DNA from: Candidatus Thalassarchaeum betae | GTDB lineage: Archaea > Thermoplasmatota > Poseidoniia > Poseidoniales > Thalassarchaeaceae | Assembly (NCBI GenBank): GCA_003193925.1 | Contig: PSPG01000002.1 | Coordinates: 41,258 to 105,257, forward strand | DNA: 64,000 nucleotides | Reading direction: 5' to 3' | Shown here: one piece after another, positions 1 through 64,000 of the stretch | How positions within the stretch are numbered: position 1 is the stretch's first letter | How the letters are laid out: every line of letters starts with the position of its first letter | Position numbers and translations under genes: made by a program | Notes under the pieces: generated by a model | Told to the model about the DNA's origin: nothing | The model's input: the letters and a program-made list of their open reading frames with translations, nothing else | Database searches by the model: none

Positions 1-805
1 CTCTCCTCCTCGCTGCTGCGGCGGCTTGGCCCCCCGTCTTGCGCGGTCCAGCCCTCCTGCGCTGGGCTCTGCGGACCCTCACGTCGTCGCTCGACTTGGC
101 CTTCTCCTCCTCTAGCAGATACAGGAGAGGCTCGGGGATCGGGTCTCCGGCGACGACGAGCGGATGGCTCCGGTAGCGGAAGAGCTTGATGTGCCGGTCG
201 ATGATTCGTCCCAAAGGCGCGCTCATCGTGATGTAGGTGGCAATCCAAGCGGGGAATATCCACATCACCCTGTCGTTGAACTCCCACATCGGCACCCAAG
301 GCAGGCTGACGAAGGCCACTCTGAAGGTCTCCACCTCACTGGCCATCCAACTGAAGATTGCGATGATGAAGACCATCGTGAACATCATCGGCCTCATCAT
401 CGCTGACTGCATGGCCATCTGCTCGGGCATCAGTTCCATCTGCAGCTTCTGCATCTTGTCCGCCCGGGCTGTGTCACGGGCCATCTGGGCCTCTCTGAGT
501 TGCTTACTGACCTGGCGTTGGCGGTGACTGAAATGAGCCTGTCTCAAGGGGTCCATGAAGAAGGACCGGATGATAGTGTTCACAACCATGATGCTGGAGC
601 CGACGATGAACACCGTCGGAACGAAGTACAACGAGTGGAACGGGAGCAGGGGTATGAGGACGTAACCCGCCCCGTCGGCCAATGCTATCCGAAGGCTTGG
701 GTTGAGCATCAGCACCACCATCATCACCAGGAGGAAGAGCATTGGAAGCATCATCGAGGACATGGCCTCGGCCTGCGAGTCGCTGCTGGTGCCCGCTGAT
801 GCCAT
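1..805 (-). CDS. EMC3/TMCO1-like (DUF106) membrane protein, partial
   Basis: The reading frame opens at ATG 805 and runs off the left edge after 268 codons, so the C-terminus is missing. The protein starts MASAGTSSDSQAEAMSSM. A first membrane segment (about residues 18-35) is followed by another around the PLLPFHSLYFVPTVFIVG stretch. Next comes a charged coiled-coil loop (SHRQRQVSKQLREAQMARD), then methionine-rich hydrophobic segments ending near PAWIATYITMSAPLG, and a basic tail. TM segments split by a cytoplasmic coiled coil fit the archaeal DUF106 family, relatives of YidC/Oxa1/EMC3 that insert membrane proteins. It lies 69 bp downstream of the polyproline gene on the same strand and may be cotranscribed with it. 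The family assignment rests on topology and motif feel, not a search. Confidence 0.75.
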   Translation of the reverse strand, partial: MASAGTSSDSQAEAMSSMMLPMLFLLVMMVVLMLNPSLRIALADGAGYVLIPLLPFHSLYFVPTVFIVGSSIMVVNTIIRSFFMDPLRQAHFSHRQRQVSKQLREAQMARDTARADKMQKLQMELMPEQMAMQSAMMRPMMFTMVFIIAIFSWMASEVETFRVAFVSLPWVPMWEFNDRVMWIFPAWIATYITMSAPLGRIIDRHIKLFRYRSHPLVVAGDPIPEPLLYLLEEEKAKSSDDVRVRRAQRRRAGPRKTGGQAAAAARRR

Positions 806-874
806 GTACCCTCGCTCCGCCAGAACAGGATGAACGCTTCGGTGGACGCCAAAGGCGTCCAATCGGTTCCGCAA

Positions 875-3466
875 TCAGAGGGAATAACTGCAGACGACGC
901 ATACCGATGCGCCTATTTCCGCCTCGGAACCGCATATTGGGCAGACCTCGCCCCCAGGCGCACCAGCCGCTTCCTCCTCCTCTGGCTCTTCTTCCTGCGG
1001 CTCTGGCTCCCCTTCCTGAGACTCTTCTTCCTGAGGCTCTTCTCCCTCCGGCTCTGGCTCCTCGGGTTCTGACTCTGGCTCTGGCTGTCTGGGAAGTTCG
1101 GGGACCCTCTCCGGGTCCACCCACTCTGGAAGGTTAGGCTCCTCGTCGACCTCTGCGCCGAAGGTGGCGCCGTGGAAGTCCTGAGCGTCAGAGACCTTGT
1201 ACTCCGACTCGGGGTCCCCTTGGATCTCGTATGTCACCTCTATCCTCTCTCCCCGCTCAATCCTGCCAATCTTCCACTCGGTATGGGTCCCCTCGGGGGC
1301 TGCCTCCTTCTTCATGCGCACATCACGCTCGCCGTCAATCGAAGAGCGCACCGTGGAGTCCTCGATCGAGAAGGTCCCGGGAACCACGTCATGTAGAGCG
1401 AGGTCGTCGAGGGCGCTGTCGGAGTTGTTCTCGAACATCAGCAGGACCTCGTACCTGCCGGCGTTGCCAGCTGGAAAGACCTCCTTTCCAGTGCTCACGT
1501 TGCGCCGGCGGTGGACGACTCGCATCTGAGGGGGTCTCTCTACGACCCTGGTCGCCACAGGACCAAACTTCTCGGAACCGAAGTCGGCCCTGATGGGGGC
1601 TGCTAGGAGCTCGTTCGCCGGAGAGGGGTCTGGTGCATGCAGCGGATACCTGATCACCATGGTCTTGCCGGGCTGGAGGCCGAGTGGGGCAGAAGTGCCT
1701 ACGGTGATTCTCAGTCCGTGGCCTTCGCTGTCTGGGGAGATCATCCTCTCTTCCAGCTGAATCCCGTTGATCACCTCTATCAGGTACTGCTCCTCATTGA
1801 GGTCGGTACCCCCGATCTCGATGCTCACGTCGTCCTGCGAAGGGGGGTCGAAGATCCCCGGGACGTCATCCAGCAGACGCATGACGTTAATCGGGGCCGA
1901 GCCGTTGTTCTCAATCGATATCGTAGCCTCGATATCAGAAGGCACGAACGACTTGATCCTAGATTTATCATACTGCTTGAGCAGTACTGCGTCCAGCACG
2001 GTCAGTTTCTGCTCCTTCAAGTCGATCGATCCCCTTGACTCGACGGCCACACGAGGCAGGATGGAGGACCTGAACTCGTGGGTGAAACTGGGGCTGTCGG
2101 CCTCCACCCTCTTCTCCATGGAACTCCAGCTCCCCTCGGGAGGGACGTCCTGACGGAGGTCAGAGATGTCCAGTATCGGATTTTCTCTGCCGGACTGCCA
2201 GACAGTCACCCCCGACAGTGTAACCACGAAGGAGGATCTGTTCTCGAACACGGACTTGCAGTGCCAGATCCCGGGTCTGTCATCCTCGACCTTGTCGACT
2301 CTCATCATGTGTAGGGTGGAGCCGGAGACGCGGTCGAAGTCGGCTCTCGAGACCGTCGCCTCAGCAGTGTAATTCGCGGAAGCGACGCCGGCGGAAATCT
2401 TGTCGACCCCCCCGGTGGTGACTCTGGGCGAGAGGGCGAGCACCCTGCTCTCACCGACGTTGAGCCTGCCGATCTCCCAGGAGATATATGAATCCCCGAC
2501 GCTGTACTCAGGGCCGTCGGGAATGTGGAAGTTGTCCGGGAAGGTCCTGCTGACCTCGACCTCCAAGAGAGGGCCGGGCGAGATGTTCTCGACCTCGAGC
2601 TGCAACTCAATCTCCTGTTGCTCCTCGGAGAAGACCAGTGACAGACTATCCTCCTGGTCCCTCTCCGGGTTGGTGTCGATGGATTCCTTCAGGACCAGCA
2701 TCCGAGGACCGCTGGCGGAGTATGGGATTACCGTGTCCTCGGTGGCCTCGAGCTCCCTCACGGATATCGAGCGCCCTCCGATGTCTGTGGCGCTAGTTGA
2801 TGAGAGTAGTACCTCTATGTCCCATGCCCTGTGCTTCTTGCTTGCGTTTCGCAGTATCAGTTCGCCTTCTATGGTCTGCCGCCTGATCGAGCCGTCGGGA
2901 TTCAGGGTGGAGGTCTCCACTTCGCTCAGGGTGGCGTGTAGCTTGTCGCCCGGGATCGCGTCCACCTCCCTGGCGGACCTCAGGTGGGGAGAGGAAGCCG
3001 GAGCCACTACCGCCTTGGATAGGGCGTCGGCAATGGGGGAGTCCTCTTCAGAGTCCAAGGAGTCCACGGAGGACTCGGGTTCAGCCCAGTCTATCTCGTC
3101 GGCCTCCTGGCTATCTCCCGCACCGCTCAGCGCGGCTAGCGAGTCCTGTAGAGAAGCAGGCTCCTCAGACTCCTCATCCGGGACATCCAAGCCGGGGGGA
3201 GGAGGTGGCGGTGAGTCGGGTCCGGATGGAGTGGGGGAGGGGGCGTCGAAGCCGGGAGGAGGAGAAGGGGCCTCCCCAGGCTCCTCATCAGGCTCACCCG
3301 AAATCTCCCTGTCCTCGAGTTCCATCAAGCCCGGTGGCGGAGGAGGTGGCGAGGGCGCTTGTTCGCCCTCCGAATCGTCATCCTCCTCTTCCTCGAAACC
3401 GGGTGGGGGGGGCGGAGGAGGAGGGAGGGGGAACCCTGAAGGAGGGGGAGGGGGCTCTTCTGACAT
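875..3466 (-). CDS. Polyproline, DUF11-like beta-sandwich and C-terminal zinc-ribbon protein
   Basis: 863 aa from ATG 3466 (MSEEPPPPPSGF). A longer in-frame extension to 3598 exists but would read through the box A-like element, so it was rejected. Residues 1 to about 110 carry four proline runs, each ending in PPPPG-F/L or PPPG-F and followed by an acidic stretch. An acidic linker leads into several beta-rich modules containing ENNGSAPINVM-type and ENNSDSALDDL-type strands, resembling DUF11/CARDB domains. The C-terminus is a long E/P-rich linker plus a short zinc ribbon (CPIC and CVVC pairs). No signal peptide or membrane segment is visible, so it looks cytoplasmic, which is unusual for DUF11-like modules. 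No function is recognised. A TATA-like element at 3510-3519 fits a leader of about 20 nt. Confidence 0.8.
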   Translation of the reverse strand: MSEEPPPPPSGFPLPPPPPPPPGFEEEEDDDSEGEQAPSPPPPPPGLMELEDREISGEPDEEPGEAPSPPPGFDAPSPTPSGPDSPPPPPPGLDVPDEESEEPASLQDSLAALSGAGDSQEADEIDWAEPESSVDSLDSEEDSPIADALSKAVVAPASSPHLRSAREVDAIPGDKLHATLSEVETSTLNPDGSIRRQTIEGELILRNASKKHRAWDIEVLLSSTSATDIGGRSISVRELEATEDTVIPYSASGPRMLVLKESIDTNPERDQEDSLSLVFSEEQQEIELQLEVENISPGPLLEVEVSRTFPDNFHIPDGPEYSVGDSYISWEIGRLNVGESRVLALSPRVTTGGVDKISAGVASANYTAEATVSRADFDRVSGSTLHMMRVDKVEDDRPGIWHCKSVFENRSSFVVTLSGVTVWQSGRENPILDISDLRQDVPPEGSWSSMEKRVEADSPSFTHEFRSSILPRVAVESRGSIDLKEQKLTVLDAVLLKQYDKSRIKSFVPSDIEATISIENNGSAPINVMRLLDDVPGIFDPPSQDDVSIEIGGTDLNEEQYLIEVINGIQLEERMISPDSEGHGLRITVGTSAPLGLQPGKTMVIRYPLHAPDPSPANELLAAPIRADFGSEKFGPVATRVVERPPQMRVVHRRRNVSTGKEVFPAGNAGRYEVLLMFENNSDSALDDLALHDVVPGTFSIEDSTVRSSIDGERDVRMKKEAAPEGTHTEWKIGRIERGERIEVTYEIQGDPESEYKVSDAQDFHGATFGAEVDEEPNLPEWVDPERVPELPRQPEPESEPEEPEPEGEEPQEEESQEGEPEPQEEEPEEEEAAGAPGGEVCPICGSEAEIGASVCVVCSYSL

Positions 3467-3508
3467 GGCGCTAACACCCCGATGGGTGGTCGCGGACGTG
3501 GCTTGGAT

Positions 3509-3519
3509 TGGTATAACCA
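3509..3519. promoter_or_regulatory. Shared box A-like element between divergent genes
   Basis: GGTATAACC sits inside a near-palindrome (TTGGTATAACCA) in the 124-bp gap between two divergent genes. Read on the minus strand it would start RNA about 20 nt before ATG 3466. Read on the plus strand it would give a leader of about 50 nt before GTG 3591. This is inferred from archaeal promoter spacing. Confidence 0.45.
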
Positions 3520-3570
3520 TTACTTGTCGGACACTGAGCCGATGGCAGGGCGTCACGAATGGTTGAAGTT

Positions 3571-3589
3571 CTCTCGCCCTTGGCGAGAG
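3571..3589 (+). promoter_or_regulatory. Perfect 8-bp inverted repeat next to a GTG start
   Basis: CTCTCGCC and GGCGAGAG are perfect 8-bp arms around a 3-nt loop, ending one base before the GTG start at 3591. In RNA this would be a stable hairpin covering the usual ribosome-binding position, so it may limit translation. It could instead be a protein-binding palindrome. Confidence 0.5.
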
Positions 3590-3590
3590 C

Positions 3591-4433
3591 GTGAGCAATC
3601 AGGACGGGACAGCGCCTCCAGTGCTGTTCGTCGTCGGTACCGCAGGTGCTGGAAAGAGTTCCTTGGTGACTGCCTTCCAACGGTGGGCGCGATTCCTCGA
3701 GGTCGATGTACTCGCGATCAACCTCGACCCCGGGGCCGAGAGGGTGCACTACGACGCGGAGTACGACGTCAGGGACCTCGTTTCGCTGTCTGACGTCATG
3801 GTCGAGTACGACCTAGGCCCTAACGGCGCTCAAATCCTGGCCGCTGACCTGGTGGCGGCACAGGCGACCGAAGTCTTCGACGAGATCGAGGGGCTGTCGT
3901 GCGATCTGCTGATTGTCGACACGCCGGGCCAGGTGGAACTGTTCGCCTTCAGAGAGGCCTCCAACCACCTCGTCAGCGTGATAGGCCAAGGCAGGGCCTG
4001 CCTAATCTTCCTGTTCGACCCGATGCTCTCACGGACTCCGAGCGGCTTCGTGGCGCAGATGCTCCTTTCGGCAATCGTGCACTTCAGGCTGGGGCTCCCT
4101 ACAGCGAACTTCCTCTCCAAGTCGGACTTATTGGAGCCGGAGACCCTCGAGAAGGTGATGGAGTGGGGCGACAACCTGGAGGCGCTGGAGGCCGCGTTGT
4201 ACGAGGAATCGGCCCAGCAAGCCCTCGACAGCCAGTCCGGCAGCCAAAGGGCCGAGTTCGCCATAGGCCAGCTCAGGATGATGCAGCACGCGTCGATACA
4301 GCCTGGCTTGGTGCCCCTTTCCAGTGAGGAGGAGGAGGGACTTGCCGACGTGCTGACCTTCGCACAGTCAGTATTCGGCGGAATGGCTGATGCCAGAGAC
4401 GGATTTGCAGGGGACATAGAGCATGAGAGGTAG
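3591..4433 (+). CDS. GPN-loop GTPase
   Basis: 280 aa from GTG 3591. P-loop GTAGAGKSS at residues 16-24, the diagnostic Gly-Pro-Asn loop at 76-78 (EYDLGPNGA), DTPGQ at 110-114 and SKSD (the NKxD position) at 176-179. GPN GTPases are dimeric. Eukaryotic members help assemble and import RNA polymerase II; archaeal members are conserved but poorly defined. Length is normal for the family. The 3' end overlaps argF by 11 bp, so the two are probably one operon. The acidic C-terminal region (PLSSEEEEG) is also typical. An inverted repeat directly precedes the start codon. Confidence 0.93.
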   Translation: MSNQDGTAPPVLFVVGTAGAGKSSLVTAFQRWARFLEVDVLAINLDPGAERVHYDAEYDVRDLVSLSDVMVEYDLGPNGAQILAADLVAAQATEVFDEIEGLSCDLLIVDTPGQVELFAFREASNHLVSVIGQGRACLIFLFDPMLSRTPSGFVAQMLLSAIVHFRLGLPTANFLSKSDLLEPETLEKVMEWGDNLEALEAALYEESAQQALDSQSGSQRAEFAIGQLRMMQHASIQPGLVPLSSEEEEGLADVLTFAQSVFGGMADARDGFAGDIEHER

Positions 4434-5382
4434 TGATTCGAAGCGGGACTTGATGGCGATAGACGATGTGAGCGAGGAGTTGTCCGAACTCATCGCCTGG
4501 GCCATCGCCTTCAAGCACGCGGGCGACATCAACTACGAATTCAAACCGCTTGACGGGATGTCGATAGGCTCGATCTACGAGAAGCCGTCGACGAGGACCA
4601 GAGTGTCCTTCGAAGTAGGTGTGAGCAGACTCGGCGGCCACCCTCTGACCCTGTTGTCTAATGACATCCAACTCGGCAAGAGCGAATCCATCGCCGACAC
4701 CGCAGCCGTCCTCTCACGGTACCTCGACGGGATCACGTACAGGTGCTTCAAGCACGGTGACGCGGAGGAACTGGCCAGACACGCCACCGTCCCGGTGATC
4801 AATGCCCTCTCTGACCTACACCACCCCTGTCAGGCGGCTGCTGACCTGATGACCATAGCCGAGCACGGCGAGAGCGTCAGCGGCCACATCGCTTGGGTCG
4901 GCGATGGCAATAATGTGTTCCACGACCTGCTGCTTGCCGGCGTCGCGCTCGGACACGACGTCTCTTACGCGACGCCTGCGGGCTTCGAGCCCGATGAATC
5001 CGTGATGGATAGGGCTCGCAGGATCAGCGCCACCACAGGTGCCATCATCAGCGGCTCCAACGACCCCGTCAAGGCCGTAAGTGGGGCTGGGGTCGTCTAC
5101 ACCGACATCTTCGTGTCGATGGGAGAAGAGCACATGGAGGGCAAGTTCAACGCCTTCGATGGCTTCCAAGTCAACGAGGAACTGGTTTCGAACGCTAACC
5201 CCGACTACCTGTTCATGCACTGCTTACCGGCGCATCGTGGCGAGGAGGTGACCGATGCGGTCATCGACTCCCCTAACAGCGTTGTCTTCGAGCAGGCCGA
5301 GAACAGAATGTGGGCACAGATGTCACTGCTCACTTACCTCTGCAACGAAACTGCTTGGCACGCATTCAGGGAACTCGAGTGA
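4423..5382 (+). CDS. argF: Ornithine carbamoyltransferase
   Basis: 319 aa from ATG 4423, which overlaps the GTPase gene; ATG 4453 would give a 309-aa protein closer to typical length. It joins carbamoyl phosphate and ornithine to make citrulline in arginine synthesis. Carbamoyl-phosphate site STRTR at residues 56-60, HPCQ at 134-137, the ornithine-loop SMG at 232-234 and HCLPAHRG at 266-273 separate it from aspartate carbamoyltransferase. No other arg gene is in view, so arginine genes are scattered. Its TGA (5380-5382) abuts the stop of the convergent prenyltransferase gene, forming the palindrome TGATCA. Confidence 0.95.
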   Translation: MRGSDSKRDLMAIDDVSEELSELIAWAIAFKHAGDINYEFKPLDGMSIGSIYEKPSTRTRVSFEVGVSRLGGHPLTLLSNDIQLGKSESIADTAAVLSRYLDGITYRCFKHGDAEELARHATVPVINALSDLHHPCQAAADLMTIAEHGESVSGHIAWVGDGNNVFHDLLLAGVALGHDVSYATPAGFEPDESVMDRARRISATTGAIISGSNDPVKAVSGAGVVYTDIFVSMGEEHMEGKFNAFDGFQVNEELVSNANPDYLFMHCLPAHRGEEVTDAVIDSPNSVVFEQAENRMWAQMSLLTYLCNETAWHAFRELE

Positions 5383-6288
5383 TCAGGCCAACAGAGAGCT
5401 ACCTAGGAGTGCCGCGAGGCACAAGTACATTGATTTCTTGATCAGCTGCTGAGCGGCATGATCCTCAGAGAGTACCAACTTCGGCTTGGCCAGCATCAGC
5501 ACCACCACAGCCGGAATCACTCCAACAAGGTGCAGTTCGGGAAAGATTCCTATTGCGAAGGGCAGCAGCATCGAGGCGAGAGTGAGCAGGAGGAGCGCCC
5601 AAGCTAATGTGCGGGCTCGTTGTGGCCCGACTTGCATGGCGTAGGTGCTTCTCCCCTCGTCGCCCTCCATGTCCTCGACGTCCTTGACTATCTCCCGAGC
5701 GAGGGTGTACAGGACTCCGATGACGAACATGGCCCACGCACGGTGGTTAAACGGCTCGAACACGCCGGCAGCGCCGAACAGCACGACCATGCCGACGGAA
5801 AGGCTGATGGCGATGTTCCCAGACAGGCCCCTCTCCTTGAGGCGCAGGCTGAACGGGGCCGCGGACTCGTAGTTCGTCAGCAGGAAAAGCGCGCCCAGCC
5901 AAATCGCCAGTGAAGGGTACCATCCCTCAATTCCCCCCACCGTGCCGCTCGCAGTCGCAGCAGCGCCTGCAATCGAGACCACCGAGAGCGTCATCATCAG
6001 GGCTATCCCCCTCTTTGCCGAGGCCTCTGAGATGGCACCGGAGGGAAGCGGTCTGTTGGGTCGGTTGACGCGGTCAATCTCCAAGTCGAGGTAGTCGTTC
6101 AACGCGTTCCACGAGCACATGAAGCTCCAGACCGACAGCGCTTGCAATACGGTAATCAGGGCGAAATCGCCCTCTGGCAGCCCGCCCAGAGCCATCATGG
6201 CCCCCAGGAAGACCCCGAACACCCCTACGGTCGAGTTTCCCGCCCTGAACAGGACCCACCATGGCCCTAGTGCACCGCCTCCACCCAC
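5383..6288 (-). CDS. UbiA-family prenyltransferase, probable digeranylgeranylglyceryl phosphate synthase
   Basis: 301 aa from GTG 6288. An integral membrane protein with about eight hydrophobic helices. The first Asp-rich motif NDYLDLEID is at residues 64-72, followed by RPNRPLPSG. The second Asp-rich motif DVEDMEGD is at 203-210. Both bind Mg-diphosphate in UbiA enzymes. In archaea the usual member attaches the second geranylgeranyl chain to geranylgeranylglyceryl phosphate in ether-lipid synthesis, and this is the best guess. Related UbiA enzymes for quinone or chlorophyll-type prenylation cannot be excluded by eye. It lies downstream of two small genes on the same strand. Confidence 0.85.
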   Translation of the reverse strand: MGGGGALGPWWVLFRAGNSTVGVFGVFLGAMMALGGLPEGDFALITVLQALSVWSFMCSWNALNDYLDLEIDRVNRPNRPLPSGAISEASAKRGIALMMTLSVVSIAGAAATASGTVGGIEGWYPSLAIWLGALFLLTNYESAAPFSLRLKERGLSGNIAISLSVGMVVLFGAAGVFEPFNHRAWAMFVIGVLYTLAREIVKDVEDMEGDEGRSTYAMQVGPQRARTLAWALLLLTLASMLLPFAIGIFPELHLVGVIPAVVVLMLAKPKLVLSEDHAAQQLIKKSMYLCLAALLGSSLLA

Positions 6289-6329
6289 GCCCTGACTCAG
6301 GGCGGCTGGGCCTTCATTCCTTCCCCGGA

Positions 6330-6584
6330 CTAAGCTGTGGCCTGCAATGCCTGCTGGCTGAGGCTCCAGACGCAGACCGTGTAGGTACTGCCTCTGAACA
6401 GCCCGCGGACGTGTCCGACCTTGGAGAATCTCCTGTCCTTGGCAAGTATGTTACCGACCTGGTTCATCGTGGCTCCCCACCGGAACCTGCCGTTCAGGTG
6501 ATCGAAGATCTCGACGGTGTTGGCGGTGTCGTTCTCCTCGAGGTAGACCCGGACCTCCTCACGGAGCCGTCCTGTCCTGGACAT
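6330..6584 (-). CDS. Small winged-helix-like protein
   Basis: 84 aa from ATG 6584 (MSRTGRLREEVRVYL). That ATG shares its A with the upstream TGA (TGATG), pointing to translational coupling. The middle reads like a small DNA-binding helical domain: EEVRVYLEENDTANTVEIF, then GATMNQVGNILAKD as a possible recognition helix, then the basic wing KVGHVRGLF. A longer start at 6644 would overlap the upstream gene by 61 bp. It sits 41 bp before the prenyltransferase gene. It may be a small transcription factor; no family name is claimed. Confidence 0.6.
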   Translation of the reverse strand: MSRTGRLREEVRVYLEENDTANTVEIFDHLNGRFRWGATMNQVGNILAKDRRFSKVGHVRGLFRGSTYTVCVWSLSQQALQATA

Positions 6585-6859
6585 CAGGCCACCACCGTAG
6601 GGGCTGCGCAACTGGCGTGCAGCCTCTCGCGCAGCCCAGCCCAACTCGATGGGCTGACGTTAATCTGCGCGGCCATGCGCGGCATTGGCCCCCATGAATC
6701 GGCCTCAGAGACCACTCCAGCGTAGCTGACCATTGTGGTAGGTGCGGGTTGCGGCACGGGTCCGTTCGTTCTTCGCAGGGTCGCGAGAGAGACCACCCTG
6801 CATGGTTCTGGACGCTTCCTGTAGAGGAGCGTCACTGTGTCGTTCGCTTGTCCGTTCAT
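6584..6859 (-). CDS. Small hypothetical protein
   Basis: 91 aa from ATG 6859 (MNGQANDTVTLLYRKRPEP). Support is contextual: its stop codon overlaps the next start (TGATG), and a TATA-like GCTTGATATG lies at 6881-6890, the right distance for leaderless transcription from the ATG. The sequence shows no recognised domain, signal peptide or membrane helix. The C-terminal half (SSWAGLRERLHAS) may be helical. It could be a spurious frame in front of the winged-helix gene, but the promoter and stop/start coupling make a real gene more likely than not. Confidence 0.5.
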   Translation of the reverse strand: MNGQANDTVTLLYRKRPEPCRVVSLATLRRTNGPVPQPAPTTMVSYAGVVSEADSWGPMPRMAAQINVSPSSWAGLRERLHASCAAPTVVA

Positions 6860-6880
6860 GGTGGTATGTCATGACTTCTT

Positions 6881-6890
6881 CATATCAAGC
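6881..6890 (-). promoter_or_regulatory. Box A-like element for the small gene pair
   Basis: Minus-strand GCTTGATATG is centred about 26 bp before ATG 6859, which predicts a leaderless transcript for the two small genes and perhaps the prenyltransferase gene behind them. Confidence 0.4.
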
Positions 6891-6960
6891 GAGGCAATAG
6901 TCCCGAGAGGTGAAGGTGAAAGTGAACGGAGACCCCCCATAGGCTCTCAAGGCATTGTTT

Positions 6961-6970
6961 TCTTAAGCGG
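6961..6970 (+). promoter_or_regulatory. Promoter-like element before tRNA-Glu
   Basis: TCTTAAGCGG, preceded by a T-run, lies 23-32 bp before the mature tRNA start, in box A position. The identical 10-mer occurs at 7090-7099 before guaC. Confidence 0.45.
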
Positions 6971-6992
6971 GTGTCCGGTGGCCGGAAAACAC

Positions 6993-7067
6993 GCTCGTGT
7001 AGTGTAGTTCGGTCCATCATGACGGACTCTCGATCCGTCGACCCGGGTTCAAATCCCGGCACGAGCA
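6993..7067 (+). tRNA. tRNA-Glu (CTC)
   Basis: Acceptor GCTCGTG (6993-6999) pairs with CACGAGC (7060-7066), and the discriminator A is at 7067. An encoded CCA follows at 7068-7070. The anticodon stem ACGGA/TCCGT encloses loop CTCTCGA with anticodon CTC, reading GAG. The T arm contains GGGTTCAAATCCC. No intron is visible. The encoded 3' CCA is worth noting, since many archaeal tRNA genes lack it. Confidence 0.95.
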
Positions 7068-7089
7068 CCACTATTGTCTCTCATAACGG

Positions 7090-7099
7090 TCTTAAGCGG
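7090..7099 (+). promoter_or_regulatory. Promoter-like element before guaC
   Basis: A second copy of TCTTAAGCGG. Its TTAA core is about 31 bp before ATG 7126, so RNA would start roughly 5-10 nt before the start codon. Confidence 0.45.
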
Positions 7100-7125
7100 T
7101 CCTTCGTTGGCGTAGTAAGGTCTCG

Positions 7126-8178
7126 ATGCGCGTTGAGCACGATGTGAAGATGACCTTTGACGATGTTCTGATACGACCTAAGCGCAGTACGCTGGTTTCT
7201 AGATCGGATGTGACTCTGTCGAGGGACTTCAAGTTCCGCCATTCCGATGAGATCTGGAGCGGGGTGCCCATCGTGGCGGCCAACATGGACACCACCGGCC
7301 TGTTCTCGGTGGCCAAGGAGCTGCAGGAGCACGGCATGCTCACCTGCCTACAGAAATTCTACTCGACTCGCGAGTGCGCACGAGCGTGGGAAGACGGGGT
7401 GGACCCGGGCTTCGTCGCAGTCACATGCGGCTCCACGGACGAGAGCTTCGAGCTGCTGCAGCGCAAGATGGCGACCGATGACGGGATCAAGATGATCTGC
7501 GTAGACGTCGCCAATGGCTACCGCGAGGTGTTCGTCGAGTTCGTCAAGCGGGTTCGCGACAAGTTCCAGAGCAAGATTATCATCGCCGGCAACGTTGCCA
7601 CCAGGGAGATGACAGAGGCCCTCATCCTCGCCGGTGCGGACATAGTCAAAGTCGGCATAGGACCGGGCTCGGTCTGCACGACCTGCAAAGTGGCAGGCGT
7701 GGGCTACCCTCAGCTCTCGGCCATCGCGGAGTGCGCTGACGCAGCGCATGGCCTGCTGGGTCACGTGATGGCTGACGGTGGATGCTCCTCACCGGGCGAT
7801 GTCGCGAAGGCCTTCGGCGCGGGTGCGGACTTCGTCATGCTGGGCGGCATGTTCGCGGGACACGACGAGTCCGGTGGGGAGCTCATCAAGGGCGATAACG
7901 GCAGGATGTACAAGTCGTTCTACGGAATGTCATCGAGCAAGGCGATGGAGTCGCATTACGGTGAGGTCGCCGGGCACAGGGCCCCCGAGGGCAAGGAGGT
8001 CAGGGTGCCTTACAGAGGGGAGCTCGGCCTCACCGTGCAGTCCGTTCTTGGGGGAGTCAGGTCGGCCTGCTCGTATGTTGGTGCTCGCAGGATCAAGGAC
8101 CTTCCCAAGTGCACCACCTTCATCCGGGTGTCGCAGACCAGCAACGAGGTCTACGAGCGCTTCAACGTCGGGGAATGA
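7126..8178 (+). CDS. guaC: GMP reductase
   Basis: 350 aa from ATG 7126. It converts GMP to IMP with NADPH and ammonia release, in purine salvage. It resembles the bacterial/animal GuaC enzymes along its whole length: N-terminal [19 protein letters not shown] at residues 51-56, the catalytic loop [11 protein letters not shown] with Cys184, VMADGGC, and the GMSS motif. It has no CBS domains, unlike most IMP dehydrogenases, and its length matches GuaC. GMP reductase is uncommon in archaea, so horizontal acquisition is plausible. A promoter-like TCTTAAGCGG lies upstream. It converges on the archease gene with 4 bp between stops. Confidence 0.93.
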
Positions 8179-8182
8179 CCTC

Positions 8183-8662
8183 TCAGATGTCGAAGATGAC
8201 CTGTGCCATCCACCCAGGACCCTCGAAGGCCGGTATGTCGGGCTCTATCCCGGGCACCATTTCCCCGGCGGCTACCTCGCGCAGTGCCAGCTGGTGCAGG
8301 GTCACCGCCTTGACCTCGACCTCGCGCTCGACGAGATCCGAGTCGACCCAGGAGGCCTGTGCTTCGATCCTACCTCCTCCGTCTATCCTGATTGCCGCCT
8401 CAACGAGCCACTGGCCTTCGGCGGAGCCGCGATAGAGGACCTCCTCAAGCCACAGTACCATCCCGCGCTCGAGGTCCCCCCCGGGCGCTTGGACGACCCA
8501 TTCGCCGGTCGAGCGAGGCAATGTGGCGAGTGCGGCGGCGCCGTTCTCAGACAGCTGGATTGATTGGAGGCCCATGGTCGCCTCGAGGATCGCATCTTGA
8601 GCCGCCATCGAGAATGCACGCAGGCCTATGTCGGCCGTAGTAGGCAGAATCCACCAAGACAC
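8183..8662 (-). CDS. Archease (RtcB activator)
   Basis: 159 aa from GTG 8662, preceded by a GGTGAG Shine-Dalgarno-like run; TTG 8698 is an alternative start. Archease speeds guanylylation and turnover of the RNA ligase RtcB. Family blocks visible: TTADIGLRAFS near the N-terminus (usually HTADIG; the His is Thr here while the metal-binding Asp remains), ATMGLQSI, LERGMVLWLEEVLY, EVKAVTLHQL, and the C-terminal VIFDI. Its partner rtcB is at 17603, about 9 kb away and not in the same operon. It follows the calcium-repeat surface protein gene by 47 bp on the same strand, so it may depend on read-through. Confidence 0.88.
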   Translation of the reverse strand: MSWWILPTTADIGLRAFSMAAQDAILEATMGLQSIQLSENGAAALATLPRSTGEWVVQAPGGDLERGMVLWLEEVLYRGSAEGQWLVEAAIRIDGGGRIEAQASWVDSDLVEREVEVKAVTLHQLALREVAAGEMVPGIEPDIPAFEGPGWMAQVIFDI

Positions 8663-8709
8663 GGTCTCACCGACCCGTCCGAGCGGTCCATCGTGCAAGA
8701 ATGCAGGGG

Positions 8710-11700
8710 TCAGTCGAAGTCGCTGCACAGCTCGCCCTGACTGGGAAAGCTGACTGCCGACTTGGGGTTGGTGTTCCACTTGTTCTCGCACTTGTTGAGA
8801 TACCCGTCGCCGTCCGAGTCGATGTTGGCGTCGGCCGGGTCAAACGGATCGAAGCCGAAGTAGTACTCCCATCCTGACCACATGCCGTCGTCGTCCTGGT
8901 CCTGGTGATACACCTCCGAGCCATCGAACCACTGATCGCCGTCTGTATCCGGGTCGACGGGATTCGTCCCGTTCTCGAACTCCTCGTAGTTGGTGAAGTT
9001 CTCGAGGTCGTCGTAGAACCTCCTGCCGTTGTCTGTGGTCGGGTCGATGTGGCACTCGGAGTTCTGCGGGTTGTCCCATCCGGGGCAGTAGCGATACAAC
9101 AGGTGCGTCCGATTGAGCCCGTCGCCGTCGAAGTCCTCCTGGCCGTCGTCGATGCCATCGACGTCCGAGTCGAACATCTTCGGGTCCATCGGACCGCGGG
9201 CTCCGACGGCGCTCAGGGTGTTGTTGTCGACCAGCCCCAGGCTGAGTGCTATCTCCGAGTAGTAGACCTCCCAGCCGTCGGGAAGCTTGTCCCCGTCGGT
9301 GTCGTCGTCCACTGGGTTGGTGTCCCAGCGGTCAGGGGCCTCGAGAGAGTTCATGAGTGTGTCATTGTCGATGTCGAAGGCCGAGTCGGGAAGCGAGCCC
9401 CATGCCGGGTTGAGGGCCCATCGTCCGCTGGCGGGTACGGTGAAACCTGACAGGTTCATCTCGTGCAGGAAGTACTTCGGATCCATGTCGCCGTCGCCGT
9501 CTCGGTCCCCGGAGGTCGAGAAGCCCGCGAGGTAACTGCTCCAGACCCAGCCACCGGGCCCGAGTCCACACTCGAGCATCGAATCACAGCCCGGCGGTAG
9601 CCAGTCGGTGACGCTGATCCAGAGGCTGTGGCTCTTCGTGTTGTGCTGGACGGAGAAGACCTGCATCTCCCAGCCATCGGGCTGACCGTCGCCGTCAGTG
9701 TCGTTGTTCAGTGGGTTGGTGGCACCCTGCCAAGGCCGTGGGATGTTGAGTACCTCGCTACCGTCGAACAGGCCGTCGTCGTCACTGTCGGGGTTGTTGG
9801 CGTGGGTGATGTACTGGTCGAGGCCGTCGATGACCTCCTCCCCGTCGGACAGGCCGTCGAGGTCGGTATCGTGCGAAGAGGCATTGGTGAAGTACACCGA
9901 ACCGTTCCATACGAAGCCGTCAACGGCCTCGGTGAAGTCCTCGAGACCGTCACTGTCGGTGTCCCTGTCAGAGGCATTGGTGAAAGTTTCGTAGTACTCG
10001 ACAGCGTCGGACAAGCCGTCCCTGTCGGTGTCGTAGGCACCCGGATCGCTCCTTACTAAGACATCCCTCACACCCTGATCGACGATGCGAATGGTCCAGC
10101 CGATCACCTCGATGCCGTCGATGAGTCCGTCTCCGTCGGTATCGGCGACCAGCGGGTCGGTCGAGCGGCCGTCGACGAAGCCATCGCCGTCCCGGTCCCT
10201 CGCATTGTACTCGTCGAGGTTGGTGAAGCGCTCGTGCTCCTCGACGACTACGGCGAGGTCCTGTAGACGGCTCGTGACCTCCTGGCCGATCTCGACGTTG
10301 ATGTGGTAGATCCAGCCGGCGATCAGGGTCTTGATCGGGATGTTGACGTACTGGCTCTCCTGGACAGTCCTGACCCAGAGGATGGTGCTGTTGACCTGCA
10401 CGTAGTCGCCGATCTCGACCGAGATGGCATGGATGGTGGTCACGCCAACGAGCCCTGTGTATCGCACGCCCCCGTCGCCGTCGGCGTCGTAACCGTCGAA
10501 GTCGGGGTCGTCGTCAGCGTTGCTGCCGTCGTTCGGATGGATTCCGCTGAGGTGCTCCCACCCGTCGGGCATGCCGTCACCGTCGGTGTCGAACTCCAGC
10601 GGATTGGTGAAGTTCTCCGGACCCCAGGTGTAGGCGACCTCGTACTCCTCGACGTTGTTCAGCCCGTCCCCGTCGGGGTCGCCGTAGGCGTCGGTGGCGT
10701 TGGCGGGGTTAAGGAAGCGGTCGCCCGAGGAATCGAGGCTGTAGCAGTACTCGAAGCCGTCGGGCATGCCGTCGCCGTCGGTGTCCCAGTCGCCCGGACC
10801 GTTGAGGCGGCCGTCGTTGTCCATGTCCTGCTCGAACCAGGTCCGGTCGCCGTGGCCGCTCATGTACTCCGTGTACGGCGCTTGCAGGGTCAAGGTGCCG
10901 AAGACGGGGACGCCGCAGTGGACGCCCAGTTGGATCTGCCCGTAGGCGATCTCGTACCTGTCTGCAATGAGGTCGCCGTCGCTGTCCTCCTCGAGCGGGT
11001 TGGTGTCGTACCTCTCCTCGACGTAATTGCGCAGACTGTCGGGTTCGGGCTGCTCGAGGTCCAGCAGGGCATCGCACGAGTGGCCGAACTGGCTGCCCAT
11101 CTCCTCCCACTCGCTCGAGCCGATGTCCTGCTCGATCTGCCCCTGGACCTCGGGAGTCAACAGGTAGCAGTCCCAGTTGCCGTCGAGTGGGTCGAGTAGG
11201 GTGATTGACCCCGAAGGGGTCTCGATAACGAAGGTGTACTCGGACTCCCAGCGGTCATTCAGACCGTCGCCGTCGGTGTCCCTGAGATTGGGATTGGTGC
11301 CGAGGAGCATCTCCTCGGTGTTGGTCAGGCCGTCCCGGTCCGGGTCTCCGAAGGGCCCGTTGTCCGGATTGGGGAAGGTCTCGTTCTGCTCCCCAGTCTC
11401 CTCCTCGTTGTCGGGGGAGTTGTGGGATATCTCGCTGAGGTCGGGCTCGCCGTTGTCCAGGGGATCCAGCCCATTGGCTATCTCCCACCCGTCGTCGAGC
11501 CCGTCGCCATCGGTGTCGGCCTCCCTCCAGTCGGTTCCGTAGAGCGTCTGCTCCATCCTGTCCGGCAGTCCGTCGCCGTCGAAGTCCTCCCCGCCGACGT
11601 GGGTGTCGTCGCTGGATACGATGTCCCCCGCTGCTGGTTCGAAGCCGCCGGAAGTGGTGGTGGACAGGCCGGCGTCGATGATGGTGTAGAAGCCGGCCAG

Positions 11701-11754
11701 ACACAGCGTCGCTGTGATTGCAAGCACCGCATACTGGTTGTGATTCAGAGCCAT
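8710..11754 (-). CDS. Giant surface protein with calcium-binding (TSP3-like) repeats
   Basis: 1,014 aa from ATG 11754 (MALNHNQYAVLAITATLCL). A single N-terminal hydrophobic segment is probably a signal peptide or anchor. The rest is built from about 25 acidic loops of the DTDGDGLPDGWE type, characteristic of thrombospondin type 3 / EF-hand-like calcium-binding repeats. Many are followed by NPLD or TNP segments. One non-repeat insert of roughly 80 residues (around VEIGDYVQVNSTILWV) interrupts the array. No C-terminal membrane anchor is visible; the protein ends CSDFD. Likely an exported, calcium-stiffened stalk or adhesin. The repeats make the DNA highly repetitive. A clear TATA-like element (11801-11810) supports its own promoter. 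Confidence 0.9.
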   Translation of the reverse strand: MALNHNQYAVLAITATLCLAGFYTIIDAGLSTTTSGGFEPAAGDIVSSDDTHVGGEDFDGDGLPDRMEQTLYGTDWREADTDGDGLDDGWEIANGLDPLDNGEPDLSEISHNSPDNEEETGEQNETFPNPDNGPFGDPDRDGLTNTEEMLLGTNPNLRDTDGDGLNDRWESEYTFVIETPSGSITLLDPLDGNWDCYLLTPEVQGQIEQDIGSSEWEEMGSQFGHSCDALLDLEQPEPDSLRNYVEERYDTNPLEEDSDGDLIADRYEIAYGQIQLGVHCGVPVFGTLTLQAPYTEYMSGHGDRTWFEQDMDNDGRLNGPGDWDTDGDGMPDGFEYCYSLDSSGDRFLNPANATDAYGDPDGDGLNNVEEYEVAYTWGPENFTNPLEFDTDGDGMPDGWEHLSGIHPNDGSNADDDPDFDGYDADGDGGVRYTGLVGVTTIHAISVEIGDYVQVNSTILWVRTVQESQYVNIPIKTLIAGWIYHINVEIGQEVTSRLQDLAVVVEEHERFTNLDEYNARDRDGDGFVDGRSTDPLVADTDGDGLIDGIEVIGWTIRIVDQGVRDVLVRSDPGAYDTDRDGLSDAVEYYETFTNASDRDTDSDGLEDFTEAVDGFVWNGSVYFTNASSHDTDLDGLSDGEEVIDGLDQYITHANNPDSDDDGLFDGSEVLNIPRPWQGATNPLNNDTDGDGQPDGWEMQVFSVQHNTKSHSLWISVTDWLPPGCDSMLECGLGPGGWVWSSYLAGFSTSGDRDGDGDMDPKYFLHEMNLSGFTVPASGRWALNPAWGSLPDSAFDIDNDTLMNSLEAPDRWDTNPVDDDTDGDKLPDGWEVYYSEIALSLGLVDNNTLSAVGARGPMDPKMFDSDVDGIDDGQEDFDGDGLNRTHLLYRYCPGWDNPQNSECHIDPTTDNGRRFYDDLENFTNYEEFENGTNPVDPDTDGDQWFDGSEVYHQDQDDDGMWSGWEYYFGFDPFDPADANIDSDGDGYLNKCENKWNTNPKSAVSFPSQGELCSDFD

Positions 11755-11800
11755 GGAGGCACATCCGGCCCCAATGGGGCCGTCCGCTTGAATTTGGGTC

Positions 11801-11810
11801 CGGATATAAT
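11801..11810 (-). promoter_or_regulatory. Box A promoter of the calcium-repeat protein
   Basis: Minus-strand ATTATATCCG in a GC-rich gap of 82 bp. Transcription would begin near 11780, giving a leader of about 25 nt before ATG 11754. This supports the 11754 start over the longer frame starting at 11817. Confidence 0.6.
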
Positions 11811-11836
11811 GTTTCACGGCAACCGAGCACGGGCAA

Positions 11837-12970
11837 TCATCCCGCTATCTCCCTCGAAGAGCGTATCTCGAGCGTCAGTCTGCCGTCCTCGAACGAGGTC
11901 GAGACGTGTCCATTTCTTCCGTATGCTCGTTCCCAGCAGCCTAGCAGTACCCCACTTGCGATCGCCGGGTGAAAGACGGACGCGAAGACCAGCCTGACTC
12001 CGCCGTGCTCATCCGCCTGCGAGGTACTTTCGATCCCACCGAGTCCGTGCGAGCTGAGGTGCCGACGAGTGATGCTCACCCAGTCTGAGTGAGCCCGGAC
12101 GAGGACGTGATGGCCCTCAGAGACGAACCTCTCCCTCGCCGAGTCGGCGGCTGCCGTCCACCACGTGGAGCGCTTGTCGTCGAGTCCTTCCCATCGATAG
12201 TCCTCGTCCCTGCCCTCGTGGACCACATCCAGATAGGGGAGGCAGTAGTCCTCGAATCGCAGGATGAGGTCGCGGTGCAGGAACATCCTGCGCTCGTTCA
12301 TTATCGACCAACACCCAGAGGATTCAACTCGCAGATCAGCCCACAACTCATCAGTCGACTCTTTGCCGAGATCACAGCCAATCTCCTGATCCCCCCAACT
12401 GGGCCTGCGGGGCTTCGGTACGGGGACTTGGGTGTCATCTGGAGTGAGTGTGATGACCAGTCCCTCACCCGCACTCTCCGACCACAGGAAGCGGTGTCGC
12501 TTGCCCGTAGCCCTCTCCCACGCTGCGGCGACCAGCCCCGAGCAGATCGGGCCCGAGGCAGGGCGGTCGATGAGGATCCGCGTCTCCTCGCCGTCATCTA
12601 GGAGCTCGAATCGGCCAAGGCCCCTGGACTCCCAGTCTTGGATGGTACTCGACCAAGAAGCGGGGTCGCGTCCAGAAGGAGCGTCCCAGCCCTCGAAACC
12701 CATCATGTGCTCCTCGTACTCCATGGCAGCATGTGCTAGGCGACGGCCGAGACTCTGCCCGGTCCTCTGTTCGAGCCTCTGGAACCACGACTCGAACCAG
12801 CCCACGCCGACTCGCCAAGCGAGCTTGTATGGGTCGTAGTCACGAGCCATGTCGCTGTAGGTGCCGTCATCAATCGGCATCCATCTGAGTTTCATTTGGT
12901 TTTCGGGGGACAACGGATCTCCGTAGAAGTGCTTGAGGAAGAAGTTCCCGAGGGCATCGAACAGGCCCAT
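11837..12970 (-). CDS. Unknown protein with an internal duplication
   Basis: 377 aa from ATG 12970 (MGLFDALGNFFLKHFYGDP), two bases after the aminotransferase stop, so the two genes are almost certainly one operon. No signal peptide. Two halves each end in a similar block: RILIDRPASGPICSGLVAAA then WERATGK, and LVFASVFHPAIASGVLLGC then WERAYGR, each followed by two beta strands. This suggests two copies of one alpha/beta domain. The shape (helix ending in W-E-R-A, then paired strands) vaguely recalls V4R/heme-NO-like sensor domains, but that is speculation. No catalytic motif was seen. Confidence 0.75.
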   Translation of the reverse strand: MGLFDALGNFFLKHFYGDPLSPENQMKLRWMPIDDGTYSDMARDYDPYKLAWRVGVGWFESWFQRLEQRTGQSLGRRLAHAAMEYEEHMMGFEGWDAPSGRDPASWSSTIQDWESRGLGRFELLDDGEETRILIDRPASGPICSGLVAAAWERATGKRHRFLWSESAGEGLVITLTPDDTQVPVPKPRRPSWGDQEIGCDLGKESTDELWADLRVESSGCWSIMNERRMFLHRDLILRFEDYCLPYLDVVHEGRDEDYRWEGLDDKRSTWWTAAADSARERFVSEGHHVLVRAHSDWVSITRRHLSSHGLGGIESTSQADEHGGVRLVFASVFHPAIASGVLLGCWERAYGRNGHVSTSFEDGRLTLEIRSSREIAG

Positions 12971-12972
12971 GC

Positions 12973-14175
12973 TCAGCCCCGCAGAAACGCTTCGATGCGA
13001 TCGAAGGCCTCGGCGAGGACCTCGACGGGCGGCAGGCACACCATCCTGAAGTGGCCCTGTCCGAACTCAGGCGAGAAGCCCGAGCCATGGACGAGCAGGA
13101 CGTGGTACTGGTGCAGCAGGTCGAGCACGAAGCGCTTGTCGTCCGCGGCCATCTTGGGGTTGGTGATGCTGACGAACAGGTAGAACGCGCCGCCCGGTGC
13201 CTCGCAGTCCAGCCCTTCGATGGTCTCGATCCTGTCCAGGCAGTAGTCCATCCTCTTCCTGATTGTGGCACGATGCCCCTCCAGCCAGCCGGTGTCGTCG
13301 GTCAAGCCCGCGAGGAAGCCGTGCTGTGCTGGCGTGGAAGCGCAGAGTCGGCTGCGGAGCAGCCGCTCGACACCATCGCGAACAAGTTCCAGCCTTCCCT
13401 GAGGGTCATGCCAAGCCATGTAGCCGACCCTCCAGCCGGGTGCGAAGTAGACCTTGGAGGCCCCGTTGAGTACGATGACCGGTACTTCTTCCGAGCGTGA
13501 GGCCACCGAGCACTGCTGGCCAGTGAAGTCCAGTCCGTCGTAAATCTCGTCGGCGATGATGGTGCACTTGGGCCATAGGCTCGCAATCTCGATGAGCGCG
13601 TCGACCTCCTCGGGGGTGGCGACGTTGCCTGTCGGGTTGTTGGGGTTGATCAGGACCAGCAGGCGGACGCTGTCGTCCATCTTCGCGCTGATGTCGTCGA
13701 GGTCGATGCGCCAGCCGTCGTCCGGGTCCAGCCGGTACTCCACGGTCGTTCCCCCGTACATCTGCGGGTAGGCCATGTAGGGAGGGTAGTGCGGCCCAGG
13801 TGCGAGGACGGTGTCGCCCTCTTCGAGGAAGGCTGCGAAGATGATCTGCAGGGCCTCGGTGACGCCGTGTGTGACATAGACGTCATCAGTCGAGCAGTCC
13901 CATCCTTTCGAGCGCTCTCTGGAGGTTATGGCGTGGCGCAGTTCTGGTATTCCATAAGACGGGCCGTAGCCGTTGTCCTGCCGGTCAAGAGCCGCCTTGA
14001 AGGCGGTGACCATGTGGTCTGGAGTGGGCAATCCGTCGTAGGCCAGCGGGTCACCGATGTTGAGTCGGATTATCTCGTGGCCCTGTGCCTCGAGCTCGAC
14101 GGCGGGAACCACGACGTCTCGGATGGCGTACTCTATCGCGGCGGCGCGAGCCGAGACATCAACCTGTTCGACCAC
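12973..14175 (-). CDS. PLP-dependent class I/II aminotransferase (alanine/aspartate type)
   Basis: 400 aa from GTG 14175 (MVEQVDVSARAAAIEYAIRD); a TTG at 14226 would add 17 residues. Fold-type I features: GYGPSYGIPELRHAI, the NPNNPTG motif near residues 177-183, DEIYDGLDF, and the PLP lysine in NGASKVYFAPGWRVGYM near residue 241. The overall pattern is close to archaeal AlaA-like enzymes that interconvert alanine and pyruvate using 2-oxoglutarate. Substrate specificity cannot be read from sequence by eye. It is followed immediately by the duplicated unknown protein and is divergent from a small membrane-protein gene. Confidence 0.88.
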   Translation of the reverse strand: MVEQVDVSARAAAIEYAIRDVVVPAVELEAQGHEIIRLNIGDPLAYDGLPTPDHMVTAFKAALDRQDNGYGPSYGIPELRHAITSRERSKGWDCSTDDVYVTHGVTEALQIIFAAFLEEGDTVLAPGPHYPPYMAYPQMYGGTTVEYRLDPDDGWRIDLDDISAKMDDSVRLLVLINPNNPTGNVATPEEVDALIEIASLWPKCTIIADEIYDGLDFTGQQCSVASRSEEVPVIVLNGASKVYFAPGWRVGYMAWHDPQGRLELVRDGVERLLRSRLCASTPAQHGFLAGLTDDTGWLEGHRATIRKRMDYCLDRIETIEGLDCEAPGGAFYLFVSITNPKMAADDKRFVLDLLHQYHVLLVHGSGFSPEFGQGHFRMVCLPPVEVLAEAFDRIEAFLRG

Positions 14176-14250
14176 GCTCGTGCGTGATGCGGTTCGGCCA
14201 TCAAATCGACGGATGAACAAAGTCAAGCCCGGGCCCTCTCAGGGGCCGGA

Positions 14251-14628
14251 GTGGGCGAGGACCCGGGAACTTTGTCGAAACTGACCGCACTCGGCTTGGT
14301 GCCGATGGGCATAGTGCTCTCTGCGGTGCTCTTCGAGATGCCAGCTGACGGGCAGCAGAGGTTCACGATGGCCATCTTCTCTCTCGTAGTGATCATGCCG
14401 CTGTGCGCGGCATTCAGTCTGGTGCTGAAACTGAGGCACTGGGGCTTGGAACACGGCACACGACCGAAGTGGATGCCTAGGTCAAGGGTCTGGCATTTAC
14501 TGGCAATGCTGGTGTTGTTCGCGCTCCTCGCCCTGATGATTACCTCCCAGGGGGACGTGCTGGGTTTCCACGGGATGCTGGGCGCATGGCTCGTGATCTG
14601 GATTACCGCATACCGGCTGATTAACTGA
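14251..14628 (+). CDS. Small four-helix membrane protein
   Basis: 125 aa from GTG 14251. Four hydrophobic segments: LTALGLVPMGIVLSAVLF, FSLVVIMPLCAAFSLVL, HLLAMLVLFALLALMIT and MLGAWLVIWITAY, with a basic loop (GTRPKWMPRSR) between the second and third. No family recognised. It lies between the aminotransferase and alaS on the opposite strand and overlaps the alaS 3' end by 8 bp. The regular hydrophobic pattern argues for a real gene despite the GTG start. Confidence 0.65.
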   Translation: MGEDPGTLSKLTALGLVPMGIVLSAVLFEMPADGQQRFTMAIFSLVVIMPLCAAFSLVLKLRHWGLEHGTRPKWMPRSRVWHLLAMLVLFALLALMITSQGDVLGFHGMLGAWLVIWITAYRLIN

Positions 14629-17497
14629 TACCTAGCAACGAGCGCGCTGCATCGAGCGCGGCCGGGATGCCATCGGGCTTCGAGCCGCCGCCTTGGGCGA
14701 TGGTGGGCCTGCCGCCGCCCGCTCCCCCGATGTGACCTGCTATCGCATTGAGGATCTCGACGGCGTTGTGGCGCTCTGCTGCGACACTGCCCTCGGTGGA
14801 GGCGACTATGAGGGTCCCTCCGCCCTCTCTGCTGCCTAGCACTGCGAGGGTCGGCGTGGATGCGTCGCGAGTCAGCTCTCCGAGCATCGCCATCATCTGC
14901 TTGGCATCCCCTCCGGATTCCATCACCACGTACCTGACGCCCTCCTTCTCGACCGCAGCATCACCGCCGCCATCGGTCCGCAATCTCACGATCTCGGCCT
15001 CCAGAGATTCGATGCGCTTCTGCTGCGACTTCCACTCGCCGAAGAAGCGCGAGACGGTGCGCGGCAGGTCGTCCGGCTGCACCCCGAGGATCTCTGAGGC
15101 GTCACCGAGAAGGCGCTCCTGGCGCCGGGTGTGCTCGCGTGCCGTCCCCCCTGCCACGATCTGCAGACGCTCCACTCCGTCTTGGACTTGACTCGACCTG
15201 ATGATGAGTAACTCCCCGATTTCGCCGGCTTCGTCATGGTGCGTGCCCCCGCATGCCTGGGTGTCGTAGTCGCCGATCTTGATGATGCGAATCTGGCTGT
15301 GCTTGGGCGGTCCGCCCTGATAGATGTCGAAGCCGAAGGTGGCGTCGGCGTCCGCTCTATCCATCACCAGCTTCTCGATCCCAGGATTCGCCTCGACGAT
15401 CTCGTTCGCCCTGTCCTCGATGGTGTCGAGGACCTCCCTGGTGAGTCTAGAGTGGTGGGTGATGTCCAGCCTCGCGTAGCGTGCGCCCTTGTTCGAGCCG
15501 GCCTGCCAAACATGGGGGCCGAGGACCTCTCTGGCGGAGCCGCCGACGATATGGACCGCCGTGTGGTGGTCCATCAGCTGCTTGCGGCGCTCCCAGTCGA
15601 CAACCCCCCTGGCTGAGCCCCCCTCAAGTGGGGCGTCGGTGAGATGCAGGATTACACCGTTCTCGACCCGGGTGTCGACCACGTTGGCGGCGGCGCCGTT
15701 CTGAGCCAGCATGCCTTGGTCACCGAGTTGCCCGCCCCCCTCGGGATAGAACAGGGTCCGATCTAGAACCACGGCGTGCGTAGGTACTCCGAAGACCTCG
15801 CTAGAGAGGTTCAGAGATTCTACCTCCTCGCTTGACAGAGGGGCGCAGTGCAGCACTTCGGCAGTGAACTCGGTGGCGCTGGTGTCGGCGTAGTAGTCAG
15901 GTGAGGTAGCGGGCAGCGCTGCCACCTCGAAGACGCTGTCCATGGCCTTCGCCTTGGCCGCCACCTTGGTCATCTGCGCGTTGCGGGCAGCCATGTCGGC
16001 TGCGAACCCGACGCGCACGGACAGGCCCTCCCAGCCGAGCTCGTGCGCTATCGAGACGACCATGTCGGGATTGAGGCCTCTCTCCTCAGCGAGGCGAAAC
16101 AGGGTCTCGTCAGGAGCCATGGCGACGTCCTTGGGAAGCGACTTGAGGGCGGTACGCACCGCTGCCTCACCTTTCCTCAGCATCTCGTGGTAGCGCACCT
16201 CCTCGAGCTCGAGTATCCTCAGTACGCCCTCGCGCGACTGCACGAACGAGCCCATGTCGAGATGGGTGTCCATGTGGTGCGCGCCCAAGTCAGCGAGACT
16301 GATGGACGCGCCGAGGTCGTCCTTCATGCGGCAGACGCGGCGGGCCAGCATGCGAGCCAGGTAGCCGGCCTTGGAATTGCTCGGCACTAGGCCGTCGCCC
16401 AGCATGTTGCACAGAGCGTGCATGTGATCTGGTATGGCGTAGATCGAGGACAGCGGCTCAGTCACTTGTTTCAACTCGTCAACGGAGAGATTGATACCGG
16501 TCTCGTAGAGTCGTTCGACCAACTTGTCGTACAGTGCTTCGACATCGGTTCCGACATCGATGTTGAGTATCCCGGCGAGCCTCGAGAGCTCGCCCAGCAG
16601 CGAGTCGATGCCGACCGCCATCCCGAGGGAGGATGCCATCGAGTCGAAGCCGCTCAGCTCCTTGAGCCAAGCCACCGACTCGGGGTAGATTGCCTCGTAG
16701 ATGGTAGGGGTACCGGCGGCGGCCCAGCAGAATCTCTCGAGGCCGTAGCCGGTGTCGATGATCTGCAGGTCCATCTCCCTGTATCGCAGGCCCTTGATCT
16801 CGATGTCGCCGTCATCGGCCTCCTCGAGGTTCATGAAGACGAGCGTGGCGAGCTCCAGCCCGCCCACTATGACCTCCAATGCTGGTCCGGCGTTGCCGCC
16901 TCCAGACCAGGGGCTCTCGACGTAGGTGAGTTCCTTGGGATCGATGCCCAATGAATCGACGAGCATCTCGTCGCAATAGCGAACGCACTGGTCGATCCAG
17001 TAGACGACATCGTTGTCCCCAGGCCTGTTGAAAGCGTGGTGCGCCATCATCTCGAATGCCGAGAGATGCCTTCCAGAACGGCCTACTGCGGCCAGGTCTG
17101 TCAGCCTGATGCACGGCTGACTGATACCTAGGGGGTTGGCCGGCGGCGGAACTTGGCCGCTGGTGACATGAGGCTGGAAGTCAGCTATGCTGGCGATGGT
17201 CAGGTGGATGTCGTCGCGCCATCTGGCGATGATCGGGTACGGCTCCACTCTCGTGTGACCGTGCTTGTCGAAGAAATCGAGGAAAGCTTCCCTCATGGCG
17301 TCCTTCAGGGCTTTCCCAAGCATCGGAAAGCCCTCGATGACCGGGTTGCCGATGAAAGTGTACGGGTCCTCGGTCGAATCACCGCACGTAGTGCGGCTCT
17401 CGTCCCTTGTCCAGAAGCGGACTCCGGTCACCCGGCAAGTCTTGCAGATGTGTCCCGACTCCTCCCAGAAGGGGATGTGAATCTCGCCGAACGCCAT
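14621..17497 (-). CDS. alaS: Alanyl-tRNA synthetase
   Basis: 958 aa from ATG 17497 (MAFGEIHIPFWEESGHICK); an upstream in-frame start at 17527 adds 10 residues. It charges tRNA-Ala. It has the archaeal N-terminal extension before the class II aminoacylation core (QPCIRLTDLAAVGRSGRHLS, then YGLERFCWAA). The editing domain carries the zinc-binding HHTAVH and CGGTHHDEAG motifs, and a C-terminal glycine-rich DHHA1-type domain (GGAGGGRPTIAQGGG) follows. Length matches archaeal AlaRS. It is divergent from rtcB across 105 bp and convergent with the small membrane-protein gene. Confidence 0.96.
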   Translation of the reverse strand: MAFGEIHIPFWEESGHICKTCRVTGVRFWTRDESRTTCGDSTEDPYTFIGNPVIEGFPMLGKALKDAMREAFLDFFDKHGHTRVEPYPIIARWRDDIHLTIASIADFQPHVTSGQVPPPANPLGISQPCIRLTDLAAVGRSGRHLSAFEMMAHHAFNRPGDNDVVYWIDQCVRYCDEMLVDSLGIDPKELTYVESPWSGGGNAGPALEVIVGGLELATLVFMNLEEADDGDIEIKGLRYREMDLQIIDTGYGLERFCWAAAGTPTIYEAIYPESVAWLKELSGFDSMASSLGMAVGIDSLLGELSRLAGILNIDVGTDVEALYDKLVERLYETGINLSVDELKQVTEPLSSIYAIPDHMHALCNMLGDGLVPSNSKAGYLARMLARRVCRMKDDLGASISLADLGAHHMDTHLDMGSFVQSREGVLRILELEEVRYHEMLRKGEAAVRTALKSLPKDVAMAPDETLFRLAEERGLNPDMVVSIAHELGWEGLSVRVGFAADMAARNAQMTKVAAKAKAMDSVFEVAALPATSPDYYADTSATEFTAEVLHCAPLSSEEVESLNLSSEVFGVPTHAVVLDRTLFYPEGGGQLGDQGMLAQNGAAANVVDTRVENGVILHLTDAPLEGGSARGVVDWERRKQLMDHHTAVHIVGGSAREVLGPHVWQAGSNKGARYARLDITHHSRLTREVLDTIEDRANEIVEANPGIEKLVMDRADADATFGFDIYQGGPPKHSQIRIIKIGDYDTQACGGTHHDEAGEIGELLIIRSSQVQDGVERLQIVAGGTAREHTRRQERLLGDASEILGVQPDDLPRTVSRFFGEWKSQQKRIESLEAEIVRLRTDGGGDAAVEKEGVRYVVMESGGDAKQMMAMLGELTRDASTPTLAVLGSREGGGTLIVASTEGSVAAERHNAVEILNAIAGHIGGAGGGRPTIAQGGGSKPDGIPAALDAARSLLGIS

Positions 17498-17602
17498 GCT
17501 ACCGCGCCTTACCTGCGCTCGAGCCATCGGACAGGCGGTCTTGAAGGCAATTGTACGAGAGACGCCCGTTGCGTTGAAAGCGAGAGCGCAACAGGGTTGC
17601 CC

Positions 17603-19075
17603 ATGACGGCTGAGTGGAGGGATTTCCTAGAGTCTGATGGCCCAGGAAGGATGCGTATCTCGAGGCATGGGGACATGCTGACTGACGCCATACTGATCGC
17701 TGATGAGCGGCACATGTCCGAGCACTCGGACGACCGCTCGCCCGGGCAACTGGTCAACACCGCTGCCCTGCCCGGAATCGTCGGCGAGGCCTGGGGAATG
17801 GCGGACTGGCACTTCGGGTACGGTTTTCCTATTGGCGGAGTCGTCGCCACGGACATCGAGGCAGGCGAGCAGGGGGGCGCCATCTCTCCGGGAGGTGTCG
17901 GCTTCGACATCAACTGCGGAGTCAGGCTCTGCGCCACCGAGATGAGCATCTCCGACCTCGATCCCAAGCGACTCGCAGCGAGGCTATCGCGCTCGATCCC
18001 AGCGGGAGCCACCTCCAAGGGCGGCGTCAGCCTCGGCGATGGCGAGATGGAGGCCGTCCTGTCCGAAGGCGCCGGCGCTGCCGTCGAACTGGGTTGGGGC
18101 GAGGCCCGGGACCTCGATGCCATCGAATCGAACGGCCGCCTCGACAGCGAGGAGAGGGCTGTGAGCGAGCGAGCCATGAAACGCGGCTCCACCGCACTGG
18201 GAACGCTCGGCTCTGGCAACCACTTCCTAGAGCTCCAGGTCGTAGAACGCGTCGTCGACGATGCTGCTGCGGCCGCCTACGGTCTGAGGGAGGGACAGGT
18301 CACAGCGATGATCCACACCGGCTCGAGGGGGCTAGGACATCAGGTCTGCTCCGAGCACGTCGCTGCCATCGAGTCGAAGTATCGCAAGGCAGGGAGCGCT
18401 TGGCATTCACCCGAGTGGGGAATCACGCTAGCAGACCGGCAACTCGCAGCCGCGCCGATCCACAGCCCCGCAGGGGCTGCTTACCTCGATGCGATGAGCG
18501 CGGCTGGCAACTACGCATTCGCCAACCGCTCGGCACTGACCCAGCGTCTGCGCAACGTGCTGCGCGAGCAATACGGCCAAGACGGCGATCTCGAGGTGGT
18601 CTACGACGTCTGTCACAACATCGCCAAGATCGAAGATCACATGGTGCACGGGGTGAGTTGCAGGTGCTGCGTCCACCGCAAGGGAGCCACTCGGGCACTG
18701 GGTGGGGACCATCCCGAGCTCGCCTCTAGGTTCTCCGGGATCGGCCAGCCGGTCCTCGTGCCGGGGGACATGGGAACCGCTTCGTGGGTCCTAGCGGGTC
18801 CTGCGAGGGGGGCCAACGACGCCTTCGCCTCGTCGTGCCACGGCGCGGGACGCCGCTTGTCTCGCACGGCTGCTCGCAAGAGAATCGACTCGGTCTCGCT
18901 CAGGGAGACGCTGGAGTCAAAGGGCATCCACGTCCATGCCAAGACCCCCAACGTGCTCTCTGAGGAGGCTCCGGACGCCTACAAGGACGTGGACGAGGTG
19001 GTCCGCCTCACTGCGGAGGCCGGGCTGGCGAGACCGGTCGCACGTCTGAGGCCGATAGCCGTGATCAAGGGCTAG
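17603..19075 (+). CDS. rtcB: RNA-splicing ligase RtcB
   Basis: 490 aa from ATG 17603 (MTAEWRDFLESDGPG); much longer in-frame sequence upstream runs antisense to alaS and was rejected. RtcB joins 2',3'-cyclic phosphate and 5'-OH RNA ends using GTP and Mn, in tRNA splicing and RNA repair. Metal and active-site residues are present: Asp102 and Cys105 in FDINCGVR, His207 in GSGNHFLE, His238 in HTGSRGLGH, His338 in VCHNIAKIE, and the guanylylated His413 in CHGAGR. The order and spacing match archaeal RtcB. Its helper archease is encoded at 8183-8662. The stop overlaps the convergent gene's stop through CTAG. Confidence 0.96.
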   Translation: MTAEWRDFLESDGPGRMRISRHGDMLTDAILIADERHMSEHSDDRSPGQLVNTAALPGIVGEAWGMADWHFGYGFPIGGVVATDIEAGEQGGAISPGGVGFDINCGVRLCATEMSISDLDPKRLAARLSRSIPAGATSKGGVSLGDGEMEAVLSEGAGAAVELGWGEARDLDAIESNGRLDSEERAVSERAMKRGSTALGTLGSGNHFLELQVVERVVDDAAAAAYGLREGQVTAMIHTGSRGLGHQVCSEHVAAIESKYRKAGSAWHSPEWGITLADRQLAAAPIHSPAGAAYLDAMSAAGNYAFANRSALTQRLRNVLREQYGQDGDLEVVYDVCHNIAKIEDHMVHGVSCRCCVHRKGATRALGGDHPELASRFSGIGQPVLVPGDMGTASWVLAGPARGANDAFASSCHGAGRRLSRTAARKRIDSVSLRETLESKGIHVHAKTPNVLSEEAPDAYKDVDEVVRLTAEAGLARPVARLRPIAVIKG

Positions 19076-19596
19076 TCTGACTTGTCGCGATAGTGTATCT
19101 CGATGACGTCGTTGTTCTTCATCGCGTGGCTGCCGTACTCATCGTTGAGCTCCCCATTGACGTACATGACGACCTCGCTGTCCTCGTCGGCGACGCTGTT
19201 GAGGATCTGGTTCTCGTTGAACGTCTCGCCCCAGATATCGAAGAAAGCTCCTACTGGGGCCTCCATCGTCCGAGGAGTCTCTATGTGCAGTTTGCCAGTG
19301 CCGTCGTGAGTGTGAATGCCCCTCAAGCCGTCACAGGAAGCGTCGTCGATGCCGATTTCCGCAGCTATTGCGACCTCGGAGCCGTCGAGAAATATCCTGA
19401 GAGTAGAGTGTTCGTGGGAGACCAACTCGTTGTGACCGGCGAGGCAGACATCGACGATCTCCCAGTCTTCATCGACCAGCGCATTGGGGGAGAACACCAC
19501 CACTGCGAAGAATGCCGCGGTCATCACAGCGGCCCCGACCATCAGCCATGACTCTGATTTCACGCTAGGCGCACAGAGGCAGTCGTCTTGAACCAT
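19072..19596 (-). CDS. Membrane-anchored exported protein with HTHDGTGKLHIE motif
   Basis: 174 aa from ATG 19596; ATG 19542 (MVGAAVMTAAFF) is a good alternative that begins directly at the hydrophobic segment. One N-terminal membrane helix, then an extracytoplasmic domain with HEHSTLRIFLDGSEVAI, a lone Cys in DASCDGLRG, HTHDGTGKLHIETP and GAFFDIWGE. This His-rich, FDIWGE pattern recurs in uncharacterised bacterial membrane-anchored proteins and may bind metal; that recollection was not checked. Convergent with rtcB (4-bp overlap) and divergent from the glycosylase gene. Confidence 0.7.
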   Translation of the reverse strand: MVQDDCLCAPSVKSESWLMVGAAVMTAAFFAVVVFSPNALVDEDWEIVDVCLAGHNELVSHEHSTLRIFLDGSEVAIAAEIGIDDASCDGLRGIHTHDGTGKLHIETPRTMEAPVGAFFDIWGETFNENQILNSVADEDSEVVMYVNGELNDEYGSHAMKNNDVIEIHYRDKSD

Positions 19597-19614
19597 GAGG
19601 CTCCGCATTCGCCC

Positions 19615-20244
19615 ATGCCAGAGCCCGGAGCGGTTCCCGAGTACTGGGAGGAGGCGAAGGCGAGGTTGTCCCGGACAGACCCCGTCCTAGCCGGGGTGAT
19701 CACATCGCGCGAGGAGTCGGTGCTGACCTCGCGGGGGGACATGTTCCTCACGTTGACGGGCTCGATCATCAGCCAGCAGATCTCCACGAAGGCCGCCAAG
19801 TCGGTCTGGTCGAGATTCGAGGGGCTGGTGGGAGAGGTCACCCCCCGGTCCATCCTGTCGCACTCGCACGAGGAATTGCGGGGCTGCGGGATGTCCGGGC
19901 GCAAGGCGGAGTACATCGGCGGCATCGCCGAGGCGTGGACCAGCGGCTACGAAGACATCCTCTGGGAGGCGCTGAGCGACGAGGAGGCTTCGGAGAGGTT
20001 GATTGCTCTGAGGGGTGTGGGAGTCTGGACTTGCGAGATGATCCTGATCTTCACACTGCTCCGCCCCGACGTCTTCCCTGTTGGTGACGTCGGAGTCGTA
20101 CGGGCCATGGAGATGATGTACAACGACGGCGAGGAGATGAGTACGGAGGATCTGCTCGGCAAGGCCGAGGGGTGGAGGCCCTGGAGGACCGTTGCGACGT
20201 GGTACCTGTGGCGTAGCATAGACCCGGAGCCGGTGCAGTACTGA
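19615..20244 (+). CDS. DNA-3-methyladenine glycosylase (AlkA/HhH-GPD type)
   Basis: 209 aa from ATG 19615 (MPEPGAVPEYWEEAKARL); a TTG at 19588 would add 9 residues and reach into the divergent gene's start. It removes alkylated bases to begin base excision repair. The helix-hairpin-helix LIALRGVGVWT (residues 129-139) is followed by the catalytic Asp158 in FPVGDVGVVRAM. The upstream SISQQ-like block reads TGSIISQQISTKAAKSVW, typical of AlkA. No Fe-S cysteine cluster, unlike MutY/Nth. Its TGA abuts the stop of the coiled-coil gene as TGATCA. Confidence 0.88.
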   Translation: MPEPGAVPEYWEEAKARLSRTDPVLAGVITSREESVLTSRGDMFLTLTGSIISQQISTKAAKSVWSRFEGLVGEVTPRSILSHSHEELRGCGMSGRKAEYIGGIAEAWTSGYEDILWEALSDEEASERLIALRGVGVWTCEMILIFTLLRPDVFPVGDVGVVRAMEMMYNDGEEMSTEDLLGKAEGWRPWRTVATWYLWRSIDPEPVQY

Positions 20245-20415
20245 TCACATGCAGTATCCGCGCTTTGGCTGGTCGGGGATGGACGGGGCCGCTCCCGACT
20301 GAACGCCGTCGGCCTCCTCCATGATGATCGTCAGCAGTGTGTTGACGAGCGCTTTGAGGTCCTCGACCTCGTCCCTGAGCTCTTCCACCCCACTGGCTTC
20401 GCTGTCCTCGGGCAT
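20245..20415 (-). CDS. Tiny coiled-coil protein
   Basis: 56 aa from ATG 20415 (MPEDSEASGVEELRDEV). The middle, EELRDEVEDLKALVNTLLT, has heptad-like spacing and looks like a short coiled coil; the tail is proline-rich and ends KRGYCM. A GTG at 20481 would add 22 residues, but it falls inside a TATA-like sequence that better serves as promoter. Function unknown; it may be a small oligomerisation or adaptor protein. Confidence 0.55.
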   Translation of the reverse strand: MPEDSEASGVEELRDEVEDLKALVNTLLTIIMEEADGVQSGAAPSIPDQPKRGYCM

Positions 20416-20470
20416 CCGCGCATCCCATCCGAGGAATCGCTTCCTCAAGGCGGCGAGCGCCGTCCTGTGG

Positions 20471-20478
20471 CCTATAAA
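20471..20478 (-). promoter_or_regulatory. Box A-like element of the coiled-coil gene
   Basis: Minus-strand TTTATAGG lies about 60 bp before ATG 20415, giving a predicted leader near 30 nt. It argues against the GTG start at 20481. Confidence 0.45.
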
Positions 20479-20538
20479 CACGGGAGGTTTGGCGTAAGCG
20501 GAAGTGGCGGTTCCGCGGGGCCGCGCGAAGGGCCGGAC

Positions 20539-23500
20539 TCACTCGCCGCCGTCTTCCTCGCCTGCCTCGTCGTCGCCGTCCCACGAGTCGTCTTCGTAGT
20601 AGCCCCCTTCGTCATCGTCGTAGTAGAAGTCCTCGCTGTCGCGGCCTCGCATCATGAACATCGCGATGCCTAGGACAGCGAGTAACAAGACCCCTCCGAT
20701 CAGCAACATCTGCGAGCTCTCGCCTCCCTCGTCCTCGGTTGGCGGAGGCTGCACGTTGATCCCGGTGATAGGCTGGTAGGGGTTGTCGAAGTCACCGTTG
20801 ACGATCAGGTACAGGTTGGGCTGTCCCGGCTGCCACGACTCCCACCGGAACTCGGCGTGGACGCTCGAGCTCTCGGCAGGCAGTAACAGCATGATATCGC
20901 CATTAGTCGCCGTCGAGAGTGACATCCTCCACTGGCCGTCGACCAGCTCGTAGAGGCCGACTTGGAGTTCTCCTTCCCTCTTCCCTTGGTTCTCCCAGAA
21001 TGTCTCGATGGTCAGGATTTCTCCCTGCAGCGGCGTCTGGGTCGGGTTGATGACAGCGCGCGTGTACTGGCCGAGGAACTCCATGATCCTCATGGTGACC
21101 TGCCTAGGGGCGACTTCGCTGGCGGCTCCGACGATCTCGTTGCCGGACTTGTCGGTGGAAGTCACCCAGAACCAGATGTAGTCCCCAGACTCCACCCTCA
21201 TGCCATTCAGCGGATTGAGGTCGAGGACGGATTGGTAGACGTCGTTGGTGTCACCGTCGGAGATCATCACGAGCTCCCCTGTTACCTCCGTGCCGGGCAC
21301 CGGCGCGTTGTCCCTGACATAAACCCAAGCGACCTGCAGCGGGCCGTCGACCATGCCGATCTCGTCGACCATGGTCACGGTCACGGTCACGTCGTCCAGC
21401 ATATCGGAGTCGAGGATCGTCAGTGACGAGTCCGGGTACTCAGCCATGTTGAACAGAACCTGCGGTGACTTGCTGTCCACGACCACCGAGGCGTCGCTGT
21501 TCACACCCGAAGAGCCCGCCCCAGGCACGTTCAGCACGGTGGTCGTCACTACCATCTCCGGGTTCAGCGGCACTCTGGCAGGCAGAACCATCGATCCCAT
21601 GAAGGTGCCATCTGGTTCTACATCGACCACGATGTCGATCTCCTGGGTTCCGTAGATCACCTCGATCTCGACTTGCAGATCGTCAGGGATCTCGCTCGCG
21701 ACGACTTGGGAGCCTGAGTAGTAGATAGTGCCCTCCATCAGGAATTCGTCACCCTGCCTAAGGTACAGTGTGTGCCCCACAGCTTCGATTTGAGGCGGAG
21801 TGAGGTCCTGCATCGAGTCCGGGACCGCCATGAAATTGTTGTCAAGATCCCAAGTCAGCTCGCCTATGTTGTTCTGGTAAGCCACGGTGCTCAGGTCATC
21901 CTCGATGCTGATGCTGGGCTTGCACCCCAACTGTCCTTCTGCCCACGGGTAATCCCATGAGAGCTTGAATCCGAGACTGAGCTGGGTTATCGCCGACGTC
22001 ACCTCGGCGGTCTGGGCGCTCAACGGGGAGACCATGCTGTCATCGGCGGTCCACAGGGTCCCCCTCGATGGGTCGTAGGTGAACTTGCCGAGGTTGGACG
22101 GACCGTCACCGCAGAGCATGATGGTGACGTTGTCCAGTGTGTGTATCCCGTTGAGCTCGTCGATCTGCATGGTGAAGGTGTGTGGGACCCCAGCGAGCAG
22201 GTAGCCGAGCTCGCGGTCGAGATCGAAACCAGTCGGGACGATGTTGGTGGGCTCGTCGGTGGCGATCACTACGGTGGACCAGGCGTTCTCGGCACCCGGA
22301 CCCCCCCCGGTACCTCCGTCCTGGTAGGAGTAACCTGCCCAGTCTGTGCCCTCGATGTACATGTGGACCATGCTGTTGAAGGGCAGTGCCGCGACGTCGA
22401 TGCCGACGAATTGCACCTGCTGCTGGCCCGTCATGCCAGAAGTCAGAGGCTGCTGCTGGGACAGGTACTCGTCCTCGTCAGCGATACCGTCCATGTTCAC
22501 GTCGTCGACGGTCTCGCGCCAGTAGCGCAGGGCGATGATCTCGCCTCGGGCCTCTGCCTCATCTATGGTGACGAACACCGTGAGGGGGTTCTGGGGCTCC
22601 CACACCTTGCCGTGCGCTGGCTGCAGGCCGATTGCGGTATTGACCTCTATCGGTCCGGCGGTCGGCGGGTTGGAATCGACCCTGATGATGACCTGCTGCG
22701 CGAGGCCGGTCACGTCCTCGGCCCCGGTGGACGAGCCGGAGGGGCCGACGGTGAGCATCATCGGAGAAAGCGTCAGCTCGGTGAGAGAGGCCGGCGGAGC
22801 GATTGTACCAGCGTATCCGCCTCCCTCTTCCGAGGCTAGGGCGAACAGGTTGCCAGACAGGTTCAGTCCGACTGAGTAGTCACCGGAGTCGGGTCGCCTG
22901 TCGGTCGAGTCCTGGAAGCGGACGGTTCCGGTGACGTTCACCTGACCGCCATCCATGATCGGGAACGGGTAGAACGGCGAGAACAGGTTGGACAGTAGTC
23001 TTCCGGACTCGTCCCGAACCTCGAACGAGTCGACCTGCAGATCGTTCTCGACCGCTTTGGCGCCGGACTGGCCGCTGAAGGACACAGCAGGCCACACAGT
23101 CTCCCCCGTCGAGTCGAATGCCTGGGCGACCCAGCGAATGCTGTCGACATCGTCCCAGTTCCAGCTGATATCGAACATCCAATGCACTGCCACGTCGGTC
23201 CAACCGTCGTTGTCCACGACGTTGTCGATGTAGCTCGACGTCTCGTCCAGCATAGCGGAGTTGCTTCCTGAGGGCTGGCTGAACAGCACGGGTACCGAGG
23301 AGTCCCAGTCGGCCATCGGGTCCTTGGTGACCTCGAACTCGAGTATCTCCCCGTCCGAGGCGGTTCCCCTCAGTGTGATCTTCACAATCTCGGAGTTGTC
23401 GTACAGGTGATGGTGCATGGTGGTGATCTCAACGAGCTCTCGGTCGGGGTACAACGTGTTGGGGACCTGGAAGTCTCGGTTGGTCATGATGTAGTCGTAG

Positions 23501-26500
23501 TCCAAGTCGCCGTCGATGGATATCGAACCCATGTCCGCGGAGACGTTCACGGGTATCGAGACCTCTTCAGGAGGTGGGTCGTCCTGAGTCTGCGAGTCGT
23601 GGTAGGCTGCGACGGATGTGGCTAGCCCGGAGACGTTCTCGAAGATCATGTAGCCGATACCCAGACGCGTCAGAGTCACGATCTGTGCGGTGCTGGAGTC
23701 GATGGTCAGCGTGACCTCCCTCCACTGCCTGCCGGTGTCGGGGTCGGTGTGGCTACCTGGCAGTGAGTTGATAGCCAGAATCTGAGCGCTGTCCAACATG
23801 TTGTGGAACAAAACGTCTCCCGAGCCACTCGACTGAGAGGCGCTGCCGATCGATACCGAGACGGGCGCGTCGAAGCCGTCGGAGTCCGGTGCGATGGAGA
23901 TGATCCCCGCATTGACCACGCCGGCTGCGGGAATCCGCAGCGTCATCGTCGAAGGCGCGAAATCGCCGATGCTGACGGTGGTGCTGGTCACCGTGCTGCC
24001 CATTCCGGAGAGCATCGACTGCCAGCCGTAGTGGCCGTAGTCGTCGCCCATCGGGAAGCTCCATTCGTGGGTCTCGTCGCCGAGCACGTCGATTTCCGGA
24101 TTGAGCGCTGGTTCGGCGAAGATCGCGGTCAGCACCATCTTGTCGATCCAACCGTTGGTCGGAAGCGATATCGAGACGCCGAAGCCAGGTTGTGGGTAGG
24201 TGAAGGCGAGGCCGCCCTGGGACATGGTGCCCAGAGTTCCGCCCGAGGGGCCGAGGAGATTGATTACCAGACCACTGGAGAAGTTCCCGGAGAGCCCGAC
24301 GCTCTTGATTGGCCTCGAGGAGTGGAGGTAGTCCGAGCTGATGGTGCCTGCGACTCCGGTGGCGTTGAGCAGCCCGTCGATCAGACTGACGCTGGCGCTG
24401 AAGTCCCAGCCATTGCCCTCCAGTGCGGCGGCGCTGAGCACCCTCTTGCCACCGATGTGGATCTTCATGACCCGAGGGGTCTCCTCCTCGTTGTTCGTGT
24501 CCATGTGAAGCTCCAGCCGCATCTGTGGCGTCGTCGTGGTGTCGACGCCCGCCAGGGAGATTGGGAATGACACATTGGAGTAACCGGGCACGACCTCGCC
24601 GGTGTAGGTGTCTATGAGCGAGGCGCGGACCCAGGTATCGGGTGATATCGATGCGTCGATGTCGATGAATCCGAGGTTGAAGTCGTGGATGTCGGAGGCA
24701 TCGAAGACGGGGCTCAGCCAACTCCCTCCGTTTCCGTAGTTGGCGATACGGACCCCGACGTTATCGAGATACCAGCCGCCGTAGTTCCAGATCGTGTCCG
24801 AGCCGCCGTGGAACCTGAAGCGCACGTTGTCCCCAGCGTACTGCGCGAGGCTGGCCTCCTTGCTATCCCAAGTAGTGTCTGTGACTGTGTAGGATGCTCC
24901 TGCACCAGTACACTTTACTGGACCAAAGTAGTTCGAGCCGGTCGGGATGGCAGTGTAGCCACCGATTCCGGTGTGGGGGTAGAAGCCGCTGCCGGGGTCC
25001 CAATAGTTCCAACTGCCACCGTTGACCTGGATGAAGATGCCAGCGCCATCCCAGTAGGCCTCGAAGCACGCCCAGTGATCGAAGACCATGGTGGCACTCG
25101 AATTGGCGGGGAGGCTGTACGTCGGCGAGTACAGATTGGCATTGAGATTGCTGCCGTATGGCCCAGCTAGATTGATCGCCATGGCGTATGGAAAAGACGG
25201 TTCGTCATTGCCCGCCCCTGAGGACGAGGTAACCTGACCGTATGACCACTTGTTGGTGTTCGAACCGGTGCTGGGGCTCCTGGTCCAACCTGACGGCATG
25301 GATGTGGAGGGACTGCTGGCTGTCGAGTCCTCGAAGCCTTTGAGGATGTCCTGGCCCCCGCTCACGAAGACGTAGTGGTCCCAGTCGTCGACTCCAGCCT
25401 GGGTGTTGGATGACGGGTTGGGCCAGACCGCGCCGTAGTGGTACATCGAGGTGGTGGTCTCTAGGTCGTCCTCGAACAACACGTTGCCAGAGCCGTCGAC
25501 GATGCGGATTTCGTCGACGGTCAGGCCCTCGAGGTCATCGGCGTAGTTGCCGCCGTATTGGGGGATGAAAGAGTCAGAGTCGACGATGAACCGGATGTGG
25601 ACGTTGGCCTGGTTCTGGAACGAGGTAGGGATGTCGAAGGAGACGGTCCTGATCCCGTTGCTCTCGTCACCGCTCACTCCGTCGTAGCCGCTGACGCCCG
25701 GAATCGCTCCGGCCCTGTCCTCGCAGTTGTAGGCGGTGCTGGAGCCGGAGGACGAGATGTCGATCCATGTGTTGTTGTTCAGAGAGAGCTCTACGCAGGC
25801 GTTGTCCGAGTACGAGCCGGCCAAGTCCCATTCCATGTCGACCTCGATCTCGTGGGTGCTGTTGGTCCCGGTCAGGTTGAGCGTTCTCTGCAGGGCGCCG
25901 TACTGGTTCGCAGAGTAGGTGCAGGTGGAGCCGGGTGCGTAGCAGCCGCCATGCCAGGCGCCGAACTCGGTGCCATCGTTGTGGAAGTCGAAGTTGTCGA
26001 GGAACCACCCTGGCCTCTCGTTGGTTGAATTGGGGTCGGTCCAGATGTGGAACCTGAACTGCACCTTGCTGGCGTTTTCGATGTCCGGTATCGACGACAG
26101 CGAAATGTTGCTGCTGACCCAACCGCTGTAGGTCGGCGAGGCGAACACCGGGACCGCCCCGGTGGATGGCGCTCCCTCCGGGGTCGGGGCGCTGGTCGAC
26201 ATGGTGCTCGGGTAGCCGCCGTCAGGCGCGATGTAGGACCAGTTGGTCCAGCTGCTGGTGACCATCCTGTACTCGACCCATGCCCCATCCCCGCCGCCGG
26301 CGGCGGTGCTGTCGAGATGGTACCAATGGTCGAAGGTCATGTAGTAGCCGTTGACGTCCTCGTCATCCGGGACGTCGACCTGAGGCAGCTGGAAGTAGCC
26401 AGAGGACCCTGCGGGCACGGGCGAGCCGGGCATGGTGCCGACGGCGACTATGCCTTCGGCGGCAGATGCTGGGACCACCCCGTGAGACAGCGTCTGCGTG

Positions 26501-27264
26501 TCACCGTATATGGTTCCGTTCAGATCGGTGAAAGTGGTAGCCCCCCAGAGCTTGTGCTGATGGCAGAGGTACGTCTGATTGGAGATCTCATTGGTGTCCA
26601 GCTGATTGTCGCCATCGAGGTTGAGTCCCGCCTTCATCAGGTTGCCGCCGTAGGTGCAGTTGGTGGAACCGGCGGACACTGGGAAGAAGGAGAACAGGTA
26701 GTACACAGTGGTGCCATTCACCACTGCGTCGCAGAAGTACTCGGTCCACAGCACCTCGTCGCTGTCGAGGTTCTGGTCGAAGTCGCTGTCCCAGCCGCGC
26801 TCGAGGGAACTGCCGTTATCGCCGTTGCAGGCTGAGAGGCCAGAGGAGACGTATGTCGTGGCGTAGACGTGCCTCCAGCCGGGGGAGTACTTGTAGACGC
26901 TGTTCAGGTTCACGGTGATTTCGCCCTCGTCGAAGGTGCTTATGTTGGATCTGGTCCCGTCGTCCTCCAACCTAATCTCCTCCTCGAGGAGTTCGGTGCC
27001 GTAGAAGGTCCCCGACGAGAAGTCAGTGCCTTCCCAGACTATCCCATCGTCGAGCGAGGTCGCCATTGGGGAGTCGGTCACATGGAGCCACCCGTCTAGG
27101 ATGGTAGCGTTCCCTGGCACCCTGAACCCGGTCAGGGTGACAGCATCGCCCTGGGGGTTGACCGAGGTCGGTCCGACCCAGCTGGCGTTCCCTGCAGCGG
27201 CAATTGGTGCTAGAAGCATCAGGAGCACGAGGACCCCTGCGAGTCTCTTGCGCTCGGCTGGCAT
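20539..27264 (-). CDS. Giant surface protein with MAM/jelly-roll-like modules
   Basis: 2,241 aa from ATG 27264 (MPAERKRLAGVLVLLMLLA), which opens a clear signal peptide. The N-terminal third has repeated jelly-roll-like modules of the pattern FDHWYHLDS or FDHWACFEAYWDG, then VQFRFHIWTDP or VRFRFHGGSDT, then GWFLDNF or GWYLDNV. This is reminiscent of MAM or immune-inhibitor-A-type domains. EF-hand-like stretches (DSDFDQNLDSDE, NLDGDNQLDTNE) sit near the start. The rest is beta-rich with Ig-like sections. Near the C-terminus a single membrane helix (MLLIGGVLLLAVLGIAMFMM) precedes a very acidic, Tyr-rich cytoplasmic tail (YYDDDEGGYYEDDSW). Likely a surface adhesin or substrate-binding protein; no protease or glycosidase motif was identified. 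Confidence 0.9.
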   Translation of the reverse strand: MPAERKRLAGVLVLLMLLAPIAAAGNASWVGPTSVNPQGDAVTLTGFRVPGNATILDGWLHVTDSPMATSLDDGIVWEGTDFSSGTFYGTELLEEEIRLEDDGTRSNISTFDEGEITVNLNSVYKYSPGWRHVYATTYVSSGLSACNGDNGSSLERGWDSDFDQNLDSDEVLWTEYFCDAVVNGTTVYYLFSFFPVSAGSTNCTYGGNLMKAGLNLDGDNQLDTNEISNQTYLCHQHKLWGATTFTDLNGTIYGDTQTLSHGVVPASAAEGIVAVGTMPGSPVPAGSSGYFQLPQVDVPDDEDVNGYYMTFDHWYHLDSTAAGGGDGAWVEYRMVTSSWTNWSYIAPDGGYPSTMSTSAPTPEGAPSTGAVPVFASPTYSGWVSSNISLSSIPDIENASKVQFRFHIWTDPNSTNERPGWFLDNFDFHNDGTEFGAWHGGCYAPGSTCTYSANQYGALQRTLNLTGTNSTHEIEVDMEWDLAGSYSDNACVELSLNNNTWIDISSSGSSTAYNCEDRAGAIPGVSGYDGVSGDESNGIRTVSFDIPTSFQNQANVHIRFIVDSDSFIPQYGGNYADDLEGLTVDEIRIVDGSGNVLFEDDLETTTSMYHYGAVWPNPSSNTQAGVDDWDHYVFVSGGQDILKGFEDSTASSPSTSMPSGWTRSPSTGSNTNKWSYGQVTSSSGAGNDEPSFPYAMAINLAGPYGSNLNANLYSPTYSLPANSSATMVFDHWACFEAYWDGAGIFIQVNGGSWNYWDPGSGFYPHTGIGGYTAIPTGSNYFGPVKCTGAGASYTVTDTTWDSKEASLAQYAGDNVRFRFHGGSDTIWNYGGWYLDNVGVRIANYGNGGSWLSPVFDASDIHDFNLGFIDIDASISPDTWVRASLIDTYTGEVVPGYSNVSFPISLAGVDTTTTPQMRLELHMDTNNEEETPRVMKIHIGGKRVLSAAALEGNGWDFSASVSLIDGLLNATGVAGTISSDYLHSSRPIKSVGLSGNFSSGLVINLLGPSGGTLGTMSQGGLAFTYPQPGFGVSISLPTNGWIDKMVLTAIFAEPALNPEIDVLGDETHEWSFPMGDDYGHYGWQSMLSGMGSTVTSTTVSIGDFAPSTMTLRIPAAGVVNAGIISIAPDSDGFDAPVSVSIGSASQSSGSGDVLFHNMLDSAQILAINSLPGSHTDPDTGRQWREVTLTIDSSTAQIVTLTRLGIGYMIFENVSGLATSVAAYHDSQTQDDPPPEEVSIPVNVSADMGSISIDGDLDYDYIMTNRDFQVPNTLYPDRELVEITTMHHHLYDNSEIVKITLRGTASDGEILEFEVTKDPMADWDSSVPVLFSQPSGSNSAMLDETSSYIDNVVDNDGWTDVAVHWMFDISWNWDDVDSIRWVAQAFDSTGETVWPAVSFSGQSGAKAVENDLQVDSFEVRDESGRLLSNLFSPFYPFPIMDGGQVNVTGTVRFQDSTDRRPDSGDYSVGLNLSGNLFALASEEGGGYAGTIAPPASLTELTLSPMMLTVGPSGSSTGAEDVTGLAQQVIIRVDSNPPTAGPIEVNTAIGLQPAHGKVWEPQNPLTVFVTIDEAEARGEIIALRYWRETVDDVNMDGIADEDEYLSQQQPLTSGMTGQQQVQFVGIDVAALPFNSMVHMYIEGTDWAGYSYQDGGTGGGPGAENAWSTVVIATDEPTNIVPTGFDLDRELGYLLAGVPHTFTMQIDELNGIHTLDNVTIMLCGDGPSNLGKFTYDPSRGTLWTADDSMVSPLSAQTAEVTSAITQLSLGFKLSWDYPWAEGQLGCKPSISIEDDLSTVAYQNNIGELTWDLDNNFMAVPDSMQDLTPPQIEAVGHTLYLRQGDEFLMEGTIYYSGSQVVASEIPDDLQVEIEVIYGTQEIDIVVDVEPDGTFMGSMVLPARVPLNPEMVVTTTVLNVPGAGSSGVNSDASVVVDSKSPQVLFNMAEYPDSSLTILDSDMLDDVTVTVTMVDEIGMVDGPLQVAWVYVRDNAPVPGTEVTGELVMISDGDTNDVYQSVLDLNPLNGMRVESGDYIWFWVTSTDKSGNEIVGAASEVAPRQVTMRIMEFLGQYTRAVINPTQTPLQGEILTIETFWENQGKREGELQVGLYELVDGQWRMSLSTATNGDIMLLLPAESSSVHAEFRWESWQPGQPNLYLIVNGDFDNPYQPITGINVQPPPTEDEGGESSQMLLIGGVLLLAVLGIAMFMMRGRDSEDFYYDDDEGGYYEDDSWDGDDEAGEEDGGE

Positions 27265-27284
27265 GTACCGCACGTCGGTTGCAA

Positions 27285-27292
27285 GTATTATG
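27285..27292 (-). promoter_or_regulatory. Box A-like element of the 2,241-aa protein
   Basis: Minus-strand CATAATAC is centred about 24 bp before ATG 27264, predicting a leaderless or very short-leader mRNA. This supports ATG 27264 rather than GTG 27273. Confidence 0.45.
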
Positions 27293-27382
27293 AATGAATT
27301 GGTCCTGTTCTACGAACAGCTGGCTCTGGGCTGGATTTCATCCCGAACCCCCGCTGTGCTGCAGCCGTTCGGGGTTCGATGG

Positions 27383-27454
27383 AGCCACTGGGGGGAATTG
27401 AACCCCCGACCTTCGCCTTACCAAGGCGACGCTATACCCCTAAGCCACAGTGGC
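27383..27454 (-). tRNA. tRNA-Thr (GGT)
   Basis: On the minus strand, acceptor GCCACTG pairs with CAGTGGC. The anticodon stem TCGCC/GGCGA encloses loop TTGGTAA, giving anticodon GGT for ACC/ACT codons. The T arm is GGGGGTTCAATTCCCCC. The discriminator is T, as usual for archaeal tRNA-Thr, followed by an encoded CCA (27380-27382). No intron. Confidence 0.94.
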
Positions 27455-27476
27455 AGTGGAGGGCCATCGGTGGACT

Positions 27477-27484
27477 CGATTTAA
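27477..27484 (-). promoter_or_regulatory. Box A-like element of tRNA-Thr
   Basis: Minus-strand TTAAATCG lies about 26 bp before the mature tRNA 5' end at 27454, in the expected position for a transcript starting at or near the tRNA. Confidence 0.5.
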
Positions 27485-27562
27485 CCACTGCGGATTAGGC
27501 GGTTAGGAGGACGTGCGAGATGCAACAGGCTCAAGTCGAGGATATCGCTCGGTGACTCGCCT

Positions 27563-27645
27563 GCCGAGATCGCATAGCCCGGTATTGCGCATGACTGGAA
27601 ATCATGTGGGATTTTCCCTCGGGAGTTCAAATCTCCCTCTCGGCG
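27563..27645 (+). tRNA. tRNA-Ser (GGA)
   Basis: Acceptor GCCGAGA (27563-27569) pairs with TCTCGGC (27638-27644), with discriminator G and an encoded CCA at 27646-27648. The anticodon stem CATGA/TCATG encloses loop CTGGAAA, anticodon GGA. The long variable arm TGGGATTTTCCC is the class II hallmark of tRNA-Ser. It is divergent from tRNA-Thr. Confidence 0.94.
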
Positions 27646-27719
27646 CCACTCCCCGCTATCGCCCCGGAAGTCGCTGAACCCGGCGCGTCCCTTATGCGGT
27701 GCCTCGATTCGCCGCATCC

Positions 27720-28865
27720 GTGGAAAGGGAAGTCGGCGGCTCCGCCATTGAGCGTGATTCAGATTCAGAACCGCTGCGGCTGACCGACGTCGAACTGCCA
27801 TGGAGCTTCGCCGAGCGGGACGAGAGGCTCGCCTTGCTCGACACATTCCTGGAGGATTTCGTATTTCACGCGGCTGTTATTAGGAGGCAGTGGGGATTGA
27901 GCGAGCTCACCTGCCTCGGGCTGGCCTTCGCCGGGATGGTGCTGGGAGCGTGGGACCTCGGGATAGGCGAGCTGGCCGGCGGGGGCGACTACAACCGCGT
28001 CGGGTTCAGCGGCTTCAGGAGCCTCGCCGACTTCTCCCTCATACTGGCTCTCCTCTCGATGATAGCATGGGTGGGGGTGTTGATCACGTTGTGGTCGAGG
28101 TACCCGATTATGCGTGAGAATCTGGTTTACCTCGGAATCGCCATGCTGGCAGTCCAGATGGGATCGATCAGCGCGCACGCCCAGTCGCCCGACTTCCCCT
28201 ACGGGTCGGTCGCCAGGGACTGGGCCATGCTGGGAATGGCCAATCTGGTGCTATTGTTCCTGTCTATCGTGGTCGTCCACCGTGCTGTGATAGAGACGCG
28301 TGACGTACACGTCGAGGAGCGTCACGCCCACCCGGACCCACGCGTGGTTCAGAAGGCCTGGAGGGACCACAGCCTGAGAGCGTGGAGTCTGAGTCTCGGC
28401 TCGTGGATGATACTCGTCAACCTCATGGCGTGGTCTGGGGCGCATGCGATATCCGACCGGCCCCCGATAGAGGACTACAGCAATCTCGTGGTAGCGATGT
28501 TCGTCGTGACCGGTTTCCTCTCGGCCGGCTTCCTGATGCACATCCTGTGGTTCCCGCAGTTCATGCTCGGTGCAGTAGAGGACCGGATACAGTCAGTCAG
28601 GGCTAGGGAGGTTGCGGGAGAGGTACCCGAGGCCAGCCCCAAGGCCGAGCAGGGCAGGTGCCCCATCTGCGGTGACGACACCCCTGCGGTCCGGCACGCC
28701 ACAGGGAGGATCGAGGTACCGTGCACCTCCGATTGCTCGGGACTGGGCAAGCCCGGCACCCCCTGCCCGGAATGCGACTCCCTGCTGCCTACGAGGATAG
28801 CGTGCCCGAGCTGCAGCTCGAACACGACTATAGTCAGTCAGTTCAGCAGATCAGAGGCGTGGTGA
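27720..28865 (+). CDS. Polytopic membrane protein with C-terminal zinc ribbons
   Basis: 381 aa from GTG 27720 (MEREVGGSAIERDSD); GTG 27699 would add seven residues. A soluble acidic N-terminus is followed by about six hydrophobic helices, including LTCLGLAFAGMVLGAW, FSLILALLSMIAWVGVLI, LVLLFLSIVVV and LVVAMFVVTGFLSAGFLM. The C-terminal ~80 residues contain CPIC, CTSDC, CPEC and CPSC pairs, enough for two zinc ribbons, presumably cytoplasmic. No family recognised. It precedes the anchored subtilase gene by 58 bp on the same strand, so the two may be co-expressed. Confidence 0.72.
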   Translation: MEREVGGSAIERDSDSEPLRLTDVELPWSFAERDERLALLDTFLEDFVFHAAVIRRQWGLSELTCLGLAFAGMVLGAWDLGIGELAGGGDYNRVGFSGFRSLADFSLILALLSMIAWVGVLITLWSRYPIMRENLVYLGIAMLAVQMGSISAHAQSPDFPYGSVARDWAMLGMANLVLLFLSIVVVHRAVIETRDVHVEERHAHPDPRVVQKAWRDHSLRAWSLSLGSWMILVNLMAWSGAHAISDRPPIEDYSNLVVAMFVVTGFLSAGFLMHILWFPQFMLGAVEDRIQSVRAREVAGEVPEASPKAEQGRCPICGDDTPAVRHATGRIEVPCTSDCSGLGKPGTPCPECDSLLPTRIACPSCSSNTTIVSQFSRSEAW

Positions 28866-28923
28866 GCTCACCGACCCGACCGCGGGTGACGAGCATTGAA
28901 GGGTCGCGCGTCCCCGATGGAGC

Positions 28924-30279
28924 ATGAGGACGATGGCGGAGAGGAATCGGTGGAAATCCTCCGATGATGATATCGCCGACGTAGCGGAGGCGTTCGAGGC
29001 CGAGCACACCGAGGGCGAGCCCGTCCCATCTTTCGATGGCACTGACGAGGATGCGCAGGTCAGGGACGCGCTGGGTATCGTGATCGGCGTATCCGCCGGC
29101 CTCATCGTCCTCCTCAGCGTCGCTGTCGTCCTGCTGTGGTTCTGGGCCGGGATGCAGGGCGTCAACATCGGGGGCCCCCCCGCGTCGCTGCTGACATGGG
29201 AGGAGGAGTATCGCGACCTGACGGGGCTCAACGATGTCGAGGGAGACGGTACGGGAGTGGTGCTCTGCATAGTCGACTCGGGCATCGACCTCGGGCATCC
29301 TGACCTCGAGCAGCTCGAGCTGGCTGGGTGGATGGATGCCGTCGACGGGGTCGAGCAGCCATACGACAACGAGGGGCACGGGACTGCGATGGCCGGCATC
29401 ATCGTGGCCCAAGATGGCCTGCAGGGCATTGCCCCCGGAGTGAGCCTGCTGGTGGCCAAGGCGATTGGGGAGGAAGGCACGGGTAGCGATGACCAGATTG
29501 CCGACGCAGTGGACTGGTGCGTTGAGCAGCAGGCGGACGTCATATCGCTGAGCCTGGGTGGCGACCAGGGGTTCGGCTCCGGCTTATTCTCCACCGACGC
29601 GCTAGAGCAGGCTGCAGAAGACGCCATCGACCAGGGGGTGTACGTCGTGGCCGCGGCTGGCAACGACGGCGAGGACGATGACGGTGACGTGGAGTCACCT
29701 GGTTCGGTCGAGGACGTGATCTGCGTGGGCGGCATCACGAGGTACGGCAACATCTGGGTGGGAAGTTCCGAGGGCGACAACAATGGCAGGATATGGCCGA
29801 ACCCGATCCTACCGCGAGACGACCCGGACAAGAAGCCGGAGTTAGTCGCGCCCGGGCACGAAGTGCCCGTCCTGATGGCAGGCGGCTTGGAAAGCGGCAC
29901 TTGGTGGGGCTGGTCGAGCGGGACCTCGGCAGCCACGGCCTGGGTCTCGGGGGCTCTGGCTGTGGTCCTCGAGGCTCATCCCGAGATGCAACGCGAAGGA
30001 GCGTCGGGCGGAGCTGGAGCGGTAGCTCAGATGAAGGCCGTGATAATGGAGAACTCACAGATGAAGGATGGTCAGAGCGAGCACGATGACCACAATGGTT
30101 ACGGGCACCTCAGGGTCGACCTGCTGCTCCAGGCTCTCGGGAACTCGAGCGCTGACTCATCGGGGTTCGAGGCGAGCGCTGATTCGACGAGCGAGCGGCC
30201 CCTGGCTGACGAGCTTCAGGTTGCCCGGCGAAGCACTGCAAGAGAGCCGCCGGTCAACTCGACGAAGCCCAGCGAGTGA
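28924..30279 (+). CDS. Membrane-anchored subtilisin-like serine protease (S8)
   Basis: 451 aa from ATG 28924; ATG 28933 is equally possible. A charged cytoplasmic N-terminus of ~50 residues is followed by one membrane helix (about 50-75, IVIGVSAGLIVLLSVAVVLL), so the protease domain faces outside. The catalytic triad is complete: Asp118 in IVDSGID, His152 in GHGTAMAG and Ser335 in SSGTSAATAW, with the oxyanion Asn in AAGND (residue 247). No obvious propeptide lies between helix and domain. The C-terminus is a polar tail rich in Ser and Ala. It fits extracellular protein degradation by a peptide-using heterotroph. Its last 64 bp overlap the convergent methyltransferase-like gene. Confidence 0.92.
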   Translation: MRTMAERNRWKSSDDDIADVAEAFEAEHTEGEPVPSFDGTDEDAQVRDALGIVIGVSAGLIVLLSVAVVLLWFWAGMQGVNIGGPPASLLTWEEEYRDLTGLNDVEGDGTGVVLCIVDSGIDLGHPDLEQLELAGWMDAVDGVEQPYDNEGHGTAMAGIIVAQDGLQGIAPGVSLLVAKAIGEEGTGSDDQIADAVDWCVEQQADVISLSLGGDQGFGSGLFSTDALEQAAEDAIDQGVYVVAAAGNDGEDDDGDVESPGSVEDVICVGGITRYGNIWVGSSEGDNNGRIWPNPILPRDDPDKKPELVAPGHEVPVLMAGGLESGTWWGWSSGTSAATAWVSGALAVVLEAHPEMQREGASGGAGAVAQMKAVIMENSQMKDGQSEHDDHNGYGHLRVDLLLQALGNSSADSSGFEASADSTSERPLADELQVARRSTAREPPVNSTKPSE

Positions 30280-31010
30280 GACTCGCTCGTCTGCTTCACG
30301 AAGTCTATCCACCGGTTGAACGACTCGACCTTCATCTGGGCTGGCGTCGGCTCCGAGCCCTCTTCGGCGACTCCGACATCGCCGGTGGGCACCTCGGGCT
30401 CCTGTACGAGCAGCACCCCTCCCGGGGACAGCATCTCGAATGCTGCCGACGAGGCGGAGGCGCGCTCGGACTCGGGCATGTCGATGATCACCAGGTCCAA
30501 AGGTAGTGGGAGCGGGGATGGCTGAGCGGATTTCGGCAGTGCTGCGGTGGCTGCAGACCATGAAGCTGACTCGGCGGCCACCTCCTGCCACGGCATTGCT
30601 ATGACATGCGTCCAGGACTCAGCCCCGTGACGGCGTATCAGACGGTCGATGATGACGCCGAACCTGCCCCCCGGCTCGACTATCCTGAATGAGTCCGGCC
30701 TCTTAGGAGGCTGCTCGGGGGGATCAGCGGGGTCGCCGCACCACAGATCCAGCAGCCATGCGGCCAGATGCCCGATTCCACCGCCCACCAGAACGGCGTT
30801 GCTCGCAGGGACTCTCGCTGAGATGTCCCTGATTCTAGCGCGCATCGAGCGAGGCAGCGGCAGGAGGTTCATGTGCAGCATCTGCTCGCCTATGCTAGCT
30901 GCTATGGCAGGCTCGGCGTCGTCTCGCTCGGCGCCCTCCGAGAGGAGTCTCCCGAACATCTCGCGCTCTGACATCTGTGGAAGCCCGATGCCGCCGCCAT
31001 CAGTGCTCAT
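30216..31010 (-). CDS. Class I SAM methyltransferase-like protein
   Basis: 264 aa from ATG 31010 (MSTDGGGIGLPQ); ATG 30974 (MSEREMFGRLL) is an alternative. Rossmann-like features: NAVLVGGGIGHLAAWLL (motif I glycine loop), an acidic strand end near RIVEPGG, and DLVIIDMPESERAS followed by FEMLSPGGVLLVQEP, the classic motif IV-V region. Substrate unknown. Its ATG (31010-31008) overlaps the divergent gene's ATG (31009-31011) within CATG, which leaves no room for ordinary promoters unless one start is wrong. The 3' end overlaps the protease gene by 64 bp. Confidence 0.7.
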   Translation of the reverse strand: MSTDGGGIGLPQMSEREMFGRLLSEGAERDDAEPAIAASIGEQMLHMNLLPLPRSMRARIRDISARVPASNAVLVGGGIGHLAAWLLDLWCGDPADPPEQPPKRPDSFRIVEPGGRFGVIIDRLIRRHGAESWTHVIAMPWQEVAAESASWSAATAALPKSAQPSPLPLPLDLVIIDMPESERASASSAAFEMLSPGGVLLVQEPEVPTGDVGVAEEGSEPTPAQMKVESFNRWIDFVKQTSESHSLGFVELTGGSLAVLRRAT

Positions 31011-31698
31011 GCGCGCTGCTCTGGGGAGCAACTATTCAATCATCGCATACGTGGATGGCTTCAAGAGAGTGGTGCATTCCGGAGCGCTCGTGCAACCTGA
31101 TGACCAGACTGATGTCGCGGATGTCGCGATATGCCCGAACTGCTCGGGCTTGGCCGAGCACGAGGTTCTCCGCAGAACCCCCCGGGGCCCGGGAGAAGAC
31201 CTGCTGGCGAAGTGCATGGATTGCGGCGTGGTCCACACTATCGAGTTGCGACCTACCAAAGGAGTGGGGATCACAGCCACCCTCTCCGACGGTCAGCTGA
31301 GCACCTCTGATGTCATCGAGGCTGACGAGGACGAGGTGATTTCGGTCGGTGACCTGTTCAAGCATGACGAGGCGGACTGGGAAGTCACTCGAATCGACGG
31401 GGGGGCTTCGCGTCCCTTCGACAGGCTGCCTGCAGGCGAAATCAGGGCTCTCTGGGCCGTGCGCAAGGACAAGGCCGTCGTGCGACTGACGATGACCGAG
31501 GGAGAGGACAGCGTCGCGTCAAGCATCGAGTGCGAGCCTGACAGGGTGTTCTCCTGCGGCAAGATACTGGATGTCGACGGGCGCAGGTGGAGAATCAGGG
31601 CCCTGCATACCGGAAGGGGGAGGACCCTGAGTGGGAGCAGGGCGGCCTCAGAGCTCCGCAGGATTTACCTCCACCCGGCCGAAAAGCGCTGGAACTAG
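31009..31698 (+). CDS. HVO_0476-type zinc-finger protein
   Basis: 229 aa if started at ATG 31009 (MRAALGSNYSIIAYVDGF); GTG 31050 is a later candidate that would leave promoter space. The zinc ribbon uses ICPNCSG and KCMDCGVVHTIEL, about 35 residues apart. Beta-rich sections follow: VISVGDLFKHDEADWEVTRI and GKILDVDGRRWRIRALHT. This arrangement matches the conserved archaeal HVO_0476 zinc-finger family, thought to bind nucleic acid but not well characterised. The name is from memory of the family's pattern. Convergent with proline dehydrogenase, one base between stops. Confidence 0.7.
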   Translation: MRAALGSNYSIIAYVDGFKRVVHSGALVQPDDQTDVADVAICPNCSGLAEHEVLRRTPRGPGEDLLAKCMDCGVVHTIELRPTKGVGITATLSDGQLSTSDVIEADEDEVISVGDLFKHDEADWEVTRIDGGASRPFDRLPAGEIRALWAVRKDKAVVRLTMTEGEDSVASSIECEPDRVFSCGKILDVDGRRWRIRALHTGRGRTLSGSRAASELRRIYLHPAEKRWN

Positions 31699-31699
31699 G

Positions 31700-32677
31700 T
31701 CACCGACGATTGGTCCAAGGCATCAGTAGAGCCTTCGCCACGTGCGAAGCTACCTCAGGATTCTCCCGCAGCCTACGCATGCTGTATTCGTACCACTTGG
31801 TTCCGTACGGCACGTAGACGCGGGTTATGTGACCTTCGCCGGCAAGGCGCCTGCGGACGTCACCCCTGACGCCGAGGAGGAACTGGAACTCGTAGCCGGG
31901 ACCCTTGTCTGCAGAGCGGGTGACTTCGGTCTCGTGCCTCGGGTCCGCCTTCCCGGGACCCATCCCCCGCGACTCCAGAGCGCTGAGGGAGTGCTCGATG
32001 ACCGGGGTGTCGTGGGATGCGATGGCGGTGTAGGCGCCGGAGTCGAGCATGAGGTCGATGGCCTTGTTGGTGGCATCGACTATCGCCCTGTAGTCGGAGT
32101 GCGCGATGTCGCTGGGTTCGAGGTAGATTCCCTTACAGATGCGGAAGTCCGTGGCTGTACCGGTGGCTTCGCTGATTTCGGAGATGTCAGAGGAGGTCCT
32201 GAACAGCCTCCCCTGCAGTACCACCCCTATGTTCGTCAGGCCCTTCTCGTGCATCGCCAGAGCCACGTCGATGGTGCCCTTGGTGACGCGATGGTCCTCC
32301 ATGTCCAAGCGGACGAAGATGTCGTGTCGAGCGGCCTTGTGGAGTAGGCGCTCGATGTTCGCGTGGGCCACCGAATCGTCAATCAGCAATCCGAATGCGG
32401 TCGGCTTGATGGAGAGGTTCGCATCCAAACCGCTGTCCGCTATCGCATCGATTAGCCTGCTGTACTCGTCGATGAAGAACTGCGACTCGTCCAATGTGGC
32501 GATCTCCTCGCCTAGGACGTCTACGGTGAAGCAGGCGTCCTCGGCGCTCATCACACTCATCAGACGGATGGCGCTATCGAGGTCGGGGCCGGCGACGTAG
32601 CGCTTGGCGACCCAGTTGATGATGAACCTGGGGGTGAAGGGCATCATGCCCACGATGACTCGCCCGAACAGGCCCAT
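31700..32677 (-). CDS. Proline dehydrogenase
   Basis: 325 aa from ATG 32677. An FAD-dependent TIM-barrel enzyme oxidising proline to pyrroline-5-carboxylate. Family marks: LSIKPTAFGL, VRLDMEDHRVT, the GVVLQGRLFRT block, ICKGIYLEP, IASHDTPVI, EFQFLLGVR and the C-terminal RVYVPYGTKWYEYSMRRLRENP. It is a stand-alone enzyme like the Gram-positive/Thermus type, without the P5C dehydrogenase domain of PutA. It fits proline catabolism toward glutamate; the gdhA gene is elsewhere in the window. A TTAAAT box A lies at the end of the upstream gene. Confidence 0.92.
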   Translation of the reverse strand: MGLFGRVIVGMMPFTPRFIINWVAKRYVAGPDLDSAIRLMSVMSAEDACFTVDVLGEEIATLDESQFFIDEYSRLIDAIADSGLDANLSIKPTAFGLLIDDSVAHANIERLLHKAARHDIFVRLDMEDHRVTKGTIDVALAMHEKGLTNIGVVLQGRLFRTSSDISEISEATGTATDFRICKGIYLEPSDIAHSDYRAIVDATNKAIDLMLDSGAYTAIASHDTPVIEHSLSALESRGMGPGKADPRHETEVTRSADKGPGYEFQFLLGVRGDVRRRLAGEGHITRVYVPYGTKWYEYSMRRLRENPEVASHVAKALLMPWTNRR

Positions 32678-32720
32678 CTGTCAGTGGCAGAGTCCGACGA
32701 GCCTTCACAATTGCTGAGGG

Positions 32721-32730
32721 CTAATTTAAC
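32721..32730 (-). promoter_or_regulatory. Box A-like element of proline dehydrogenase
   Basis: Minus-strand GTTAAATTAG coincides with the last codons and stop of the deacylase gene. It predicts RNA starting near 32700, about 20 nt before ATG 32677. Confidence 0.4.
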
Positions 32731-33650
32731 TCTCGGCCTCGGCGCACGGGCACATCCAACTCACTCAGAAGCTCGAGGATCGCGCTTCGCTGCCAGCCCT
32801 TGAACGACTTCCTGTCGAGGTGGGCGAACAGGTTGCCACCCGGGAATGCCTCCCGGGTCGCTCGGACCGAGACCTCCAGGGAATGACGCCACGCACCCGC
32901 AGGGGCGGAGTCCCCGTCGGGTTCCTCGAAGGGCAGGGCGTAGTTCGCTAGGATGTGGCCGACCCACAACTCGGACTCGGATAGCACTGCCTTGTGACGC
33001 GGGGCGTAGTGGCCTCCTCCCAGCCCGATCATCACATCCCCGCCGGGCTGCCATTCGACCGGCGGCTGACCCGAGAGGCCTAGGTTGCGCGAGATTACTT
33101 CGGCCCAGACATCGGCGGCTTCCTGCCTCTCCCACTGCTCGATGGTCGAGCCTATTTCGATGTATAGCGTCGGTCTCTCAAGCAGAGGACCGTGATGTGT
33201 GGCCTCCAGTGTGAGGTCGAACTCCTCGTCCAGCCCGCGCGCGCGAGCGAGGTCGAGCATCGCTCGGTATAGGGGGGCGAAGCGTGGGGACGGCGGGACT
33301 ACAGCGCCCTTGAGACCGCCTGCCTGACCAGGCTCGCCGTGGGGGGTCTCGCCGGGCACGCCGATTGCGTGCAGCGTCAGTGCGGGGGTCTGGCTGGCCG
33401 AGACGTGGCGAGACAGCACGAGGACCTCGTCCACCGTCTGGCCAGTCTCCTCCTCGTGAATAGCATCAATCCCGTCGGCCTTGATGTGGAGTTGGTCGAT
33501 CAGCAGGAGATGTGCCGGGCGCTGCGAGTGCGTTCGCACTGTTCCATGCTCCATCTCGACCGCTTCGCCCCATCCCCCGAGACGGAGCACGGCATCATGG
33601 AGATTGACAGAGGCTACATCTCCCCTCGATGCCAAGAGCAAGGTGACCAT
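32721..33650 (-). CDS. dtdA: D-aminoacyl-tRNA deacylase, archaeal type (DTD2)
   Basis: 309 aa from ATG 33650 (MVTLLLASRGDVASVNL); longer in-frame sequence upstream has no start or family support. It hydrolyses D-amino acids from mischarged tRNAs. Archaeal/plant-type features: the N-terminal LLLASRGDVAS, HHGPLLERPTLYIEIGSTIEQW, and the zinc-site-like GGGHYAPRHKAVL near the C-terminal third, followed by WVGHILANYAL. It is unrelated to bacterial DTD1. Length fits the family. Divergent from the unknown propeller-like gene across 57 bp. Confidence 0.88.
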   Translation of the reverse strand: MVTLLLASRGDVASVNLHDAVLRLGGWGEAVEMEHGTVRTHSQRPAHLLLIDQLHIKADGIDAIHEEETGQTVDEVLVLSRHVSASQTPALTLHAIGVPGETPHGEPGQAGGLKGAVVPPSPRFAPLYRAMLDLARARGLDEEFDLTLEATHHGPLLERPTLYIEIGSTIEQWERQEAADVWAEVISRNLGLSGQPPVEWQPGGDVMIGLGGGHYAPRHKAVLSESELWVGHILANYALPFEEPDGDSAPAGAWRHSLEVSVRATREAFPGGNLFAHLDRKSFKGWQRSAILELLSELDVPVRRGRELN

Positions 33651-33707
33651 GTGCACGCGAGGGGGATTGAGCCTTAATCCTCTCAGCCACACCTTCAAGC
33701 ATGAACG

Positions 33708-34634
33708 ATGACGGGACGCAGCATGGGCGATGCGCCTCTCGGCTTCGCGCCGATGAGAGTTGACAGAGGTGGCTCGAGTCTGGTCGTGGTAGGCAGCTCC
33801 GGGGAGCTTGTCAGAGTCACCTCCGACGGCAGTCCGATGCACCCGGCTGTAAGGCCCTTCCCGGCCTCAGTCACCGGAGGTGCGGTCCTCGATGAGGTCT
33901 GGGTGGGCACCTGGGTCGAGCGTGAACTGCAACAGGCTAGGATGGCTGCCCTGCCCCTCGAGGGGGATTGGGGGGATGGTGCAGGCAGGGAGATTCTCAG
34001 GAATTCAATCAACTCAGCGAGGGATGTGATGCCATCCTCCTCGGTATGGTCCGAGGTCCTCGACGCAGAACCCCTCGCCGTCTCCAGAGTCGGCGACGGC
34101 CTCGTCTTCGCCACACTCGGCAGAGGGGTGTACAGGACCGATGCGGATGCCGGGGAGATCTGGCGAGCGCCGTATCCAGAGTGGCCGGGCCTCTCTAGGG
34201 TCGCCTCCAGAGACGCCCTAGTCTCGTCGAACCAATCGGAAGATGGAGTGGTAGTCTGGTCCGAGGCTGGCGGAATGGCAGTCCTCGACTGCGATGACGG
34301 TTCGTCACTGCTGAGCAGGGAGCTGTCGTTGCCGGACAGACTGGAAGGCGTCAGGAGCTCAGATGACGGAGAGTGGCTGCTGATGCTGAGCGGCGGGGGA
34401 GTCATTCTGCTGGGAAGTCTGGAATCCGAGCCCGAATTCATCCGGACCCCAGGTCCGGTCATGGATGCGGTGCATGACGGCAGCCATTGGAGATGGACCG
34501 GATGGCGCCACGACGGTGGACTCTTTGATGGAGCGTCGTTGGCCAGATGCGTAGCAAGGGACGAGGTTGGTGTCGCACTGATTGGCGATAGGGTCCTGAC
34601 CAACGACGGCGGATGGGATGATATCCGAGTCTAG
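33708..34634 (+). CDS. Unknown beta-rich (propeller-like) protein
   Basis: 308 aa from ATG 33708 (MTGRSMGDAPLGFAPM). No signal peptide or membrane segment, so cytoplasmic. Recurrent short strand-turn units such as SLVVVGSSGELVRVTSDG, LVFATLGRGVYRTDAD, GVVVWSEAGGMAVLDCDDG and WLLMLSGGGVILLGSLE look like WD40/kelch-type beta-propeller blades without clear consensus. The C-terminus ends GDRVLTNDGGWDDIRV. No function assigned. It converges on the ribosomal protein S27ae gene with one base between stops. Confidence 0.65.
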   Translation: MTGRSMGDAPLGFAPMRVDRGGSSLVVVGSSGELVRVTSDGSPMHPAVRPFPASVTGGAVLDEVWVGTWVERELQQARMAALPLEGDWGDGAGREILRNSINSARDVMPSSSVWSEVLDAEPLAVSRVGDGLVFATLGRGVYRTDADAGEIWRAPYPEWPGLSRVASRDALVSSNQSEDGVVVWSEAGGMAVLDCDDGSSLLSRELSLPDRLEGVRSSDDGEWLLMLSGGGVILLGSLESEPEFIRTPGPVMDAVHDGSHWRWTGWRHDGGLFDGASLARCVARDEVGVALIGDRVLTNDGGWDDIRV

Positions 34635-34635
34635 C

Positions 34636-34806
34636 TCACTCGGACGGGGCCGAATGGCCGCACTTGCCGCACACTTTGCGGTCCTCGTGCACGCCGAGGA
34701 ACACACCCGGGCCGCAAGACGGGCAGAACTCGCCCTTCCTGACCAGTTCACCGTCCTCTACGGAGTACTTCGAGTGCTTCCCATTGGGATTGGGGCCGTC
34801 TCCCAT
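34636..34806 (-). CDS. rps27ae: 30S ribosomal protein S27ae
   Basis: 56 aa from ATG 34806, whose A is shared with the S24e stop (TGATG). A short zinc ribbon of the small ribosomal subunit: CPSCGPGVFLGVH followed by CGKCG, preceded by a basic N-terminus (NPNGKHSKYSVEDG). It has no ubiquitin fusion, as expected in archaea. Last gene of the rpoE-spt4-rps24e-rps27ae operon, an arrangement conserved across many archaea. Confidence 0.95.
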   Translation of the reverse strand: MGDGPNPNGKHSKYSVEDGELVRKGEFCPSCGPGVFLGVHEDRKVCGKCGHSAPSE

Positions 34807-35195
34807 CACTCATCACCGCCCTCGGGTTCCCCTTCTGCGGGCTCCTCAGCCGACTCTTCGACTGACTCGGGCTCGCTGGCGGGCTTGACTTTGGGCGCCT
34901 TCTTGTCTTTGGGCGCCTTCTTGTCCCCGCTGTGCCTGTCCCTGACGAAATCGGGCTCGAGGGCGGCAGACTCGGCTGTGCCGTAGACAAGAACCAGGCC
35001 GGTGGTCTGTGGCCGGCCAAATCGGGTGTTCACTTCCTTGACGAAGACGAGGTCTTCCTTGGCTCCCGGCTCCGCCTTCGCGGCGGCTGCGACCATCTCC
35101 TTCAGAGAGGGGGTCGGAGAGTTGGTGTGCTCCCATCGGAACCTGATCTCGACGCGGTCGAGCAGCGGGTTCTCCTTCCTCTCGATGACTTCCAT
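34806..35195 (-). CDS. rps24e: 30S ribosomal protein S24e
   Basis: 129 aa from ATG 35195, preceded by a GGGAGGG Shine-Dalgarno-like run. Core S24e signature: MEVIERKENPLLDRVEIRFR, the PSLKEMVAAAAKA helix, FVKEVNTRFGRPQTTGLVLV and VYGTAESA. The C-terminal ~35 residues form a low-complexity tail with repeated KKAPK then acidic ESAEEPAEG, longer than in many archaeal S24e proteins. Operon gene between spt4 and rps27ae. Confidence 0.95.
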   Translation of the reverse strand: MEVIERKENPLLDRVEIRFRWEHTNSPTPSLKEMVAAAAKAEPGAKEDLVFVKEVNTRFGRPQTTGLVLVYGTAESAALEPDFVRDRHSGDKKAPKDKKAPKVKPASEPESVEESAEEPAEGEPEGGDE

Positions 35196-35207
35196 TCGAC
35201 TCCCTCC

Positions 35208-35426
35208 CTATCTGATGTTGACCTTCAGGGCATAGTTCCCAGGCTGAGTGACATTGAGCCTCTTGGCGACCTCTGAGCGCTCGGGGTGGAGAATCACGAC
35301 GAAGCCCTGCCAGTCGGTGGTCACCGGGGCACTCGGGCAGTGGGTGCACTGGGGCGGGTCGCTCCTCTTCTCGGGGTCGGGGAGTATCCTGTTGCACTCG
35401 CCGCAAGCGAAAGGCTGCTTGACCAT
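35208..35426 (-). CDS. spt4: Transcription elongation factor Spt4 (RpoE'')
   Basis: 72 aa from ATG 35426, one base after the rpoE stop. Four-cysteine zinc site: CGEC near residue 8 and CTHC near residue 27, then the domain that pairs with the Spt5 NGN domain (DWQGFVVILHPERSEVAKRL). It acts with Spt5 at RNA polymerase to promote processivity. Spt5 itself is not in this window. Confidence 0.95.
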   Translation of the reverse strand: MVKQPFACGECNRILPDPEKRSDPPQCTHCPSAPVTTDWQGFVVILHPERSEVAKRLNVTQPGNYALKVNIR

Positions 35427-35427
35427 A

Positions 35428-35976
35428 TCAGTCAGCCTCCTCTAGCCAGTCGAAGGCGCCGAGGCCGTCCATCTTGCAGTTGAGGCCTATCTTAGAGGAG
35501 CGGGGGTCGTTCTGGTTGATAGACTTCGAGACTATTCTAGAGCGAACCGGAGTCCCCTCCTCGAGGTGCTTGCCGCTCTTGGAACCCTCGATTCGGCGGA
35601 TACCGAGGTTGACCTGCACCGGCTCGTCAAGAATCTGTGACTTGTGGAGGAGCGCCTCGACAGGACCGATTCTGACGAATGCACCGTACTCGGAAATCTC
35701 AGAGACGGCCCCATCGACGACCTCGTTGTTCTCCATGGTGAAGATGAGGGCCTTGAATCGGACGTTCTGGTAGATTGCGCCGTCGCCGTGGATGATCTTG
35801 CCTCGGCCGACGGCCTCGTGATCGAAAGTGAGCAGGGTGTAGTCCTCGTTCTCGTCGAAACGGCCTTCGAACGCATCGAGGGCCAGCTCGTCGATGTGAT
35901 CCTCGAGCTTGCGCCCCTGGCGTATGTACTCGGCCGGGATTCGGATGGTATCATCGCGGGTCACTAGACTGTACAT
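35428..35976 (-). CDS. rpoE: DNA-directed RNA polymerase subunit E' (Rpb7-like)
   Basis: 182 aa from ATG 35976 (MYSLVTRDDTIRIPAEY); the longer in-frame extension upstream was rejected on family length. The N-terminal RNP-like tip domain is followed by an S1 domain (VDGAVSEISEYGAFVRIGPV, then LLHKSQILD). With RpoF it forms the polymerase stalk that binds emerging RNA. First gene of the transcription/ribosome operon. TATA-like CTATATG on the minus strand at 36138-36144 is far upstream (leader over 130 nt), so a closer promoter may exist. Confidence 0.96.
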   Translation of the reverse strand: MYSLVTRDDTIRIPAEYIRQGRKLEDHIDELALDAFEGRFDENEDYTLLTFDHEAVGRGKIIHGDGAIYQNVRFKALIFTMENNEVVDGAVSEISEYGAFVRIGPVEALLHKSQILDEPVQVNLGIRRIEGSKSGKHLEEGTPVRSRIVSKSINQNDPRSSKIGLNCKMDGLGAFDWLEEAD

Positions 35977-36137
35977 CGGTTTCTTCCTCCGTAACGGACC
36001 CGCTCCGAGGCCGGCAGGAGGAAGGGGGGTCACCCTCCCGTCCCTCATCGGCCATGCCTCTGGAGGAGAGGTCCGTGCGCCCGGCGACCGACCCCCCCGG
36101 TATAAGCACAACGGATGACAGCCGTGTTCCGGCTACC

Positions 36138-36144
36138 CATATAG
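36138..36144 (-). promoter_or_regulatory. Box A-like element facing rpoE
   Basis: CATATAG is AT-rich in either orientation; on the minus strand it reads CTATATG and could start RNA near 36112. It is also the first half of a repeated TATAGGGCG (36140-36148 and 36174-36182). Confidence 0.35.
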
Positions 36145-36150
36145 GGCGTT

Positions 36151-36165
36151 CAGACCATAGGTCTG
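36151..36165. promoter_or_regulatory. Perfect palindrome between two TATA-like boxes
   Basis: CAGACC and GGTCTG are perfect 6-bp arms with a 3-nt ATA spacer, lying between two copies of TATAGGGCG. The position is that of an operator controlling either or both of the divergent rpoE and surface-protein promoters. Confidence 0.45.
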
Positions 36166-36170
36166 GATGA

Positions 36171-36179
36171 GTATATAGG
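36171..36179 (+). promoter_or_regulatory. Box A promoter of the 1,863-aa surface protein
   Basis: GTATATAGG predicts transcription near 36200, about 20 nt before ATG 36221. Confidence 0.55.
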
Positions 36180-36220
36180 GCGAATGTTCAAGTGGATTCG
36201 GAAGGCCATCTCCAGTTCTG

Positions 36221-39200
36221 ATGGTAGCGTGTGCTTCGTCTGGAGACCCGTCACGGCTGCGTGAAGCAGCCCTTGGCGTCGCGCTGATGCTGCTGATGTC
36301 ATTGTCTCCTGTACTCATGCAGTTCGATGCCCACGTCCGGATGCAGACCGGGGACGGCACCCAGAGCCCATGGTCCGACGGTGGTCAGCCATGGCCGCAG
36401 TCGGGCAGGACGCCGGGCAGGGTAGCGGATGTCCCGGCGCACAGCCCTGACGGGGGTGCTGGCAACGGTACGCCGGCCGACGCGGCTGAACTGATGTCGA
36501 TAGTCGAGCCAGCGGTGAACTGGGTCTACGGCTCGTACTCCATCAGCACAGACGCGCTGGCCACCCCGATTGCGGACCTGTCTGCATCGGTGACCAAGGA
36601 CGAGGCGGCTGCCGAGCGCTGCGGTGGCAGTTCACTGTTCACCATCCTAGTCCAGACCGATTCCAATTCGGATCACACATTCCTCAGGATCGTCGAGGGC
36701 GAGGATGCCGACCTCGCTTGGTCGGTCGACTTGGGTTTGACCGAGTACGTGAAGGCTGCCCCCGTAGTAGTCGACGTCGATGGCGACGGGATGCAGGAGG
36801 TCCTCGTCGCATACGACGCCTCTGGAACCCTCTACCTCGACGCCTGGGCTCCTAGGCTGACCTGCTCGGTCACGGGATGGTCCCCTGGAGGGCATGGGGG
36901 AGAATTACTGTGGTCTTGGAGCGACGAGTCCCTGATGATTAGCAGTAATCAAGGGCCTTACTCGAGCAGCGCCCTCGGGGGGCACAAGCCGACAACCCAG
37001 CCCCTCCTCGCCGATCTGGACCTAGACGGGGATGCCGAAATTGTAATTGCCGCCATAGACGAGGTCTCCGGGGAACCGGTCGTGGTCGCCCTAGGGCTGT
37101 CCGAAAGCGGGGCCACCCTGCTTTGGGACGCTGCATTGGACAAGGGCAGTCACCCCTCTGACCCGGCCTTCGCACAGACCGATGATACGACGGGGTACGT
37201 GCTCCTGACGACGACCCAGCACAACAGTGGAGCCATGTGGGTTTGGAAGTTGGACTCAGCGAGCGGCGATTCCAGTTGGGACGGGCTGTCCCTGACGAAC
37301 TCCGATGGCGACACGGACGCCCCGCACATCAGGCTACCCGGGCCCGTGATAGCTAATCTCGACAGCGACTCAGCTCCTGAGATGGTGCTCACGATACCGA
37401 CGGACTTCGACGGCTCAGGCTCTGTCGACGGGGCGGAGTTCATCGGAATGGAGATTGGCAACGGCGACGTGCTCTGGGACTTCGAGGCATCGAACGGCTA
37501 CGCCGACGCCCCTCCTGTGGTGATTGACACCGATGGAGACGGTCAGCACGACAGGGTGTGCTGGGTGACTTGGTCCCAGGAGACCACATGGGCCAGACAT
37601 GGCCATGCCGGCTGTCACGACGTGAGTGGTTCCAGCCCGGATCAGGCCTGGCAGAAGAGCCTTGAGCAGAGCAGCGGCTATCCGAACGACGAGATAGCCG
37701 TCGCCCCCCCGACATGGATGGACATAGACGGCAACGGCGAGCAGGAGCTACTGGTCGCCTACGGCCGCTCGCTGTGGGCCTTCGACGGTGACGATGGCTC
37801 GACTTTCGTTTGGGGTGGATCCATCGATCTGCCCCATAGGACTTGGTCCGCCCCCGCCCTGGCTGACATGGACGGAGGTGCGACTCTCGATCTGGTTCTC
37901 GGTGACACGGTCGTGTCGCACGCCCTGGCTGATGTCAGGCCCCTGCTGGACCAAAGGGGCATCGAGTTCAGCCCCAGCGAGCCCGATCCCGGCGAGGCTG
38001 TCACCGTGACTGCGCTGTTCGAGAACTCGGGGACTGCCGACACTGATGATGAGACCGAGGCCAAGCTGTATGCGAACGGCCAGCTGATAGCCAGCTACGA
38101 GGCAGGCACCATGGAGCCAGTTGGCCCAACCGGCGGGGGCTCCTTCGAGTCATTCAGCGTAGAGTGGAGTGGGCCGCTGGGCGAGCACGTCTTCGAACTG
38201 GTCCTCGACCCCTACTCCAACGTCTCTCAATCAAGGCGCGACAACGACGCCCAGACCACCACGCTAGCTATCGTGGCACCCTACAACGCGACTTTCGAGA
38301 TACCTACCGAGCCAATCAGGGTAACTCCCGGGGAAAGCGCGCTGGCGGCCCCTAACATCCGCTCGACGGGCAGGCTTGCAGGAACCTGGAGTCTTGCCGT
38401 GGACGACTCTTCGCTACCTGGAGGCTGGACTTGGAGCGACGAGTCTGGCGGGGGCCTGAGCGGAATCGAGATAGACGTCGATGCGGTATGGGCCCCCCAT
38501 CTCCGCATTCATGCCCCAGCTGACGCCTTGGGCTCGGATGCCGGTCACCTCGGCCTCACTCTGACTCTGGACGACGACCCGGACAACGTCAGTGTGTCGG
38601 CTTCCCTCCCCATCGAGGCCAACCGGACCCGTGGACTATCCCTGCGTGGACCCGATGGAACCGCTGCGAGCACCGGTTACGGCCTGCTGGGCGCCGACGC
38701 ACAGGCTTGGATGCTGCTCCAAAACCTCGGTAACGCCCCTGAGAACCAGATTACGATTTCGTGGAGCGGCACCGCATGGGGCACGGATCTCAGACTGTAC
38801 GACATGGCTGGTATCGAGCAGCCGGCACTGTCTCTAGCACCAGATGAGGTGCTGCTTCTGACAGCGAGGATGGAAGTCCCGGATGATGCTAATCTGGGCG
38901 ACTCTGTGGCCACTCCTCTGTCTATGTGCGTAGGCAGTGGAGAGGAAGAGACCTGTCAGACGATCTCACTCACCTTCGAAGCGGCGGGGGTCGTGACAGA
39001 TGTCCACCAACGCAGCGTACCTGCGCAGGGTTTGGAGTGGGCCGTCCACGCTGATATGCCCATCGGGGCGATGCAACTTACCTGGTCGCTCGCCGACGCT
39101 GGGATGACCGTACAGGGATGGTCCTGGAGCGCGAGTGGTAACCTGTCGATTGCCGGTGACACGGTCATCATGACAGGGGCAATCGGTTCCCAGGCCTTCG

Positions 39201-41812
39201 GGACCCTGACCCTCGGCCTACCCGATGACTCCCCTCCGGCCTTCCACTCCTTCTCTGACGCGAGCGACCAATCGGCTAATCACGTCCTCAGGGTCTCTCT
39301 CGAAGTCCTGCAGATATACAGGGCCTCGCTATTGGTGATCTCGCCCACGGAGCAACCTCACTTGGTCGAGGTCAATGAGGAGTCTCTGGTCATGGTCCGC
39401 CTCGAGAATCCTGGCAACGGCGACGACACTTACCACTTGACTTACGAAATCCTCCTCGACGAGAACATCACCGAGGACCCGGGTGTGGGGGTTGCCTTCT
39501 CCAATGACATGGTGTCCTTGGGCGCAGGTAGTCTGACGAACATACCTGTGACCGTTGTACTACCTGACACCACCCCTGCTCGTGCCCCCGTCAGTATCGA
39601 AATCCACATGACCTCGATGGGAGACCAGTCAGTCAGTGACTCGGACGTCGTGATCCTCGAGGCTAGTCAGGACCACCGATGGAACATCACTGCGAGCGTC
39701 GGTGAGTCCATCGCCGATGGAAACACCTTCGCCGTCGCACCCGGAGGAACTCTGGAGGTGAGCGTCGAAGCGAAGAATGTCGGTAATCTGATCGATGACC
39801 TGACTCTGACAGTGAGTTACGAGGTTACCTTGGCGGGCGATGACGCCTCACAAGGCTGGGACTCCCAAGGAGATACAGTGGTCGACATCGGAGTGAACCA
39901 GACTGCACTGATGACGGTCAACGCGACCGTGCCTGCAGACGCTTGGAACGGCTCTACAATGCAAGTAACCGTCACCGCCACTGCTCAGGATGAGGAGGTG
40001 GGTTCGTTCACTTTCGGCATCGAGGTGACTCATGTGCCAGCTTGGTCGGCCTCGGCAGACCAGACCTACCTCGATATACACCCCAATGGCTCAAGCATAG
40101 AACTGACCGTGATTCAGCAAGGCAACTCCCCCACGATGCCATATGCTACAGTGTGGGTGAGCGGTGAGAGCGGTTGGCATATTGTCGTCTCCGACGAACT
40201 CCCTGTCCTTTCCCCCGGTGAGACTGCTCCGATGATGCTCAACATCACCCCGCCTGACACAGCGCAGCATGGCAGGGCAGTGGAACTCCACGTCAAACTA
40301 AGGGAAGGCGACGGTAGCGGAGAGACAGAAATCACTCTGCCTCTGCGTGTCGCCATCATCAACGACTTCAATCTGAGCGGGCAGGGGCCTTGGTTCATCT
40401 CTGGCGATGGGGGTCACCCAATCGCGGAACTTCAGAACCTCGGTAACGCCCCCACTACCATCGCCCTGCAGGTCCTGAGCCTGCCTAGCGGCTGGATTGT
40501 CGTCGGGCAGACCGAAGTCGTCCTCGGGGTCGGTGAGATTAGAGGTGTTCCCCTGGAGGTGATTCCGTCTGCTGACTGGGACGGCAGCGCCCAGACCGTA
40601 CGCATCCTCGCCGAGGATGCAGACGGGAACCAGCGCGAGGTCTCCCTGAACACCGAGCAATCGTCGTACTCCTGGGCATCTTCCCCCGTGATAGTGGTAA
40701 TGATGGGTGACCATGCGCTGCTTCAGATCCACGGCACCACCTCTGCTTCCAGTGTCGTTGATTCCGTGTCCGGACAGTTGCAATGGGACGATAGGGGCGG
40801 TTGGGCGTTGCCGGCAGTGGCCAGTGGGAATGGCTCCTTGAGCGTGGACTCATCCAGCCTCGACTACGTCTCCCACGTCGTCGAGCCGTCCCTCAGGTCT
40901 GCTGAGTGCGAGATTCTCGGCAGTTTCGAAGAGGTAGTCGCATATTGCTCTATATTCAACGGGACGGAGCCGTTCTCATACTCGATTCTCCTAATCGACG
41001 ACCAGGGGGCGATGCTGAATTTCGCGTCCGGTCACGTCCCTGCCAACTCCCCCCACGGCCCGATCAACCTCAGTGCCGAGGGCTGGAGTCCGGAGCCGGG
41101 CAGCAGGACCCTGACGCTGAGACTGCTAGATGAGAGGGGTTTCCAAGTCGCTTTTGATGAGGCTAGCTTCCAAGTCAGAAGGAGCGACTGGAACATAGGC
41201 GTAGTGGAACTAGAGCTTGACGGGGAGGGCTCAAACCAGGAAGTCAAGGTCCTCACTCGAAGGACCAATTACCAACTACTGACTGATGCCGACTGCCATC
41301 TCTCGCTAGTCGCAGGGGAGCATTCCTCAACCCACCGAGTGGATTGGAGCAGCACATTGGCCCCCATCTTCAGAATTGACCGTCCCGATGTCGATGATGG
41401 CATCGAAATCGTCGTGACTATCGGGTGCGAGTTCCCCTGGGACTCAGATTCCGACCCGAGCGACGACGAGGCCAGACTGATTCTCTCGGGCGGCTCTATG
41501 GAGCTCCCGGAGTTCGACATGGGGACCGCAGTAGTTGCAGCCCTGCTGGTGATCGGTGCATCTGTGGCCTTCGCGTGGATGCTCAGAAACTACCGCGAGG
41601 GCAAGGAGCTCATGGAGATGGCCATGGCGACGGCAGAGGAGAGGGCAGCCAAGAAGAGTATCGAGCCAAAGGCCCCTGACACTCCTGAGCCGGTGGCTGA
41701 AACACAGGACGAAGGCATCAGCGAAGATGCTGCTGAACCGGAGTCCGAAGTCGAGGAGGGGGCGTTGGACGACTTCGAGGACAGGCTCGGGCGCCTGATG
41801 CGAGAAGACTAG
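36221..41812 (+). CDS. Giant surface protein with FG-GAP propeller, CARDB and C-terminal anchor
   Basis: 1,863 aa from ATG 36221. The N-terminal hydrophobic stretch LGVALMLLMSLSPVLM is a likely signal peptide. Roughly residues 180-560 hold six FG-GAP-like blades with calcium-loop motifs: DVDGDGMQEVLVAY, DLDLDGDAEIVIA, NLDSDSAPEMVL, DTDGDGQHDRV, DIDGNGEQELLVAY and DMDGGATLDLVLG. This suggests an integrin-alpha-like beta-propeller. A CARDB module follows (EPDPGEAVTVTALFENSG), then many Ig-like/NEW3-like beta-sandwiches. A single membrane helix (VVAALLVIGASVAFAWML) near the C-terminus precedes an acidic cytoplasmic tail. Likely a long cell-surface receptor or adhesin. Own promoter at 36171. Confidence 0.9.
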   Translation: MVACASSGDPSRLREAALGVALMLLMSLSPVLMQFDAHVRMQTGDGTQSPWSDGGQPWPQSGRTPGRVADVPAHSPDGGAGNGTPADAAELMSIVEPAVNWVYGSYSISTDALATPIADLSASVTKDEAAAERCGGSSLFTILVQTDSNSDHTFLRIVEGEDADLAWSVDLGLTEYVKAAPVVVDVDGDGMQEVLVAYDASGTLYLDAWAPRLTCSVTGWSPGGHGGELLWSWSDESLMISSNQGPYSSSALGGHKPTTQPLLADLDLDGDAEIVIAAIDEVSGEPVVVALGLSESGATLLWDAALDKGSHPSDPAFAQTDDTTGYVLLTTTQHNSGAMWVWKLDSASGDSSWDGLSLTNSDGDTDAPHIRLPGPVIANLDSDSAPEMVLTIPTDFDGSGSVDGAEFIGMEIGNGDVLWDFEASNGYADAPPVVIDTDGDGQHDRVCWVTWSQETTWARHGHAGCHDVSGSSPDQAWQKSLEQSSGYPNDEIAVAPPTWMDIDGNGEQELLVAYGRSLWAFDGDDGSTFVWGGSIDLPHRTWSAPALADMDGGATLDLVLGDTVVSHALADVRPLLDQRGIEFSPSEPDPGEAVTVTALFENSGTADTDDETEAKLYANGQLIASYEAGTMEPVGPTGGGSFESFSVEWSGPLGEHVFELVLDPYSNVSQSRRDNDAQTTTLAIVAPYNATFEIPTEPIRVTPGESALAAPNIRSTGRLAGTWSLAVDDSSLPGGWTWSDESGGGLSGIEIDVDAVWAPHLRIHAPADALGSDAGHLGLTLTLDDDPDNVSVSASLPIEANRTRGLSLRGPDGTAASTGYGLLGADAQAWMLLQNLGNAPENQITISWSGTAWGTDLRLYDMAGIEQPALSLAPDEVLLLTARMEVPDDANLGDSVATPLSMCVGSGEEETCQTISLTFEAAGVVTDVHQRSVPAQGLEWAVHADMPIGAMQLTWSLADAGMTVQGWSWSASGNLSIAGDTVIMTGAIGSQAFGTLTLGLPDDSPPAFHSFSDASDQSANHVLRVSLEVLQIYRASLLVISPTEQPHLVEVNEESLVMVRLENPGNGDDTYHLTYEILLDENITEDPGVGVAFSNDMVSLGAGSLTNIPVTVVLPDTTPARAPVSIEIHMTSMGDQSVSDSDVVILEASQDHRWNITASVGESIADGNTFAVAPGGTLEVSVEAKNVGNLIDDLTLTVSYEVTLAGDDASQGWDSQGDTVVDIGVNQTALMTVNATVPADAWNGSTMQVTVTATAQDEEVGSFTFGIEVTHVPAWSASADQTYLDIHPNGSSIELTVIQQGNSPTMPYATVWVSGESGWHIVVSDELPVLSPGETAPMMLNITPPDTAQHGRAVELHVKLREGDGSGETEITLPLRVAIINDFNLSGQGPWFISGDGGHPIAELQNLGNAPTTIALQVLSLPSGWIVVGQTEVVLGVGEIRGVPLEVIPSADWDGSAQTVRILAEDADGNQREVSLNTEQSSYSWASSPVIVVMMGDHALLQIHGTTSASSVVDSVSGQLQWDDRGGWALPAVASGNGSLSVDSSSLDYVSHVVEPSLRSAECEILGSFEEVVAYCSIFNGTEPFSYSILLIDDQGAMLNFASGHVPANSPHGPINLSAEGWSPEPGSRTLTLRLLDERGFQVAFDEASFQVRRSDWNIGVVELELDGEGSNQEVKVLTRRTNYQLLTDADCHLSLVAGEHSSTHRVDWSSTLAPIFRIDRPDVDDGIEIVVTIGCEFPWDSDSDPSDDEARLILSGGSMELPEFDMGTAVVAALLVIGASVAFAWMLRNYREGKELMEMAMATAEERAAKKSIEPKAPDTPEPVAETQDEGISEDAAEPESEVEEGALDDFEDRLGRLMRED

Positions 41813-41817
41813 GCATG

Positions 41818-42552
41818 CTAGAGGGCCAGCCTCAGCCTGTGCATGCTCTCGTACAGGGGCGTCGCCTGCTCGAGTATGGCCTCGTGCTCCGGGGTCAATT
41901 CGCCACGGCGAGGCCGGTAAGGGGCGAAACCGGTCGAGGACCAGACAGAATCGTACCAGTGCTCCCCCCATATCCCGTCGCAATGCCTCGGACCTGCTTT
42001 CCATGACAGCATCCGATCACTGAAGTCTATCCCGATTTCATCGCACAGAAGACGCAGTATTCCCCCGGGGTCCTCGAGAATGTCCCTAGAGTCTAAGATC
42101 GGCGGGATGCGCCCCGAACTCTTGGCCACGAGCTCCATCAGTCGTACCTGCTGGGGCAGTCCCGTGGACCACAGGCTGACCTCGTCGGTAATCCTAGCTA
42201 GAGAGAGCAGGACCTCCCTCGGGTCGCGCAACAGGAAGCAGTTGGACAGCGAATCGAGCCAGTCTGTATCCATTCCCGGGAGAATGTGGTGGCACATGTG
42301 TTTCTGGTACCATATCGACGCGTCCCCTGGGATATGCCCCGTCAGGTAATCGACCACCTTGGCCGAATCGGACTCGTAGTGCGCGATCACCTTCCCTGCG
42401 CCGGGGTGTTGAATACCGGTCTGCGCCAGGTAGTGCGCGTATAGCGGCTCATCGATAGCGAAGCAGTCCCGGCGGTTGTCGAACGAGTACATCATCGCGG
42501 TTGATATGTTGCGTGGCCCCGACCACATCGCGATGGCGACTCCATCAGCCAT
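41818..42552 (-). CDS. Sulfotransferase-like P-loop protein
   Basis: 244 aa from ATG 42552 (MADGVAIAMWSGPRNIST), overlapping the end of the class IV aminotransferase gene by 8 bp, so probably translated together. The PAPS 5'-phosphosulfate-type loop is SGPRNISTAMMYSF at residues 12-25. Later FLLRDPREVLLSLARI matches the 3'-phosphate-binding region of sulfotransferases. Similar sulfotransferase-like proteins occur next to or fused with class IV aminotransferases in other organisms; this is from memory and the joint function is unknown. The acceptor cannot be predicted. Confidence 0.78.
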   Translation of the reverse strand: MADGVAIAMWSGPRNISTAMMYSFDNRRDCFAIDEPLYAHYLAQTGIQHPGAGKVIAHYESDSAKVVDYLTGHIPGDASIWYQKHMCHHILPGMDTDWLDSLSNCFLLRDPREVLLSLARITDEVSLWSTGLPQQVRLMELVAKSSGRIPPILDSRDILEDPGGILRLLCDEIGIDFSDRMLSWKAGPRHCDGIWGEHWYDSVWSSTGFAPYRPRRGELTPEHEAILEQATPLYESMHRLRLAL

Positions 42553-43453
42553 CACACTCACTCCTGATGAGTTCGATGTAGAGGCTCTGGAGAAGTTCAC
42601 ACATCGGGCCTCTCTGGCCCCCGCTCATCGGATCGCCGTCGAACTCGACGACGGGGATGAGGCCGGCGAAGGTGCCTGTGACGAAAGCCTCGTCGGCCGT
42701 GCTGACATCATTGGTGGTGAAGTCCCTCTCGTGGGCTGGAATCCCATTGGCGCGGCACAGCTCGAGGACCTTGCGCCGCGTGATTCCGTCGAGGCAGTGC
42801 TCGCCCGTCGAGGTCCAGACCTCGCCATGCCTGACGATGAAGAAGTGCGTGGAGTTGCAGGTGGCTACGTTTCCAGCGGGGTCCAGCATCAGCCCCTCCT
42901 CGCCACCCTTGGCGGCAGCGTCCACGCAAGCGGCGATGCAGTTGTGCTTGGACAGGCTGTTGATCCTCGGGTCCTGGACGTTCTGCTCGCCCCTCCTCAC
43001 ATCCACAGTGACCAGTCTGATTCCTTCGACTGCCCCCCTCTCGTTTGCCCTCTTGTACTCGGGTATGATCACCAGGGTCGGCGGGCTCGATATCACCCAC
43101 GGGGCCTGATACGGGGTGGGCTTGAGGCCCCTAGTGACAATCAGTCGGACGTGCACGCCGTCATCCATGCCGTTGGCCTCGATCACCCTGTTGACTTCGT
43201 TGAGGATCTCCTCGCGTGCGCGTCCGATGTCCATGGATATCGCCTCGGCGCCCCTGAACAACCGGTCCATGTGGTCGTCGGCGAAGGCGAGGGTCCCCTT
43301 GTGCAGCCTGAACGACTCCCACACGCCGTCGCCCAGAAGGAATCCCGCGTCGAGCACGGAGACCTTGGCTTCCGGGCGCGGCAGCAACTCGCCGTTGATC
43401 GAGATGAGTACGCTCTCGTTGCGAGGATCGTCCTCGTACTCGTGGGTCCCCAT
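42545..43453 (-). CDS. Class IV PLP aminotransferase (branched-chain/D-amino-acid type)
   Basis: 302 aa from ATG 43453. Fold-type IV pattern: SVLDAGFLLGDGVWESFR, RLIVTRGL, the PLP lysine in INSLSKHNCIAACV, EGLMLDPAGNVATCNSTHFF, and GITRRKVLELCR. Such enzymes include branched-chain aminotransferase, D-alanine aminotransferase and aminodeoxychorismate lyase; by-eye comparison does not settle the substrate. It sits 8 bp after purC and overlaps the sulfotransferase-like gene, forming a tight three-gene unit. Confidence 0.88.
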   Translation of the reverse strand: MGTHEYEDDPRNESVLISINGELLPRPEAKVSVLDAGFLLGDGVWESFRLHKGTLAFADDHMDRLFRGAEAISMDIGRAREEILNEVNRVIEANGMDDGVHVRLIVTRGLKPTPYQAPWVISSPPTLVIIPEYKRANERGAVEGIRLVTVDVRRGEQNVQDPRINSLSKHNCIAACVDAAAKGGEEGLMLDPAGNVATCNSTHFFIVRHGEVWTSTGEHCLDGITRRKVLELCRANGIPAHERDFTTNDVSTADEAFVTGTFAGLIPVVEFDGDPMSGGQRGPMCELLQSLYIELIRSECDG

Positions 43454-43461
43454 CCTACACC

Positions 43462-44373
43462 TCAGAATTCGACACCGGTGAGGCGTTTGTACATCGATGC
43501 GTAGAGTTCTGCCGTCTTGTCGATCATCGCCTGCGGAAGCGCGGGTATCGGCGGCTCCTCGGTGCCCTCGGCCCTAGCGTCGTAGAGCGCCCTGTGATGT
43601 CCGATGGCGATGTAGTGCTCGCGGACGAACTCCTTCGACAGCGAGACTATCTGACCGTTGGCGTAGGTCTCGGCGTCCCACCAGCGGTCCTCGTCCAAGG
43701 TTCCGAACGAGTCGACGAGTACCGGCTTCCTGCGCGGCCCCAGCGCGAACTCCTTCTTGCCGTCGACGTGGATGAGGCCGCGCTTGTCGGCCTCGCGCCC
43801 GATAATGGCATCGATCTTGAGTACGGCTTCGAGGATGGAATCGAACTCCGCCTCGGTGAGATTGGATATCTCAAGTGCCTCCTTCCTGTCGAGGAGCCTG
43901 TCGAACGACTCGAACTTGGTAGAGACCTCGAGGTATGGCTCGGGCAGTTTGCAGCCCTCCTCGATCTGCGTCCCCGGCTCAAAGCCGAACTCCTCGGCCC
44001 CGACCTCGCCCTTGGCGTAGCGTTGCCAGCCTGAGCCGGCCAGATGATGGCGGCATATCACCTCGAGCGGGACGAAGACGTTCTCCATGTCCTGGGTGAT
44101 GGCCCCTGGCTCCCTGATGACCTCGAAACGCCTGGCGAGGCAGCGGTCGGGAGCGCTCATCTCGAGCAGATGCGTGTCGCACACTCCTTCAGCCTCGACC
44201 AGATTGAACCAGTGGCAGGTCGTGCGATTCAAACTCTCCCCCTTGCGGGGGATTAAGGATGGGATGATCTGGTCGTAGACAGAAATCTGGTCGGTGTACC
44301 GGAATTCGAGGACATCCGGGTCCTCGGTACTCCATACCTGCTTGACCTTGCCTTGGTAGAGCAACTCTCCCAT
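43462..44373 (-). CDS. purC: SAICAR synthetase (PurC)
   Basis: 303 aa from ATG 44373 (MGELLYQGKVKQVWST); ATG 44406 would add 11 residues. It ligates aspartate to CAIR in de novo purine synthesis. ATP-grasp-like features: YQGKVKQVW, YTDQISVYD, the IPRKGESLN block, EVICRHHLAGSGWQRY and LIHVDGKKEFALG, then VLVDSFGTLDEDRWW. Length is slightly long for the family because of the C-terminal segment. It heads the purC-aminotransferase-sulfotransferase unit and lies behind the binding-protein gene on the same strand. Confidence 0.93.
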   Translation of the reverse strand: MGELLYQGKVKQVWSTEDPDVLEFRYTDQISVYDQIIPSLIPRKGESLNRTTCHWFNLVEAEGVCDTHLLEMSAPDRCLARRFEVIREPGAITQDMENVFVPLEVICRHHLAGSGWQRYAKGEVGAEEFGFEPGTQIEEGCKLPEPYLEVSTKFESFDRLLDRKEALEISNLTEAEFDSILEAVLKIDAIIGREADKRGLIHVDGKKEFALGPRRKPVLVDSFGTLDEDRWWDAETYANGQIVSLSKEFVREHYIAIGHHRALYDARAEGTEEPPIPALPQAMIDKTAELYASMYKRLTGVEF

Positions 44374-44427
44374 GCCTGCACTAGAGTCGATTACGCCGAT
44401 GAACATTCCTAAGCCTGGGCTTCTGGG

Positions 44428-45408
44428 TCAGTTCCTCCTGACCAGTAGGATTACTATGAGGACTGACAGGAGCGCGATCGCTATCCAGCGCTGATCGAAG
44501 TCGCTCTGTACCCCTTCATCGTTAGACAGGAACAAATCTTGGGCAGTGTCCAGATGAGGAGACTCGGTCGAGGCCATCAGCACGATGCCCTCTATGTGGT
44601 ATGGGACCCCTCCCCTCATTCCCTTGGAAACCGCCTTTGAATTCGTGATTGAGGCCATTACGAAGTCACAGGTGTCGGCCCTCCTGAGATTCTCGATGGC
44701 CTCGAACTCGCCGCCGCTGTCCAATGGTCTGAAAGGAATTTGCACCTCATAGTGACTCTCCATCCTACTGACGACCATCTTGGAAATCTCGACCTCGTAG
44801 CCCTGCATTTCGGCATTGTCGTCTAGGTTCGACATCGGAGAGTCCTGATTATACATACAGGCCACCAATTCCTTCTCGCCCTCTAAGATACGATAGAGTG
44901 TGCCGCCCTCGGTCGGAGTCGGCCAAGCACCAATGACACTGACGAAATCGGAATCTTTCAGCTCGGTCTCACCGAGGAACCACGTCAGGTACGCCTGCTG
45001 GCCGGTGCTTGAGGAGAATATCCCCCCGAGAGCGGCGTTGATGGCCTGCAGTAACTCTAGGTTGCCCCAGTCGTCTTGAGTGTCGGATCGGGCCACCGGA
45101 ACGTACGATTCGGTCTCCTCGACCATACCGAGGATGGAGAGTCCCGGCAGATTGGCCCTGTTAGCCGGATCGGCGGCGATCAGATTGGATGTCAGCATGA
45201 AGTCGATCTCACCGACCATAAGGGCGCGCATCGCGAACTGATGGTCCTCGTAGCCGGTCTCGATTATGTGCTCGTAAGAGTCGATGAGATGTGATGCGGG
45301 AGTCTCCTGAGAAGTTCCGACGTTGTACTGCAATCCACCTGCTGCAACGGCGGGTGGCGCGGATAGAACCAATGCGCTGAGGCAGAGTGCGACCAATACG
45401 CCCCTCAT
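44428..45408 (-). CDS. Amino-acid ABC transporter substrate-binding protein, C-terminally anchored
   Basis: 326 aa from ATG 45408. Signal peptide MRGVLVALCLSALVLSAPP followed by a binding domain of periplasmic type II fold (family-3-like: EIDFMLTSNLIAA, then GYEVEISKMVVSRMESHYEV and CDFVMASITNSKAVSKGM, typical of polar amino-acid receptors). The order looks circularly permuted or divergent compared with bacterial HisJ-like proteins, since the GYEVEIS segment comes late. The C-terminus is a membrane helix (WIAIALLSVLIVILLV) and RRN, so the receptor is tethered at its C-terminal end. Divergent from the permease gene with a shared TATA region. Confidence 0.82.
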   Translation of the reverse strand: MRGVLVALCLSALVLSAPPAVAAGGLQYNVGTSQETPASHLIDSYEHIIETGYEDHQFAMRALMVGEIDFMLTSNLIAADPANRANLPGLSILGMVEETESYVPVARSDTQDDWGNLELLQAINAALGGIFSSSTGQQAYLTWFLGETELKDSDFVSVIGAWPTPTEGGTLYRILEGEKELVACMYNQDSPMSNLDDNAEMQGYEVEISKMVVSRMESHYEVQIPFRPLDSGGEFEAIENLRRADTCDFVMASITNSKAVSKGMRGGVPYHIEGIVLMASTESPHLDTAQDLFLSNDEGVQSDFDQRWIAIALLSVLIVILLVRRN

Positions 45409-45453
45409 GCCCGCGAGGGCCCGCAGGGCCGACTTAGCATTGGTGGTCCACGA

Positions 45454-45464
45454 GACTATATCCG
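45454..45464. promoter_or_regulatory. Shared box A for the divergent transporter genes
   Basis: GACTATATCCG in the 86-bp gap. On the plus strand RNA would start near 45482 (13 nt before TTG 45495). On the minus strand it would start near 45433 (about 25 nt before ATG 45408). One element could serve both genes. Confidence 0.5.
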
Positions 45465-45494
45465 AAGAAGCGCGTCAGGGGGCGAGGGTTCGCG

Positions 45495-47819
45495 TTGTCC
45501 GGTGGTATCTCACGACTGCTCCACCCAACGGGGAAAAGTGGCAACCGCTACGTCGTCATCCTCTCCTTCTTGATTCTAGCAACCCTGATCACTCCCATCC
45601 AGGGAGTCGAGTACAGAAGCGGTTGGGATGTCGCTGACAGTGGCACCGATGCGGATCTTTTCACGGCGTCCTACGATGGTGAGTCGGTCTTCGCCTTCGG
45701 TGCTGGCGGCGTGATTCTCCAGAGCGACGACAAGGGTTCTACCTGGGTTCAGCTCAGCTCCCCTGCGACGGCCGACCTGCGCAGGTCCGACTCAACAGAA
45801 GCAGTCTACGACCCATTCACAGGCGATTTGAGGGAGAAGGGAGCATTTGCGGTCGTCGGTGACGGTGGGGCGGCCTATCTCCTAGCCGTTGGCAGCGATA
45901 CATGGCAGAACATCTCCTTAGAATCCGCCGTTGACTTCAGAGGGGTTGCGATGACCAGCGCTACCTCATTGGTGACCGTAGGACCGAGCGGGGCTATCTG
46001 GCAGTACCAGAGCGAGGCTTGGACGCAGAGAGACTCCGGAATTGCCTCGGATCTCAATGACATCTCCTTCCTCGATGGCAGCTCGGGCTTTGCAGTGGGT
46101 GACAATGGCATGATACTGGCCACCGATGACGGCGGACAGAACTGGGAGTACAGAGAGGCTCCCGAAGGGCTGGTCGCTAACATTGTGGCAGTCGACTACT
46201 ACAGCGCCATTCGTGCCTATGCGATAACAGACGAAGGGCACATAGTCAAGTCAGTCGGAACGCCCACTGGCACTGCTGTCGGGTTTGTCTGGGAACTGGT
46301 CGAGATCGAGTCGGAGGGCAGGAACACCAGCCTGGGACTCGAACTGAGCTCGATCGACGTATCGTCTGTGAACAAGTTCCTCGTCGCCGGTCCCTCTGGA
46401 TACGTCGCTCTGTCTCTTGACGGCGGCAACATCATCATCCCCCAAATGAACCCCCTGCCTAACGTCACGGACTTCAATCACGTCTCGACGCTCAACCTGT
46501 TCGATGCTGTGCTCGTGGGTGACGGTGGCGTCATCCTGTACAGCGAAAATGCGGGAGAGGACGAGTCCATCGGGTTCCAGGTCGTCGACTTCAGTGACTT
46601 CGGCCAGTTCGTCGACTACTCCAAAGGCATGCTGATGGACGGATTAATCGCCACTATCAAAATCGTCGTATTCGGCATCATGCTGGGTTTTTTCCTAGGA
46701 ATCACGCTCTCGATGATGAAAACCGCTCCGACCACCCTGAAGGAAATTGCACAACTCAATCGCTATGCGTTGGTTAGGCTCTTGCTGCTCCCAATCTGCG
46801 CAATTGAGGCGGTCACGATTGGTTTGGTGAATGGGCCGATGCCCGCAACTCGAGAGGCGGGAAGATTGCGTACGCTGTCCGCGACTTCCACGGGGCCCCT
46901 CAACACCGTAGCCCTGCGGGTATTCGGATTGGGAATGCTAGGCTACGGGACGAAACTGCTTCTCGCTGTAGTCCCCGTAGTCAGGGCCCTCAACCTAGAC
47001 GGTTGGGATTACATCTACGCGCCTATAGGCATCATAAACCCGGAAGGCGTCACTGGACCGATAAGTTTCGTGCCCTTTCTCAGGGTCCTCTTAGGGATAG
47101 CGCTGATCCTCCTGGGCCTGCTATTCATGACCTCGAAGGAATCATTCCCCAAGAGAGAGGTACGTCTGCCATTCCGTGGCATCACGGTGAAGTGGAATCC
47201 CTGGGGTGTGAGGCCGCTGAACGCTGTCGCGACCGTATACACCGACATCTTCCGCAACACCCCTCTGCTCGTACAGTTCTTGTTCATCCACTTCGGGCTC
47301 CAACTGGGCAAGCTGGTTCAGGGGCCCGCGGAGGCGATGCTAGCGGGTTCCACCAGTTTCTTGGCAGAATTCATCATTGACGAATTCCTGAGTGACAGGG
47401 CCTACATCAGCGCCATCTTCGCCCTCGGCCTCAATTCTGGCGCATACCAGTGCGAGACCATACGTGGGGCCATCGCGGCGATTCCCTCTGGCCAGATGGA
47501 GGCAGGCAGGAGCATCGGACTGAACTACATGCAGACAATGAGGCGCGTCATCATGCCGCAGGCAATCAGGATCTGTATACCGCCCATGGGTAACGAGATG
47601 GTCAACCTCGTGCTCAACTCGTCGCTCGCCATGGTCATTGGCTATGCCGAACTGACACGAAAGGGCAAGCTGGCCATCGCTATTACCTGGCAGGTCTTCT
47701 GGGGTTGGGGCATGGTCCTGATCTCTTACTTCATCGTCACTTGGACACTGGCTCTTCTGCTCAGGTATCTCGAGAACAAGACGAGGATACCCGGACTCGG
47801 CATTTCAGGAGGTGCATGA
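45495..47819 (+). CDS. Amino-acid ABC permease fused to an extracellular beta-propeller
   Basis: 774 aa from TTG 45495, the only start in register with the promoter. Residues 20-37 form an N-terminal membrane helix or signal. Residues 40-360 are an exported BNR/YCF48-like beta-propeller with repeated VFAFGAGGVILQSDDKG-STW, AVGDNGMILATDDGGQNW and VGDGGVILYS blades. Residues 382-406 are the first permease helix. An unusual stretch of about 150 residues with further hydrophobic segments (426-447, 474-496, 528-545) precedes the conserved DIFRNTPLLVQFLF (584-597). The EAA loop of glutamate/glutamine-type permeases is at 650-690 (QMEAGRSIGLNYMQTMRR). Its TGA directly abuts the ATPase ATG. Confidence 0.9.
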   Translation: MSGGISRLLHPTGKSGNRYVVILSFLILATLITPIQGVEYRSGWDVADSGTDADLFTASYDGESVFAFGAGGVILQSDDKGSTWVQLSSPATADLRRSDSTEAVYDPFTGDLREKGAFAVVGDGGAAYLLAVGSDTWQNISLESAVDFRGVAMTSATSLVTVGPSGAIWQYQSEAWTQRDSGIASDLNDISFLDGSSGFAVGDNGMILATDDGGQNWEYREAPEGLVANIVAVDYYSAIRAYAITDEGHIVKSVGTPTGTAVGFVWELVEIESEGRNTSLGLELSSIDVSSVNKFLVAGPSGYVALSLDGGNIIIPQMNPLPNVTDFNHVSTLNLFDAVLVGDGGVILYSENAGEDESIGFQVVDFSDFGQFVDYSKGMLMDGLIATIKIVVFGIMLGFFLGITLSMMKTAPTTLKEIAQLNRYALVRLLLLPICAIEAVTIGLVNGPMPATREAGRLRTLSATSTGPLNTVALRVFGLGMLGYGTKLLLAVVPVVRALNLDGWDYIYAPIGIINPEGVTGPISFVPFLRVLLGIALILLGLLFMTSKESFPKREVRLPFRGITVKWNPWGVRPLNAVATVYTDIFRNTPLLVQFLFIHFGLQLGKLVQGPAEAMLAGSTSFLAEFIIDEFLSDRAYISAIFALGLNSGAYQCETIRGAIAAIPSGQMEAGRSIGLNYMQTMRRVIMPQAIRICIPPMGNEMVNLVLNSSLAMVIGYAELTRKGKLAIAITWQVFWGWGMVLISYFIVTWTLALLLRYLENKTRIPGLGISGGA

Positions 47820-48572
47820 ATGCCAGAGAATGTTTTGAGGGTCACTGATTTGCACAAGATCTACGCCGGAGGGGTCCATGCCGTCCGCGGCGTCTCGTTC
47901 GAGGTCAACGAAGGGGAGTCGGTGGCGATCATAGGTCCCTCAGGAGGCGGTAAGTCGACTGTGCTGCGATGCATCAACCGGCTGATTGAGCCAACCGAGG
48001 GAGTCGTGAGGCTGCGTGGCGAGCGGATCAACACCCCTGGAGCCGATGTCAACGACGTCAGGTCGAGAATCGGGATGGTATTCCAGTCATTCGAGTTGTT
48101 CGCGCACCTGAAGGTCCTCGACAACGTTACACTCGGCCTGAGGCATGTCAGGAAGATGAGCAAAGAAGAGGCCAAGGAAAGAGCTCTGTCGGTGCTCGAA
48201 CGCGTTGATCTTCTGGACAGGATCGATGCCTATCCTGGCAACCTCTCTGGCGGGCAGAAGCAGCGCGTGGCAATCGCCCGGGCTCTGGCGATGAGCCCTG
48301 AGGTCATGCTGTTCGACGAGCCGACCAGCGCCTTGGACCCCGAGCTGATGGGCTCGGTTCTGGCTACCATCAGGAGACTGGCTGACGAAGGAATGACGAT
48401 GGTGATTGTAACTCACGAAATCAGCTTCGCCGAGGACGTAGCTGACCGTATCATCTACCTAGATGAGGGCGTGATAGCCGAGCAGGGACCCTCCTCGATC
48501 ATTGAGGACCCGCAGAGCGAGCGGCTCAAGAGGTTCCTGTCCGCGATTAGCGAGGGGGAGGAATATCAGTGA
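47820..48572 (+). CDS. Polar amino-acid ABC transporter ATPase
   Basis: 250 aa from ATG 47820, immediately after the permease stop. Walker A GPSGGGKST at residues 39-47, a Q-loop in MVFQSFELFAHLKVLDNV, the signature LSGGQKQRVAIARAL, Walker B VMLFDEPTSALDPELMG and the H-loop in MVIVTHE. The pattern matches GlnQ/HisP/ArtP-type ATPases for polar amino acids. With the fused permease and the divergent anchored binding protein it forms a complete importer. Convergent with gdhA, whose product acts on glutamate, so glutamate or glutamine is a reasonable substrate guess. Confidence 0.93.
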   Translation: MPENVLRVTDLHKIYAGGVHAVRGVSFEVNEGESVAIIGPSGGGKSTVLRCINRLIEPTEGVVRLRGERINTPGADVNDVRSRIGMVFQSFELFAHLKVLDNVTLGLRHVRKMSKEEAKERALSVLERVDLLDRIDAYPGNLSGGQKQRVAIARALAMSPEVMLFDEPTSALDPELMGSVLATIRRLADEGMTMVIVTHEISFAEDVADRIIYLDEGVIAEQGPSSIIEDPQSERLKRFLSAISEGEEYQ

Positions 48573-48584
48573 GCGAATCGAGAA

Positions 48585-49940
48585 CTAGACCATTCCTTGG
48601 GCCTGCATGGCCTCAGCGACCTTGAGGAAGCCGGCGATGTTCGCACCGGCGACGTAGTTGCCAGGCATGCCGTACTTCTCTGCAGTCTCGAATGCGTTCT
48701 TGTGGATGTTCACCATGATGGCCTCGAGCTTCTGGTCGACCTCGTCGCGAGTCCAGCTCATCCTGAGGCTGTTCTGGCTCATCTCGAGCCCGGATGTCGC
48801 GACGCCGCCGGCGTTGGACGCCTTTCCGGGTGCGAACAGGACTCCGTTGGCTTGGAAGCACTCTACTGCCTCGGGGGTGCAGGGCATGTTGGCGCCCTCA
48901 GCAACGGCGGTGACCTCGTTATCGACGAGCATCTGCGCCTCCTCACCGTTGATCTCGTTCTGGGTTGCGCATGGCAGAGCGATGTCGACATTGACCCCCC
49001 AGAGCCCATTCAGGTTGGGCTCGGGCTTGGAGGCGGTGTACTCGACCCCGTCGAAGTGGTCTGCGAACTCCTTGATGCGCCCCCGGCGGTTGTTCTTGAG
49101 GTCCATGATCCAAGCGAGCTTCTCCCTGTCGATTCCGGCAGGATCGTGGATGAAGCCGCTGCTGTCGGACAACGTCACCGGCTTGCCACCGAGGTCGATG
49201 ACCTTCTCGCATGCGAACTGGGCAACGTTGCCCGAGCCGCTGATGGCGACCGTGGCCCCCTCGAACGACTTGTCCTTGGTCGCGAGCATCTCGCGAGCGA
49301 AGTAGACCAGACCGTACCCGGTCGCTTGGGGGCGGATCAGGGAGCCTCCGTAGGAGCGGCCCTTGCCGGTCAGGACTCCGGTGAACTCGTTGGCTAGTTT
49401 CTTGTACATCCCGAACAGGTAGCCTATCTCGCGGCCGCCGACTCCGATGTCGCCCGCAGGGACGTCGAGGTCTGCGCCGATGTGGCGCCACAGCTCCATC
49501 ATGAAGGACTGGCAGAAGCGCATGACCTCACCGTCGGACTTGCCCTTGGGGTCAAAGTCGGAGCCGCCCTTACCACCGCCCATCGGTAGGCCCGTCAGGC
49601 TGTTCTTGAAGACCTGCTCGAAGGCGAGGAACTTCAGTATGGACTGATTGACGCTGGGGTGGAACCGGAGGCCGCCCTTGTAGGGGCCGATGGCACTGTT
49701 GAACTGGATTCGGAATCCGCGGTTGACGTGGAAGTCGCCGTTGTCGTCGTACCAAGGCACGCGGAACTGGATGATCCTCTCCGCCTCGACGATGGCTCGG
49801 ACCACCTGGAGATACTCGGGATGGGCCTGGATCACAGGCACTAGGCTGTCTAGGACCTCCTCTACCGCCTGATGGAACTCAGGCTGGTTCGGGTCTCTTG
49901 CGATTACGCCGTCGTACACTGACTTCATTGTGCTGTCCAT
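48585..49940 (-). CDS. gdhA: Glutamate dehydrogenase, hexameric ~450-aa type
   Basis: 451 aa from ATG 49940 (MDSTMKSVYDGVIARD); GTG/TTG codons just upstream are alternatives. It interconverts glutamate and 2-oxoglutarate plus ammonia. Key segments: RVPWYDDNGDFHVNRGFRIQ, IGPYKGGLRFHPSVN, the catalytic lysine block LPMGGGKGGSDFDPKGKSD, VPAGDIGVGGREIGYLFG and the dinucleotide loop ISGSGNVAQFA. The long form and sequence resemble bacterial/eukaryal NADP-type GdhA rather than the ~415-aa enzyme common in archaea. It probably has its own promoter in the 128-bp gap. Physically next to the amino-acid importer. Confidence 0.94.
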   Translation of the reverse strand: MDSTMKSVYDGVIARDPNQPEFHQAVEEVLDSLVPVIQAHPEYLQVVRAIVEAERIIQFRVPWYDDNGDFHVNRGFRIQFNSAIGPYKGGLRFHPSVNQSILKFLAFEQVFKNSLTGLPMGGGKGGSDFDPKGKSDGEVMRFCQSFMMELWRHIGADLDVPAGDIGVGGREIGYLFGMYKKLANEFTGVLTGKGRSYGGSLIRPQATGYGLVYFAREMLATKDKSFEGATVAISGSGNVAQFACEKVIDLGGKPVTLSDSSGFIHDPAGIDREKLAWIMDLKNNRRGRIKEFADHFDGVEYTASKPEPNLNGLWGVNVDIALPCATQNEINGEEAQMLVDNEVTAVAEGANMPCTPEAVECFQANGVLFAPGKASNAGGVATSGLEMSQNSLRMSWTRDEVDQKLEAIMVNIHKNAFETAEKYGMPGNYVAGANIAGFLKVAEAMQAQGMV

Positions 49941-50044
49941 GGGCGTCACCAAGGCGAATGAACGATTCCTGTTTGAGGGACCGGGTGCTTGCGCGACTGA
50001 GGGGGTCCTTTTGAAGGGTGTCCTTGCCCGATGAGTGCGCGGTA

Positions 50045-50061
50045 CGGCCCCGTAGGGGCCG
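50045..50061 (-). terminator. Stem-loop after the HD-domain gene
   Basis: CGGCCCC and GGGGCCG are perfect 7-bp arms around a 3-nt loop, starting 7 bp past the stop of the HD-domain gene. No T-run follows, so this is a processing or pausing hairpin at best. It also lies in the gdhA upstream region. Confidence 0.35.
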
Positions 50062-50068
50062 ATAATTC

Positions 50069-51385
50069 TCAGCCGAACAGATGCCTTTCGGCCAACTGAG
50101 CCACAGTGGACTCATGGCCGGGCAGAGTGATTACATAGGCTGCTGACTGGCTCACTTGGCGCGTCCTCAGGGCCTCTGCGATGGGCGTGTGCTCGCGCAG
50201 CCAGCGAGTGCGTCCGTCGTCGCCTACTATCCTGACATCGACCTTGGAAATACGAGGCTCGGCCAGCAGGAGTTTCACGTCCGGGACGTCTACCGCGACG
50301 TACCCGGGAGGCAGTCCTGCTCGGTTGGCCATGTCGTCCTCGAACTGCCTGCGTGAGTCCGCATTGGTGGCGAGCTCGTGCAGGCGTTCGACCTGACCCT
50401 CGGAGAGCTCCTCCCTGCGACGACTGGCGCAGACCTTCAGCAATTGTCGGTACTTCAGTCTGCGAATCATATCGCGGGCGTAGTCACCAGCACCCCCGAG
50501 AGCCTCCCAGATCTCTGCGTCGACCCGGCGCTGCAGGTCGAGCGAGTCAGGCATCTGGTCCGAACTGCGCTCGACGGCTCTGGACAGCATGACCTCGGTG
50601 ACCCGGGTGACCCGGTGGAAGTAGACGGCGCTGTACATCAGCGCTCGAGCCGTCATCATCCCCTCGAGGGCAGGCAGGCCGCCTTCCTCTACGGCGATGT
50701 CGCCGCCGTTGCGCTCGAGGCACATGATGAGTCGGCGGTGATCGACGATACCGTGCTTGACGCCGGTGAAGTGCGAATCACGCAAGAGGTAGTCGAGCTG
50801 GTCGCAGTCAACGGGGCCGTGAATCAGATGAGCTAGTGTGAGGTCTTGGTCCACGAAGTCCTCACGGCCCTCGGTCCACGTCATCAAGGAGCGTTCGCTA
50901 CCTCCGGCGCCGGGGCCGCGGATGAGGCCTGCTATCTCCTTCGGGTCCAAGCCGCGTCGCTCGAGTATGTCGTGGACCCTCTGCCTGTCGGGCACCGACG
51001 ACTCCTCGCCGTCGCGGAGGACGTCGTAGTCGCCAAGGATGATGCCCTCGGTGATCGACATGTGGTCCTTGCCACCGCGCTCGTGCAGTATATGCTCGAG
51101 CGTGTGCGAGTACGGTCCATGACCTACGTCGTGAAGCATTGCAGCGGCCTGTACCGTCGCCGTCTCGTGCTCGTCCAAGCCCAGTGACTCCGCCATCATC
51201 CCGGCGATGTGCGATGTCCCAAGGGAGTGCTCGAACCTGGTGTGGTGAGCGCCGGGGAACACCAAATGAGCCAGCCCAAGCTGCTTGATGTGGCTGAGCT
51301 TGTTCATCTCCGGAGTCCCGAGCAGATCCTCTCGGACTCCGTCCAGTCTGAACTGCCCGTGGATTGCGTCGTTGATGACCTTCAT
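50069..51385 (-). CDS. HD-domain phosphohydrolase (dNTPase-like)
   Basis: 438 aa from ATG 51385 (MKVINDAIHGQFRLDGV). Metal-dependent HD superfamily residues: HTRFEHSLGTSHIAG (first His), MLHDVGHGPYSHTLEH (the HD pair plus following His), and a later Asp in GPVDCDQLDYLLRDSHFTGV, all arranged as in SAMHD1/dGTPase-like proteins. Members hydrolyse dNTPs or nucleotides; the substrate here is not known. The C-terminal third carries a mixed alpha/beta region (YVAVDVPDVKLLLAEPRISKVDVRI). It is divergent from the ribbon-helix-helix regulator gene. Confidence 0.88.
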   Translation of the reverse strand: MKVINDAIHGQFRLDGVREDLLGTPEMNKLSHIKQLGLAHLVFPGAHHTRFEHSLGTSHIAGMMAESLGLDEHETATVQAAAMLHDVGHGPYSHTLEHILHERGGKDHMSITEGIILGDYDVLRDGEESSVPDRQRVHDILERRGLDPKEIAGLIRGPGAGGSERSLMTWTEGREDFVDQDLTLAHLIHGPVDCDQLDYLLRDSHFTGVKHGIVDHRRLIMCLERNGGDIAVEEGGLPALEGMMTARALMYSAVYFHRVTRVTEVMLSRAVERSSDQMPDSLDLQRRVDAEIWEALGGAGDYARDMIRRLKYRQLLKVCASRRREELSEGQVERLHELATNADSRRQFEDDMANRAGLPPGYVAVDVPDVKLLLAEPRISKVDVRIVGDDGRTRWLREHTPIAEALRTRQVSQSAAYVITLPGHESTVAQLAERHLFG

Positions 51386-51499
51386 GCGCGACCCTGCGGG
51401 GCTTCGACATGCCACCTCCCCTTGAATCGCACTATCGTCACGCTTTGCGAAGCCGGCCGGCCCCCAGTACATCGGACGCCGCAGTGGCACCCATCGTAA

Positions 51500-51518
51500 T
51501 TCAATTGTCTTTCAATTG
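51500..51518. promoter_or_regulatory. Tandem TTCAATTG operator-like repeat
   Basis: TTCAATTG occurs at 51500-51507 and again at 51511-51518, 11 bp apart (one helical turn), each with the palindromic core CAATTG. The position, directly before a ribbon-helix-helix gene, is typical of an autoregulatory operator for that protein family. Confidence 0.5.
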
Positions 51519-51555
51519 CAATACATTCAAGTGCCTGAGCCTATCTGCCCGGGTC

Positions 51556-51561
51556 AGGAGG
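51556..51561 (+). promoter_or_regulatory. Strong ribosome-binding site that fixes the regulator start
   Basis: A perfect AGGAGG with 8-nt spacing to GTG 51570. It selects that start over TTG 51516 and GTG 51531, and leaves the operator-like repeat outside the coding region. Confidence 0.6.
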
Positions 51562-51569
51562 AACCCGAA

Positions 51570-51947
51570 GTGCCCGGCATCAGCCCAATGGTCTCGCTGA
51601 GAATACCTGAGGACCACCTGTTGGAAATCGACCATCGAGTGGGCTACGACGGAATGCGAAACCGCTCCGACGTGATTCGCCAAGCGGTGCGCAGGTATCT
51701 CTCCTCGCCCATGCCTATGATTGGGGAGAGGGTGAGGATCGAGGTCGACCTGGGGCCTGACCTGACTGTGCGAATGCGGGAGTTCTGCAAACTGCACGGC
51801 GAGTCTGCGGGCACGGTGCTGCGCCAAGCAGCCAGGGAGCACATCCGCAGAGCCACAGTCGAGGATGCGACCGTGGACAGGATCCTCTCAATGCGCATGG
51901 ACGAGCTCCGGGCGCGCTTCGATGACGATTCGAACGCTATGAGGTGA
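51570..51947 (+). CDS. Double ribbon-helix-helix transcription regulator
   Basis: 125 aa from GTG 51570, chosen by the AGGAGG. The first RHH unit: MVSLRIPEDHLLEIDHRVG, then NRSDVIRQAVRRYLSS. A second strand-helix-helix unit follows: RVRIEVDLGPDLTVRMREF, then SAGTVLRQAAREHIRRA. The two share the order strand, helix, turn, helix ending in an R-rich helix, so a single chain may fold as a pseudo-dimer. RHH proteins bind DNA through their beta strands, usually at short tandem palindromes such as the upstream TTCAATTG pair. The target genes beyond itself are unknown; the HD-domain gene is divergent from it. Confidence 0.78.
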   Translation: MPGISPMVSLRIPEDHLLEIDHRVGYDGMRNRSDVIRQAVRRYLSSPMPMIGERVRIEVDLGPDLTVRMREFCKLHGESAGTVLRQAAREHIRRATVEDATVDRILSMRMDELRARFDDDSNAMR

Positions 51948-51972
51948 GAGATTGAGCGATGGTGGGATGCAC

Positions 51973-52003
51973 AAAAACGCGGGGGGGCGTCCTCGACGCC
52001 CCC
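51973..52003 (-). terminator. Hairpin and T-run terminator
   Basis: Arms 51983-51991 and 51995-52003 (GGGGGCGTC against GACGCCCCC) pair perfectly around a 3-nt loop. On the minus strand the stem is followed by TTTTT at 51977-51973. It is the only intrinsic-type terminator noticed in the window and lies 25 bp past the RHH gene stop. Confidence 0.55.
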
Positions 52004-52122
52004 TCGCCCAACCTGTCATATGCGGCCTCGAGGCGCTACGAGCCCGAGCCAAACTGTCCAACGCAGCCGGCTATGATCCGAGCGAGGCTCCGCGGGGTTC
52101 TCGTGGAGTCACTCGCAAGACC
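51973..52122 (-). ncRNA. Predicted small RNA with box A and hairpin-T terminator
   Basis: A 268-bp gap with no credible gene contains, on the minus strand, TTTAATG (52144-52150), then about 150 bp of GC-rich sequence, then a perfect 9-bp GC hairpin followed by TTTTT. Promoter and terminator spacing predict an RNA of roughly 150 nt. I could not match it to 5S rRNA, SRP RNA, RNase P or a tRNA; the signature motifs of those RNAs were looked for and not found. It is convergent with the RHH regulator gene and divergent from the receiver/PPDK_N gene. A structured untranslated region is the alternative. Confidence 0.4.
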
Positions 52123-52143
52123 GATCGCGAGCGCCAATATTGA

Positions 52144-52150
52144 CATTAAA
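52144..52150 (-). promoter_or_regulatory. Box A-like element of the predicted small RNA
   Basis: Minus-strand TTTAATG; RNA would start near 52122 with GG. The surrounding AT-rich patch (CAATATTGACATTAAA) could also drive the plus-strand gene at 52216. Confidence 0.4.
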
Positions 52151-52158
52151 CACACACC

Positions 52159-52181
52159 GTCCCGCACATCTCGTGCGGGAC
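52159..52181. promoter_or_regulatory. Perfect 9-bp inverted repeat before the receiver/PPDK_N gene
   Basis: GTCCCGCAC and GTGCGGGAC pair perfectly around a 5-nt spacer, 34 bp before ATG 52216. It may be an operator between the divergent small RNA and protein genes, or a 5' leader hairpin. Confidence 0.5.
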
Positions 52182-52215
52182 ACCCCCATCCCTACAGTCT
52201 GAAGTTTGATGCAGG

Positions 52216-55146
52216 ATGCTGTCATCCGGTGCCATGGACGGGGGAATCTCGGACTGGAGCCGGCTTGAGCGGCTCACTCCATTCAGGATCCGCGATGTGC
52301 TCCTGGTGGCGAGCCACTTCGATCACTACCTGCTCGAGGAATCGGGGTACCTCGCCGAGATAATGCGACGGGAGTACTCCGACCTGAGTTTCTCTCAGGC
52401 CCCGCGCATTATTCACAGCCCGGAGGCGGGCGACGCGCTCAGACTGCTTCGCTCGCGGGACTTCGACCTCGTCATCACGATGACGAGGGTCGGGGAGATG
52501 GACGTCAAGGCGTTCGGCAGCGAAGCCAAGCGGATCAGAGATGGACTCCCTGTGGTCATGCTGAGCCACAACACCCGCGAGTTGGCGACGCTCAGCGCGG
52601 GAGACGGCATCGACCGCATCTTCGTTTGGACCGGCGACAGTCGCATTCTCCTCTCGATCTGCAAGCTCATCGAGGACGAGCGTAACGTGGAGAACGACGT
52701 CCGTGACGGGGATGTCCAGGTCATTCTGCTCGTTGAGGACAGCAGGAGGTTCTACTCGGTCTACCTGCCGCTGCTGTACACTGAACTGGTCAACCAGACA
52801 ACCCGACTGATGGGGGAAGGCGGCAACCTGTACGAGAAGCTGCTGAGGCTGCGGGCAAGGGCGAAGATACTCCTCGCTTCGGACATGAACACCGCGAAGT
52901 CGATCATCGATCGCTACCATAACAACATCATCGGCATCTTCACCGATGGCAAGTTTCCCAACCAAGGAGGGAACAGGGATACTGCCGGGCTGGAACTGAT
53001 CCAGTACGCACAGGAGGGTCATCCCTACATGCCCATCCTGTTACAATCGAAGAACCTCGAGCTCAGGGAGGACGCCGAGGCGATGGGGGTCCGCTTCCTG
53101 CACAAGGAGGACTCACAGCTGTACCACAGGATCGAGGAGTTCATGGTCGACGAGATGAATTTCGGCGACTTCATCTTCCGCCTGCCCGATGGGACTGAGG
53201 TCGCGCGGGCCACCGACCTCGAGGAACTGATAGATGGCCTTGAGAACGCGCCGATAGAATCCATCGAGTACCATGCCTCGAAGAACCAGTTCTCGCACTG
53301 GCTCAGGACACGGACCGAATTCTCCCTAGCCGCCGGCATGAGGCCGATGACGGTGGAGGACTTCGACACCAGCGAGGGAGTCAGGAAGTACCTCGCTGAC
53401 TCGGTTCGACAGCACATCTCACAGATTCGTAGGCGCACCATCAGGGACCATGACGCCAGAGTCGGGGGTGCTGGCTTCCAGAGAATCGGCAGAGGCAGCC
53501 TCGGAGGCAAGGGGCGTGGCCTCGCGTTCTTCTTCACCCGGATGCCAGACCTCCGCCTCGGGGCGGCCTTTCCGGATGTCGAGTTCATCGTACCGAGATC
53601 CGTCGTGATCGCGACAGACGTCTTCGAGGAGTTCGTCGAGAGCAATGAACTCAGCAGGTACGCCCACGAGGACCACAGCGATCCCGAAGTCGACGAGGCA
53701 TTCCTCGCCGGCGAGTTCCCGCCAGAGCTGAGAGACGAGATATCAGTCTTGCTCGAGAACACCAAGTGGCCTCTGGCGGTTCGCTCTTCGAGCCTTCTCG
53801 AGGACTCGAGCCACCAGCCTTTCGCGGGGGTATATGCCACGCACATGCTGGCCAACGACCACCCCGATTTGAAAGTCAGGCTCAGGCGACTGCTCGAGGC
53901 GATCAAACTTGTATACGCCTCCACGTACCACCGCAGCGCCAAGGCGTATGTGACGGCCACGCCGAACACAATCGAGGACGAGCGTATGGCCGTGGTCGTC
54001 CAAGAGCTCGTCGGCGATGAGGTGAACGGGCGCTTCTACCCGCTCATCTCGGGGGCTGCGAGGAGTCACAACCACTATCCAGTGGAGCCGCTTGTGGCAG
54101 AGGATGGATTTGCAGCCATCTGCATAGGCCTCGGCAGGCAGGTCGCCACGGGTGGCAAGTGCCTGAGATACAGCCCCGGCCAGCCGAAGAGGGTGCACCA
54201 GTTCTACAGCAACCAAGCCATACTCGACACCTCCCAGCGCAACTTCTTCGCCATTCCGATGAATCAGGAGGATGGCTCCGTGCACCCCTCCGAGGAGGAC
54301 AACCTCCTGAATCTGCGTCTGTCTGCGGCCGAGGAGGACGGAAGCCTCGCTCTGGTAGGCTCGACCTACATCGTCTCGGACGACCGCATGGTCGACTCAG
54401 TCATGGTCGATGGCGGCCCCAGAGTCGTCACCTTCGCTCCGGTGCTCAAGCACGGACGCTTCCCCCTCTCTGAGATCCTGCACCACGTCCTCACCGCATG
54501 CCAGAACTACATCGGCTCACCCGTGGAAATCGAGTTCGCTCTGTCAATCGACCGAGACTCGGGGAGTCAGAAGTTCGCCATACTCCAAATGAGACCGATG
54601 ATGGAGGAGTCGGTCGACATCGACATCGACCTCGGGGAGGTCGACCGGGACAAGGCCATATGCATCTGCAGTCAGTCGCTCGGCAACGGCGTGATAGAGG
54701 GCATCAGGGACATCGTGTACGTCCACCCCGGGCGACTCGACCGGATGCGGACCACAGACCTCACAGACAAGATAGAGGCCATCGATGCGGGGCTGAGAGC
54801 TGACAAGCGGCCATACGTGCTGATCGGACCAGGGAGATGGGGCTCGGCGGACCCATCACTCGGAATCCCCGTGCAATGGGACCAGATCATGGGCTCCAAG
54901 GCGATAGTCGAGGTCCCAATGTCTGACATCCACGTTGAGCCCTCTCAGGGCACCCACTTCTTCCAGAACATCGTCACCTTCAACATCGGCTACCTCACCA
55001 TCGGTGCAGAAGACTTCGTCGACTGGGATTGGCTGGACTCGCTGGATGCTGTAACCGAGTCGGGCGCGCTTCGCCACGTCAGCCTCGCCGAGCCGCTGAA
55101 GGTGATCCTAGACAGCCGCGATTCCGAGGCGATCATCACCAGATGA
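52216..55146 (+). CDS. Tandem receiver domains fused to a PPDK_N ATP-grasp domain
   Basis: 976 aa from ATG 52216; ATG 52234 is an alternative. Residues ~25-155 form a receiver-like domain whose usual phospho-Asp position is Met (DLVITMTRVGEMD). Residues ~165-325 form a second receiver with acidic VEDS (173) and a probable phospho-acceptor Asp244 in GIFTDGKFP. From ~420 a pyruvate-phosphate-dikinase N-terminal ATP-binding domain begins: SLGGKGRGLAF (GGKG 430-433), LAVRSSSLLED (520-530), FAGVYATHML and a late ILQMRPM. There is no phospho-His domain and no PEP-binding barrel, so it is not a complete PPDK or PEP synthase. Its last 4 bp overlap the helicase gene (ATGA). Confidence 0.85.
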   Translation: MLSSGAMDGGISDWSRLERLTPFRIRDVLLVASHFDHYLLEESGYLAEIMRREYSDLSFSQAPRIIHSPEAGDALRLLRSRDFDLVITMTRVGEMDVKAFGSEAKRIRDGLPVVMLSHNTRELATLSAGDGIDRIFVWTGDSRILLSICKLIEDERNVENDVRDGDVQVILLVEDSRRFYSVYLPLLYTELVNQTTRLMGEGGNLYEKLLRLRARAKILLASDMNTAKSIIDRYHNNIIGIFTDGKFPNQGGNRDTAGLELIQYAQEGHPYMPILLQSKNLELREDAEAMGVRFLHKEDSQLYHRIEEFMVDEMNFGDFIFRLPDGTEVARATDLEELIDGLENAPIESIEYHASKNQFSHWLRTRTEFSLAAGMRPMTVEDFDTSEGVRKYLADSVRQHISQIRRRTIRDHDARVGGAGFQRIGRGSLGGKGRGLAFFFTRMPDLRLGAAFPDVEFIVPRSVVIATDVFEEFVESNELSRYAHEDHSDPEVDEAFLAGEFPPELRDEISVLLENTKWPLAVRSSSLLEDSSHQPFAGVYATHMLANDHPDLKVRLRRLLEAIKLVYASTYHRSAKAYVTATPNTIEDERMAVVVQELVGDEVNGRFYPLISGAARSHNHYPVEPLVAEDGFAAICIGLGRQVATGGKCLRYSPGQPKRVHQFYSNQAILDTSQRNFFAIPMNQEDGSVHPSEEDNLLNLRLSAAEEDGSLALVGSTYIVSDDRMVDSVMVDGGPRVVTFAPVLKHGRFPLSEILHHVLTACQNYIGSPVEIEFALSIDRDSGSQKFAILQMRPMMEESVDIDIDLGEVDRDKAICICSQSLGNGVIEGIRDIVYVHPGRLDRMRTTDLTDKIEAIDAGLRADKRPYVLIGPGRWGSADPSLGIPVQWDQIMGSKAIVEVPMSDIHVEPSQGTHFFQNIVTFNIGYLTIGAEDFVDWDWLDSLDAVTESGALRHVSLAEPLKVILDSRDSEAIITR

Positions 55147-57251
55147 TAGCCAATCTTCTTGGTCGGCCTATCGTCAGGTTCGCTTCCATGGAGGCGAGCG
55201 CGGCCGCAACCGCAGGGAGATTCGTCGCCCACGAGGCTCTCAGAGACACCCAGGACGAGATGATCAGGGACGGTATGGATGTCTTAGGCGCTGGTGGCTT
55301 CCTGCTGGCCGCCGCGCCCACCGGGATAGGTAAGACCGCCGCGGCCCTCGCCGCTGCGCTCGAGACGGCGAGGAGCGCTGCCGAGCCGCCTGTGGTCATG
55401 TTCCTGACAGGTCGCCAGTCCCAGCACAGGATAGTCATCGAGACCGTCCGCAAGATCAATGAGAGGCTGGAGCCTGACGTTCCGAAGGTCAGGCTGGTCG
55501 ACCTGGTCGGCCAGCAGGGCATGTGCATCAACGAGATTCGTGGCGAGCATCCCGCGCTGTTCTCGAGACTGTGCGTCGAGAAGCGCGGCTCGCGTACCTG
55601 CAGGCCGTGGCTCGCCGACTCGGAACTCATCAAGCCGCGTGTCCTCAAGAATCCGCTGCACGTCGATGAACTGGTCGCGATGTGCAAGCATCCCGAAGAT
55701 GGTGCGCCGCACGGCATCTGTCCGTGGAAGGTGGCACGGGAGACCGCCTCATCCGCTGATGTTGTGGTCTGCGACTACAACCATGTCTTCGTCGAGGCGG
55801 TCAGGGAGTCCTCGCTGCCTGCGATGGGACTCGCTCTGGAAGACATGCTGCTAGTGGTGGACGAGGCCCACAACCTGCCTGACAGGATTCGCAGAGGCTT
55901 CGAGCGCAGAATCCGAATGAAGGACATCAGGGATGCGATAACCGAGATTGAGGAGCATATGGAGCGGACGCAATCCGAGATGGCGGCTCTCGATGAGGAG
56001 GATGTGGATGCCAAGGCAGCCGAGGTGACTCAACTCAGGCGCTCGGAGGCGGCCATGCGCAGGTTGCTAAAGGACCTGCCAAAGTGGTTCGCCGAAATCG
56101 ACGGGGGGCTCGCTTCCAGCAGGACCGGTGACCAGAGGGTCTCGATGATCACTTTCCTCGACAGGGTCTCGTCGATTCTATCCGAGGACATCGAGCGTGC
56201 CGTCGAGTTGGGGGCGCTGGTCAAACTGCTTCAGTCAATCAGAGTCGAGATCGACGAGGATGACGATGACATCGAGGAGGAGACCGCTTGCATGAGGCTC
56301 GCCATCCTCCTCAACACCTGCACGCAGAACCACGACAGTCCCGCTTTCGCCTTGGTTCACGACAAGATGGGGGGCGAGGAGCACCGCCTGACCACACACC
56401 TGCTCGACCCCGGTGTTGTCAGCGGCGACCTGCTGGACCAGTGCCGAGGAGCCATCCTGATGTCCGGGACGCTGTTCCCACCGCAGATGTACCACGACCT
56501 GCTCAATGTCCCGAGCAGCAGGGTGTCCATCGTCAAGGAGTACACCTCTCACTTCCTCGCCGAGAAGCGCCCTGTGCTGATTGCCAAGGACGTGACCAGC
56601 CGCTACGCTGACCGGGGCGAGGAGAACACGGCGAGGATACGCGAGCACATCCACGCGGTCCTGCGCAAGACCCCGGGGCACGTCGCCGTATTCGCCCCCA
56701 GTTACGCCCTGCTGGAGCAGATTGTAATCGAAGATGAGCAGTGGACGGGGAGGAAACTCCTGAGGGAACGACCAGGCGACTCCAAGGAGAAGATGGACAG
56801 GATGGTGGACAGGATGCATCGACTCCGGCGCTCGAATACCCCGGCCCTGCTTGCGGGGGTCCTCGGGGGCAAGTTGGCAGAGGGGGTCGACTACCCCGAG
56901 AACATCCTCGATGCAGTAATCTGCATCGGGCTACCGCTACCGCCGCCGAGTGCTCGTCAGGATGCGCTGAGGGACTACTACGAGGATATGTACGGCAGCG
57001 CGCGCGCATGGAGATACTCTGGCTCCCAGCCTGCCGTGAACAGGCTCATGCAGGCAGTCGGCAGACCAATCAGGAAGGCTGCCGACCGCGCCCTGGTGGT
57101 GATGCTCGAAAAGCGACTCCTGCAAAGGGGGTTCAAGATCTGCATGCCCGAGGGTGTCCACGTCCTCGAGACTCTCGACTCGGCGAGGACCGAGCGCCAC
57201 GTCGAGCGCTTCTTCAGGGAGCACCCTGACCCCGCTAAGTTCACTGAGTGA
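55143..57251 (+). CDS. XPD/DinG-like Fe-S superfamily 2 helicase
   Basis: 702 aa from ATG 55143, which overlaps the upstream TGA as ATGA. Walker A APTGIGKTA at residues 58-66, a cysteine cluster for a 4Fe-4S site between Walker A and DEAH (Cys128, 144, 153, 181, 193, one more than needed), the DEAH box in LVVDEAHNLPD (240-243), MSGTLFPPQMY, and the C-terminal LAEGVDYPEN and AVGRPIRKAADRA motifs V and VI. A 5'-3' DNA helicase of the XPD/DinG group, implied in repair. Coupling to the receiver/PPDK_N gene is unexpected for this family and may point to a regulated repair role. Confidence 0.92.
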   Translation: MIANLLGRPIVRFASMEASAAATAGRFVAHEALRDTQDEMIRDGMDVLGAGGFLLAAAPTGIGKTAAALAAALETARSAAEPPVVMFLTGRQSQHRIVIETVRKINERLEPDVPKVRLVDLVGQQGMCINEIRGEHPALFSRLCVEKRGSRTCRPWLADSELIKPRVLKNPLHVDELVAMCKHPEDGAPHGICPWKVARETASSADVVVCDYNHVFVEAVRESSLPAMGLALEDMLLVVDEAHNLPDRIRRGFERRIRMKDIRDAITEIEEHMERTQSEMAALDEEDVDAKAAEVTQLRRSEAAMRRLLKDLPKWFAEIDGGLASSRTGDQRVSMITFLDRVSSILSEDIERAVELGALVKLLQSIRVEIDEDDDDIEEETACMRLAILLNTCTQNHDSPAFALVHDKMGGEEHRLTTHLLDPGVVSGDLLDQCRGAILMSGTLFPPQMYHDLLNVPSSRVSIVKEYTSHFLAEKRPVLIAKDVTSRYADRGEENTARIREHIHAVLRKTPGHVAVFAPSYALLEQIVIEDEQWTGRKLLRERPGDSKEKMDRMVDRMHRLRRSNTPALLAGVLGGKLAEGVDYPENILDAVICIGLPLPPPSARQDALRDYYEDMYGSARAWRYSGSQPAVNRLMQAVGRPIRKAADRALVVMLEKRLLQRGFKICMPEGVHVLETLDSARTERHVERFFREHPDPAKFTE

Positions 57252-57294
57252 GCAATGGGTTCATCCGAGTGCGTCCTTTCGTGGCACCGTCAGC

Positions 57295-57765
57295 ATGGAG
57301 TGGTCGAGAGTAGAAATCGAGATGCATGGCGCCAGCGCGCGAGCGACGCCGTCGCCCGGAGTTGAGGTGCCCGGGCTAGATGCCTCGGCCGAGGAGATGC
57401 ACACTGAGTTCCTAGCCACTCTGTATCACCTAGACGATGTACGTGCCGGGCACGACAGGGTGGTCTCCGACGTGGCAGCCCCGGTGGAGATGGCCAAGTC
57501 ACTGGCTAGGGAGATCCAGCCTCTGGAAGATCTTCTCAGGGAGTTCGGAGGGTCCCATACGGATGACAGGATCACCATACCCCTTCCCACTGCTCTTCCG
57601 GACAAGCTCGTTGTCGAGAAGTTTGCGGGCGACGAGGGCGACGTAGTCCGGCTGATTGCGCCGGAGAGGTTTGGCGGCGTTCTGAGGAAGTTCGAGCTGC
57701 CCGAGGGACGCAGGCTGACAGGGGTCTCTTGGGGAGAGGGCGCCCTGAGCCTGACGATGGACTGA
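57295..57765 (+). CDS. Small protein with possible Hsp20/p23-like C-terminus
   Basis: 156 aa from ATG 57295 (MEWSRVEIEMHGASARA), 43 bp after the helicase gene. A central helical region (MAKSLAREIQPLEDLLREFG) precedes a beta-rich end (PERFGGVLRKFELPEGRRLTG, then GVSWGEGALSLTMD). The ending resembles the FxLPEG...GxLxL pattern of small heat-shock or CS-type domains, but the fold is not complete enough to claim. No signal or membrane segment. It may be the third gene of the receiver/helicase unit. Convergent with the giant DUF4129 gene, one base between stops. Confidence 0.6.
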   Translation: MEWSRVEIEMHGASARATPSPGVEVPGLDASAEEMHTEFLATLYHLDDVRAGHDRVVSDVAAPVEMAKSLAREIQPLEDLLREFGGSHTDDRITIPLPTALPDKLVVEKFAGDEGDVVRLIAPERFGGVLRKFELPEGRRLTGVSWGEGALSLTMD

Positions 57766-57766
57766 A

Positions 57767-60700
57767 TCAGGCATCGGCGTCGATGAGGTAAGAATCCCGC
57801 TCTGGGATGTCCTGCAACTCGTCTATCTCCTGAAGCACTGTGGACAACGCCATCTGTGCGTTCTGTCGGTGAGGCTCGCCCAGCACGTGACTGGAGTACC
57901 TCGCTTCCTCGAAAATCCTGTCCAGGGCAACGAGGGCCTGCTCACTGATCGGCAGGGCGTTGCGAATCGCCATCTCGAACTCTCGCACCGTCTCGAAGTC
58001 CCTGCGCAGGAATCCTCTGCGCATGAGTATCTGGCACAGGCTCTCGTAGCAGTTGAAGATGGCCTCGCGGACCTCATCGCCTGCTGCCAGCAGCTCGGCG
58101 GTGTAGCTGAACACGCTGGCGAGTTCGTCGATGGCCGCCTGTCTGCGCCGACGGACCAGCACGAAGGCCCCGGCCACCACACCGAGGACGATCAGGACGA
58201 CGAGTGCGTACAGAGCCGGCTGGAATGACGGCGAGGCCTGCTGCTCGTACTCGATGTCAAGCCCACCGTGGTAATTGGCGAGCCACGTCTTGTTGATCGG
58301 GTCGACGAAGTCCGAGTCGGTGCTGAAACACACACGCATCTCGCCCCAGAAGCTCTGATTGTAGAATGGGGCTAGGCCAGCGACCGCCTCGAAGTGGTAG
58401 GTGAACAATCCATCCTGGTCGGTCAGCCCGACCACGCTGAAGTGAGTGGAGGAGTGCTTGTTGTCGCAGGTGCCGTTCACCAGATAAGCCGACAGTGAGA
58501 AGTCGGGCACGGACTGCCCGGTGTCCAGCGCGGAGACGTTGACGGAGCCTTGCAGCAGCCTCTTCCCCTCGGCCAAGTAGAGCGAGTCCGGCTCGAAGTC
58601 GAATACGACGGAGATCAGAATCATGACTTCGACTTCGATGATGTCCCCATTCAGGTATCTCGAGCCGTCGGGCTCGACCCTTATCGTTAGGGTCAGTGGG
58701 CCCGGTGGCATGACTTGAATCGCATTGGTGATGAGTCCGAAGTGCTCGGTCCCGTCATCCTGCCACGGATTGCCTCTCAGAGGCAGGAGGCTGTCCTCCC
58801 AATGCAGTGATATCGTCATGTTGTGCATGACGTTGCCTTCGCCGCCTATCTCCAGTATGCGTCCATTCAACTTGATCGGGGAGTCCGGATCGCCGCGGAT
58901 AATCACCAGGTTGTTCGAGAACACCTCGATGACGATGTCCGCCCTCGTGTACACGGTCATGTTGTACTGCACTGGCAGGTAGTATGTCTCGCCGGCGAAC
59001 GAGAAAGCGATGTTGTGGGGTCCGCGGGCGATTGCGTAGCCGGCGTCGTGAGTGTAACTGAATGTGCCGTCGATCGAGGTGGTCAGCATACCTACGACCT
59101 CTCCGTCGAGCCTGAGGGTCAGCTCTCTGTCCTCCAGACCGGGACGTCCCGAGGAGTCGTCGTCGAAGAGGCGCCCGGTGAAGTTCCAGGTCCCTCCGCG
59201 GGTTATGACGGTGGAATCCACCTGCAGGGTCATACCGGTGTGGTAGGCGACCGTCAGCACGGTCTCTGCCGAGCTAAGGCGGTGATAGCCCTGCTCAGGG
59301 GCCCTGACGGTCAGAGTGTGGTTGCCCACTTCGAGGAAGTCCGAGACTATCCAGACGTAGTTCCACTCCCCGTTCTCGTCGGTGCTGGTTATGCCCACCA
59401 GCACGCCATCGACGAAGATCTGCAGCGAGTGGTTGGCCAGCCACCCCCCCGGCAGGTTGTCCTTGACAGTCCCTCGTAGAGCTAGGGAGTCCCCGACGGC
59501 GACCGAGGACGGCTTGACCACGGAGACCTCCACCGGCCCGTAGACGGTGAAGATGGTCGAGGAGTTGGAGCCTAGGACGAACTCCTCGCCCTGGTAGGAT
59601 ATCAGCACCACGCGCGGGCCCAGCTCCATGTTCGGCGGCACCGGGATGTACAGGCTGAAGGTCCCGTTCTCATCCACTGACAGCCCAGTCAGGAACTGCC
59701 CGTTCATCGAGACCTCGAGGTTCCTGTTAGGCAGCACCCTGCCTGAGCCGTCGGTCAGCATGCCCTCGATCAACAGCAACTCGTTGCGGTCGATCTCGCC
59801 CGGAGGAGTCGTCAGCACGATCTGCGAGGTCTGGAGCGCATTGAACTCCGTAGTATGGGATGATGGCAGGTAGTATTCCGGATTCAGGGAATCGCCCTGT
59901 CCCATCGGGTCGACCCAGGTGAAGCCGCCGAGGAAGCTCACGGTGACCGTGTGCATCCCGTAGTCCGTGTCTAGAGGCAGGTCGTAGGTGATTGCCCACT
60001 CGCCGGTGCTCGCGTTGGACTGCGTCGAGTAGACCGGGCCGACGCTGACGCCGTCGATGGCTAGGTGGATTACGCCGCCGGCGGGGTTGCCGCCGTGAAT
60101 CAGGAACTGGCCGTGCTCGTCGAGCAGCGTGCCGCTGAACGTGACCGTCTCGCCTGCTATCACGGAGCCAGTGATAGTGCTGATGTCGAGCTCTGTCGGC
60201 GCCAGTATGATGACGCGTGTCCATGTCTCGTCTCCCAGCAGGCCGGTAGTGCCGTTGATTCCGGCAAACTGGGCCGTGATAGTCATCGGACCGGGTGCTC
60301 GCATGTAGTCCACGGGCAGAACGGCGTTCATCGAGCCGTTGACGTCCGTGGTTCCGCGCCACTCGAAGGTGCCGTCTACCAACAGGTCCACTGGCTCGGC
60401 GACGACTGGCTGCCCGGCGTTGTCGACGAGGGAGATGTTGACGCTGACGACGTCGCCGCGGATGGTTCTGCTGTCGGGGTCGAGGTCCAGCGGGTCGACA
60501 ATGGTGAGTAACGAGTAACCGCGGCTGTCGAAGGTTCCGTTGCCGGTGCTCGAGCCGTAGTAGTTGACATTGGGGGTGTAGGTGGCCATCAGGTCGTGCG
60601 TCCCCCTCAGGAAGGTGAGGTCGAGGCGGATGTCGGCGTTCCAAGAGCCGTTCGGCGACACCGCCCCACCTGTCACGGTGAATGTGTTGCTCTGGCCGTC

Positions 60701-63700
60701 GATGCTGAACGTCAGCGCCGGTGACAGGGTGTTGCCGTCCCTGTCCGTGATGCCGCTGCCGTTGCTGGACGTCAGCGTGCCGCTGACTGTGAAGGACTCG
60801 CCTGCAGCGGGGTTGTCGGTGATCGGGTCGAGTGCGAGGTTCGTCGGCGACCTGACCGTGATCGTGGTGATGATGGTCGCCGTCGAGTGCAGGGTGCTAG
60901 AGCCGTTGAACATGAGTGTGATGGCAATCAGCCCCAGAGGATGGGAATGCAGCACTTCAAAGGAGAAGTTGGTAACTCCGACGCCGTTGGTCTGCACCGG
61001 GGTGAGCCAGGTGTCGTGGAACTTCGCGGCGACGGTCGCGTCTCCAATCTGCCTGTCGTTGTCGCTCGACTCGACCAGTCGGGCACCGAAGCTGATGAAA
61101 GAGCCTCTGTCGACGACCGTGTTGATGATTGGGGTCTTGTCGACGAACTGGGTCACGCCGCGGACGAGGATCGAAGCGTTCCCGGTGCCGGTCAGGTAGA
61201 ACGGCGTGCTCCCGTTGATGACGCTGACTACGACGGTCTTGGCCCCGCTGGTGACCCCGTCACCCAGGGGATCGGTCGGGACAGAGATGGTGAACGAGCC
61301 ATTGCTCGTCGTCGTCTGGCTCTCTACCAGCGTCTCACTGGAGTCGTTCAGGAAGAAGACCTCGACAGCCATCGGCCCATTGACGGTCCTGTTGCTGTCC
61401 ACGGCATCGATGACCCGCCCGCTCATTGTGAATGCCTGCCCGGCTGTCACCTCGAGCGGGATGCTGTCGATCTCAATGAAGCTCGAGACCTGTACTGTCA
61501 GGTCCGCGAAACTGTCGTTGCCGATCCACCGTCCGGCGTCACTGGCTGACAGGTTGTCCGTGATGTCATCGGGTGCGTGTACGCGGAGCGTGTAGTACCC
61601 GGGCGGGGTCGATGCGGGAATCGTCGGGCTGAATATAGCGACACCGTCGGTACCTGAGGTACTGTTCTCGAAGATCTGCTGGAGCGGCCCCCCCCAGTCG
61701 AAGTACAGGTCAGCGAAGACGTCTTTCAGAGGGGCGCCGTCCTCGACATCGGTGATCGTCGCATTGAGGATCATGGTAGAGCCGGCAACGACTATCAGAG
61801 AACTGGGCGCGGCCTCGACCACAAACTCGGTCTGGATGCCGGCACTGACGTAGTCGGCTTCTTGCTCTTTGAAGTAGTAGCCCCCGGGAGGGGGAGAGGT
61901 GGAGAAGCCCAGCGTCACTTTGAGATCGTAGACCCCCGAGCCCACTCCGCTAGGCATTACGAAACTCAGGTTGTACCCCCCGGTAGCCGGGTCTATCCAG
62001 CCCGATGCGAGGCGATAGATTACAGGTGACGCCGGCGAGCCATCGGGGGCGGGGGGAAGGTCGGAGGGAACCTCGAGTTGGACCAGCACTGAGGAGTTAT
62101 TCCCCAGAATCGGTATATCGTGGAAGATGTCATTCGCGAATCCCGCGACCCAATTGGTGTTTCCCCTCGGAGTCCATTCGAGACCGAGCTCGACAGTGGC
62201 GTTGGCCCTGCCTAGAATCCTGATCTCATCTACTGCCGTGGCGGGATGCAACCACGTCGAGCCGGAGAAGTTCAGCACCCAGCTGTAGTCACCTGCGAAC
62301 AGCTCCCACGGCGGTGTCCAGGAGACTGCCAGCCTCGGGAGGTCGGGATCTGTGACGTTCCAAGACTCGTTACCATTGAACACGAGTACGTATGTCCCTG
62401 AGAAGCCGGCCAAGGAAGTGTTCGTGTGATCAGTCAGAACCACCTCGACGCTAGCCTCGTTGCCTCTGAGGGTTGGGCCTAGGGTGTAACTGAAGTTGAT
62501 GAAGCTCCTGATGCCGTATTGGTCGATGAAGGTGATCTGATCGTTGGCGAACAGGCCCTCCGAGTCGAACTCGACCTTCACCTGCACCTCACCGGACGGG
62601 ATGGGGACCTCAGAGCCGGTGAACTGCCAACTGACAGCGAATTGCCCGGGTGTCGAGGTCCAGTTGCTGTCGTTGAGGTACCACGTCTTGAGGGTCGTGT
62701 AGGGGCCGTTCGTGGTTGAGCGCCGCATCTTTAGAATCAGAGTTCCGTTCAGAGACTCGGGGCTCGGACCGCGGCTCAGAACAGTCCCGTTGAGGTATAT
62801 CGGCGAGTCGATGTCCAAGATGGAATTGTTGGCGTCCGCGCCCTCCAGAGTGACCGTGAGATTGGGCGCGGGCGTGATGTTGAACATGAAGTCGACAGTG
62901 GCTGGCCTGATGTGGTAGGAGGGCGTGCTGGCATTGTTCAGGTCCTCCTCGTGCCAGCCGAAGAAGTTCAGTGAGGCGTTGATCAGTCCGAGTGGCTCGC
63001 TCTCGTTAATCGACAACGAGAACTCGTAGTATCCACCCGCTCCGATTTCAGCAATCAGGCTCACCGGACCGTCGCTGGCGGTGGTGTAGTTCAGCACGGC
63101 CTGCATATTGTCGATCCTCGATGGGTCGGTGTACGGGGTGCTGGCCCAGGACATGTCGCCCGATACCAGCGTATCCACCCCGGCTCCCAAGGGGGGCTCG
63201 TCGGGGGGAGGAGGTTCCCTCAGAGAGAGATTAACGTCATCCGAGATGTTCAGCCTCCACTCGAAGGAGACTCCCTGTGAGCCGACGTACGCCTTCTCGA
63301 GAACATGCAGGACGAGAGAGCCGAAACCCGGATCTATGACGATTTCCGGAGTTCCATTGAGTTGGAAGCTGCCGTTCTGATCGGTCGTTCCGTTGGCGAC
63401 CAAGTGCTGGCTGACAGCCGCGCTCCCAGGGACGTTAGCTGTTTCATTGGACTTGACCAGATACAGGTTCATCGAGATGTTTTCCGCGGGTGTGGCATTG
63501 TCCACGAACTGTAGGGTCCCATTGAGCCAGATGGTTCCGGTTGAGAGATCCCTCTCGACCCACGTCGGCCCCCACTCCTCGTTCACCACCTCAACCGCAG
63601 CCGCCTCCGGGCAGGCCTCGAACGGAATCCATCCCATGTCCAGACCGCCTTGGTTCTGATTGGTCTCGAGGTGGACCTCGACCCATCTGGTGAAGTCCTT

Positions 63701-64000
63701 GCCGTAGACCTCGAAGGACTCCCCCGTCCAGGTTCCGCCGGCGAACCCGGTGACCTTCCTAGTGGGCAGCCCAGCGAGCCTGAGCATGACTGAGAACACC
63801 GTGGTGAACTCGTCGCAGCTGCCCTCCAGCGTAGTGTTTAGAATCCAGTGGGCTATGTCACTGTCTTCGTCCAGGCCGTCCATCCTGCCCGAGCCATCGT
63901 GATTCAGGGTGAACTTGGTGCTGCTGTTGCCGTTGATCAGGTAATCCTGTAACGCCAATACCTTGTCCCAAGCGGAGAACGCACCTGACTCGTTGATCAC
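57767..64000 (-). CDS. Giant transglutaminase-like/Ig-array/DUF4129 surface protein, partial
   Basis: 2,077 codons lie in the window; the true start is beyond the right edge. Residues ~1-140 (window numbering) are transglutaminase-like: the Cys nucleophile position in LEGSCDEFTTVFSVMLRLAG and GLPTRKVTGFAGG are kept. The usual His in HAWVEV is Thr (FTRWVEVHLE) and the usual Asp in WVPFDPT is Glu (WIPFEACP). About 1,750 residues of Ig-like beta modules follow, such as GESFTVSGTLTSSNGSG and GETVTFSGTLLDEHGQ. A membrane helix (YALVVLIVLGVVAGAFVLV) and a cytoplasmic DUF4129-type domain (MRRGFLRRDFETVREFEMAI) close the protein, as in TgpA-like proteins. Confidence 0.88.
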   Translation of the reverse strand: MINESGAFSAWDKVLALQDYLINGNSSTKFTLNHDGSGRMDGLDEDSDIAHWILNTTLEGSCDEFTTVFSVMLRLAGLPTRKVTGFAGGTWTGESFEVYGKDFTRWVEVHLETNQNQGGLDMGWIPFEACPEAAAVEVVNEEWGPTWVERDLSTGTIWLNGTLQFVDNATPAENISMNLYLVKSNETANVPGSAAVSQHLVANGTTDQNGSFQLNGTPEIVIDPGFGSLVLHVLEKAYVGSQGVSFEWRLNISDDVNLSLREPPPPDEPPLGAGVDTLVSGDMSWASTPYTDPSRIDNMQAVLNYTTASDGPVSLIAEIGAGGYYEFSLSINESEPLGLINASLNFFGWHEEDLNNASTPSYHIRPATVDFMFNITPAPNLTVTLEGADANNSILDIDSPIYLNGTVLSRGPSPESLNGTLILKMRRSTTNGPYTTLKTWYLNDSNWTSTPGQFAVSWQFTGSEVPIPSGEVQVKVEFDSEGLFANDQITFIDQYGIRSFINFSYTLGPTLRGNEASVEVVLTDHTNTSLAGFSGTYVLVFNGNESWNVTDPDLPRLAVSWTPPWELFAGDYSWVLNFSGSTWLHPATAVDEIRILGRANATVELGLEWTPRGNTNWVAGFANDIFHDIPILGNNSSVLVQLEVPSDLPPAPDGSPASPVIYRLASGWIDPATGGYNLSFVMPSGVGSGVYDLKVTLGFSTSPPPGGYYFKEQEADYVSAGIQTEFVVEAAPSSLIVVAGSTMILNATITDVEDGAPLKDVFADLYFDWGGPLQQIFENSTSGTDGVAIFSPTIPASTPPGYYTLRVHAPDDITDNLSASDAGRWIGNDSFADLTVQVSSFIEIDSIPLEVTAGQAFTMSGRVIDAVDSNRTVNGPMAVEVFFLNDSSETLVESQTTTSNGSFTISVPTDPLGDGVTSGAKTVVVSVINGSTPFYLTGTGNASILVRGVTQFVDKTPIINTVVDRGSFISFGARLVESSDNDRQIGDATVAAKFHDTWLTPVQTNGVGVTNFSFEVLHSHPLGLIAITLMFNGSSTLHSTATIITTITVRSPTNLALDPITDNPAAGESFTVSGTLTSSNGSGITDRDGNTLSPALTFSIDGQSNTFTVTGGAVSPNGSWNADIRLDLTFLRGTHDLMATYTPNVNYYGSSTGNGTFDSRGYSLLTIVDPLDLDPDSRTIRGDVVSVNISLVDNAGQPVVAEPVDLLVDGTFEWRGTTDVNGSMNAVLPVDYMRAPGPMTITAQFAGINGTTGLLGDETWTRVIILAPTELDISTITGSVIAGETVTFSGTLLDEHGQFLIHGGNPAGGVIHLAIDGVSVGPVYSTQSNASTGEWAITYDLPLDTDYGMHTVTVSFLGGFTWVDPMGQGDSLNPEYYLPSSHTTEFNALQTSQIVLTTPPGEIDRNELLLIEGMLTDGSGRVLPNRNLEVSMNGQFLTGLSVDENGTFSLYIPVPPNMELGPRVVLISYQGEEFVLGSNSSTIFTVYGPVEVSVVKPSSVAVGDSLALRGTVKDNLPGGWLANHSLQIFVDGVLVGITSTDENGEWNYVWIVSDFLEVGNHTLTVRAPEQGYHRLSSAETVLTVAYHTGMTLQVDSTVITRGGTWNFTGRLFDDDSSGRPGLEDRELTLRLDGEVVGMLTTSIDGTFSYTHDAGYAIARGPHNIAFSFAGETYYLPVQYNMTVYTRADIVIEVFSNNLVIIRGDPDSPIKLNGRILEIGGEGNVMHNMTISLHWEDSLLPLRGNPWQDDGTEHFGLITNAIQVMPPGPLTLTIRVEPDGSRYLNGDIIEVEVMILISVVFDFEPDSLYLAEGKRLLQGSVNVSALDTGQSVPDFSLSAYLVNGTCDNKHSSTHFSVVGLTDQDGLFTYHFEAVAGLAPFYNQSFWGEMRVCFSTDSDFVDPINKTWLANYHGGLDIEYEQQASPSFQPALYALVVLIVLGVVAGAFVLVRRRRQAAIDELASVFSYTAELLAAGDEVREAIFNCYESLCQILMRRGFLRRDFETVREFEMAIRNALPISEQALVALDRIFEEARYSSHVLGEPHRQNAQMALSTVLQEIDELQDIPERDSYLIDADA

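Follow-up and report, generated by a model that had tools for sequence, protein, structure and literature searches.

A YCF48-type β-propeller fused to a GlnP-type amino-acid permease in marine archaea, and its possible role as a docking scaffold for tethered receptors

Introduction

In the window (the 64,000-nucleotide stretch of Candidatus Thalassarchaeum betae DNA analysed here), one chain places a β-propeller ahead of an ABC permease of the amino-acid class. This arrangement poses two questions: whether the two domains are genuinely joined, and what a propeller would do on an amino-acid importer. The fusion is real and conserved; as to its role, we give about an even chance to a reading in which this polar-amino-acid ABC importer has a homodimeric permease and the resulting pair of propellers forms an extracytoplasmic scaffold docking tethered receptors.

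Domain organization of the propeller-permease

The chain is encoded by a single 774-residue open frame (45495-47819, plus strand) with a TTG start and no internal stops; its parts and those of its neighbours are collected in Table 1. In several relatives the signal segment closes with SQA or AQA, a signal-peptidase-like motif. Permeases of the HisQM/GlnP class begin outside, and this N-out topology together with the signal sequence strongly implies that the propeller is extracellular and makes a cytoplasmic propeller unlikely.

Table 1. Features of the propeller-permease locus and of the divergently encoded receptor (window positions).
Feature	Position	Strand	Residues and basis
Membrane-anchored permuted SBP_bac_3-type receptor	44428..45408	-	Pfam profile, model elements
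Receptor C-terminal transmembrane anchor	44434-44493	-	residues 306-325
Receptor lobe 1	44554-44916	-	residues 165-285
Receptor lobe 2	44959-45330	-	residues 27-150
Divergent intergenic region, 86 bp, common to receptor and permease genes	45409..45494	.	flanking frame coordinates
Signal sequence	45495..45608	+	residues 1-38; hydrophobic stretch 20-38 behind basic N-terminus
Seven-bladed YCF48/BNR-type β-propeller	45609..46592	+	residues 39-366; Pfam PF14870, AlphaFold2 strands, Foldseek
Linker and first permease helix	46593..46724	+	residues 367-410; invariant residues in 37 orthologues
Insert between permease helices 1 and 2	46725..47198	+	residues 411-568
Conserved two-helix core of insert	46899-47138	+	residues 469-548; all 37 MGIIb orthologues
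GlnP-type permease core with FRNTPLLVQ and EAA coupling loop (EAGRSIGLNYMQTMRRVIMPQ), plus stop	47199..47819	+	BPD_transp_1, TIGR01726
GlnQ-type ATPase (nucleotide-binding subunit)	47820..48572	+	directly behind permease stop; ABC_tran 128 bits (Pfam)

In Pfam, the propeller matches PSII_BNR/YCF48 (PF14870) with 45.9 bits against a cut-off of 27, and the permease matches BPD_transp_1 over residues 573-764 with 57.4 bits against 26.4; both domains thus exceed their cut-offs within one open frame, which bears out the sequence-only reading that propeller and GlnP-type permease share a chain. The permease also passes the amino-acid permease subfamily model TIGR01726 (57.1 against 42.2). GlnP and cystine permease are its best NCBIfam permease equivalogs, but the equivalog identities themselves (GlnP, HisM, ArtQ and others) are missed, the best being GlnP with 122 bits against a cut-off of 303. 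A permease of the polar amino acid (PAAT) class, GlnP-type, is therefore predicted, with amino acids as the likely cargo. The adjacent ATPase has GlnQ as its best NCBIfam match (283.8 bits), and a GlnQ-type ATPase adjoins the permease in 20 of the 20 loci first fetched. Since permease and ATPase are each encoded by a single gene, the transporter would comprise a homodimeric permease, two ATPases and hence two propellers. Canonical GlnP/HisM-type PAAT permeases (TC 3.A.1.3; TIGR01726, PF00528) have the same permease core, EAA loop, adjacent GlnQ-type ATPase and SBP_bac_3-class receptor; the relatives found in the phylum outside Poseidoniia are mostly about 230 residues long, too short for a propeller.

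Distribution and reality of the fusion

The propeller-permease occurs in 86 of 148 genomes of Ca. Thalassarchaeaceae (MGIIb), in six of 11 genera; almost all orthologues are single long open frames, a few being interrupted at contig ends. Five MGIII genomes, of a more distant family in the same class, encode a form of 606-619 residues. In the sister family f2, the 23 genomes searched at first gave no full match. The collection-wide scan of genome contigs relied on permease motifs only, and propeller-permeases elsewhere in bacteria may have been missed by it. An artefact in which a frameshift or an assembly error joins two genes is vanishingly improbable: genomes independent of one another, from different genera and from MGIII, share the same junction at about 30-75% identity, the intact orthologues exclude it, and misassembly is further contradicted by F369 and F372 at the junction, invariant in 37 of 37 aligned MGIIb proteins. 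Neither of the two dangers foreseen from the sequence, a false junction or an architecture absent from related genomes, has thus materialized. Six further residues of the linker and first helix (G383, T387, G398, F399, K409 and T410) are likewise invariant in these 37 orthologues, with mean identities of 53% for the linker and 69% for the first helix.

Extracytoplasmic additions to permeases have precedents. In SBP-permease fusions, of which GlnP of lactic acid bacteria is one, an extracytoplasmic domain likewise precedes the first permease helix; there, however, the added domain is a receptor, whereas here it is a propeller. The archaeal family f17 has frames of about 750-1280 residues, and the two that were read both look like receptor-permease fusions. 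Another parallel comes from Enterobacterales, where many PstC permeases are about 740-775 residues long. In the four that were read (L304:2009-4219, L305:1240-3453, L306:2099-4351, L307:653-2923), about 350 residues behind an N-terminal segment give weak, repeated WD40/β-propeller matches, all below curated cut-offs, and the permease contains an extra helical segment; judging from these matches, the ~350-residue region is probably a WD40-like propeller. In contrast to the archaeal protein, these chains are of the phosphate class, WD40-like rather than BNR-like, and carry the propeller behind an uncleaved-looking transmembrane segment, and the two architectures probably arose independently. The fusion had been put forward as one not previously recognised: no published description was found in the literature searched, coverage of which was incomplete, but the long PstC parallel makes a propeller joined to an ABC permease less novel as such. 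Its amino-acid class, YCF48 type and archaeal setting appear to be new.

A YCF48-like fold whose conserved residues are mostly fold-forming

The MGIII form scores 64.2 bits against PF14870. A full-length single-chain AlphaFold2 model, built from 37 orthologues, folds the propeller region into seven blades, mostly at pLDDT 80-93; the top Foldseek matches are YCF48 structures (5oj5, 2xbg and others) with TM 0.72-0.75 over the target, and confident sequence-search matches of the propeller are YCF48 proteins only. A chance propeller call is ruled out by the fold match. The permease half of the same model is of low confidence (pLDDT mostly 42-74); placing the propeller against the pore was dropped because of this uncertainty, and no contacts are claimed. 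YCF48/HCF136 is thus the best PDB match by sequence and by fold, with the same seven blades and the same Pfam family; yet it is a separate lumenal photosystem II assembly protein, whereas the window propeller is fused to a permease and falls far below the YCF48 equivalog cut-off (NCBIfam, 42.2 bits against 326). Blade 2 of the window propeller contains an insertion of about 13 residues (residues 102-117, about 45798-45845; the YDPFTGDLREKGA region) that is missing from the other aligned orthologues, the closest ones included.

Across the 37 orthologues, mean identity is 44% in the propeller against 76% in the permease core, which makes the propeller the faster-evolving part. The propeller residues kept in both MGIIb and MGIII are fold-forming W, G, F and I, together with P223 and S253, and S253 is the only polar propeller residue common to the two clades in the alignment. 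R220 and R240 are highly conserved within MGIIb and drop below threshold once MGIII is included; in YCF48, a conserved patch of six Arg residues is described (PMC10403576). An enzymatic propeller was rejected, as no catalytic-looking residue set is conserved across clades. Fast evolution combined with fold-forming conserved residues is more in keeping with a scaffold for binding proteins than with an enzyme or a site specific for a small molecule.

The same data bear on the idea that the propeller filters or presents peptides or surface polymers to the importer, the peptide version of which had been raised from the sequence. YCF48 binds a D1 peptide (5oj5, 5ojr) and MGII archaea are thought to be protein degraders (PMC9723583), but no peptidase is recognised beside the locus, the permease is of the amino-acid and not the peptide class, a separate Opp/Dpp-type system is present in the genome, and the cross-clade residues are fold-forming apart from the two just named. 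Peptide presentation is thus unsupported, and a capture of larger ligands in general is very unlikely.

A helical hairpin inserted in the permease

The extra stretch with hydrophobic segments noticed between the first permease helix and FRNTPLLVQ is confirmed; it measures about 160 residues in the window and varies in length among relatives. Its core, present in 37 of 37 MGIIb orthologues, is built from a pair of hydrophobic helices and a loop on the outside, L.LDG.[EW]YI[FY].P.G; further hydrophobic segments lie ahead of this hairpin in some MGIIb proteins, that of the window included, and behind it in a few. Because the number of helices is even, the hairpin leaves the topology unchanged. 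In the five MGIII proteins a short loop takes the place of the hairpin. Read most simply, the fusion with the propeller would be older and the hairpin a later addition in MGIIb, the MGIII form without insert being the older-looking one. Other MGIIb permeases, AapQ/AapM-like and 712-770 and 505-552 residues long, also contain many extra hydrophobic segments (L080:500-2638, L080:2635-4293, L079:3886-6198).

As a rival reading, the propeller could serve as an assembly or stability factor, as YCF48 does for photosystem II; it would protect or orient the permease's outer loops during synthesis or in the dimer, with no direct docking role. Its nearest fold, YCF48, is a binder of D1 lumenal loops (PMC10403576), and the MGIIb insert supplies a conserved outside loop beside the propeller that the propeller could hold. 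However, in MGIII proteins the propeller occurs with no insert, so that the insert loop is not the propeller's original target, and other GlnP permeases manage without such a factor; an assembly role is accordingly judged unlikely.

A circularly permuted receptor encoded divergently

The neighbouring frame on the opposite strand matches SBP_bac_3 with 38.1 bits against a cut-off of 26.4 (Pfam), profile positions 2-96 falling on receptor residues 182-285, while residues 27-150 resemble lobe 2, which indicates a circular permutation. The permutation was tested by searching native and rotated sequences against solved amino-acid receptors, with the better preserved MGIII orthologue as query. The native sequence aligns in two stretches of swapped order (query 4-114 on chain 119-233, query 148-261 on chain 10-117), and the rotated sequence in one stretch (12-239 on 10-233) with a higher score. 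The MGIII receptor thus departs from the canonical order of lobe 1 then lobe 2, and by alignment the window receptor has the same order. The break point lies at the lobe crossing (window 44428-45408, L238:5517-6485, L239:2771-3766, L242:6088-7059). Foldseek returned only weak type II matches for the receptor model (best E 6e-6, TM about 0.3), as expected for a permuted chain. In SBP_bac_3 receptors, the Arg of a T-x-x-R motif anchors the ligand carboxylate. Read from alignments, this Arg is absent in 17 of 17 window-type receptor orthologues, and the lobe-2 acidic residue is absent in most of them and present in two g11 proteins; both are retained in MGIII receptors and in LivK-like forms. A natural precedent is Tp0684 (MglB-2) of Treponema pallidum, also a circularly permuted, tethered ABC receptor (PMC4990184), but of the type I sugar class and with a different break point, whereas the window receptor is of the type II amino-acid class.

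Most g1 genomes encode the anchored receptor divergently at the locus, as do MGIII and some of the g9 and g11 genomes. Upstream lie genes for SAICAR synthase (purine synthesis) and an aminotransferase, in the window and at many loci, and downstream glutamate dehydrogenase is the next gene in the window and also at many loci. At g4, g6, g7 and many g9 loci, a purine-synthesis or other gene adjoins the permease instead and the receptor gene is gone, with propeller-permease and ATPase retained. The local receptor, lost in so many loci that keep the propeller, is therefore not a general docking partner, and the loss of its ligand Arg adds to the case that it is not the only one. Of the earlier proposal that the propeller docks the divergent receptor, docking itself thus stays plausible, and an exclusive partnership does not.

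These losses could also mean that the propeller has replaced the receptor, binding substrate and passing it to the permease, the divergent SBP having become dispensable and then degenerated or been lost. Such a replacement would explain the retention of propeller-permease and ATPase without a local SBP and the missing Arg in the surviving ones. It is quite improbable, however: S253 would be the sole conserved polar residue available to it, most of these genomes have an intact permuted SBP_bac_3 domain elsewhere, and Type I ABC importers normally depend on a clamshell receptor.

A LivK-like lipoprotein as a candidate second partner

In genomes whose locus has no receptor, SBP_bac_3 matches fall mainly on an AapJ-like protein of 404-550 residues and on a LivK-like lipoprotein of about 1050 residues. 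The latter carries a permuted SBP_bac_3 (profile 37-131, then 1-38) ahead of two Peripla_BP_6 domains and retains the TKTDER and LGDA motifs, both of which the window receptor has lost. A linker resembling VVLTDDTDANTATAYP is common to the LivK-like protein and the MGIII receptor, which suggests a common tandem ancestor. The LivK-SBP_bac_3 domain is found in 70 of 86 genomes with the propeller-permease against 7 of 62 without it, the Fisher p of about 3e-18 being descriptive only because the genomes are related and not independent. This co-occurrence may reflect shared ancestry instead of a working partnership. Genomes G036 and G070 have a LivK-SBP_bac_3 protein and belong to genera without the propeller-permease; for g10, also without it, the LivK matches listed cover the Peripla_BP_6 part alone.

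The window's own genome encodes such a lipoprotein of 1051 residues (contig C7, L119:6886-10041), its SBP_bac_3 permuted at a break point other than that of the divergent receptor, and next to it lies a 1298-residue permease with two BPD_transp_2 matches. Two other large frames were noted in passing: an 894-residue one (L122:3-2684) with a canonical-order SBP_bac_3 amid LDL-receptor-A-like repeats (CDNGEEIPASW.NDGE.DC.DGSDE), and a 1863-residue protein (window 36221-41812) that matches CARDB, FG-GAP and Ig-like models and is probably a large protein of the cell surface.

A possible docking scaffold

In the docking model, the signal sequence would export the propeller to the outer face, the first permease helix would enter the membrane from the outer side, as it does in GlnP and HisM, and the MGIIb hairpin would have been added ahead of the second helix with the topology kept. 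The propellers would dock membrane-tethered receptors and hold them above the translocation pore; their original partner would be the divergent gene's anchored, circularly permuted SBP, with the permuted SBP_bac_3 module of the LivK-like lipoprotein as a probable second one in MGIIb. The faster-evolving propeller with its fold-forming conserved residues, the adjacency of the ATPase, the co-occurrence of the LivK-like protein and the glutamate dehydrogenase neighbour are all consistent with this. Its main rivals are the assembly-factor role and the replacement of the receptor. AztD is likewise a β-propeller. An extracytoplasmic precedent for action on an ABC receptor is offered by this protein, which hands zinc to AztC, the binding protein of an ABC system (PMC6689063).

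It is conceivable, though rather doubtful, that the propeller freed the importer from a dedicated receptor altogether, either by binding substrate itself or by acting as an adaptor for receptors of other transporters, such as the SBP_bac_3 module of the LivK-like protein. If the adaptor version were true, one surface lipoprotein would feed two different ABC importers.

Concluding remarks

The long PstC parallel suggests that ABC importers acquired propellers on more than one occasion. MGII archaea abound in the surface ocean, and genes for receptors of amino-acid transport (livK, aapJ) rank with the most highly transcribed in MGIIb (PMC9723583). For archaea without an outer membrane, a propeller-fused permease with a tethered, permuted receptor would offer a concrete and testable design for keeping receptors near their importers.
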